IMG/VR virus record: IMGVR_UViG_3300037963_000506
Coordinates: 1 to 33,075 of that record
Strand: one strand, 5' to 3'
Length of the DNA: 33,075 bases
Source of the DNA: a virus
The position numbers were made by a program, and so were the translations under genes. Positions 1-33,075 of this stretch are shown piece by piece. The notes under the pieces were generated by a model. That model ran no database searches, was not told the origin of the DNA, and was given only the letters and a program-made list of their open reading frames with translations. Every line of letters begins with the position of its first letter. Within the stretch, counting starts at the first letter, position 1.

Positions 1-1
1 T

Positions 2-133
2 ATCGAGATACTCAAGCGTAATCCTAATGTTATGCGGTTCTATAGTGAAAGTGATTTACATATGATCTTTGAGTTTGAATTAAGTGATGCAGTAAGGAAC
101 TATGATGAGCAATTTAAAGAAACCAAACACTAA
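2..133 (+). CDS. 3' end of a truncated unknown gene
   Basis: An open frame enters from the left edge and stops at TAA 131-133, giving the last 43 residues of a protein. The fragment contains MRFYSESDLHMIFEFE and ends KETKH. It is charged and probably helical, and shows no motif I recognise. It overlaps the start of the next gene by 32 bases in another frame, which is typical of the tight packing here. An internal ATG exists, so a very short complete gene is possible, but the frame stays open up to the edge and truncation is more likely. Confidence 0.55.
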   Translation: MEILKRNPNVMRFYSESDLHMIFEFELSDAVRNYDEQFKETKH

Positions 134-389
134 ATATACAGAGCAAGAAGTAAGATCTATTGTAGAAGAAATCAGAGAACAAGATAAAGAAATAAAACAA
201 CTACAAGCTATCATCAGATCACAGCGTAAGATTCGTACACCAAGAGAGTACATGAAGATTATGGCATGGTCATTTGTTGGTCTTGTAATTTCTGGATTAC
301 CTGTATTTGCTTATGGTCGTAATGCTTGGCAGATGACAGCGTATTATATCAACAAAGCATTATGGGAAACAAAGGAGTTCTGGTACTAA
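102..389 (+). CDS. small membrane protein with N-terminal coiled coil
   Basis: This 95-residue protein has a charged, heptad-like N-terminal half (about residues 12-45, rich in E, K, Q and I) followed by one hydrophobic segment at about 52-71 (IMAWSFVGLVISGLPVFAY). That suggests a single-pass membrane protein with a cytoplasmic coiled coil. The start has two consecutive ATG codons (102 and 105) preceded by AAGGAAC. The stop TAA overlaps the next ATG as TAATG, so the two genes are probably translationally coupled. The function is unknown. A role in membrane remodelling or superinfection control is only a guess. Confidence 0.6.
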   Translation: MMSNLKKPNTKYTEQEVRSIVEEIREQDKEIKQLQAIIRSQRKIRTPREYMKIMAWSFVGLVISGLPVFAYGRNAWQMTAYYINKALWETKEFWY

Positions 390-631
390 TGGATGAGATA
401 ATAAAAAAGATAACAGCTATCATATCAGATATACATGATAGACAATCTAAACATACTACAGATATAATAAAATCTAGGTATGAAGTATTAGAATTACTAA
501 AGATATTGAAAGATTATAACTTAATTACTACTGAAGATATCAGTAGAATTTATAAGAAAGGAGAAGAATATGAACAATCCAGTAATGAATCCAGAGGATC
601 AACAGGAGATATACATCAAAGCCTATCCTAA
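389..631 (+). CDS. hypothetical helical protein
   Basis: An 80-residue, mostly helical protein beginning MDEIIKKITAIISDIHD. I chose the ATG at 389 because it forms a TAATG overlap with the upstream stop and has AAAGGAG about 12 bases ahead; a longer frame would start inside the upstream gene. The C-terminal part (from about residue 60) overlaps the next gene and is rich in S, E and G. No family recognised. Confidence 0.55.
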   Translation: MDEIIKKITAIISDIHDRQSKHTTDIIKSRYEVLELLKILKDYNLITTEDISRIYKKGEEYEQSSNESRGSTGDIHQSLS

Positions 632-818
632 AATTAAATGGACAAGCCAAGATGGTAAGTATGTACCTGATGGTATCGAAGGATATATACCTATTCAAGT
701 TACTAATAGCTTGATGATTGAGATTAATAAGTTAATATCTTATGAGTCTGCGCAAGCATTAGTAGATAATCCTAAGATTGCATTTAGTGTAATAGCTAAA
801 CCATCTTATATAAAATAG
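570..818 (+). CDS. hypothetical protein (82 aa)
   Basis: The start at 570 has a good ribosome binding site (AAAGGAG at 559-565). The product has a Lys/Trp/Gly-containing N-terminal half (IKWTSQDGKYVPDGIEGYIP) that looks beta-rich and a helical C-terminal half. It overlaps the end of the preceding gene by 62 bases in a different frame, and the strong RBS supports it as real. It is the last gene before a 240-base non-coding stretch that carries strong hairpins. Function unknown. Confidence 0.6.
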   Translation: MNNPVMNPEDQQEIYIKAYPKIKWTSQDGKYVPDGIEGYIPIQVTNSLMIEINKLISYESAQALVDNPKIAFSVIAKPSYIK

Positions 819-1058
819 AGTTTCTCCCCTGAGAAATGGGTGGTAGGTTTGTCCTATATCCTGCCACCTTAAAATATTTGAGTACAGAGTGAAGCTTAAT
901 TAAAACAACATAATTCTAGATTGAGAAATGTTTTAAATATGACTAAACATGGTACTTAATAGGTAGAGAGGAATTGTGTGCGAGGATTCGAAATCTAGAA
1001 TAAAAATGCCGCACCTCTAGCTTTTCTCTCTACTGCTATATTAGAAAGGTTCTAAACT
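819..1058 (+). ncRNA. structured intergenic element, possible ncRNA or leader
   Basis: There is no gene in these 240 bases, but several strong pairings are visible. TTTCTC 821-826 pairs with GAGAAA 831-836. GGTGGTAGG 839-847 pairs with CCTGCCACC 860-868 (one G-U). ATTCTAGATT 913-922 pairs with AATCTAGAAT 992-1001 (10 perfect pairs). GTAGAGAGGAA 963-973 pairs with TTTCTCTCTAC 1023-1033 (one G-U). GTGCG 978-982 pairs with CGCAC 1010-1014. The third pairing crosses the fourth and fifth, so a pseudoknot is possible. The element ends about 25 bases before the start at 1059, which has AAAGG at 1045-1049. It could be a terminator followed by a regulatory leader, a riboswitch-like RNA or a free small RNA. 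I could not match it to a known class. Confidence 0.45.
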
Positions 1059-1220
1059 ATGGATGTAAGTGTAATGAATGATGAGTTCCATGAATGGTTA
1101 GATCAATGTCCTGTACAATGGTTCAGAATACAAAATGGAAAGCATTATAATGATGATGGATCATTTTATGAAGGAGCAAGTTATATGTTTCTTAAAGAAG
1201 ATGAGGAGGATGAAGAATGA
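1059..1220 (+). CDS. small acidic protein (53 aa)
   Basis: A 53-residue protein starts at ATG 1059, with AAAGG upstream. It contains two tryptophans (HEWLDQCPVQWFRIQ), a glycine/aspartate turn, and a very acidic C-terminus ending KEDEEDEE. Its stop overlaps the next start as ATGA. The acidic tail and small size are seen in phage proteins that bind host nucleic-acid enzymes or mimic DNA, but nothing specific is recognisable. It is the first gene downstream of the structured element at 819-1058, so it may be what that element controls. Confidence 0.55.
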   Translation: MDVSVMNDEFHEWLDQCPVQWFRIQNGKHYNDDGSFYEGASYMFLKEDEEDEE

Positions 1221-1405
1221 GTTTTAATTTAAATCAATTTGTACAATACATGGATCAAGTCAAAGATAAAGACTGGGTTGATGAACATCTAATCATTGAT
1301 GGTCTTGACAAAGATACAGCTAATAAAATAAAAGATAAGATAAGAGAAAGATTAAGAGATGAACAATTACCAAGAACAGAAAGCAATGAGAAACGGAAAG
1401 TATAA
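1217..1405 (+). CDS. hypothetical helical protein (62 aa)
   Basis: The start overlaps the previous stop (ATGA at 1217-1220), with GAGGAGGATGAAG directly upstream acting as ribosome binding site. The sequence is helical and strongly charged: MSFNLNQFVQYMDQVKDKDW, then a Lys/Arg/Glu-rich C-terminal half. No known family recognised. Coupled to both neighbours. Confidence 0.6.
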   Translation: MSFNLNQFVQYMDQVKDKDWVDEHLIIDGLDKDTANKIKDKIRERLRDEQLPRTESNEKRKV

Positions 1406-1592
1406 GGCATTTTATTTAAGTGAAAGACAACACGATAAAGTAAATAATATACTAAAAGAATGCCAAGATCTTACTCTCAAACAAATCAATGAGTTATATC
1501 CTGGTACAAAAAAAGTATTAATTAATATTACTGAGAAAGATATTATGATGATTGCTTTAGAAAGTTATCTAATAGAGTTACGAAGTAAATAG
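1386..1592 (+). CDS. hypothetical protein (68 aa)
   Basis: I place the start at ATG 1386 (product begins MRNGKYKAFYLSERQ), preceded by AGAAAG; an in-frame ATG at 1359 would add nine residues. The protein has mixed charge and looks helical, with ILKECQDLTLKQINELYPG and a C-terminal IMMIALESYLIELRSK helix. It could be a small DNA- or protein-binding factor, but there is no diagnostic motif. It is the last gene of the left + strand operon and is followed by a hairpin-rich region. Confidence 0.55.
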   Translation: MRNGKYKAFYLSERQHDKVNNILKECQDLTLKQINELYPGTKKVLINITEKDIMMIALESYLIELRSK

Positions 1593-1773
1593 ATATTCGG
1601 ATGTTAAAACGGTTTAACCAAGTGTATACCCATCCGATAGAGAGAGATGACAGAAGGTACCTAATCACATTGATAGATCATTCGGCTATGTGATCTCTCT
1701 CGCTAAAATATTCTCAAGAGAACAGAGAGCCGAAGTCGTGTCAGAGTCGCAATCTGGTGGCGTTAGGCTCTCG
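1593..1773. terminator. convergent hairpin array, probable bidirectional terminator
   Basis: Two operons meet here and 181 bases contain no gene. Visible stems are TCGGATG 1597-1603 with CATCCGA 1631-1637, enclosing TTAAA/TTTAA (1604-1608 and 1613-1617); GAGAGAGAT 1640-1648 with ATCTCTCTC 1693-1701, enclosing ATCACAT 1664-1670 and ATGTGAT 1688-1694; TTCTC/GAGAA around 1711-1722; and GAGAGCC 1725-1731 with GGCTCTC 1766-1772. The last is followed on the + strand by TTTTT at 1780-1784, like a rho-independent terminator with a long loop. The density of structure is more than one terminator needs. Confidence 0.5.
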
Positions 1774-2133
1774 CTATAATTTTTCTTTGAAGTAATCAAG
1801 CAGCCATTTATTCTCACGGAAGATACCGATCCAATAGTTACTGAAGTTGTTGACGATTCTTTCTTCAACATCATCTTTATCTAATGCACCACCTTCGTTT
1901 GTCTCACAGGTGAGCCAGGCTATAGAGTGCATGAGTTCGTGGAATACTGTGTTGGCCTCATCAATATCTGATAGACCTGCTTGTATTTGAATTAGGTTTT
2001 TACGTTTGAGATAGTGTCCGTAACAATCAGTAAGATTGTCATCACCAAAATCTGGGGTAGTTAATTCTATTTTAATATCAGTACAATGGACTTTGACTGA
2101 TTTATTATTAATGGACTGTTTGGTCTTTGACAT
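1774..2133 (-). CDS. zinc metallopeptidase-like protein (HExxH)
   Basis: This 119-residue protein carries the zinc-binding motif HELMH at residues 65-69 (context TVFHELMHSIAWL) and a downstream VEERIVNNFS segment at about 89-98, whose glutamates could give the third ligand. This arrangement is typical of compact phage metallopeptidases of the SprT/ImmA-like minizincin type. The substrate is unknown; cleavage of a host regulator or a processing role are possibilities. The start at 2133 lies inside the previous gene, so translation is probably coupled, and I see no clear Shine-Dalgarno. It is the last gene of the - strand island and ends in the convergent hairpin region. Confidence 0.7.
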   Translation of the reverse strand: MSKTKQSINNKSVKVHCTDIKIELTTPDFGDDNLTDCYGHYLKRKNLIQIQAGLSDIDEANTVFHELMHSIAWLTCETNEGGALDKDDVEERIVNNFSNYWIGIFRENKWLLDYFKEKL

Positions 2134-2353
2134 AATGTGTATGTAGCTGATCCTCTAAATTATCTATATAGTCTTGCATATCTTCTTCTTCGCATACGAT
2201 CTCAAGATAGATCTTAGCAGATATAAGTTTCCCTATAGCATTAGCTACTTTGTAAGGACAGTCTAGACTTTCTTGGATACCACTTACTAGTCTATCCATA
2301 TCTAGATCTTTAAGATATCTTTCTGATTTAGAAAGTTGTTTGTTATCAGGCAC
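2108..2353 (-). CDS. hypothetical protein (81 aa)
   Basis: The start is GTG at 2353 with GAGGTG about 8 bases upstream. The product is helical and acidic, with an alternating charged/hydrophobic pattern (YKVANAIGKLISAKIYLEIV, then EEEDMQDYIDNLEDQL). It overlaps the metallopeptidase start by 26 bases. No family recognised. The constant pairing with the peptidase gene could mean a partner or an inhibitor, but that is inference only. Confidence 0.6.
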   Translation of the reverse strand: MPDNKQLSKSERYLKDLDMDRLVSGIQESLDCPYKVANAIGKLISAKIYLEIVCEEEDMQDYIDNLEDQLHTHYVKDQTVH

Positions 2354-2391
2354 TTAGATACACCTCTGGTTATTCTAATTACTTTTATAAG

Positions 2392-2670
2392 TTAAGGATT
2401 ACGTTTGTCAAGGGATACTTTGTACAGTATAGCTGCATAGATACCGGGTTCAAGATTACGTTCTATCCAGAATCTACGCTCTCCGTAATGATGTAGTTTG
2501 TGATGACACATAGGACATAAAGGTACAGTCCAGCAATCATCAGACTTCATAGACATACCATTAGGTTTGATATGAGTCAGGTGATGAGCCTGAATATCTA
2601 TATCAGTCTTGCAGTAAGAACAGGGATTATCCCTAACATTCTTTAGATGTTTAACGTCTCTTATTGCCAC
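2392..2670 (-). CDS. HNH-type nuclease-like zinc protein
   Basis: The 92-residue product has a CxxC at residues 17-20 (CSYC), the segment IQAHHLTHIK with H29, H30 and H33, and a second knuckle LCPMCHHKLHHYG with C52, C55, H56, H57, H60 and H61. This matches the layout of small phage HNH/DUF968- or Ref-like proteins, which nick or cut DNA through a beta-beta-alpha-metal site. I use the GTG at 2670 as start; AAAGGTAAT lies upstream and the start overlaps the upstream gene by 20 bases. It may act in recombination or host DNA breakdown, or be a homing-type nuclease; there is no sign of an intron or of a target gene interrupted by it. Confidence 0.72.
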   Translation of the reverse strand: MAIRDVKHLKNVRDNPCSYCKTDIDIQAHHLTHIKPNGMSMKSDDCWTVPLCPMCHHKLHHYGERRFWIERNLEPGIYAAILYKVSLDKRNP

Positions 2671-3142
2671 GGATAGTATTACCTTTGTCTTTTAATCCGT
2701 AGAATATTGATGCTTCATCAAGAGCTTCACGGAATCTAACACCACCTCTGGCTTTAGATAGTTTAAATTTAGCATTCATTTGTTTAATAGTATTACCAAA
2801 ACCACAAACATATTCAAGAAGTTCGTAAGGTTTTTGACCAATAACACTATGCAATCTATTAAGTTCTTGGATAGCATCTAGTTTATTATCAGCTATTGTA
2901 GGATTAGCAGAATGATCTACTCGTACACCTATCTCTGGTTTAGAAATAAGTTGAGACATCTCCCACTTCCTTCTAAAGATAGAGCCAGCTGCATATTGAA
3001 TGTGATCTATATGTCTACGATAATACATAGTCTCTATAGAAGATTCACGGATGTTTACAATATGTGCAGGTTTATTCTTATTTGGTTGAGTGATTATGAT
3101 TTCTCTATTATAATTAAAATGAGGTTCATCAAAGTTGGACAT
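2651..3142 (-). CDS. DUF6456-like helical protein
   Basis: A 163-residue protein starting MSNFDEPHFN at 3142. A longer frame exists upstream but would run through the divergent + strand gene, so I reject it. Residues about 40-160 are helical and read like the DUF6456 family: an AAGSIFRRKWE segment, then ELNRLHSVIG, YVCGFGNTI and a C-terminal RFREALDEASIFYG. That family occurs in alphaproteobacteria and their phages and is thought to bind DNA. The C-terminus is basic (NTIRGNKRR). There is no Shine-Dalgarno sequence; ATTTTTTAT directly precedes the ATG. It is the first gene of the - strand island and may be its regulator. Confidence 0.6.
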   Translation of the reverse strand: MSNFDEPHFNYNREIIITQPNKNKPAHIVNIRESSIETMYYRRHIDHIQYAAGSIFRRKWEMSQLISKPEIGVRVDHSANPTIADNKLDAIQELNRLHSVIGQKPYELLEYVCGFGNTIKQMNAKFKLSKARGGVRFREALDEASIFYGLKDKGNTIRGNKRR

Positions 3143-3176
3143 ATAAAAAATATAAGTTATTCGAGAAAGGAATACA
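3143..3176. promoter_or_regulatory. 34-base divergent intergenic region
   Basis: Two operons start back to back here: the - strand island at 3142 and the exonuclease operon at 3177. The spacer is AT-rich, with ATATAAAAAATATAAG at 3141-3156, which can supply -10-like elements on both strands, and GAGAAAGGA as ribosome binding site for the + gene. No convincing -35 box fits inside the spacer, so any promoter must extend into the coding ends. This is the only place where divergent control can sit. Confidence 0.35.
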
Positions 3177-3905
3177 ATGAAAATAAATGAGTACAGACAT
3201 AGTGCAAGTAAGGGTAATGATTGGTATGGTAATCCTTCACTATGGATATACAGAAACTTATTAGGTAAACGATCCGAGACTACACCCCGTATGGCTATGG
3301 GTAACTCAGCAGAATTTGGTTGCGCTATCAATCTATTCTATAACAGGTCAGATGCTGATGTAGTAGAACATTGCACAAAACATATGGTCAATCAGTTTGA
3401 TGGTGAATGGTTTGACGAAACAGACAAAGTAGGTGGTATAGCTTTAAACTTGATTAAAGGTATCAAAGAAGCGTATCCTGATATTGGGGTACCTCACCTA
3501 TTCCAGAGCTACAAACGTCACAGATTGGACACCCTAGACTATCCTATCACTACTGTAACAGACTTTGAATGGGAGAACCTAATTATAGATACTAAAGCTA
3601 CCCTAGCCGTACCATCACAGCCAAGAGAAGATCATGTAAGGCAACAGTCTTTGTATTCAGTATTGTTGGGTAAGCCAGTAACATTGGTCTATGCGTCACA
3701 TAAAAAGTTCAAAGTGTTTGAATTAACTGACGAAATGATTAGCCAAAATTATAAGACTATGATAAATTCGTTTGAGTCTTTAGAAGTATTTATGGCTAAC
3801 GTACCCAATACAGAAACAGCAATGAAAATGATACCACTTAATACTGATGGGTATAAGTGGAGTGAGGAGGATCGTGAGTACGCTAAAGAGAATTGGAACA
3901 ATTAA
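3177..3905 (+). CDS. PD-(D/E)XK exonuclease, RecB/Cas4-like
   Basis: The 242-residue protein has the RecB-type nuclease signature: a conserved acidic residue in GNSAEFG (E46), D129 in VTDF, the core strand and catalytic pair in LIIDTKA (D138, K140), and a following helix motif RQQSLYS (Q156-Y160). This is known from phage exonucleases that resect double-stranded DNA ends for recombination or recycle host DNA. The next gene encodes an SSB-like protein, which supports a recombination/replication role. GAGAAAGGA precedes the ATG. No helicase or annealase is visible next to it, so a partner may lie outside the window or come from the host. Confidence 0.8.
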   Translation: MKINEYRHSASKGNDWYGNPSLWIYRNLLGKRSETTPRMAMGNSAEFGCAINLFYNRSDADVVEHCTKHMVNQFDGEWFDETDKVGGIALNLIKGIKEAYPDIGVPHLFQSYKRHRLDTLDYPITTVTDFEWENLIIDTKATLAVPSQPREDHVRQQSLYSVLLGKPVTLVYASHKKFKVFELTDEMISQNYKTMINSFESLEVFMANVPNTETAMKMIPLNTDGYKWSEEDREYAKENWNN

Positions 3906-3921
3906 CTACAAGGAGAAATAT

Positions 3922-4440
3922 ATGGAGTTAAATAAATCAGTAGGTAAAGTAGATTATATATCTGCACCTAAACCAGGTAAGGATCAATGGTTCATGCCTG
4001 TTGTACTAAATCAAAGTGGAACTAAGATAAAGTTCTATTGTAAGTTTGATCCACAAGTAACAGTTGGTGATGAAGTTCTAGTACATTATGGACAAGAACG
4101 TAATGGTAATGCTACTGCATTCAAAGTAGAAAGACCAGATAAAGATATCAATGAAGCAGGTGGTGGAGCGAAAGCGACACCAAATAATTCTAAGGCTTTA
4201 CCACAAGATATGATAGCAGTAGGATTGGCTGGTCGAATAACTGAAGTGCTTATGACGTTACACCATGAGAAAGGTATCCAATTAAAAGATCCAGCAGGTG
4301 AAGTAGCTAAATGGATTTTAATAGGTCAAGAAGGATACAACAATGCAACTAATGATGTAGTAGATCAAATTAAAGATGCATACCCTGGTACAACTATAAA
4401 GAATGTTGATGATGATATTGATGATGAAGTACCATTCTAG
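3922..4440 (+). CDS. single-stranded DNA-binding protein-like
   Basis: The start at 3922 has a strong AGGAG at 3911-3915; a longer frame from 3847 would lie inside the exonuclease and is rejected. The 172-residue protein begins with a beta-rich segment (about residues 1-75: KIKFYCKFDPQVTVGDEVLV) that could be an OB fold. It continues through a Gly/Asn linker and a helical region and ends in the acidic tail DDDIDDEVPF. That ending closely resembles the C-terminal tip of bacterial SSB (...DDIPF), which docks replication and repair enzymes. Function by motif: coating single-stranded DNA made by the upstream exonuclease. The N-terminal assignment is less certain than the tail. Confidence 0.72.
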   Translation: MELNKSVGKVDYISAPKPGKDQWFMPVVLNQSGTKIKFYCKFDPQVTVGDEVLVHYGQERNGNATAFKVERPDKDINEAGGGAKATPNNSKALPQDMIAVGLAGRITEVLMTLHHEKGIQLKDPAGEVAKWILIGQEGYNNATNDVVDQIKDAYPGTTIKNVDDDIDDEVPF

Positions 4441-4457
4441 AAAGGAAAATAAATAAA

Positions 4458-4610
4458 ATGAGATCATTTAAATATGATAAAACAGGTGCAGGTAAACCTG
4501 GAGTTCGATCTGGACTTAGAGTTAATAATTATATAGTTGATAGCAAAACTACATTTCGTAACAAAAAAAGATTATGGAATAAGTTGATAAGTCAACAAAA
4601 TAATAAATAG
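4458..4610 (+). CDS. small basic protein (50 aa)
   Basis: ATG 4458 follows AAAGGAAAAT at 4441-4450. The 50-residue product has about twelve lysines and arginines, begins MRSFKYDKTGAGKPGVRSGL and ends RLWNKLISQQNNK. The basic, glycine-containing N-terminus suggests nucleic acid binding. It lies between the SSB-like gene and an unknown, with its own ribosome binding site, so it is probably translated. No family recognised. Confidence 0.5.
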   Translation: MRSFKYDKTGAGKPGVRSGLRVNNYIVDSKTTFRNKKRLWNKLISQQNNK

Positions 4611-4621
4611 AAAGGAGTAAC

Positions 4622-4945
4622 ATGACAATCATTACAAGAGAAGGTATGGAGAAAGCTCTCCAACAAAACTACGATAACGAAGATACTGAGGCAGAACATG
4701 TAGCTCAAGCTAGTTATGTTAAGGAGTATCTAAGAACTGTATTGGCTGAACAAGTATTCAAAGCTCCAAATGATTTATCAGGTGCAATGAAAGAACATTG
4801 GGCCAGACAAAGTGATGAATACAAACAACATCTACTAGCTATGAAAGAATCTATAAGACTCAAAGAGAAAGATAACTTCCGTAGAAAAGATAATGATATG
4901 TATTGTTCTCAGTTTCAATCACTAACCAAAGCTGGTGCTATATGA
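4622..4945 (+). CDS. hypothetical helical protein (107 aa)
   Basis: A good ribosome binding site (AAAGGAG at 4611-4617) precedes the start. The product is almost entirely helical and charged, with YVKEYLRTVLAEQVFKAP and HLLAMKESIRLKEKDNFRRK. It ends at a TGA that overlaps the next ATG (ATGA). It has no membrane segment and no metal site. Its place between SSB-like and MazG-like genes suggests DNA or nucleotide metabolism, but the function cannot be read from the sequence. Confidence 0.6.
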   Translation: MTIITREGMEKALQQNYDNEDTEAEHVAQASYVKEYLRTVLAEQVFKAPNDLSGAMKEHWARQSDEYKQHLLAMKESIRLKEKDNFRRKDNDMYCSQFQSLTKAGAI

Positions 4946-5175
4946 TAGACGCTGTAAAGAAACTTTGTAAAGATGAGTTGGTTAGTAAGATCTGTGCGAA
5001 AATGATTGAACGATCAAACAACGGAACTATAGAATATGGTAATACTATGCGTACTGCTAATAAACCTTTACTTCAATGGATTGAAGATACACAAGAGGAA
5101 TTGGCAGATGCCATTGTGTACCTTGAGAAAGTAAAGGAACTTATCAATGACACCAGAACAAAACTTATGGGTTAA
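4942..5175 (+). CDS. possible MazG-like nucleotide pyrophosphohydrolase fragment-size protein
   Basis: I take the ATG at 4942 (ATGA overlap) as start, giving 77 residues. The line GTIEYGNTM followed by WIEDTQEELADAIVYLEKV resembles small phage proteins with an all-alpha NTP pyrophosphatase layout, in which an EExxD-like helix binds Mg2+ (here E-E-L-A-D-A). These enzymes hydrolyse NTPs or dNTPs to the monophosphate. The protein is shorter than a full MazG domain (about 100 residues), so it may be inactive, oligomeric or an unrelated helical protein. Its context in the DNA module fits. The function is an inference. Confidence 0.5.
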   Translation: MIDAVKKLCKDELVSKICAKMIERSNNGTIEYGNTMRTANKPLLQWIEDTQEELADAIVYLEKVKELINDTRTKLMG

Positions 5176-5431
5176 TGTTATAGCCCAACAATTCCATGAT
5201 GCGACTAGAAAGATACTTCCACCTAAACGTAAGAAGAATGGCAAGACTCAAGACAGACCAAATAATAATTCTATATATCTAGCTCGCAATTGGTTAACTG
5301 ACAACACAGAAGATTTTCAAATAGTTTGTAGCCTGGCAGGATTAGAACCTGAATGGGTAATGAGAGAATATAAAAGAGTTGAAGCTGGTGGATCTGATAA
5401 AGCCTGGAGCAAGAGAGTTAATTATGTATAA
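5147..5431 (+). CDS. hypothetical phage protein (94 aa)
   Basis: The start at 5147 has AAAGGAAC seven bases upstream and overlaps the previous gene by 29 bases. The N-terminal third carries a basic patch (PPKRKKNGKTQDR); the C-terminal part reads ARNWLTDNTEDFQIVCSLAG followed by LEPEWVMREYKR, a pattern (Wl...F..vC.laGl.p..v) I associate with small helical phage proteins that may hold a helix-turn-helix. It closes the + strand DNA module, and its last 14 bases overlap the end of the convergent late operon. Confidence 0.6.
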   Translation: MTPEQNLWVNVIAQQFHDATRKILPPKRKKNGKTQDRPNNNSIYLARNWLTDNTEDFQIVCSLAGLEPEWVMREYKRVEAGGSDKAWSKRVNYV

Positions 5432-5603
5432 GATGATATACAAACTTAATACCTTTTTTAAGAAACTTTTTAATTAGAAACTTTCCAATACGGACAGGAA
5501 TAAGGATAGGAGCAGCCAAAATATCAAGGCAAAGAATACCAACATCCACTCCCATATCAATCGTGTTATCAGCATTAGCTTGTTTCTTGATCCATTTATT
5601 CAT
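5418..5603 (-). CDS. small membrane-associated basic protein
   Basis: A 61-residue protein with one hydrophobic stretch at about residues 20-38 (VGILCLDILAAPILIPVRI) followed by a strongly basic, amphipathic end (FLIKKFLKKGIKFVYHLI). It has no clear Shine-Dalgarno, so it may depend on coupling with the preceding gene, whose end it overlaps by 8 bases. It is the last gene of the late operon. A cationic amphipathic helix beside a membrane segment could disturb membranes, so a lysis accessory role is possible but unproven. Confidence 0.5.
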   Translation of the reverse strand: MNKWIKKQANADNTIDMGVDVGILCLDILAAPILIPVRIGKFLIKKFLKKGIKFVYHLIHN

Positions 5604-5817
5604 AGATTTTTTTAATTTTTAATCTTCCCATATCTTCATACACTTCAGCTTTTACTTCTTTGCATTGCATATAGATACCTGCTTGTTCTTCACCTATGTT
5701 ACGAGAGATAATACGTTTTTGTTTAAGACAATCGCTAAGACCATCAGTTGGAACCATCTCTACTGTAGAGCCGTTTTGTATCATAAGTATTGCAAATACA
5801 ACTTTAATGGTTTCCAT
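5596..5817 (-). CDS. small protein with hydrophobic N-terminus
   Basis: The 73-residue product starts METIKVVFAILMIQNGST, a short hydrophobic stretch that could be a weak signal or edge strand. A mixed-charge part with two cysteines (C30 and C52) follows. The ribosome binding site GAGG lies about 11 bases upstream and the gene overlaps its upstream neighbour by 14 bases. No lipobox is evident, so I do not call it an outer-membrane spanin. Function unknown. Confidence 0.5.
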   Translation of the reverse strand: METIKVVFAILMIQNGSTVEMVPTDGLSDCLKQKRIISRNIGEEQAGIYMQCKEVKAEVYEDMGRLKIKKIYE

Positions 5818-6187
5818 TTTGTTTAGCCTCTAGGTCTATTAATCTTTCTTCGTGAAACTGTATGACCATATCATTCTTAAGTATCATGGGTATCTCTGAT
5901 TCCATTTGTTCTTTTAGTTTGTCTACGTTCTCACCAAGGTACTCAACCAACATGTAAAGCTCTTGGACTTGTGGACTGACCATGCCACCCTTAGGTACTG
6001 AATCTATAAAAGTATTAGCAGCTTCTAGGTCTTTCTCCATCAGCTGTATTTTTGTTTCTATAGTATTAAGTCGCTCAACGACTCCAAACCCGAACCAAGC
6101 ACCCACAAGGCAAGCGCCGATAATAGACAAAAGGTTACGAGCAGGCATTGAGATGGAGGTGTTTTCACTGATATCTAATCTTTTCAT
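5804..6187 (-). CDS. single-pass membrane protein with coiled coil, spanin-like layout
   Basis: The 127-residue product has one transmembrane segment at about residues 18-38 (NLLSIIGACLVGAWFGFGVV). A long, charged, heptad-like region then runs to the C-terminus (ERLNTIETKIQLMEKDLEAA; LVEYLGENVDKLKEQMESE). This N-in, long periplasmic coiled-coil layout is shared by inner-membrane spanins and other phage membrane proteins. It starts in an ATGA overlap with the upstream gene and sits two genes downstream of the holin. An i-spanin role is plausible, but no partner lipoprotein is identified. Confidence 0.55.
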   Translation of the reverse strand: MKRLDISENTSISMPARNLLSIIGACLVGAWFGFGVVERLNTIETKIQLMEKDLEAANTFIDSVPKGGMVSPQVQELYMLVEYLGENVDKLKEQMESEIPMILKNDMVIQFHEERLIDLEAKQNGNH

Positions 6188-6417
6188 ACTTCATCTAATT
6201 CTACAAATTTACCTTCACAAAAATAATCAAAGCCTGTTAGTTTCATGTTGTTGTAATTTCTAAATTCTTCTAGAAGTGAATCAACTAACATAACTTTATT
6301 ATCAAAGAGATAGTCTTGGCATTTGGATTCAGATATAAAATGCATATCCTGTAGATATGACATACGGCTTTCGTCTACTTGCCCATAAGAAAGCATGACG
6401 CTTAATATCCAAATCAT
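6184..6417 (-). CDS. small probably secreted protein
   Basis: A 77-residue protein that starts MIWILSVMLSYGQVDES, a short hydrophobic leader with a possible signal peptidase site near residue 12. Two cysteines (C33 and C66) in the remainder could form a disulphide in the periplasm. It is coupled to the holin gene by an ATGA overlap at 6414-6417. It could be a lysis accessory or envelope protein; there is no family match I can name. Confidence 0.5.
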   Translation of the reverse strand: MIWILSVMLSYGQVDESRMSYLQDMHFISESKCQDYLFDNKVMLVDSLLEEFRNYNNMKLTGFDYFCEGKFVELDEV

Positions 6418-6845
6418 TTTTTAACTAACGATCCACCAAAGTAGAGTCCGATTATAGCTGATACAAGATTAGTATCTAATGGTGTAATGACGATACCTCT
6501 ATGAGCCATAGGAACCCACTTCATTACATCTTTACCTTCAAAGAATAAGAAACCAGGGTTCCATTCTGTATATCCTACAATAACATGAGCTTCTGGATCT
6601 ATTAATGGAAGTATCTTAGGCAATACAACAATAGCAAAAATAGCTGTTAGTGCTATGATTCTTCTTGTCCATTGGAATCCTACGTTCTCATATTCTCTTG
6701 CTTCTTTAAATGCTTCAGTTTGTACTTCAGCTCTTTGTATAAGAAGTTTTTGTTCAGCTTGTTTAGCTTTAATGGACTGACTCCAGATGGACATCACCCC
6801 TCCTAGGACTGTAGATCCTAGCATAGTAATCATTTCAAAAGGCAT
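6414..6845 (-). CDS. 3TM holin-like membrane protein
   Basis: The 143-residue product has three hydrophobic segments at about residues 4-20 (EMITMLGSTVLGGVMSI), 63-82 (IIALTAIFAIVVLPKILPLI) and 125-140 (NLVSAIIGLYFGGSLVK). A charged helix lies between the first two. This matches the 'holin of 3TMs' family found in gene transfer agents and marine phages, which makes holes that let the lysozyme reach the wall. GGAG lies about 7 bases before the ATG. The lysozyme gene lies 23 kb upstream in the same operon, so the two are expressed together but not adjacently. Confidence 0.68.
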   Translation of the reverse strand: MPFEMITMLGSTVLGGVMSIWSQSIKAKQAEQKLLIQRAEVQTEAFKEAREYENVGFQWTRRIIALTAIFAIVVLPKILPLIDPEAHVIVGYTEWNPGFLFFEGKDVMKWVPMAHRGIVITPLDTNLVSAIIGLYFGGSLVKK

Positions 6846-7178
6846 TTAGTTCTCCAAGTAATAAGACTTTATGAGTTCATCTACAACCAAACCTTGTATT
6901 GTAGACGGAGTACCATCACCCCTACGAGGTGCAGCAGCTGCCATTCTCTCTAAAGACTTATCTAAGTTTTTTCTTATTTGTAATCGTTCAGTAATATCGT
7001 CAGATAAATCAATCAACATATCACTAAATACTGTTCCTATTTTCATATCACTCCAGATACGAACAACTCTAGGCATCATATCTTTAGGATCATATCCTAT
7101 GTTTACATAGAACTTATGATTATCCATTTCATATTTTCTAGTTACTCCAGGTCGTCTATTGCTTTCAGGCTCATACAT
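6846..7178 (-). CDS. TSCPD-like domain protein
   Basis: I place the start at ATG 7178 because GAGGAG lies seven bases upstream; a longer frame would overlap the preceding gene. The 110-residue product reads like the small domain found alone in phages and at the C-terminus of B12-dependent ribonucleotide reductase: KFYVNIGYD (23-30), SDMLIDLSDDITERLQI (52-68), and RRGDGTPSTIQGLVVDELI (85-103). The classic TSCPD cysteine is absent. The stand-alone proteins have no firmly known role; a link to nucleotide reduction or redox is inferred from the family only. Confidence 0.58.
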   Translation of the reverse strand: MYEPESNRRPGVTRKYEMDNHKFYVNIGYDPKDMMPRVVRIWSDMKIGTVFSDMLIDLSDDITERLQIRKNLDKSLERMAAAAPRRGDGTPSTIQGLVVDELIKSYYLEN

Positions 7179-7188
7179 GATTGGCTCC

Positions 7189-7371
7189 TCAGTTAAGTTG
7201 GTTTGCTCCGTTGAGTAGTTGTCTTGCGAGATTAATTGCATCTTCGCTTGTGAGTCTGTTTTCTGCATAGATTCCCCTTGTTGAATTGATATATAAATAA
7301 AGTTTTTTCTTAACAATTTTTACTCCCTGTTTAGGAGTTGTCAAATATTCTAAGTCAGTTCTTTGTTCCAT
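7189..7371 (-). CDS. hypothetical protein (60 aa)
   Basis: The start at 7371 has AAAGGTGGAAG directly upstream and overlaps the phosphoesterase gene by 22 bases. The product has a beta-rich, basic centre (KIVKKKLYLYINST) and a short C-terminal helix (EDAINLARQLLNGANQL). No recognised family. Confidence 0.55.
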   Translation of the reverse strand: MEQRTDLEYLTTPKQGVKIVKKKLYLYINSTRGIYAENRLTSEDAINLARQLLNGANQLN

Positions 7372-8051
7372 CTTCCACCTTTATTTAAAACCATAGGTAT
7401 CAATCTTGGGAGTCCATTTAATATAACGCCACATCCAATGATCGGTCTAGATTTTTGTGTTTTCATGTACTCGAATGCTAGAGACTTAGCATCTATTAAG
7501 CATCCGACTTGCATACCCCAGTTTAAACTGTTGGGATTACCCCAGTATTGAATATTAAAAGAACTATGATAATGTCCCTGGACTGTTGGACAGCCATATT
7601 GTTGTGCCACTTTTAAAACATTAGCATATTTACCATGACAGAAATATACTTGTTGTCCATTAGACATAGTAATTAAAAGATCATCATGCCATTTCCATCC
7701 AGGCCCAACCTCTAAAAATTCATTGTAAGATTTCATAGCAGCTCTTGGTAGACCTGAGGCTTTTTGTCTACGATAAACTAAGCTACCATGATTAGAGTCC
7801 ATAAGATCCATAACAGGAAAGAGTTTTTCCATAGCATGGATAGTTGGCAAGGATGCTTTATGTTCATCACCTGCACTATATAGATCAGGATCTGAGTCAT
7901 GGAATGATATAGCGTGTGAGTCAACCTCATCTCCTATATGTATAACACGATCTGGTTTATATTTCTTTTTGATAGCAGAAAGAAATGCTATTAAATCTGG
8001 ATGATGATACGGACAATGAGTATCAGATATAATTAGAATTGATTTGTTCAT
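7350..8051 (-). CDS. calcineurin-like metallophosphoesterase
   Basis: The 233-residue protein shows the ordered metal-binding motifs of this superfamily: SDTH (D10, H12), GDEVD (D41), SNH (N87, H88), CHG (H139) and GHYH (H160, H162). Such enzymes hydrolyse phosphomono- or diesters, including nucleotides, nucleic acids or protein phosphates. The third motif reads SNHGS instead of the usual GNH(D/E). Related genes occur in many T7-like and marine phages with no firm substrate. The start is well placed, since strand beta-1 begins at residue 4, but the Shine-Dalgarno is weak. It lies in the accessory block between tail and holin genes. Confidence 0.82.
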   Translation of the reverse strand: MNKSILIISDTHCPYHHPDLIAFLSAIKKKYKPDRVIHIGDEVDSHAISFHDSDPDLYSAGDEHKASLPTIHAMEKLFPVMDLMDSNHGSLVYRRQKASGLPRAAMKSYNEFLEVGPGWKWHDDLLITMSNGQQVYFCHGKYANVLKVAQQYGCPTVQGHYHSSFNIQYWGNPNSLNWGMQVGCLIDAKSLAFEYMKTQKSRPIIGCGVILNGLPRLIPMVLNKGGRWNKELT

Positions 8052-8082
8052 AGCGAACTGTAGACCGATTTGATCTTTATTG

Positions 8083-8280
8083 TCAAATTAGGGTTCTTAT
8101 TATTAAATAACACATTTGAATAAATACTGTAGTACCAATAAACCATACTAGAGCTTTGAGTTGACGCATATCTTTTTCGACATGATAGAGATGATTATCC
8201 TTGAGGGTAGTGAGTTTATTATCCATCAACTCTAGTTTACCCTCAATACGGATAATTGCTTCTCTATTCTCCTGTTCCAT
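8083..8280 (-). CDS. XhlA-like small membrane protein
   Basis: A 65-residue protein with an amphipathic, charged helix (residues 1-40: AIIRIEGKLELMDNKLTTL) and a C-terminal membrane segment (VWFIGTTVFIQMCYLIIRTL). This is the layout of the XhlA (haemolysin-like) family, whose members help phage holins and endolysins in lysis. AGAGGAAA precedes the ATG. It overlaps the upstream gene by 17 bases. Its closeness to the holin gene, four genes further on, supports a lysis-related role, though such small one-pass proteins are hard to assign. Confidence 0.55.
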   Translation of the reverse strand: MEQENREAIIRIEGKLELMDNKLTTLKDNHLYHVEKDMRQLKALVWFIGTTVFIQMCYLIIRTLI

Positions 8281-8476
8281 TTTCCTCTTTCTTTTCTTCT
8301 TTAGGAAGATTGTCTTTCAGAAGTTTTGTGTAATGTTCTGCTAAAACATTTAATTCATCATTTTGTATTGTAAGTTGATTACGTTTATTTGCTATAGCTT
8401 GCATTTGAATTAAAGCAAGTTTACCTTGATCGTTCAATTTATTTTCATCATATTCTTTTTCGTCTAATGTAAACAT
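8264..8476 (-). CDS. DUF6447-like small protein
   Basis: The 70-residue product begins MFTLDEKEYDENKLNDQGKL, then has a helical stretch IQMQAIANKRNQLTIQNDEL and a charged tail. This pattern (a short strand carrying xxKEYDxxxLxxxxK, followed by a coiled coil) matches DUF6447 proteins that accompany tail genes in cyanophages and other marine phages. They are of unknown function and may be virion or chaperone components. AAAGGAG lies six bases before the ATG. It directly follows the collar-type fibre gene, which fits a fibre chaperone, although this is inference. Confidence 0.6.
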   Translation of the reverse strand: MFTLDEKEYDENKLNDQGKLALIQMQAIANKRNQLTIQNDELNVLAEHYTKLLKDNLPKEEKKEENGTGE

Positions 8477-8512
8477 ATTATCTCCTTTATTGATTTGCTT
8501 TAATATAACAAA

Positions 8513-9592
8513 TTAGGCTGTTCTTTTCCACATATAAACTACAATATATGGATTCATGTGTGTTACTGCATTTCCACTACCAACACTGCTACTTGTAAAT
8601 GTTCCACTTGCTGAACCTATGTCACCTCTTTGTGGTATATGGTCAACACCATCTTGGTGTCTTATTCCTGCAGCCTGTGTAAAACCAGAAAAAGTATGAG
8701 TATGAGCAGGTAAGTTTGCTTCTGCAAGAGTATGTGTTTTAGCACCACCAGTTTCTTCAGCAGTATCAAAGTCTGAATCACTACTATCAATACCTACAGG
8801 TACACGACCTGCACCAAAAGCAGCCCATGTTCCAAATCCAAGTAATGTTGCTGGATTAGTTGAACTTGTAGCATTAATATAAATAGAGCCTACTGGATAG
8901 ACTGCTCCTAATACAGAGTCAGCGAGTGTACCAGATATTGTTCCACCAACTGTAACATTACCTGTAGTTGTTAATGTATCAACATAAGCATCTTTAAATC
9001 TTTTAGCTGTTGTTCCAAGATCAACATCACTATCAGTAGTTGGTCCAATGCTTCCATCTTTAACTTCTACTTGTGCTGTACCAGAAATAGTAATATCTAC
9101 CTGGTCATCTGTAGACGCAGATATATAACTATCCTCATCATCATCTAAGATAACTCGACCACCACCAGCTTTCATAGCTGGGCCAAGTTCTACTTTAGTA
9201 GGATTTCCAGAGGCAAGAGATATACCTGATAAGTTTACAGTTAAAGTTGGACTAGAATAACTACTGCTACTAATAGCACCGGTAACTGTGCTACCACCAC
9301 CATCAAGTATTCTAATTGGTCTACCAGCATAATATATACTTGTTAGATCTGAAGATGATGTAATTGTTATAGTGTCAGCATCAGTACGAGCAACTGTATA
9401 TTCACCATCACTATCACCATACTCTACAAATCCTTCACCAATTTGATTGTACATACTACGCATATTAGCCATAGTTTCTCTAGCTGCGTTATTAACATCA
9501 GATGGAGCCATGCCTTCTGCAAAGTTTGTACTTTGTACTGTTTCGTTATTACTAGCTGTTGTACTGTATTTACCTACGCCTGTTCCAGCCAT
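8513..9592 (-). CDS. tail fibre with collar-type C-terminal domain
   Basis: The 359-residue protein has an N-terminal part ending near residue 60 (MANMRSMYNQIGEGFVEYGD), a beta-rich middle, and a C-terminal domain starting at about VLGAVYPVGSIYINATSS. It continues with LLGFGTWAAFGAGRVPVGID, the histidine pair PAHTHTFSG and the closing NPYIVVYMWKRTA. This is the phage tail-collar/receptor-tip fold; in T4 gp37 similar HxH pairs bind iron along the trimer tip. Role: receptor recognition, as a second fibre besides the 1130-residue one. AGGAG precedes the ATG. Confidence 0.8.
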   Translation of the reverse strand: MAGTGVGKYSTTASNNETVQSTNFAEGMAPSDVNNAARETMANMRSMYNQIGEGFVEYGDSDGEYTVARTDADTITITSSSDLTSIYYAGRPIRILDGGGSTVTGAISSSSYSSPTLTVNLSGISLASGNPTKVELGPAMKAGGGRVILDDDEDSYISASTDDQVDITISGTAQVEVKDGSIGPTTDSDVDLGTTAKRFKDAYVDTLTTTGNVTVGGTISGTLADSVLGAVYPVGSIYINATSSTNPATLLGFGTWAAFGAGRVPVGIDSSDSDFDTAEETGGAKTHTLAEANLPAHTHTFSGFTQAAGIRHQDGVDHIPQRGDIGSASGTFTSSSVGSGNAVTHMNPYIVVYMWKRTA

Positions 9593-9610
9593 ATTGTTAT
9601 TCTCCTAATT

Positions 9611-12600
9611 TTAATTAAATCCTGTATAATATTTGGTTTTTCTACCTTCTGGATAGATAGGATGTCCAAAGTTTCCAATTATATAATTAATAGCATCTTG
9701 AAAATCTAAGTCGTCTTTTTGCATTTGTTCAACAACTCCTCTAAAAGCAAATGGTAATAATGACATACCAATTTGTTCTCCATAATCTCTAGCTCTATAG
9801 AGTGAAAACAAATCAGCTTCACTAATAGGACTTGGCCAAGGACTTGTTAAGTATTTTTTATTAAATAATAATTGTTCTGTTAGTTTAAGTGTACTTCCTT
9901 GTTTAGATACTAAGGTTTTATATGGGTGTACTGCCCAATGTAAAGGTTCCATTAACTGTTTAGAAAATACCATAGTATCTCCATTACCTAAATCTATTTT
10001 AGTTGGATCTTTATTTTCTAATAATGATTTACCAGTAAACATATATTGTAATGCACTACCAAAAGTTGCATATATTAATGCAGCTCTCATAGCATATGCT
10101 TGGTAAAGTTTTCTTCCTATTGGATCTTTGTTAAATCCAGGAAATGCTTTACCTATAATTCTTATATTTGCAGTAGTCCAATCAGGAGCAAATAATAATA
10201 ACTGTAATATTCTTCTACCTGATGGATTGTATGCTTCTCCTAATATTTTTTTAAGAAGTGGATTTGTAGTGTCCTCATAAATCTGTCTCCAGTTTAATCC
10301 ACCATATGCATCATTAGTATATTCAGCAGCTCTCCTATCTAATATGTGCATAGGAACATCTTTGTTTGCAGGATCTCTTAATAGTTTTATCCTTGCAGTT
10401 TGAAATGTATATAACTTACCTGAGTTATAAACATGATCCCATGTAACTTTATCAATAAACTGAAATGGTTTTGTAACAAGTTTATCTATACCTTGTTGCA
10501 TAGTCCATTTCATTAAAGGGCTACCAGTCTTATCTGCTAATCTATTTGCGCCTTGTATTAAATCATAGAATCTATGGTATCCAATATCTTCAGGGTGTGA
10601 GAATATAGCACCAGCTCTAAGTGCTGCTTCATAGTCATCACCATTACCACCTTCTTGTATCATACGTTTTGCACTTATAGTCTTTGGTATGAAATATCTT
10701 ATGCCAGGTACTTTACCTAGACCAGCTACATTAGCTATCTTAGCTGTGCCTACACCTGCAAAGAACATATTTTCAAACAATGCCATTCCATGAAAGAATG
10801 AATAGCCAACACTTAATCTTTTTTGTAAGAAGTTAAAGTTTGATATAGCTCTAAAGAAACCTTTTTCTACACTTGTATCAAACATCATTTTAAGATGTGG
10901 TGCAGCTTCCTTAAATACATAAGGTACTTTAATACTTTTATCTTCTGTTATAAGTTTGTTTCTTAACTTAATAATATCTTGTGGTGATTTTACTTTACCA
11001 CTTTCTTTTGCTTTAGATATAGTTTCATTAATACGATTGATTGCTGATCTATTAAGTGGATTAGCACTAATGATACCATCATGTGGAAACTGTACATATT
11101 CATCAATGTCAACACCTCTTGATAGTAGTAAATCTTTATCTGCATATAAAAAGTTTTGCATCATACCTTTTGATGTAGTACGACCAGGTATCTTAGAATT
11201 ATATAAACCTTTTAATGCATCTCGTTCAGCAATAGCTTTAAATAAAGAATGATTATACAAAGCAATAATATCACCAAGGTTTGTAGTTCTTGGTTTTAAT
11301 CCTGCATTAATACCTTCATCATATGAATCTACAACTTTAGCATTTTCAGTTGCAAGTCTACCTCTATAACCTGCACCCTTTTTTGTTTCAGTAAAGAAAT
11401 TAGTAAAGAATGATTTAGCATCATCATCTGTAATCATAGCTGATCGTTGCCAGAAACCAGGTAAGAAGTTTTCTCTCCACTTTAATTTAAGTGTATCGTT
11501 GTTAGCTAATTCTTTATGTATTTTTTCAAAGAATGTTTGTGCAGCTTTTGCAGCTTTTAATTCATCAGAGCTTAAATCAGATTCTTTAACTACAAGTTGT
11601 TTTGTTTTTTTATCTCTAACTTTTTGTATAAATTTAAGAACATCTTCTTCTCTACTTTTTGCAATAGGAAATTCTTTTCTAAATAACATATTTAACTGAT
11701 GTGAATACATACCTCCTAGTTTATAGAAAGTATCCATGTTATAAAGAATCTTTCTACTTACAGCAGTAGCTTTAGAGTCCAGTAAATCTTTTGTAACACC
11801 AAGATCTGCTAAATCTTTATTAAATCTTTTATTAAGTTTTACAGCTTCAAGATACTCATCTCTAGTTTTAATATTAATTTTACTAGTATCTACACCTGTA
11901 CCTTTTACCTCATTATAAAATCCATCCCATTCTTTTTTATCAATGAATTTAGTAGCAAGATCTTTACCTCTACTAGTTTGTAAAGCTCTATTAATACTTT
12001 TACCAACTACTTTACCAAATGTAGTACCAGCTAATACTGTTCCACCAGTAATTAAAAAGTTTTCTGGTTCTCCTGTAGCTAATGCTCCACCTGCTCCAAA
12101 GACTCCACCAGCAACTAAAGGTGTTGTAGAGTTTTTATATATTTTTTTAGCAAGACTTGTATCATACATATCTACTGCAAGTTTACGAAATGTTTCGTTT
12201 AATCTACTTTCAATATCTTGATACATTGCCATAGCATTTGCATCATTATATTTAAACTCTTTTCCTTTTAATGTTTCTATCGTATCAAATACTTTATCTT
12301 CAAAATAAACTGGCTTACCTTGTTTGCTTAATTCTAATCCTTCTAATAATCTAATTGCTTCAGGTTCACCTGCTTCTGCTCTTGGTCTTACAATACTATC
12401 TTTTATTTCATCCATAGTACCAGTAAATTTACCTATAGTATTTAGTGATCCACCAAATGCTACACCTAAACCTAAACCACCAGCTCCACCTATAGCAGTT
12501 TCAACTGCCATACGATTAGCATCAAACTGACCATTCTCTCCTGCTTGTTGTATAACAGAATACAATGCAGCTTCAGGTACAGCAGCAGTTCCTATTGCAG

Positions 12601-13132
12601 CTCCCCTGGCTAATCTTGGAACTTTACCTAATACTTTATTAGCTTGATAGAATTTAGTAAGAGCATTACCTCCTAGTAAGTATGGAGTAAATATAAGATA
12701 TGGATCTGCCATAAAAGCATTTACAAACTCACCAGCCATTTGTCCTGGATTAGTTTTTACTGCTTCTTGTAATGCTTCAAAGCTAAATGGTTGTCCTTGT
12801 TCTAATAGATAACCATAGCGTTCTAGTTTTCTTTGTGCATTTATATATTCAGGTGTACCTTCTAAGTTAGGATTAGCTTCAATAAAATCTTGCGCTCTCT
12901 TAGCTTGTACTTCTTGAGTATCACCAGTAAGATAATTATATCCTTGTCTTACAACAGACTCATTAAATATAAGATCTATTGGATTTCGTAATGTTTCAAA
13001 AAAACCTTTTTGTTCTGGACTTGATATAGATTCTCCTAGATCTAGTGCTTGTTTTGAATCACCTAAATCTAAAGAGTTTTTTGAGTTCCCTAAATCTAAG
13101 GCAGATATTGAATTGCCTAAATCAAGAGCCAT
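9611..13132 (-). CDS. large internal virion (ejection) protein
   Basis: At 1173 residues this is the largest gene. The N-terminus holds four copies of a nine-residue LDLG repeat, followed by a helical protein with Gly/Ala-rich hydrophobic patches at about 213-229 and 339-376 (TTPLVAGGVFGAGGALATG). These could cross membranes during DNA ejection. Size, position after tail nozzle and internal genes, and lack of fibre motifs match the T7 gp16 type of ejection protein. No lytic transglycosylase signature is seen near the N-terminus, so wall digestion by this protein is not supported. It starts one base after the previous stop. Confidence 0.68.
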   Translation of the reverse strand: MALDLGNSISALDLGNSKNSLDLGDSKQALDLGESISSPEQKGFFETLRNPIDLIFNESVVRQGYNYLTGDTQEVQAKRAQDFIEANPNLEGTPEYINAQRKLERYGYLLEQGQPFSFEALQEAVKTNPGQMAGEFVNAFMADPYLIFTPYLLGGNALTKFYQANKVLGKVPRLARGAAIGTAAVPEAALYSVIQQAGENGQFDANRMAVETAIGGAGGLGLGVAFGGSLNTIGKFTGTMDEIKDSIVRPRAEAGEPEAIRLLEGLELSKQGKPVYFEDKVFDTIETLKGKEFKYNDANAMAMYQDIESRLNETFRKLAVDMYDTSLAKKIYKNSTTPLVAGGVFGAGGALATGEPENFLITGGTVLAGTTFGKVVGKSINRALQTSRGKDLATKFIDKKEWDGFYNEVKGTGVDTSKINIKTRDEYLEAVKLNKRFNKDLADLGVTKDLLDSKATAVSRKILYNMDTFYKLGGMYSHQLNMLFRKEFPIAKSREEDVLKFIQKVRDKKTKQLVVKESDLSSDELKAAKAAQTFFEKIHKELANNDTLKLKWRENFLPGFWQRSAMITDDDAKSFFTNFFTETKKGAGYRGRLATENAKVVDSYDEGINAGLKPRTTNLGDIIALYNHSLFKAIAERDALKGLYNSKIPGRTTSKGMMQNFLYADKDLLLSRGVDIDEYVQFPHDGIISANPLNRSAINRINETISKAKESGKVKSPQDIIKLRNKLITEDKSIKVPYVFKEAAPHLKMMFDTSVEKGFFRAISNFNFLQKRLSVGYSFFHGMALFENMFFAGVGTAKIANVAGLGKVPGIRYFIPKTISAKRMIQEGGNGDDYEAALRAGAIFSHPEDIGYHRFYDLIQGANRLADKTGSPLMKWTMQQGIDKLVTKPFQFIDKVTWDHVYNSGKLYTFQTARIKLLRDPANKDVPMHILDRRAAEYTNDAYGGLNWRQIYEDTTNPLLKKILGEAYNPSGRRILQLLLFAPDWTTANIRIIGKAFPGFNKDPIGRKLYQAYAMRAALIYATFGSALQYMFTGKSLLENKDPTKIDLGNGDTMVFSKQLMEPLHWAVHPYKTLVSKQGSTLKLTEQLLFNKKYLTSPWPSPISEADLFSLYRARDYGEQIGMSLLPFAFRGVVEQMQKDDLDFQDAINYIIGNFGHPIYPEGRKTKYYTGFN
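13022..13129 (-). repeat. four tandem 27-base repeats coding ALDLGxSxx
   Basis: Residues 2-37 of the large internal virion protein consist of four consecutive nine-residue units: ALDLGNSIS, ALDLGNSKN, SLDLGDSKQ and ALDLGESIS. The LDLG core is kept and only the last positions change. At the DNA level the 27-base units are similar but not identical, so the array is not a fresh duplication. Function unknown; a docking peptide that binds a repeated partner site in the capsid or portal is possible. Confidence 0.8.
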
Positions 13133-13133
13133 G

Positions 13134-14057
13134 CTATTGTTTTATTTTTCTTTCACCTTGGTAGATAAACATAGTGCCTTTTGGTATTGCATCAAACTCC
13201 TCTTGTGAATAGTTGTCTACATTAATAACTGAACCTTCAGGATCAATTACATATTCTTTACCATATAAAGATGCTACATTTTTAAGTCCACCACCTTCTT
13301 GTTGTGCAAGTTGATAGGCTAATGTAATAGCTTCATTGAAAGATATACCAGTATTTTGTTGTATTGTTTTTGCTCTACCAGCTATAAAGTTTGCAACAGC
13401 ATCTATATCATCTTTATTAACATCATCTTTAATAATATTTTTAGCTATTTCTAATTCACCTTTTTCTACTTTACCTGGTGTAGTTGCTTCTTTTGCAGCT
13501 TTTAAAACTCTCATTTCACTTACTTTTAAATTATTAGCAGCAATAGCTGATTGTAATAAAGCAGATGCTTGTTGTTTTTGAAATTTATTATTACCAAGTA
13601 TAGCTTCTGCTACTGTATCACCTTTTTGTCCACGAACATAAACATCTAAACCATTAAGAATTTGATCATATGCTTCAGGATTATTATCTTGTAGATTAAA
13701 AATTGTATCAGCAACAGAGTTTAACTTAGACATCATAGTTTGAGGTTTACTTTCAGCTAGTGCTTCATTAATTTCTTTAATAGAAGTTGTTGTGCCTCTA
13801 GAACTTTGACCTTCTTTTTGAATAAATCCACTAGCAGGTTTTGTTCCTGCTACTCTATATAACGCTTCTTTTTCTCTAGCTGCTTTTTGTCCTTCTGGAT
13901 CTAAATTCATTCCCATTTCAAAGTCTTTAGGAGCTAAGTTAAGTGTCTTATCAGGATCTCTTTGAAGTAAACCTCCTGCTGTAAAAGGTTCTGTTCTTGC
14001 CATGTTCTGACCTACTTTAAAGTTTGGATCAGATTTTAAAAAATCAAATATTGCCAT
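13134..14057 (-). CDS. internal virion protein, probable
   Basis: A 307-residue, largely helical and alanine-rich protein. It begins MAIFDFLKSDPNFKVGQN and has a central low-complexity helical region (SALLQSAIAANNLKVSEMRV). The C-terminal part GISFNEAITLAYQLAQQEGG leads into a small beta end (KGTMFIYQGERKIK). It lies between two other virion proteins with spacings of 9 and 1 bases. In marine podoviruses this slot holds a protein ejected with the DNA. A strong AAGGAG is not present for this gene's start; ATAAGGAGATACT is (six bases before ATG 14057). No enzymatic motif. Confidence 0.55.
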   Translation of the reverse strand: MAIFDFLKSDPNFKVGQNMARTEPFTAGGLLQRDPDKTLNLAPKDFEMGMNLDPEGQKAAREKEALYRVAGTKPASGFIQKEGQSSRGTTTSIKEINEALAESKPQTMMSKLNSVADTIFNLQDNNPEAYDQILNGLDVYVRGQKGDTVAEAILGNNKFQKQQASALLQSAIAANNLKVSEMRVLKAAKEATTPGKVEKGELEIAKNIIKDDVNKDDIDAVANFIAGRAKTIQQNTGISFNEAITLAYQLAQQEGGGLKNVASLYGKEYVIDPEGSVINVDNYSQEEFDAIPKGTMFIYQGERKIKQ

Positions 14058-14066
14058 AGTATCTCC

Positions 14067-14954
14067 TTATCCTAATAATCCACCAAGGCCACCAAGTATT
14101 GCACCGAGACCTCCGAATCCAAATGGTTGACCTAATCCATAACCAGCTTTTGCTAAACCAAATGCACTAGTTAATGGATTAGCTTGTGGTGCATATTGAG
14201 TTGTCGGCATTTGTAATCCAGCTGCCATAAATGGAAACTGTCCATATCTAGATAATCTATCAAATGGAGATTGTTGTTCAAATTGAAATCTATTGATACG
14301 ATCTTGTAATTCTCTAGCTGCAAGATCTTCATAAGCAGAACCAACTCCACTAATCCCAGATATTCCTGCAAGTCTCCTTGCATCAAAAGCATCTTGTAAT
14401 CCAGGTAATGCTCCTGCTGCTTGAAACTGTCTACTTAATGCAGTTTCTCTAGATTGTAATTCTCTAGCTCTTTCTGCTTCAGCTGCACTTTGAGCTATAG
14501 GTGCATATGCAGTTGCAAAACCTCTTGCTGCTGCTTGCTGTGCGCCTGGACTTGTTCCTGTTCTACCCATACCACCAAATTGTGTAGAGATATCACCCAT
14601 AACATCAGCACTAATACCTGATCTTACATCAGATAAATAATCAGCTTGAGGTGTTAATTGAGAATATGCACTTGGCATAGATCCAGATGCAAATCCACCT
14701 AATGTACTACCTGCCATATTATATAAAGAACTTGGTCCAGCCATTTCAGTTCCTAATGTTTTAGCCATATCTAATGCAGCTGTTGTTTCAGGTGCAAATG
14801 GTACTACTGTAGATCCAGGATAGTATGATGAGCCTACACCACTAGCATATAATTTAGCAGCTTCAGCCATAATATCTTTAATGTAAGGTTCAGCTGGTTC
14901 ATATACACCACCACCTGACATTATTACTTGTGGATCACTTCCTCCGAATGACAT
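14067..14954 (-). CDS. internal virion protein, Gly/Ala-rich
   Basis: The 295-residue product begins MSFGGSDPQVIMSGGG, contains YYPGSTVVPFAPETTAALDM (about 44-63), an Ala/Arg-rich helix region (about 140-180), and ends in a hydrophobic glycine-rich tail (FGFGGLGAILGGLGGLLG). That tail resembles a membrane-inserting or membrane-fusing peptide. The YPGsTVvPF pattern is recurrent in small internal proteins of marine podoviruses. GGAGGAC precedes the ATG. Probable ejection protein, working with the two genes downstream. Confidence 0.6.
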   Translation of the reverse strand: MSFGGSDPQVIMSGGGVYEPAEPYIKDIMAEAAKLYASGVGSSYYPGSTVVPFAPETTAALDMAKTLGTEMAGPSSLYNMAGSTLGGFASGSMPSAYSQLTPQADYLSDVRSGISADVMGDISTQFGGMGRTGTSPGAQQAAARGFATAYAPIAQSAAEAERARELQSRETALSRQFQAAGALPGLQDAFDARRLAGISGISGVGSAYEDLAARELQDRINRFQFEQQSPFDRLSRYGQFPFMAAGLQMPTTQYAPQANPLTSAFGLAKAGYGLGQPFGFGGLGAILGGLGGLLG

Positions 14955-14957
14955 ATT

Positions 14958-15383
14958 TTAGTCCTCCAATTTTCTTTCTAATAAATAATGTGTTATTTTA
15001 TAATTATATTTTTTAAGTATGCGAGACCATCCTGGTCGAGCATATGTTTCTAGATGAGTACAACCTTCTTGTTTGGCGTAATCTTCTAATGTATCAATTT
15101 TATCTTGCCAAGATTTTTTATCTTTGCCAGTCACTATAAATAAATTTAATGATTTTGTATTACTACGTTTTAATATCTTAGTTACTATACAACCTTGATA
15201 TTTATTTTTTCTTTTTTCATTCCATAAAATCCATAACTGAGCTTTACCTTTATATAATTCCTTATGTACATCTTCTAAGTTATAGTGATTACCAGAATAC
15301 TTTAATGCTTTTTCAATAGACTCATTAACAAATGGTTCAACTGATTTAATATTTTCTGTAGGTATAAATACAGGTATTGTCAT
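14958..15383 (-). CDS. GNAT-like acetyltransferase fold protein
   Basis: This 141-residue protein has the layout of a shortened GNAT: GKAQLWILWNEKRKNKYQGC (strand pair about 46-65), a LNLFIVTG strand (79-86), a helix with YAKQEGC (102-108), and RPGWSRILKKYNYKITHYLL (116-135), matching the phage pattern 'R.GW...L...Gy'. The acetyl-CoA loop (Q/RxxGxG/A) is not clear, so catalysis is uncertain. Proteins of this type sit among internal virion genes in T7-like marine phages and may be structural. It starts in an ATGA overlap with the upstream gene. Confidence 0.62.
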   Translation of the reverse strand: MTIPVFIPTENIKSVEPFVNESIEKALKYSGNHYNLEDVHKELYKGKAQLWILWNEKRKNKYQGCIVTKILKRSNTKSLNLFIVTGKDKKSWQDKIDTLEDYAKQEGCTHLETYARPGWSRILKKYNYKITHYLLERKLED

Positions 15384-15703
15384 GTAATTTCTAATATAGA
15401 TATTGTTCCACTAAAATGATTTGCAGATCCAGCTTCTAATCTTAATATATCACCAGATTCTAAAACTATAATACCATCAGATATGTCCTGAGAAACACCT
15501 GAGTTTATTGTATGTTGATCTATTTGAAACTCTGTAGTAGCAGAACTATCATAAACATAACCTTTGATAGTATGATTACCAGCACCATAATTAACTGTGT
15601 GAATGTTTTTTACTAAGCAAGTAGATCCAGATGAACAAGTATATACATCTGTTTTATTTGTATTTGTTAAATTAAATTGTGCGTTTTTATAGTTGTGTGC
15701 CAT
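15380..15703 (-). CDS. small beta-rich virion-type protein
   Basis: A 107-residue protein with alternating strands and turns: NKTDVYTCSSGSTCLVKNIH, AGNHTIKGYVYDSS, QDISDGIIVLESGDILRLEA, and a closing SGTISILEIT. Two cysteines (C23, C29) lie close together. This pattern resembles small jelly-roll or immunoglobulin-like decoration or tail proteins. It is coupled to both neighbours by TAATG and ATGA overlaps. It is likely structural; the exact place in the virion is unknown. Confidence 0.58.
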   Translation of the reverse strand: MAHNYKNAQFNLTNTNKTDVYTCSSGSTCLVKNIHTVNYGAGNHTIKGYVYDSSATTEFQIDQHTINSGVSQDISDGIIVLESGDILRLEAGSANHFSGTISILEIT

Positions 15704-15837
15704 TACTCTTTATTATCCTGATCTACCCTTTTCCAAAATTCGTCAAGGGCATTATGTTCACAATTAGAACAACCACAGCTTTTACATTGACCATTGTTGC
15801 TACAATGACATTCATGTTCGCAATTACGACACATCAT
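15703..15837 (-). CDS. 44-residue cysteine-rich mini-protein, zinc-ribbon-like
   Basis: This gene has a near-perfect GGAGG eight bases upstream of the first of two ATG codons (15837, 15834). It begins one base after the previous stop and ends in a TAATG overlap. The product starts MMCRNCEHECHC and has eight cysteines (3, 6, 10, 12, 18, 21, 23, 26) and histidines at 8, 11 and 28, all in the first 28 residues, followed by an acidic helix (ALDEFWKRVDQDNKE). Several CxxC pairs suggest a metal cluster, probably zinc. Such a fold in the middle of tail genes is unusual. Function unknown. Confidence 0.6.
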   Translation of the reverse strand: MMCRNCEHECHCSNNGQCKSCGCSNCEHNALDEFWKRVDQDNKE

Positions 15838-15838
15838 A

Positions 15839-15988
15839 TTAACCTCCAAAGAACCAAGATGCTACTTCATAATTTTCATCATTATGATAGCGTACTAGTT
15901 GATTTACAATATCTTCAAGCACTAATTGAAAGTTTGCTTGGTTATCTAAGTCTTGATAGATAAATTCTAAATTGCGTTCACTTGTCAT
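15839..15988 (-). CDS. hypothetical acidic protein (49 aa)
   Basis: The start overlaps the upstream stop (ATGA, 15985-15988). The product begins MTSERNLEFIYQDLDNQANF and ends EVASWFFGG. It is helical and acidic, with clustered aromatic residues at the end. Its stop is followed after one base by the cysteine-rich mini-gene. Function unknown; coupling on both sides argues that it is translated. Confidence 0.5.
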   Translation of the reverse strand: MTSERNLEFIYQDLDNQANFQLVLEDIVNQLVRYHNDENYEVASWFFGG

Positions 15989-17037
15989 TTGTATCTACCA
16001 CCTTTAGCTCTGCCACCTGCACCACCTGGTCCAGCACTTCCTCCAGCTGTACCTCCAGATCTTCCTCCAGGTTTACCTCCACCTGTGCCTCTATCTCGCA
16101 TTTGATCTATTGCATTTCTACGAGCTACATTTGCTTTTACACCTGGTACTTCATCTGTTGTTCCCATTGTATCTGGCATCCTAGTATCTCTAAGTCCTTT
16201 AAATCTTGCTGACGTATCAATATTATCTTTAGTATCATCACCTTTACCTACTAAATCTGCTAATGAAATTTCTTGTACTGCATCTACTACTTTACCAAAT
16301 AAACCAGGCATTCTAGGTTTATATGAAGAAATAACAGCAGGGCCAGCGATTGAATAACTAGGATCTGTTAAACGAGTTCCTAAAGAACCAAAACCTGATT
16401 TAACATCAGCCATAAGTTGACCAAAATTTTCGTAACCTGGATTATTTTTCATAAGTCCACCTCTATAATCTTTTGAATAAGGATTATTAAATCCACCACC
16501 ACCACCAGGTAGTTCAGGTATTACACTTTCAGGCATAGGTTCTTCTGTAGTTTCTCTTAATTTACCAGTAGTAGGATCTATTTCACTATCTCCTGTATTG
16601 TATATAGATTCAAATGACTTTGATGTTGGAAAAAAATCTGTTTGATCTGTTCTATATGTACCCATATATTCAGGTATAATCATTTCTGTTCTTCCAGTTA
16701 CAGGATTTGTAATAAATTGTACTTGTTGTCCAGGTTGTGTTGCATCTTGTCTAACAGTTCCTGATTGTGTATTGCTTAATAAACCAGAAGGTACAGGAGT
16801 TCCAGGAAAATACTCTTTAACATTTGGATTTGGAATATTGATTCCTTGATCTCTATCGTCTATTCCATCATTATTATAATCTCTAAAGTCAGCAGTTCTT
16901 ACATTTCCAAAACCTGATTGTAGAGTAGGCATATTCAGTACATCATTACCAAATGTTCTTCTGCTTTCAGGGTAAGTAATAGAATCATATTTTTGTCTTA
17001 TTCTATCAAAGTCGATTGGGTTTCCAATAAGTGCCAT
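15985..17037 (-). CDS. structural protein with calcium-type loop and Gly-rich tail
   Basis: The 350-residue protein begins MALIGNPIDFDRIRQKYD. Residues 53-64 (DYNNDGIDDRDQ) follow the Dx(N/D)xDGxxDxxD pattern of dockerin- or thrombospondin-type calcium loops. The middle is proline- and glycine-rich without strong secondary structure. From about residue 318 it is almost only Gly, Ser, Arg, Lys and Pro, ending GGRAKGGRYK, so it is disordered and basic. It starts in a TAATG overlap after the nozzle gene, so a tail- or core-linked virion role is likely. No enzyme signature. Confidence 0.55.
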   Translation of the reverse strand: MALIGNPIDFDRIRQKYDSITYPESRRTFGNDVLNMPTLQSGFGNVRTADFRDYNNDGIDDRDQGINIPNPNVKEYFPGTPVPSGLLSNTQSGTVRQDATQPGQQVQFITNPVTGRTEMIIPEYMGTYRTDQTDFFPTSKSFESIYNTGDSEIDPTTGKLRETTEEPMPESVIPELPGGGGGFNNPYSKDYRGGLMKNNPGYENFGQLMADVKSGFGSLGTRLTDPSYSIAGPAVISSYKPRMPGLFGKVVDAVQEISLADLVGKGDDTKDNIDTSARFKGLRDTRMPDTMGTTDEVPGVKANVARRNAIDQMRDRGTGGGKPGGRSGGTAGGSAGPGGAGGRAKGGRYK

Positions 17038-18503
17038 TATCTATATCCTTCTTTAATTGCTTCTATGTCAAGTCCTTGTGCATCTGACCAAGTTGTTGAT
17101 GCAGGTACTTGAATGTTAATTTTAAAATATCTTGCAGATCTATGGAATGGTATTGTTCCTGTAGAGTGCATACTAGTTTGTCCAGAATTAGATGCAGTAT
17201 CTGATACTCTGTTTCTAAATGATATAGAGCCAGTTGCAGACGAAGTATCTATAATAGGTCTTACATGAGTTAATAAAGATCTACTCTGTGGAAATATCTC
17301 TGTTTCTCCTGTACCAAGTTCACAAGCCAATGTATTACCATTAAACTGTCCAAGAAAGTGTGATGTATTAAATACACCAAAACTTGTTAGTCCACCTGAA
17401 AATCCAGCATCATCAAAAGACACACTAATCTGTTCTATATTGTTTGTACCAGCAGATGGAAAGTCATCTAATTGTTCTAGTGTTTTACCTTCTGATAAAT
17501 TTTGAAACATTAACTCATGGTCAATTTCTACTACTGACCATCTTCCAGTTTCATAATGAAATACTAATATCTTATCATTTTGTGTACTAGCTGTTAGTCC
17601 AGTACGAGACGGATAAGACCAACACACTAATTTATTTTCTTGATCTACTGATGCTCTTACTCTTTCTCTTAGGTCTCTTTTAAGATCACCTTGAAAGAAA
17701 CGATCTACTTTACCATTACCAATAGGTTTAGATACGTTTCCATCAGTAACATAAAAACCATCTTCAGATAAAAAATATACAAGATTACCAACTTTAATTA
17801 CATTCTTACCTTGAACAGCACCTCTATTATCTTCAATACGTCTAAAAGAAAATATAACATTACCACCTCTAAAATCCATTCTGGTAATTCTATTCTCTTG
17901 AAATATCAAACCATACTGTCCACCAACAATACCTGTAATAACACCACCCTCAGGTAATGTTTCAGAGTCTGCTTGGTTTACTCCAACAGTCCATGACGTA
18001 GCATTATTAAAGCTAGACCATTGTACTACATTTTGTGCAGTAGGTTGAAACCCAGTAACAACAAAATTACCTACAACAGCAGCATGTCTAAATGTAGGAG
18101 GTGATCCACCTAATGCAGCAAAGTCAGATGATGTTCCCATAGTCCACGCTTGAGGAGCTTGAGTACCATTAAAGGCAATAACTGTTTCACCAAACTTTAT
18201 AAAATCCCAATAGTTATTACTAGCTGTGCTAAATGTAGTGCCACCACTCTCATCAACAAATGAGTTAGCAGTAAGTTTATATAATTTAGTAGCGTCACCT
18301 GCAAATATAAATACATTACCACTATCATCTTTAAATGTAGCAGCTCCTTGGCATCTTGCTGTCAAAGCATTACCACTAGATGTTTGAATACTTTTCCAAG
18401 GCCTGTAACTATTTACAGCTGGGTATACATTTTTGGCTTCTGTTGAACCAGGATTCAAATGATCTGGTAAGTCAGGTAGCCATTCTCCAAAAGGTACTTG
18501 CAT
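17037..18503 (-). CDS. tail nozzle / tail tubular protein B-like
   Basis: The 488-residue product begins MQVPFGEWLPDLPDHLNPGS and has a repeated beta pattern (GNVFIFAGDATKLYKL, KVGNLVYFLSEDGFYVTDG, KILVFHYETGRWSVVEID) typical of a propeller-like tail protein. Its opening (PDLPDhlNpGs..a.NV.P) is widespread in podoviral tail proteins of the P22 gp10/SU10 nozzle kind. It forms the end of the tail tube, below the adaptor encoded immediately upstream, with which it shares a TAATG overlap. Confidence 0.72.
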   Translation of the reverse strand: MQVPFGEWLPDLPDHLNPGSTEAKNVYPAVNSYRPWKSIQTSSGNALTARCQGAATFKDDSGNVFIFAGDATKLYKLTANSFVDESGGTTFSTASNNYWDFIKFGETVIAFNGTQAPQAWTMGTSSDFAALGGSPPTFRHAAVVGNFVVTGFQPTAQNVVQWSSFNNATSWTVGVNQADSETLPEGGVITGIVGGQYGLIFQENRITRMDFRGGNVIFSFRRIEDNRGAVQGKNVIKVGNLVYFLSEDGFYVTDGNVSKPIGNGKVDRFFQGDLKRDLRERVRASVDQENKLVCWSYPSRTGLTASTQNDKILVFHYETGRWSVVEIDHELMFQNLSEGKTLEQLDDFPSAGTNNIEQISVSFDDAGFSGGLTSFGVFNTSHFLGQFNGNTLACELGTGETEIFPQSRSLLTHVRPIIDTSSATGSISFRNRVSDTASNSGQTSMHSTGTIPFHRSARYFKINIQVPASTTWSDAQGLDIEAIKEGYR

Positions 18504-19153
18504 TATTTTACGTTATCAAAGTTATTAATATTAATGTCTGTTCTTTGTATTAATGGTGATCCATTATATTTATCTTTTTCATCAACTGCTTCTACTTGTT
18601 GTAAAGCTGTTTCATACTGTGATTTAAACTGAGCAATAGTAGTTTGATCCATACCTCTAATAAATGTAGATGCAAAATATAATGCACCATACAAATATAC
18701 ATCAGGATGATTTGTTAATATATGATTAGTAGTTGTTGTGCCATCAATGCTATCAAATGCTTTGTAGTATGTTAATCTAGCTGTATATGCAGTATCAGGT
18801 GTAGGACTAAATCTAAAATTAGATCCTTCAATAGAATACATTTTAGGAACTCCAGATCTTTCAAAACCAGCAGTATTAGCTTGATGATATGCAGTAGTTA
18901 GTTCTAATGTTTGGTCAGGTGTAGAACTAGTTAAGATAAAACTACGAGCTTGTAAAAATCCTGTAGGTAGAGCTTCTGTTTCTGAGTCTACTGTAAATGA
19001 TGTATCAACTGTTTCCATGTTTCTAACTCTTAATCTACGATTAAAGTCAGCTTCTGTTAAGTCAATAAAATCATCTATCTCAGATGTTAAATCATCTCTA
19101 GCTAGGAAATTAGCTATAGTTGTTTTTAAGTTTGCGTAATTGTTTAAAGCCAT
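18503..19153 (-). CDS. head-tail adaptor / tail tubular protein A-like
   Basis: The 216-residue product begins MALNNYANLKTTIANFLARD and contains IDDFIDLTEADFNRRLRVRN and a C-terminal helix region (YLYGALYFASTFIRGMDQTT). These are the marks of the podoviral adaptor (gp4/gp6-like, SU10 adaptor family), a ring that attaches to the portal and carries the nozzle. TAATG overlaps join it to both flanking genes. I see no alternative assignment of similar strength. Confidence 0.75.
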   Translation of the reverse strand: MALNNYANLKTTIANFLARDDLTSEIDDFIDLTEADFNRRLRVRNMETVDTSFTVDSETEALPTGFLQARSFILTSSTPDQTLELTTAYHQANTAGFERSGVPKMYSIEGSNFRFSPTPDTAYTARLTYYKAFDSIDGTTTTNHILTNHPDVYLYGALYFASTFIRGMDQTTIAQFKSQYETALQQVEAVDEKDKYNGSPLIQRTDININNFDNVK

Positions 19154-19470
19154 TATAACTTCTTATCTCCTACTCTAAAGTTTTGGAACTCATTACTATT
19201 AATCATTCTTTTAATAATGCTACGTTGATCGTCTTTATGTAGCTTGTACCAATTAGAATGACCAAATAGTTCTTTTGTTTTTATTTGTAAAGCAATCAAT
19301 GGTATTTGTGCAATACGTTGAAAGTCACCTCGTTGTTCGTTAGCTCTATGATTACGAGCTATTTTATTATCTTTTAATATGTTAGTAGTATCTTGAGATT
19401 TTCTTACAACAAGTTTTCTTGTTGATCTATCAATGTGAACAGGTTGATTACTGTCGTAAATATTTTCCAT
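19153..19470 (-). CDS. hypothetical tail-module protein (105 aa)
   Basis: I start at ATG 19470 (TAATG overlap); a GTG two codons upstream is the alternative. The product begins MENIYDSNQPVHIDRSTRKL. It is basic and helical in its second half, with HSNWYKLHKDDQRSIIKRMI. It lies between the DUF7936-like gene and the adaptor gene, so it is probably a minor virion or assembly factor. No family name is secure. Confidence 0.55.
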   Translation of the reverse strand: MENIYDSNQPVHIDRSTRKLVVRKSQDTTNILKDNKIARNHRANEQRGDFQRIAQIPLIALQIKTKELFGHSNWYKLHKDDQRSIIKRMINSNEFQNFRVGDKKL

Positions 19471-19757
19471 TACCACTCTTTTATTTTAGATATTACTTCT
19501 GGGTTTTTCTGTGCTTCAATTTGTGCATCTAAGTTTGCTTTCATTTCATCTTCAGTTTTATCTGCACTATCAACAACACAAGCAATACAATTATCTTTTG
19601 TCATTGAATCAAAGTCCATGTCAGCACCATTGCAAGAACCATACATTCTTGCACTATAATCTTCATCAACTGCATTGAATGACCAATGTATTGTTTTTAC
19701 TTTGTTCTCTGAGTTTGTTTCAAATTTTGAAAATGACCAAGTGTATTCTGTTGCCAT
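19470..19757 (-). CDS. DUF7936-like tail-associated protein
   Basis: The 95-residue protein opens with MATEYTWSFSKFETNSENKV, then KTIHWSFNAVDEDYSARMYG, a two-strand pattern (TW.f......V.t.HW...a.d..y.a..yG) that I associate with small proteins encoded after tail fibres in cyanophages and other marine phages. The remaining part is helical (KTEDEMKANLDAQIEAQKNP). It follows the 1130-residue fibre gene after 28 bases and has AAGGAG upstream. A fibre chaperone or tip cap would fit; this is inferred. Confidence 0.58.
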   Translation of the reverse strand: MATEYTWSFSKFETNSENKVKTIHWSFNAVDEDYSARMYGSCNGADMDFDSMTKDNCIACVVDSADKTEDEMKANLDAQIEAQKNPEVISKIKEW

Positions 19758-19785
19758 TTGTTTTCTCCTTATTCTTTGTTAATTA

Positions 19786-22700
19786 TTAGCAATGCAATGT
19801 ACATGGAACAGTATAACTACCATCACTATACGTTTCAATTATTACATTTGAATTGACTTTAGCAACTGTTTTACTTCTTATGATGTCATCATCTTGTATT
19901 TTAGCTGTACCATCACCATTAGATACAAGTAAATCACCAGCTTCTACAGTTACATCTGCATTGACTCTTATAACGAATGTACCAACTTGAGCAATATTCA
20001 TATCATTGACATCACCATCAAGTCCGTCATCTGCATCATCCCAATTTGAGAATACACCATAAACTTTTTTACTATCTTCTGTGTCGGAGACTTTACATTT
20101 ATTATGCTTTACGTCATCTTCTTTAACGATAGTTCCTGTGTACTCAGTTCCATTAGATGTAAAAGTAATTTCATCACCAATAGATTTATCACCTAACGAT
20201 ATTGATTCTTTTACTGTGTGTGCTGGTGTTACATTGCCTTCATCATCTGTGCTTTCTGCTACTTCCGCAACAGCTTGATACCAATCACACATTTCATCTA
20301 TTGAATCCATTATAGTTCCACGAAGTATTGTTGGTTTAGAATTATCTGCAAGTCTTGACCAGTGAGAGCCAGTAAAACCATTATAAGAAACAGTAGAACC
20401 ACTAACTTCGATTGAACCTTCTTCTGTGCCAGCTTGATGAAATGCAACTAATGTTCCATCATTTGTAAATCTATTTAAATACATTACAGTTGCACTGCCA
20501 CGCCTAAATGATGCATAACCATTATCACCTATAACAACACCAGCGGCATTTGCGGCAACAGCAGTATTAGTTGTATTAAACGTAGCCTCACCACCAGTAT
20601 GAATACGCATTCTTTCAATAATTCCACCACCTGAAGGAGCAGTCCAAAATCTCATATGAGCACTAACTGTATTTGATGCTCTTATAGTATCTATTCTTGC
20701 GTTATGCTCTGTACCATCATAAAAAGATAGTATTCCTAAAATTTGGTCGTCAGCACTAGTTCCGTTATTTGCTAGTTGTACAGTAGCATAATCCTGTGAA
20801 CCAGTTCCTTTTAGTGCAAGAGATGTTCTTCCATCTCCAAAATCTTGTATAACATCAGTCGTTCCTAGAGCAACATTACCATCACTTGTAATCACCATTG
20901 CTTCTGTAATACTTGAGCCTTTTACATTAAAAGAAAAACCAACATTACTAGAAGCATCACTAATTAAAGCTACAGAATTATTTGAAGGAATATTTGTACC
21001 TGCTATTTTTAATCTTCCATTTCTACTATTAGTCGAGTCTGGTATAAATTGTGCTACTACTTCTGCTGAAGCATCTGTTCCAATATCAACTGCTGTACTT
21101 TCACTTCCTAAAACGTGAAGAACATCTTCTGGACTTGACGTTCCGATTCCTACTCTACCAGAACTATCTATACTCATACGTTCAGCAGCAGCTGTTTGAA
21201 TACTAAAAGAGTCTGCTGAGTGTCCATATCTTATTGAACCTCTATCAGCAGCTCCATTATCACCAAAATTTATGTAAGAAAAATTATCATTAGCAGCAAG
21301 AAAAGTCATACCGCTTCTAGTACCTTCTATAACCAGCTCATCAGCATTACTACTAACTAAACCTGATGTACTAGCAGTTGAAACTGTTAGTTTGCCAGGA
21401 TCACCTGTAGTACCTATTGAAACATTTCCACCACTAAAAATTCTCATTCTTTCTGTTTCTACTGTAGAAAATCTAAGTGAATTATCAGAATTAGCGTGTT
21501 GTATTCTACTTTGAGTATGGTTATCAGTATCCCCAAAGAGAATACCAACTGTATTAGATGTTCCACCTTCTAAACCGATATACATATCAGCACTTGTATC
21601 TTTTAGCTGAACAAATCTTGTTGGACTTGACGTTCCAATACCAACTTTACCAGCACTTGTAATACGCATTCTTTCAGTTAATGCACCACTCGCTGGTTGC
21701 GTTCTAAAATTAATCTGACCAGAATCAGTTGCTCCATCTGTTACACCGCCAATGTGTGCAACAGTTTCACCCGCTCTATTAAAGTTAATCATTCCTAATG
21801 TTGAGCCTGTTCCTGCGTCTGTATGGTCTAAATTAATTTGACCACCTTCATTATTTTCAAGTTGTAAAACTCTATAACCACTACCACCCGCTTGAGTTAT
21901 TACATCAATAGAGCTTGTGCCAATTCCTAAATTTCCCGAACTGTCTAGTGTCATTCTTTCTGCATTTGCTGTTTGAAAAACAAATTTATCTCCATTGTGT
22001 CTGTAAGCTATTCTGCCTTGTCTATTAAGACCACTATCACCAAATAAAATTTCACCTTCACCAGAAGTACCAGAAAGAATTGATAATCTTGTATCACCAG
22101 AATTTTCTAAAACTGCTATTGTATCTGTGAAAACATCAGCACCACTATCCGCAGATTTAATGTGAAGCCCGCTACCTAGATCTGGATCAGCACCAATACC
22201 TACAATGTTGGATCCACCATTGATGTGAAACATATTAGCATTGCCATCAGATTCTACTCGAAAGTCTATGTCACCTGAATCATCATTTAATACAGTTTCA
22301 GAAGCAGTTGATTTAAATCTACTCATCTGAGAGCCACTAATAACACTACTTATATTAAATGTTGCATCTTCAGCTCCATTACTAACATCTGTAAACGTAG
22401 CACTTATATTTACTAATTCTGTTGAGTTCCCACCATCATCATCAGCTTTAAATTTAATAATACCACAATTATCACCATCTGCTGGAGAACCACTATCTCT
22501 GTTTAAAACAAATTTTGGACCATTATTAGCATCAGCATCTGTTGATGCTAGTGTTAGCGTATCAGAGTTATCAGTAACTGATATTGTACTTGCAGACGTT
22601 GCAGTAAGTCCACCAGTAATATTAATATTTCCAGTTCCTGTAATATTGTTTGAGTTTAAATCTAAATCTCCACCAAGTTGAGGTGAAGAATCTTCAACAA

Positions 22701-23178
22701 GTTCATTGGTTGCAGCAACTGTACTATCAACATATGCTTTAATAGATTGTTGAGTTGCAAGATGAGTAGCAGAGTCTGATGCCATGTTATCTTCATCTTT
22801 AATAGCAGTACCACTTACACCAGTATTTAGAACTGGTGATGTTAAAGTTTTGTTGGTTAATGTTTGTGAACCAGTTAGGGTAGCAACAGTTGAGTCAATA
22901 GAGAAAGTAAGATCATAAGGATCTGCATCAGAACCATTGTCAGTATCTGTCCAATTAATATCTATACCACCACCTTCAACAAACTTAACTTCATTATTGT
23001 TGTTAATTGTAACTTCAGTTCCATCTCCATCTTCCAATACAAATTGAAAAGATGATGATTGTAGATTAGATACAGTTATTTTTTTAGTAACACCAGCATC
23101 AGTATCAACAATAGCTAATAAATCATCACTAGCTGGTGATGTTAATGCTGTTAATTCACTAATTTTACTGTCAGCCAT
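19786..23178 (-). CDS. long tail fibre with GIGT repeats
   Basis: The 1130-residue protein opens with MADSKISELTALTSPASDDL, a head typical of marine phage fibres. The middle carries a repeating hub: RM-hydrophobic-SSG followed by the (V/L)GIGT turn, at about residues 408-421, 503-515, 577-590 and 667-680, with degenerate copies near 760-772 and 856-864, spaced about 74-96 residues apart. These build a trimeric beta shaft. The C-terminal 190 residues begin near GFTGSHWSRL and end DGSYTVPCTLHC, a distinct domain (VGTFVIRVNADVTVEAGDLL) that may be the tip or an intramolecular chaperone; no S74 catalytic pattern was identified. Confidence 0.8.
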   Translation of the reverse strand: MADSKISELTALTSPASDDLLAIVDTDAGVTKKITVSNLQSSSFQFVLEDGDGTEVTINNNNEVKFVEGGGIDINWTDTDNGSDADPYDLTFSIDSTVATLTGSQTLTNKTLTSPVLNTGVSGTAIKDEDNMASDSATHLATQQSIKAYVDSTVAATNELVEDSSPQLGGDLDLNSNNITGTGNINITGGLTATSASTISVTDNSDTLTLASTDADANNGPKFVLNRDSGSPADGDNCGIIKFKADDDGGNSTELVNISATFTDVSNGAEDATFNISSVISGSQMSRFKSTASETVLNDDSGDIDFRVESDGNANMFHINGGSNIVGIGADPDLGSGLHIKSADSGADVFTDTIAVLENSGDTRLSILSGTSGEGEILFGDSGLNRQGRIAYRHNGDKFVFQTANAERMTLDSSGNLGIGTSSIDVITQAGGSGYRVLQLENNEGGQINLDHTDAGTGSTLGMINFNRAGETVAHIGGVTDGATDSGQINFRTQPASGALTERMRITSAGKVGIGTSSPTRFVQLKDTSADMYIGLEGGTSNTVGILFGDTDNHTQSRIQHANSDNSLRFSTVETERMRIFSGGNVSIGTTGDPGKLTVSTASTSGLVSSNADELVIEGTRSGMTFLAANDNFSYINFGDNGAADRGSIRYGHSADSFSIQTAAAERMSIDSSGRVGIGTSSPEDVLHVLGSESTAVDIGTDASAEVVAQFIPDSTNSRNGRLKIAGTNIPSNNSVALISDASSNVGFSFNVKGSSITEAMVITSDGNVALGTTDVIQDFGDGRTSLALKGTGSQDYATVQLANNGTSADDQILGILSFYDGTEHNARIDTIRASNTVSAHMRFWTAPSGGGIIERMRIHTGGEATFNTTNTAVAANAAGVVIGDNGYASFRRGSATVMYLNRFTNDGTLVAFHQAGTEEGSIEVSGSTVSYNGFTGSHWSRLADNSKPTILRGTIMDSIDEMCDWYQAVAEVAESTDDEGNVTPAHTVKESISLGDKSIGDEITFTSNGTEYTGTIVKEDDVKHNKCKVSDTEDSKKVYGVFSNWDDADDGLDGDVNDMNIAQVGTFVIRVNADVTVEAGDLLVSNGDGTAKIQDDDIIRSKTVAKVNSNVIIETYSDGSYTVPCTLHC

Positions 23179-23284
23179 TCTTTACTCTCTTTCTTAAAAC
23201 TTTGTTTCTTTCTTTATTTTTTATTTTTTGTAGAGAAGATTTTTCTTTCTCTTTTAATATCTTTACAAGCTCGTCAAATTTCAT
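23171..23284 (-). CDS. lysine-rich mini-protein (37 aa)
   Basis: This gene starts in an ATGA overlap at 23281-23284 and ends eight bases inside the fibre gene. The product begins MKFDELVKILKEKEKSSLQK and is a single, strongly basic helix (about 13 Lys and 3 Arg of 37). Its end carries the AAGAGAG that serves as fibre ribosome binding site, so it may mainly couple translation to the fibre. It could be a peptide chaperone or DNA contact, but there is no evidence for either. Confidence 0.4.
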   Translation of the reverse strand: MKFDELVKILKEKEKSSLQKIKNKERNKVLRKRVKNG

Positions 23285-23421
23285 TTACCTTGTCCAACAT
23301 AACGTTTAAAGTTTCTACGTTTCTGTTTATTCTTAGGTCTTGATCTAACAGATTGTCCAATCGAAGTTCTTTTCTTAGGACCAGGTACGTGTGCTGAATA
23401 TGATTTTGCTTTTTTTGCCAT
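23281..23421 (-). CDS. basic mini-protein (46 aa)
   Basis: Starts in a TAATG overlap at 23421. The product, MAKKAKSYSAHVPGPKKRTS..., continues SIGQSVRSRPKNKQKRRNFK and ends YVGQGK. It has about 17 basic residues of 46, no acidic ones, and is probably disordered. Such proteins may bind nucleic acid or capsid interiors. Coupled to the genes on both sides. Confidence 0.45.
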   Translation of the reverse strand: MAKKAKSYSAHVPGPKKRTSIGQSVRSRPKNKQKRRNFKRYVGQGK

Positions 23422-23594
23422 TAATTAGGTATTGGTGTACCACTAAATACAGTACCCACTGCTTGTTCTAATCGAAGGTTTGATCCTTCTTCCATTAATA
23501 AATATGTTCTATCTTCTAATTGCAAGACATCATTAGGCACATCTGTCCTACGATCACGATAACGATCTTGTCCTCTAATAGAAAATCTTTTCAT
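23421..23594 (-). CDS. small protein (57 aa) before the basic mini-genes
   Basis: ATG 23594 begins directly after the previous gene's stop region. The product begins MKRFSIRGQDRYRDRRTDVP and continues with QLEDRTYLLMEEGSNLRLEQ, ending GTPIPN. The first 20 residues are Arg-rich and the rest is acidic and beta-like. Position between decoration and fibre genes suggests a virion role. Unknown family. Confidence 0.48.
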   Translation of the reverse strand: MKRFSIRGQDRYRDRRTDVPNDVLQLEDRTYLLMEEGSNLRLEQAVGTVFSGTPIPN

Positions 23595-23891
23595 CTATTG
23601 TGTTACTTCAGTAACTCTTGCAGTTCCAGTAACAGATCCTACTCTTAGAAATGCTACTTTAGTACCTGGAGTAACTCTAAAATACTCAGGTGTATATGCA
23701 GGTACAATTAAACTTGATGCAGCAGCAGTTGGTGCAGAACCAAACTCTACATAAGCATCTACTGTACATACAATTCTAACTTCTCTAGTTTCACTTTGGA
23801 ATGCTGTGCTGTTTGCAGCAGAAGAATCAGCAACGGCTACTGTGTGATTTGTGTCTACTTTAAATGTAGTTGGGCTTTTTGTTGTTGTCAT
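23595..23891 (-). CDS. small beta-rich head protein, paralog of the next gene
   Basis: A 98-residue protein with SSAANSTAFQSETREVRIVC, VDAYVEFGSAPTA, and YFRVTPGTKVAFLRVG..VTEVTQ. The upstream neighbour (23894-24166) shares the same order of motifs: SSAANSSA, VRFIRVYATTDCFITIS, EVFKVTEGQIVSAIR and ISELTE. The shared architecture shows an old duplication. The place directly after the major capsid gene is that of capsid decoration, cement or head-fibre proteins, which would fit a beta-sandwich of about 95 residues. GGAG lies seven bases before the ATG. Confidence 0.6.
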   Translation of the reverse strand: MTTTKSPTTFKVDTNHTVAVADSSAANSTAFQSETREVRIVCTVDAYVEFGSAPTAAASSLIVPAYTPEYFRVTPGTKVAFLRVGSVTGTARVTEVTQ

Positions 23892-23893
23892 AT

Positions 23894-24166
23894 TTACTCC
23901 GTTAGTTCTGAAATATACAATGAACCATCAGCTGATGATCTAATAGCAGATACAATCTGACCTTCAGTAACTTTGAATACTTCATAATCTTTTGCAGCTA
24001 TTGGTGTTGCAGCACTAGTTGCTGTAACAGCTGGATTACTTATAGTGATAAAACAATCAGTCGTTGCATATACTCTAATAAATCTTACATGATCTGAAAT
24101 AGCAGAACTATTTGCAGCGCTTGATGTGTAGTCTACTTTTTTTACTACTCCACTTAATCTATACAT
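23894..24166 (-). CDS. small beta-rich head protein (probable decoration protein)
   Basis: A 90-residue protein beginning MYRLSGVVKKVDYTSSAANS. It is the first of the two paralogs behind the major capsid gene and is separated from it by 49 bases that hold a strong C(UUCG)G hairpin. AAAGGAAAG precedes the ATG. The two paralogs could form different positions on the capsid surface or a head-completion ring. I cannot choose between decoration and head-tail connector from sequence alone. Confidence 0.58.
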   Translation of the reverse strand: MYRLSGVVKKVDYTSSAANSSAISDHVRFIRVYATTDCFITISNPAVTATSAATPIAAKDYEVFKVTEGQIVSAIRSSADGSLYISELTE

Positions 24167-24185
24167 AATACTTTCCTTTAATAGA

Positions 24186-24205
24186 GGGGAGACCGAAGCC
24201 TCCCC
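24186..24205 (-). terminator. C(UUCG)G hairpin after the capsid gene
   Basis: Read on the - strand, GGGGAGGC-TTCG-GTCTCCCC forms eight pairs (one G-U) capped by the very stable C(UUCG)G tetraloop. It begins ten bases after the capsid stop. The following TCTATTAAAGG has no run of U, so full rho-independent termination is unlikely; partial termination or protection of the capsid mRNA 3' end is more plausible. This is the clearest single hairpin within the late operon. Confidence 0.7.
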
Positions 24206-24215
24206 CTAATTATAA

Positions 24216-25163
24216 TTACTGATTAATATCAGCAATAATGCCGTGTGCGGCTTCGTTTCTCATTTCGAGAGTGTACTCAACTAAAAGTTGTTTCTTCTCA
24301 GAGTCACCAGTCTTTGCAAGATCAGCAACTTGGAAGTCTCTTAGATAAGCAGTTGCAGCCATATCAGACTGTAGTAAGAAAACATGTTTCTCAGCAGTCG
24401 TAGCCATAACTCTATTTGGAACAACTTGAATGTCTCCAAAGTCTGAGCTATAAACATCAATAGCAGCATATTCAGTTCTTGATTCAGCTGGACCAAAACG
24501 AGTAGTGTTCGCATTAAATCCAGAAATCACTTGTTTAACTGAAGGTGGAACTACCAATAGATCCAAATCGCCACCAGAAACATAAACGTCTTCAATAGCA
24601 GCTTTTAGGATTGTCTCAGTAAGGTCTCTGTCATCACCACCATTAGGTAAGTCAGTTCCTCCACCAGTTGACATTGAACCAGTAGCACCTACGCTACCAT
24701 TTGTTGCAATCCAAGCAGGTAAAGAACCTAAAGCTCTAGCAGCAGTTGCTGATCCAACAGCAGCTACTTGACCTTCGATAAGAGCAAACTCCATATCTTT
24801 TTTAAGTTCTTTTGATTTCTTAGCAATTTGATATGCCATTTCGTCAGCTCTACCAGCAGCGTCAACAGCACTTTGAGTTCCTGATAAAGCAATTACTTTG
24901 TCAGAAATTTGTGTAAAGTTTTGCGCTCTAGTAGTAGCAGTCATAGCATCAACAGTTGCATCGTCACCTTCAATTACTTTGTTAGCACCAGGTGCAGCTA
25001 ATGAATCTAATTGCCATTCATGCTTAGTTGCTTTAGCGACAGTTCTAGGTATCGCTGAAAGTATAGGAGTATCTTCAGGGCTGATATTGTAAATAACATC
25101 CACTAAATCTTCTCTTATACCAGTTGTGTCGTACGTATCGTACAAGTTGGTTGGTTGTGCCAT
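24216..25163 (-). CDS. major capsid protein, SU10-like
   Basis: The 315-residue protein begins MAQPTNLYDTYDTTGIREDL and continues with VDVIYNISPEDTPILSAIPR, KHEWQLDSLAAPG, and a middle part with an FTQISDKVIALSGTQ strand. It ends LVEYTLEMRNEAAHGIIADI. These blocks match the SU10-type (DUF5309) HK97-fold capsid family: an E-loop strand, spine helix and P-domain order. It is preceded by AAGGAGG, the best ribosome binding site in the window, in line with a need for several hundred copies. Scaffold and portal genes directly upstream confirm the assignment. Confidence 0.85.
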   Translation of the reverse strand: MAQPTNLYDTYDTTGIREDLVDVIYNISPEDTPILSAIPRTVAKATKHEWQLDSLAAPGANKVIEGDDATVDAMTATTRAQNFTQISDKVIALSGTQSAVDAAGRADEMAYQIAKKSKELKKDMEFALIEGQVAAVGSATAARALGSLPAWIATNGSVGATGSMSTGGGTDLPNGGDDRDLTETILKAAIEDVYVSGGDLDLLVVPPSVKQVISGFNANTTRFGPAESRTEYAAIDVYSSDFGDIQVVPNRVMATTAEKHVFLLQSDMAATAYLRDFQVADLAKTGDSEKKQLLVEYTLEMRNEAAHGIIADINQ

Positions 25164-25182
25164 AAGGCCTCCTTATTTTTAA

Positions 25183-26181
25183 TTAGAGAAAGTCTTTAAA
25201 AATCTTGGCAGCATCTTTTACTTGACCAGACTTTTTAAGACGACTTAGTTTATCTCGTCTAAGTCTTGCAGCTTCATCAGCTTTTGTTTTAGCAACGCCA
25301 GCTTTAACAACTTTAGGAGCTTTAGCAACTTTCTTTGTAACTTTAGGATTTGCTTTTCTTAACTTATCATAAGTCATAGCATCTTTAATTAACAAGACTT
25401 GTCTTGAATCATAAATACTATTGATCTCTTGATCGCTATAACCAACACCTGATAGATATCTTCTCATATCAGATTTCATTTTAGTAGCTTTAGCAGGATC
25501 AGCAAAGTCAGGTATCAAGGTAGCAATCTTATTTTGTTGCTCCTGGATATATTTTTGAAACTCTTGCATTTGATTAGCTTTAGTTTCTTCCTGGATCATG
25601 TTTAAGTTTTCAGCACGCTTTCGCATTTTATGTTCTAGTCGTGCAGCTTCAACAGGATCATCTTCATAAAGTCTTTCAAAGTCTATATTGCTATATTCTC
25701 TTTGAAGTTCTTGTTGTGCCATTGTTGTTAAATCATTTAACTTAGACAATTTTTGGTTAATCTCAGATTGAGATTGTTGCAATAGATCGTTGTACTTTGA
25801 TTTCTCTAAAGACAATTCTGATGTTTTGCGTGTATAATCAGCTTCTCGTTGATACCCTCGAAGTAGTTCATCAAGGGTGACCTCCATTTCGTTACCATCA
25901 ACTTTGACAACGTATGCAGGTTCCTCTGAACTTTCATTAATATCTTCTTGAGCTTCTATTTCCAAAGGTTGTTCTGTAAGTTCTTCAGTTTCCTGATTCA
26001 TATACGGAACATCACTTGGATTAACTGTTTCATCAACAGCTTCTTCTTCAACTTTTTCAGTTACTTCTTCAGCAACTTCAGTTGGTTGTTCTTCTTTTGT
26101 TTCAGCAGGTTTAGTTTCTCCAGTCATAAGACCTCTGATAACTTGACCAGCATCAATCACATTCATAGCTTCATCAGCCAT
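25183..26181 (-). CDS. capsid scaffolding protein
   Basis: The 332-residue protein is highly charged. Residues about 20-90 are Glu/Thr/Pro-rich and disordered; VKVDGNEMEVTLDELLRGYQ (92-111) is a short conserved domain common to this protein in marine phages; and 120-230 is a long helical coiled coil. The C-terminal 60 residues are lysine-rich (KKVAKAPKVVKAGVAKTKAD), as expected for binding the capsid interior. AAAGGAG precedes the ATG. Position between portal and major capsid genes is the classical scaffold slot. Confidence 0.75.
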   Translation of the reverse strand: MADEAMNVIDAGQVIRGLMTGETKPAETKEEQPTEVAEEVTEKVEEEAVDETVNPSDVPYMNQETEELTEQPLEIEAQEDINESSEEPAYVVKVDGNEMEVTLDELLRGYQREADYTRKTSELSLEKSKYNDLLQQSQSEINQKLSKLNDLTTMAQQELQREYSNIDFERLYEDDPVEAARLEHKMRKRAENLNMIQEETKANQMQEFQKYIQEQQNKIATLIPDFADPAKATKMKSDMRRYLSGVGYSDQEINSIYDSRQVLLIKDAMTYDKLRKANPKVTKKVAKAPKVVKAGVAKTKADEAARLRRDKLSRLKKSGQVKDAAKIFKDFL

Positions 26182-26232
26182 AGTTCACTCCTTTGTGGTT
26201 AGTGTTATGTTAGCACTCCAGGATGGGTGGTG

Positions 26233-26493
26233 CTATTTCTTGCGAAGATCTTGTAATTGTTTCTCTGCAAGTTTCCCAGTCTCCATAACAGTACGGAGAT
26301 GGTTTTCAACTTTACCTAATATTTGGTATGCAAGATAAATAGAAAATCTACCTTTGTCATCCGTAGGTGTAGTTTGAAATATTGCTTCTTCATAAGATTT
26401 CTTTAGTGTATCTAAAGTTTCTTTGAATAAATCGTTTTCTAAAACTTCCTTGGCTCTTGTGCCTCTATTAGTCTCTTTGTGGAGATCCGACAT
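26233..26493 (-). CDS. small portal-linked helical protein
   Basis: An 86-residue protein beginning MSDLHKETNRGTRAKEVLEN, with LFKETLDTLKKSYEEAIFQT, and ending HLRTVMETGKLAEKQLQDLR. The pattern (KEvLEN.lFkE....l...Y..a.......hL..v...GklA..QL) recurs next to portal genes in marine podoviruses. It overlaps the portal end by 26 bases. It may help portal or scaffold assembly; no mechanism is known to me. Confidence 0.65.
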   Translation of the reverse strand: MSDLHKETNRGTRAKEVLENDLFKETLDTLKKSYEEAIFQTTPTDDKGRFSIYLAYQILGKVENHLRTVMETGKLAEKQLQDLRKK

Positions 26494-28663
26494 TTATTTG
26501 TACTTCTGCCTCAGGTTGTTCTGGTTGTAATAATTCTTTAGTTGTAGCATCTAAAAGTTGTTTATTAGTATCACTAATACCTTTCATTTCTAATGCTTCA
26601 CGCCTAATTGCTTTCTCATCTATATCAGCTTTGTATTTTAATTCAAGCTCTTTTGCTTTTGTTTCAAAGTCTAATATCATTTTCTGATATTTTAGTTCCA
26701 TCTCACGCATTCTATTTTCATAGTTCATCTGAGCTTCAGCTGCTTTTTGTTGTGTTTGAATTTGAGAAACTTTTTCGAACTCTGTTTGTTGAGGTTGTTT
26801 TGGTGGCATTTGTTGCATACCTAATGCTGGTTCTGTAAAGTATGAACCTACATCTTTTAGTCCTGCATTTTCAATAATGCGAGCCAATGTATTATAAATG
26901 TTTTGTAAGTTTACGATTGGGCCTTGTGCAGATCCTTGAAGTTTAATTGCTTCAAGTTGTCTACCAAGAATAGCATTTAATATTTGTAATTGTTGATCTC
27001 TAGATCCTGTACCTAATCCTACATGAATAGTAACATTACATCTATCTCTCCATTCCATAGGATTCATAGGAATAAAATTATTTCTAATTTTAACAATACG
27101 TTGTTTATCTTGATACTTAACAACTAATTCAAATATCTTTTTGAATATATCTTTAACACCAGTCTCAGCAAATACTCTTGCAATTAATTCTAATCTCATT
27201 TGTGATTGAGATAGAATAGTATTAATACCAGTAGCAGTTTTATTTAATGTATCAGTATCCATACCCTGATTGTATTTAGTAACACCACTACGTTCTTCTT
27301 TAATGGTATCAAGGTAAGTTAATAATGGAAATGCTTGGTTGCTTAGTGTTTGATTTTGTAAAGGCATCATAACTTGTCCAGGTGCGCCCTTTGTTCTTAC
27401 AACTCCGCCCGGTCGGTTTGTTAAAAGATCATCAAGATTAACCTGACCATCCATCACAGCAACTCTGTTATTGTTTGTTAGATACATATTATCTAGTACC
27501 TGACGCATCACAGTAGATTTAATTAATTGAATGTCCTCTACTAACTCTGCAACAGATCTACCATGGAATCTATGTGGAACAATAATAGGTGTTAATGAAC
27601 AAAAAGGATGAGAATCAACAGCAACATTATCAAGAATAGTATATCCACTATCACCAGCAGAAGTTATCTTTCTAAGTTCTGCAACTCCATCACCATCAAC
27701 ATCCATTCTAATATAAGATTCATAAACAATTACTTCTTCAGTAGATGCATCACCTACTGTTCTATCATAATCATCATCTACATTTCTGTATCTTGTGCTG
27801 CGTTCTGAGTTATATTGTTCTTTGTTTTCACTTGGTAGTGAATAAACTTTATCATAATCAAAGCCCATTTCAATTAATGCACTACGAGTAGTTGGAACTC
27901 TATGACACATAAAGTTTGCATCAGCTAATGATTTAGCTTGGCGTTCAATTAAAAATTCTTCAGGTGGTATTGGTTCTATTTTAACTTTACCAAATGTTTG
28001 TTTTCTAGTTATGACAACATCATGTAGTTTAGGTGTTGGAACTTTGTTAAGTTCATCTCTCATCAATGATGCTTGTAAAGAATCTTCTTGTTCTGCTAGT
28101 ACATCTTCTGCTTTTGATTTTTGTTCTAGGAATGTTTCATCTTCGTACTCAGTATGTTCTTTTACTTCAACGCCATCTTCATCAACAAGCATTGTAAATT
28201 CATCATCAGATAACTTCTCATAAGTTTCTCTTTCAATTTTTTCAGAGTTATCCCAATATACTTTACAAATACCATTCTTTTGTAGCAATGCATCTTTGAA
28301 CATTGAGTATAGAACAGTAAAGCCTTCGTTATCTTTATTAAAAATATGATTAAGATAATCAGTTGCTTGTTCAGCAATCATAATATCTTCTTGTGAAACA
28401 GGTTCTACCTTGACTACATTATCACTTGCAGTAAATATTCTAAGTAATGGTGGTAAGATTGATTCAATAGTATCAGCTACATCAGTAGATACTACTTGTG
28501 ATCTACCTTCTACTTCATTACCAAATGCTTCACCAAAATAATATTCATTAGCTTTACGTCTAGATTCTGTTAATTCAGAAGAATAAAATCCATAACTATT
28601 TTTAATATGATCTCCTAAAATACCTGAGATTACATACTCGTCTAGTGGTTTACCTTTTGCCAT
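26468..28663 (-). CDS. portal protein, P22-type
   Basis: I use ATG 28663, preceded by AAGGAA; a longer frame would overlap the terminase stop without its own ribosome binding site. The 731-residue product fits the long P22 portal class rather than the T7 one (about 535). It contains RIFTASDNVVKVEPVSQEDI, the conserved MDVDGDGVAEL at about 320-330, and KYNQGMDTDTLNKTATGINT. The C-terminal region at roughly 625-700 is a long coiled coil (KAAEAQMNYENRMREMELKY), as expected for a barrel. The dodecameric ring is the DNA gate and motor docking site. Confidence 0.85.
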   Translation of the reverse strand: MAKGKPLDEYVISGILGDHIKNSYGFYSSELTESRRKANEYYFGEAFGNEVEGRSQVVSTDVADTIESILPPLLRIFTASDNVVKVEPVSQEDIMIAEQATDYLNHIFNKDNEGFTVLYSMFKDALLQKNGICKVYWDNSEKIERETYEKLSDDEFTMLVDEDGVEVKEHTEYEDETFLEQKSKAEDVLAEQEDSLQASLMRDELNKVPTPKLHDVVITRKQTFGKVKIEPIPPEEFLIERQAKSLADANFMCHRVPTTRSALIEMGFDYDKVYSLPSENKEQYNSERSTRYRNVDDDYDRTVGDASTEEVIVYESYIRMDVDGDGVAELRKITSAGDSGYTILDNVAVDSHPFCSLTPIIVPHRFHGRSVAELVEDIQLIKSTVMRQVLDNMYLTNNNRVAVMDGQVNLDDLLTNRPGGVVRTKGAPGQVMMPLQNQTLSNQAFPLLTYLDTIKEERSGVTKYNQGMDTDTLNKTATGINTILSQSQMRLELIARVFAETGVKDIFKKIFELVVKYQDKQRIVKIRNNFIPMNPMEWRDRCNVTIHVGLGTGSRDQQLQILNAILGRQLEAIKLQGSAQGPIVNLQNIYNTLARIIENAGLKDVGSYFTEPALGMQQMPPKQPQQTEFEKVSQIQTQQKAAEAQMNYENRMREMELKYQKMILDFETKAKELELKYKADIDEKAIRREALEMKGISDTNKQLLDATTKELLQPEQPEAEVQINVGSPQRD

Positions 28664-28671
28664 ATATTTCC

Positions 28672-29931
28672 TTAAACTATATATCTTGTATCTACACTCA
28701 TGGGTTGAGTCCAATCAGTTCTTGTTGGGCCATCAACAACACAGCCATATCGAAATGCATCTGCAGCATGTGAACTCCAATCGTGTAGGGGTTTATTTTT
28801 AAATGTTTGCATTCTATCGTCAAACTGTTTTCGATATTGTCGCAAACAATCAATACCATATTTACATCTGTTTTTATCAAACCAACAGTTATCTAAATTA
28901 TTTCTCACAGCTTCTATACCATGATCTACTTCTAATCGAGGACATACTTCAAAGTCTAATCCAAGATCATAAGCAACTTCTAACCTGGACTTACCAGTAC
29001 CAAGTTCTCTTGTTGTAATATCGTGTGGGCCAATATGTCTACCATAATTATATCCCTTATCTCTAAGAACTGTAGCATAATGTCCAAGTGATTCACCTGA
29101 TGTTTCATAATAATCAATGAGTCTTACTTCTTCACCAGTTCGTTGTGCAAACCAAATAGAAGTTGAATCACCTATTCCTAAATCCCACCATGTTTCTACA
29201 TCCAGGTTGGGATCATAATCTACTTCTGTAATCCTATTTTCTCTTTCAGCTTTTTGAATTTGTTTACCATAGTAAGCACCAGAGACCGCAGCTTGAAAAC
29301 TACACTCATACTCCTGCTCAAATTGATCTTCTGGCATAGTTTCTCTAGCAGATTCCAGTTCTTCAGCTGAGATAATTTCTGTTTCACTTGCTCTATATAA
29401 TTGTGCATACCAATCCTTTCCTGTTCTTTTTGCAAAATCATAAACATCCCAGAACTGATTATGTCCCATTGGAGTTCCAATAAAGATTACATAACCAAGT
29501 TTATCTGACACAGCTGGTCTAACAACTTCTGTCCATGTTCTAGGAGACATCAATGCAAACTCATCCATGCATACGCCATCAAACCCCAATCCTCTAAGAG
29601 CATCAGGATTATCAGAGCCAAAGATTTGAACTCTTGATCCATTCCATAGATCAACTTTAAGTTCAGTTTCGTGACGCTTGCCACCAAGTTTCATTAAGGG
29701 TTCCGTATATTCTTTTAAATAGTCGTAAGCGACTGCCTTACCCTGGCGATAGGTTGGTGCTATATACGCCAATCTTGCATTTTGCTTTTCACACGCAGTC
29801 ATAATTAAATGATTGATTGCAAATACTGTTTTACCAAATCTGCGGTGACAGCAAATAACATTAAATCTTTTTAGTTCGTTATGAATTTTTTCCTGTAAAG
29901 GCCGAGGTTCATAAGGTATATCTATTTGCAT
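28672..29931 (-). CDS. terL: terminase large subunit
   Basis: The 419-residue ATPase-nuclease has Walker A HRRFGKT (29-35), Walker B VCMDE (120-124), a coupling GTP (152-154), and a C-terminal RNase H-like nuclease with acidic residues D250 and D255 (WWDLGIGDS), D304 and D391 (HAADAFRYG). The protein pumps DNA into the procapsid and cuts the concatemer. It starts one base inside the lysozyme stop (TAATG). All motifs needed for activity are intact. The cos or pac type cannot be told from the sequence alone. Confidence 0.93.
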   Translation of the reverse strand: MQIDIPYEPRPLQEKIHNELKRFNVICCHRRFGKTVFAINHLIMTACEKQNARLAYIAPTYRQGKAVAYDYLKEYTEPLMKLGGKRHETELKVDLWNGSRVQIFGSDNPDALRGLGFDGVCMDEFALMSPRTWTEVVRPAVSDKLGYVIFIGTPMGHNQFWDVYDFAKRTGKDWYAQLYRASETEIISAEELESARETMPEDQFEQEYECSFQAAVSGAYYGKQIQKAERENRITEVDYDPNLDVETWWDLGIGDSTSIWFAQRTGEEVRLIDYYETSGESLGHYATVLRDKGYNYGRHIGPHDITTRELGTGKSRLEVAYDLGLDFEVCPRLEVDHGIEAVRNNLDNCWFDKNRCKYGIDCLRQYRKQFDDRMQTFKNKPLHDWSSHAADAFRYGCVVDGPTRTDWTQPMSVDTRYIV

Positions 29932-30458
29932 TAATTGTTTAAAGTTTCTGCATCCATTAATACTTCAGCTAGTGTATTAGCTCTATTAGGTGTTTGCTTT
30001 GCAAACTTAGAATCTAATAATTCTTCTGCTGCTAATTTATAATTTCTATCTTTTAATGCATCAAGCATTTTTTTAAAACCTAAAGTTCCTTTTTTTCCCA
30101 TTTGAAAATTCATTTCAACTAAAACTCCAAATGCTTCAGGACTAATTGAATCTTCATCTATTATAGACTTTGCATTATTTAATGCCTTATCAAAATCTTT
30201 ATCATACAAATTAAGTAATCCTTCTATACTAGTTGGAATTTTTTCACCTTTGATTACTTTATGTCCAACTCCTACAGTTTCATTTCCAAGTGTATCTAAA
30301 TAAACATTTTGTCTAAAACCTTCATGTTCTTTTATTCTATCTTTAACTGCACTATACGGATCAGAATTATTTGTTATTGTTAGTAAACCTTCTGATCTAA
30401 TATCATCAACTGCTTGAGCTTTATTACTAGGTAGCAAAGCAAGTAATCCTTCCAGCAT
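29931..30458 (-). CDS. T4-type lysozyme (GH24)
   Basis: I place the start at ATG 30458, one base past the TerS stop, with AAAGAAATAAC in front. The 175-residue product has the catalytic triad spacing of T4 lysozyme: E46 (IKEHEGF), D55 (YLDTLG) and T61 (TVGVGH), with steps of 9 and 6 residues exactly as E11-D20-T26 in T4. It hydrolyses peptidoglycan. A short N-terminal stretch (about 37 residues, MLEGLLALLPSN...) precedes the domain; it could be a weak export signal or a linker. The gene lies between TerS and TerL, not beside the holin. Confidence 0.85.
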   Translation of the reverse strand: MLEGLLALLPSNKAQAVDDIRSEGLLTITNNSDPYSAVKDRIKEHEGFRQNVYLDTLGNETVGVGHKVIKGEKIPTSIEGLLNLYDKDFDKALNNAKSIIDEDSISPEAFGVLVEMNFQMGKKGTLGFKKMLDALKDRNYKLAAEELLDSKFAKQTPNRANTLAEVLMDAETLNN

Positions 30459-30459
30459 G

Positions 30460-30747
30460 TTATTTCTTTTTTCTCCAGCCAATAGTAACAGTAACAGGCT
30501 TATCATCATCACCTTGCAAAGTTTTAGTAACAGATGATAGTTTAGAATGGACATATGGTGCTGACTCCTTTGCAGCCCACATCTTCTTTTCGACAGAAAC
30601 CTGTGGGTTATTCAATAGGTTTAACATATACTTTAATGGTGTTGTTTGACCTTTACCTAGTTTAGCATCTAAGCGTTCTTGTTTTGTTCCAGCTGTAACT
30701 CCTACAGGTCTACCTGCACCTTTACGTTTTCCTCCGTGGCCAGCCAT
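30460..30747 (-). CDS. terS: terminase small subunit-like
   Basis: The 95-residue protein begins MAGHGGKRKGAGRPVGVTAG and contains PLKYMLNLLNNPQVS, then KMWAAKESAPYVHSKLSSV. The GGxRKGAGRP start and the AA..aAPYVH.KL helix are typical of small terminase subunits in T7/marine podoviruses, which recognise the packaging site and stimulate TerL. It is shorter than many TerS proteins (about 130-180 residues), so part of the recognition domain may be minimal. TAATG overlap with the upstream gene. Confidence 0.72.
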   Translation of the reverse strand: MAGHGGKRKGAGRPVGVTAGTKQERLDAKLGKGQTTPLKYMLNLLNNPQVSVEKKMWAAKESAPYVHSKLSSVTKTLQGDDDKPVTVTIGWRKKK

Positions 30748-31055
30748 TATATTAACCCTGTTAAGTTTGCCAATAACATTTTTCTTAAATTCATTGGTGT
30801 AGATTTTAATTGTGGTTGACTCATTTGTTGCCTTTGCATACCCATTGGTTGAATTGTTTGTGCATTAGGCATATTCATTGGCATTTGTGGTTTCATGTAA
30901 GGTGATAAATCTTTTGGCCCAACTCTTACGCCAAATATCTTTTCAATATCCTCATTAGTTTTAACATCCATACCATCAAAGCGTGAACCTGGACTAACAA
31001 CTTTATTGTTTTCTAGTGTAGCAACTTCTTTGTCTACTGTTAAAAATTTCATCAT
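30747..31055 (-). CDS. hypothetical protein with Met/Pro/Gln-rich linker
   Basis: A 102-residue protein. The first half is folded (FLTVDKEVATLENNKVVSPG, GRFDGMDVKTNEDI-like), followed by a low-complexity linker rich in Met, Pro, Asn and Gln (about residues 52-83) and a short helix MNLRKMLLANLTGLI at the end. This recalls scaffold or adaptor peptides joined by a flexible tether. It starts 15 bases after a DUF6321-like gene and overlaps TerS as TAATG. Function unknown. Confidence 0.52.
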   Translation of the reverse strand: MMKFLTVDKEVATLENNKVVSPGSRFDGMDVKTNEDIEKIFGVRVGPKDLSPYMKPQMPMNMPNAQTIQPMGMQRQQMSQPQLKSTPMNLRKMLLANLTGLI

Positions 31056-31070
31056 ATGATTATCCTTTAA

Positions 31071-31337
31071 TTAGCAATTCCAAGCTCTAAGTGATTTATT
31101 AATTCTAGAGTTTGGATCTCTTGCAGTCTTTGCAGAGGTTAATTTCTTTTTCATTCCCTTCATTCTAGCACAGAAGGATGCTCGTCTAGGATTGCCTACC
31201 TTCTTACTAGGAGCTTTGAGGTTACGTTTCTTACCAGTCTTTGTTCTTCCCTTATTGTAAGATGCACGACCTTTGCGATTCAAACCCCCACTAGGGTTCT
31301 TACCTTCTTTACGTTGCCATGCTGGAGTCTTAGCCAT
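31071..31337 (-). CDS. DUF6321-like basic protein
   Basis: The 88-residue protein begins MAKTPAWQRKEGKNPSGGLN, continues RKGRASYNKG, then NPRRASFCARMKGM, and ends SLRAWNC. The order 'TPAW.RkEGKnp.GGLN.kGRasYn...NpRRaSFcARM' is the mark of the DUF6321 family found in marine phages. It is extremely basic and Gly-rich, so nucleic-acid binding is likely. I start at ATG 31337 (GAAGAA ahead), inside the previous gene's last eight bases. Confidence 0.7.
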   Translation of the reverse strand: MAKTPAWQRKEGKNPSGGLNRKGRASYNKGRTKTGKKRNLKAPSKKVGNPRRASFCARMKGMKKKLTSAKTARDPNSRINKSLRAWNC

Positions 31338-31476
31338 GTTTCTTCTGTACCTCAAACTTAGCTGTTAATGATGCTCCTTTGTGAGGTTTAAATTTACCTG
31401 AATGTTTCATTAATTTATAAGATGAACCTTTCTTCATCCAATGAAAACCAGCGGGTGCTTTAATTGATTTCATCAT
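31330..31476 (-). CDS. small basic protein (48 aa)
   Basis: Two ATG codons (31476, 31473) start this gene; it overlaps the preceding stop. The product reads MMKSIKAPAGFHWMKKGSSY, then KLMKHSGKFKPHKGASLTAK, ending FEVQKKHG. It carries about 13 Lys, one Trp and three His. The pattern 'APkGfHWMkkGssYKLMkhsGkf.pHkGAS..AkF.vqk.H' is conserved-looking and found in marine phages. Unknown role. Confidence 0.58.
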   Translation of the reverse strand: MMKSIKAPAGFHWMKKGSSYKLMKHSGKFKPHKGASLTAKFEVQKKHG

Positions 31477-31703
31477 TTCTGTTTTCTCTTTCTTCCTGAT
31501 GCAGTAACAGACCAGTTGACTCTTTTCGGCCCAGTCTTTTTAGCTGCTTCTTTCTTTGTTATTCGTTTGGCTATCTTCTTGGGTCTACAAGCAGGGTATG
31601 GTCGGCCTTTATCTTTCTTACCAGAACGACCACACTTCTTTCCTGTCTTAACATCACGCCAGTCCTCCTTGAACCACTTGCGCAAACCCCCCTTATACGC
31701 CAT
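31473..31703 (-). CDS. DUF5872-like basic protein
   Basis: The 76-residue protein begins MAYKGGLRKWFKEDWRDVKT and continues GKKCGRSGKKDKGRPYPACR. The 'L..WFKE.W.DVKTGK.CGR.........YPACRP' sequence is the mark of DUF5872, with two cysteines (24, 39) that could bind metal. The C-terminal third is almost only Lys/Arg (KKIAKRITKKEAAKKTGPKR). Present in giant viruses and marine phages; no known function. It begins in a TAATG overlap. Confidence 0.72.
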   Translation of the reverse strand: MAYKGGLRKWFKEDWRDVKTGKKCGRSGKKDKGRPYPACRPKKIAKRITKKEAAKKTGPKRVNWSVTASGRKRKQK

Positions 31704-31843
31704 TAGTACTTGCCACCACGTTTCTTATATGTTTTGACAAGCCATGCGTTAGCATAAGCACTAGGATAGACCTTGAACTTACGCTTAGCCTCTGCTTTTA
31801 CCCTAGAGTATAGGGCTTTATTCTTAGGTTTAGGTGATGCCAT
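31703..31843 (-). CDS. basic miniprotein (46 aa), PSAYANAW family
   Basis: The product MASPKPKNKALYSRVKAEAK continues RKFKVYPSAYANAWLVKTYK and ends KRGGKY. The 'Y.rVKaeak.KF.VyPSAYAnaWlVk.YKkRGGkY' pattern recurs, sometimes fused to DUF5872 in marine viruses; here the two are separate, adjacent genes joined by a TAATG overlap. The sequence is basic and probably one or two helices. Unknown function. Confidence 0.65.
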   Translation of the reverse strand: MASPKPKNKALYSRVKAEAKRKFKVYPSAYANAWLVKTYKKRGGKY

Positions 31844-31844
31844 A

Positions 31845-31964
31845 TTAAACTATGAACTTTTTATTAGATTCCTGTACTTTCATGCCAGGTTTCTTTTTCT
31901 TTTTAGCCTCCATGATCTTCTTTTTAAGAGAATCAGGTAGAGTCATTTGTTTCTTAGTAAGCAT
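31845..31964 (-). CDS. lysine-rich miniprotein (39 aa)
   Basis: ATG 31964 sits in a TAATG overlap with the previous gene. The product begins MLTKKQMTLPDSLKKKIMEA, then KKKKKPGMKVQESNKKFIV. It has about 14 lysines of 39. Short and simple in composition, but coupled on both sides, so probably translated. Unknown role. Confidence 0.45.
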   Translation of the reverse strand: MLTKKQMTLPDSLKKKIMEAKKKKKPGMKVQESNKKFIV

Positions 31965-32071
31965 TAGTAAGACATACCCTTCTTTTTAGTTTTCTTCTTC
32001 ATTTTCTTTTTTTTCTTTTTCATTGGTGGTCTACCTTTAGTAGAACCATATGTACCTTTACCCATTGGCAT
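31964..32071 (-). CDS. polylysine miniprotein (35 aa)
   Basis: The product begins MPMGKGTYGSTKGRPPMKKK, continues with an almost pure lysine tract broken by Met and Thr, and ends GMSY. A strong AAGGAG lies about 9 bases upstream of ATG 32071. The 'GKGTYGSkkGRPPkKK' beginning recurs among uncultured marine phages. A charge-neutralising, DNA-condensing role inside the head or a TerS-like helper is possible but not shown. Confidence 0.55.
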   Translation of the reverse strand: MPMGKGTYGSTKGRPPMKKKKKKMKKKTKKKGMSY

Positions 32072-32115
32072 AGTTATCTCTCCTTTTAAATAGTGTTTAA
32101 ATTGATTTTAAGGTA

Positions 32116-32814
32116 TCAAACAGACGAATTTGAGTCGATCAGGTCTGTATCTACCATATTAAGGTTACCTGCTACTGTACGCCTCTCTCCGTCACCCTCA
32201 AAGGGATAGACACAATGCTGTGTCCAGGATGGAAACATCAGTAGTTTACCAACTTCGGGCTTAACAGTCCGTGAGAATGGTGGTCTTAGCTCCTCCAAAC
32301 CCCGTATCCCTGTCTGTCCGAAGTGAAATTGCAGGAATCCGTCTGCGATTCCACTAGAATTGTAGAGATCTGACGACTTATAGGCATCTTTCTCTGCAAT
32401 CTGGGGTGGTATCTTAGTCCATGTGGTAAATGATAAGCCCATAAGCGTATCAATTCCATGGTCATGCAAGGGATTGTAGTCTCTCTCGTATGAATGAACC
32501 GACCATAGACTGTGAACATGGGGAGTTCTTCTTAATTCTTCAACTCCGATAGTCCTGCAAAACTGTTTTATGTACTCCTGGGACATATACGCCACAATAT
32601 TAACAAAGGGGGTTATCAATGGATCCTTTGAATCGATCTTTAATTGTTCCCCGTGGGATATTTGACCTACCAGTTTATCTCCGAAATCCTCTCCACCCTT
32701 GTTATGCCGTGCATCGAGGTATTCGTTCAAACCCCCTATGACCTTTTCTGGTAACTGTGTCTCTAAAAATAGAACAGCTGGAGCAACTGAGAACTTCATG
32801 GTTATCTCTGTCAT
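32116..32814 (-). CDS. 2OG-Fe(II) oxygenase-like protein
   Basis: The 232-residue protein fits the phage-type 2OG-FeII_Oxy_5 fold: YNPLHDHGIDTLMGLSFTTW (H117, H119 as iron-binding region), FPSWTQHCVYPF (H200) and GERRTVAGNLNM (R211/R212 for the 2-oxoglutarate carboxylate). Such enzymes hydroxylate proteins or small molecules; phage copies are often of unknown target. Two sample lines in the gene count about 52% GC by hand, far above the roughly 27-35% of the structural genes, which suggests recent acquisition. It opens the late operon, with a sigma70-like promoter immediately upstream. An ATG five codons in is an alternative start. Confidence 0.78.
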   Translation of the reverse strand: MTEITMKFSVAPAVLFLETQLPEKVIGGLNEYLDARHNKGGEDFGDKLVGQISHGEQLKIDSKDPLITPFVNIVAYMSQEYIKQFCRTIGVEELRRTPHVHSLWSVHSYERDYNPLHDHGIDTLMGLSFTTWTKIPPQIAEKDAYKSSDLYNSSGIADGFLQFHFGQTGIRGLEELRPPFSRTVKPEVGKLLMFPSWTQHCVYPFEGDGERRTVAGNLNMVDTDLIDSNSSV

Positions 32815-33075
32815 ATCTCTTTGTATCGTTTCCTTGTGTGTGTGTCAATTACGGAATACTGTTTACAAACCTCCGTATATATATTTACCTCTACCCTTAT
32901 ATTATTTCGTCCTATCCCGTTCTAAAACCCCCCTCTTTCCTTTTACCTCTACCTCTGTACCTCTTAGGTACTACTTACTCGTCTTGAATTATCCCCTTGC
33001 CTACGTTCTCTCTTTGATTGTGTACCTTGTGTCTCTAGGTACGAACTACGCCTTTATTCCCTACCTCAAGTACGC
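32815..33075 (-). other. non-coding leader with repeated GAGGTA
   Basis: These 261 bases upstream of the late operon hold no gene on either strand that I can support. The - strand is purine-rich and contains GAGGTA five times (+ strand TACCTC at 32886, 32944, 32950, 32958 and 33062) and GTACCTA twice. The + strand is pyrimidine-rich. Possible roles are binding sites for a late activator or terminase, or simply sequence bias. The promoter above lies at its inner end. Confidence 0.4.
32820..32848 (-). promoter_or_regulatory. sigma70-like promoter of the late operon
   Basis: On the - strand TTGACA (32848-32843) is followed after exactly 17 bases by TACAAA (32825-32820). The -35 is a perfect consensus; the -10 matches at four of six positions. 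A transcript would begin only a few bases before, or at, ATG 32814, leaving almost no leader, or it would serve the second in-frame ATG at 32799. The spacer contains a (CA)n run (CACACACA). Confidence 0.55.

Follow-up and report, generated by a model that had tools for sequence, protein, structure and literature searches.

Shuffled arrays of two-domain RNA modules in phage genomes: candidate accessory RNAs of Pelagibacter-type phages

Background

Few biological entities on Earth are as numerous as the phages of SAR11, whose genomes are tightly packed; little is known of the defences of SAR11 cells. Several described systems resemble the arrays reported here in part. The mitochondrial double-hairpin elements comprise two flush hairpins that show presence/absence and recombination, while the put antiterminator RNAs of HK022 are two neighbouring stem-loops in phage RNA with one conserved sequence. 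The repeats of the type III antitoxin ToxI are alike and short, with a core and overhangs amounting to ~35 nt, and ToxN of P. atrosepticum cuts between AA and AU (PMC8860590). The tigRNAs of the TIGR-Tas systems are 36-nt units with short guide spacers (PMC12045711).

The modules described below, each made up of a first domain, X, and a second, Y, share with ToxI the tandem arrangement, an H-type pseudoknot (in the Y class that we term Ypk) and A-rich linkers; unlike in ToxI, the units of the type seen here are not one repeated sequence, have two domains each and are much longer. As in TIGR arrays, they are phage-borne and show conserved junctions around two variable parts with a possible end terminator, but in place of fixed-length spacers the variable parts are folded domains that span 10-140 nt, in units of ~50-210 nt. 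The Nop domain of Tas (PF01798), which TIGR arrays require, is absent from the window by a search that was positive in four control genomes. Like the mitochondrial double-hairpin elements, the modules present an adjacent hairpin pair and presence/absence (module 2 in the related locus L001 and site 2 in L305), but they differ from them in their RNA-level selection and ordered arrays. In contrast to HK022 put, X and Y show great diversity and occur repeatedly. Phage tRNA arrays, too, group small, optional structured RNAs within an operon, but here ARAGORN finds no tRNA or tmRNA gene in the window. To our knowledge, this domain-swapping architecture is undescribed, even if the modules should prove to be merely mRNA elements; searches of open-access papers turned up no description of such arrays.

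The window and its relatives

The window, i.e., the whole stretch of DNA analysed (33,075 nt), is a 33-kb virus record that codes for phage portal, terminase and head proteins. Among phage records, Pelagibacter phage EXVC031P Hodr comes closest at the nucleotide level, over a short coding stretch that lies between the two array sites; the array sequences themselves have no nucleotide match in 50,697 phage records. Relatives were collected via the upstream 82-aa gene and a DNA pattern, and the modules were surveyed in 42 IMG/VR contigs. At the gathering threshold, Rfam 15 matches no family in the window or in 11 related loci, in agreement with an earlier reading made from the sequence alone, which had placed the element in no named class; permissive thresholds give chance matches only. 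A strict pattern of two modules and a linker yields 14 scattered chance matches in bacterial genomes and no chromosomal copy (linker-less modules escape this pattern). Two loose-pattern scans of viral sequences likewise returned chance matches, and a further viral pattern scan recovered mainly an unrelated phage group.

Module architecture

The sequence-only reading had described a single element; what emerges from comparison is instead two two-domain modules of a larger array system. Each module has the form UAUU-X-RAUA followed by Y, the two domains being stacked flush, and modules are joined by YGYUAAAA linkers. A parser whose sole criterion is that each of two neighbouring stretches be closed at its ends by a stem resolves most modules as an X with the ends TATT...RATA, a gapless Y, and then GCTAAAA or a variant thereof before the next TATT. 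The Y ends it finds are GAGAG...CTCTC, GGTAGAGAG...CTCTCTAC or GGGTGGTAGG...CCTACCACC. The X outer stem, UAUU/RAUA, closes domains ranging in size from a mini-hairpin to ~140 nt. The Y outer stem is typically GAGAG/CUCUC, and one Y class encloses an H-type pseudoknot; most Y classes have no obvious pseudoknot, and many modules or Y domains are plain hairpins. The linker between modules is unpaired and A-rich. Modules are ~50-210 nt in length, and those within one array are unlike each other. The window carries modules at 820-869 and 875-1034 (site 1) and at 1594-1701 and 1709-1772 (site 2), with the following parts:

820-837, + strand: site 1 module 1, X; hairpin GTTTCTC-CCCT-GAGAAAT, the pairing of which is kept by relatives such as ATTCCGTTAGAGGAAT
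838-869, + strand: site 1 module 1, Y of class YA; hairpin GGGTGGTAGG...CCTGCCACCT, by comparison
870-874, + strand: linker TAAAA (general form YGYUAAAA-UAUU)
875-961, + strand: site 1 module 2, X of class XL; outer stem UAUUUGAGUAC (875-885) / GGUACUUAAUA (951-961)
962-1034, + strand: site 1 module 2, Y of class Ypk; outer stem GGUAGAGAG / CUCUCUACU around the pseudoknot
1594-1639, + strand: site 2 module 1, X; TATTCGGATG...CATCCGATA
1640-1701, + strand: site 2 module 1, Y of class Y11; GAGAGAGAT...ATCTCTCTC
1702-1708, + strand: site 2 linker GCTAAAA
1709-1724, + strand: site 2 module 2, X; TATTCTCAAGAGAACA, an X shared by 9 contigs
1725-1772, + strand: site 2 module 2, Y of class Y4; GAGAGCCGAAGTCG...AGGCTCTC, with the compensatory change CAGG/CCTG to CAGA/TCTG

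The X/Y boundary of the module at 1709-1772 was missed by the parser and is set from the identical X domains in relatives. The X-Y class pair of the YA module occurs in 20 contigs, where the changes preserve pairing, many of them as G-U. The XL domain of the window has an interior divergent from its class, and its outer stem is kept in 12 of 12 aligned relatives; within the class, the XL hairpin covaries, with C-G pairs replaced by G-C and by A-U. Behind Y4, GCTATAATTTTTC is a possible terminator tail that the consensus scan did not flag. As a separate observation, the palindrome in the XL hairpin loop varies yet stays palindromic or nearly so (UCAGCUGA, UUACGUAA, CACGUG and UCAGUUGA; L004 468-604, L007 2865-3000 and L026), making kissing-loop dimerisation possible.

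A conserved H-type pseudoknot

The region 819-1058 folds at -61.4 kcal/mol against a shuffle mean of -47.4 (z -3.4), with none of 200 shuffles as good; site 2 and a six-module array fold modestly better than shuffles. A scan of minimum free energy along the whole window is not discriminating, the arrays being inconspicuous by energy alone. The case is built on comparison and not on energy.

The sequence-only reading had proposed a structured, pseudoknotted RNA at site 1, and both structure and pseudoknot are real, but the particular pseudoknot and the boundaries of the element were wrong. All the pairings it listed exist as strings: 913-922 (ATTCTAGATT) and 992-1001 (AATCTAGAAT) are perfectly complementary, as are 978-982 and 1010-1014, and 963-973/1023-1033 has 10 Watson-Crick pairs and one G-U. 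The crossing helix 913-922/992-1001, which amounts to two paired copies of the palindrome TCTAGA, had been taken as rare by chance. Perfect complementarity over 10 bases or more arises in 13 of 500 dinucleotide shuffles, and the helix occurs in the window only, none of 16 homologous modules having it. In those 16, the longest complement between X and Y is 4-6 bases, with a mean of 5.71 versus 5.83 for mismatched X and Y. As shuffles match its length, homologues do without it, and a conserved stem, whose bases it would consume, needs the same positions, we treat this helix as unsupported. The pairing 978-982/1010-1014, by contrast, covaries in homologues. It is one half of an H-type pseudoknot, the partner of which, 995-999/1016-1020, had been overlooked:

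978-982, + strand: 5' strand of stem S1, GTGCG, pairing with 1010-1014; covariation
995-999, + strand: 5' strand of stem S2, CTAGA, pairing with 1016-1020; covariation
1010-1014, + strand: 3' strand of S1, CGCAC; covariation
1016-1020, + strand: 3' strand of S2, TCTAG; covariation

As judged from covariation, S1 crossing S2 is a genuine pseudoknot. The 962-1034 domain was compared in 17 versions, in all of which the pseudoknot can be placed, with ~5 bp in S1 and 5 bp in S2, a loop that is 12 nt in most, and then one that is 8-10 nt in most; the 3' strand of S2 begins directly, or one base, after that of S1. The variants of S1 include GTGCG/CGCAC, GTGTA/TACAC, AGCCA/TGGCT, AGCAA/TTGCT, AGCTA/TAGCT and GTGAG/CTCAC, and those of S2 CTAGA/TCTAG, CCAGT/ACTGG, CTAAG/CTTAG, CTAGG/CCTAG and CCAAC/GTTGG. 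Stems were read by position because MAFFT misaligns S1 between the pseudoknot subfamilies. A search for the tight junction recovered the pseudoknot unaided in 11 of the 17 members; in the other six (L008, L010, L039, L301, L298 and L294) the stems were set by eye at the homologous position, a procedure biased towards pairing, with one bulged base dropped in L010. Counted over the 17 homologues, which are related sequences and not independent events, S1 is paired in 64 of 70 cells with 14 distinct helices (shuffled mean 36; 0 of 5000 shuffles reach this), and S2 in 25 of 25 cells with 5 distinct helices (reached by 41 of 5000 shuffles).

Domain shuffling and array turnover

Across the 42 contigs, we distinguish 21 X classes and 21 Y classes, defined by hand-made sequence signatures, in 34 X-Y combinations. 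XGATCAATGG is joined with Y14, Y9, Y17 and Ypk; XGCGTTATG with Y8, Y6, Y20 and Ypk; and XGGTATCAG with Y6, Y12, Y16 and Y17. Conversely, Ypk is found behind XL, XGCGTTATG and XGATCAATGG, and Y4 and Y6 likewise behind three X classes each. Such reciprocal exchange is difficult to account for unless the domains recombine at the X/Y junction. These tallies, like those of strand below, come from related sequences and do not count independent events.

The number of modules at a site ranges from zero to six, and an array occupies up to ~650 nt of one site. Site 2 has no modules in L305, two in the window and six in L369, and L001 is missing module 2 of site 1. The contig 3300030419_000400 bears different arrays at its two ends with one identical 132-nt stretch in common; in all probability, they represent alleles of two strains. 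Of 20 contigs, seven end less than 450 nt from the site-1 gene versus 0.65 expected, which points to hypervariability and could reflect repeats instead of functional diversity. Taken together, the sequence comparisons give good support to an RNA structure, to a modular architecture and to shuffling.

Two further features were seen in relatives. In L022 (~6820-7000, reverse complement) and L349 (723-806), an extra X is apparently inserted between XGGTATCAG and Y6, which are directly joined in L297. More module sites occur elsewhere in the genomes (L019 1190-1430; L039 6667), one of them among structural genes.

Strand bias and gene context

The stems of fixed register contain, on the + strand, 29 G-U pairs, one A-C and two other non-Watson-Crick pairs; the same 29 G-U pairs read on the minus strand are A-C mismatches. 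As G-U is tolerated on the + strand alone (29:1), selection acts on RNA. This bears on whether the modules are selfish or drifting DNA elements, comparable to the mitochondrial double-hairpin elements and without function for the phage. Two adjacent hairpins, presence/absence polymorphism and spread between unrelated phages would all agree with such an origin. It is, however, very improbable given that the one-strand tolerance, conserved loops and pseudoknots speak of RNA-level selection, and that insertions are restricted to a few intergenic sites of compact genomes.

The modules are read on the same strand as the adjacent phage genes. L371 and L373 have two modules ahead of a different gene, and blastp detects nothing in common between their genes and those of the window within the 13.4-kb stretch compared; L371 encodes a polymerase, a helicase and a primase. 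Its modules lie directly behind a sigma-70 promoter, TTGACA-17-TATTAT (11 of 12 positions, extended -10), and promoter matches in the window region are no commoner than in shuffles.

The genes 3' of the arrays vary, coding for acidic proteins of 44-53 residues, proteins beginning MSF, MDDL, MTHP and MNKYK, and others, at least five of them unrelated. Site 2 closes an operon at its 3' end; no same-strand gene follows, a convergent gene for an HExxH protein lies opposite, and L014 and L037 have the same module class at operon ends. In L001, which lacks module 2, the leader and ribosome-binding site of the next gene are unchanged. These three observations make it unlikely that the modules regulate the 53-residue protein gene as its leader, as the sequence-only reading had suggested. 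The position just upstream of that gene and the pseudoknot, typical of riboswitches, would fit a cis-regulatory leader, be it a riboswitch or a ribosomal regulator; as the downstream gene is of at least five kinds, operon ends carry the same class and the leader in L001 is unaltered despite the missing module, we consider this scarcely credible.

Outside the modules, a hairpin TTAGAA-AGG-TTCTAA (1041-1055) holds in its loop the ribosome-binding site of the gene at 1059-1220, and the leader of this gene, TTAGAAAGGTTCTAAACTATG, recurs ahead of different genes in relatives. The window also encodes, at 1774-2133 on the minus strand, a 119-aa protein with an HELMH motif and a weak resemblance to SprT/DUF6782 metallopeptidases; its gene adjoins site 2 in many relatives.

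Possible functions of the modules

As the likeliest reading, if at somewhat short of even chances, we propose that the modules are co-transcribed accessory RNAs of Pelagibacter-type phages, processed at their linkers, acting in trans and exchanged by recombination. The array would be transcribed together with the neighbouring genes, and a host or phage endoribonuclease would cut the A/U-rich linkers, freeing single X-Y RNAs that could then serve the phage in trans. Their combinatorial turnover hints at a role on which diversifying selection acts, for example, decoying or inhibiting host factors or defence proteins that themselves vary. That this amounts to a new phage system—combinatorial RNA arrays in which two separately evolving domains swap at fixed junctions and the transcribed string is cut into two-domain RNAs, a fast-evolving stock of effectors or decoys directed at the host—we hold to be plausible, at slightly lower confidence. 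No target of the modules, partner protein or link to defence was found when looked for.

The modules might instead serve in cis as mRNA processing or stability hairpins, guarding the 3' ends of upstream mRNAs and separating the expression of flanking genes, their diversity being mostly neutral drift and recombination. They always lie beside same-strand genes, the linkers are A/U-rich like RNase E sites, a T-rich tail follows where site 2 ends an operon, and there are plain hairpins among many modules. Several classes, however, retain internal loops that are long and specific, as well as pseudoknots that covary, beyond the needs of a barrier; up to six modules stand in one array and empty sites occur; we therefore judge this explanation unlikely, if still the weightiest of the alternatives. 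The internal loops of XL (GUUUGAAU..AUAYAYAAC) and the pseudoknot would favour specific partners over general mRNA elements.

A particular form of action in trans would be that of ToxI-like antitoxin or decoy arrays, with cleaved pseudoknots binding host endoribonuclease toxins, one module per toxin. The tandem arrangement, with its H-type pseudoknots and A-rich linkers, recalls this, and AAAU, a site of the type cut by ToxN, occurs in the linker UAAAAUAUU. Such an assignment is nonetheless improbable: the modules are dissimilar, of ~50-210 nt and two-domained versus the short, alike ToxI repeats, and the pseudoknot is not evident in most Y classes. No toxin gene is detected in 11 records, where the ToxN family (PF13958) has no match in a search that gave none in control genomes either.

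If the co-transcribed modules do act in trans as accessory RNAs, they would represent an RNA counterpart of phage accessory-gene clusters and an arms race at the RNA level; they would also add new RNA folds by the dozen and open a direct way into the defences of SAR11.

Other structured loci

Two further stretches with potential RNA structure were noted. At 32840-33075 on the minus strand of the window, upstream of the gene at 32116-32814, lies a long non-coding stretch with many hairpins and no match in phage records; its relative in L031 (reverse complement, ~4240-4700) resembles a large structured RNA. In another marine phage group, L320 (4960-5110) and ~30 similar loci have a different conserved pseudoknot candidate after a stop codon, with GGGTGG..CCACCC crossing GAGAG..CTCTC, and a 46-nt stretch beside it is matched right at the beginning of the record of Pelagibacter phage HTVC202P.
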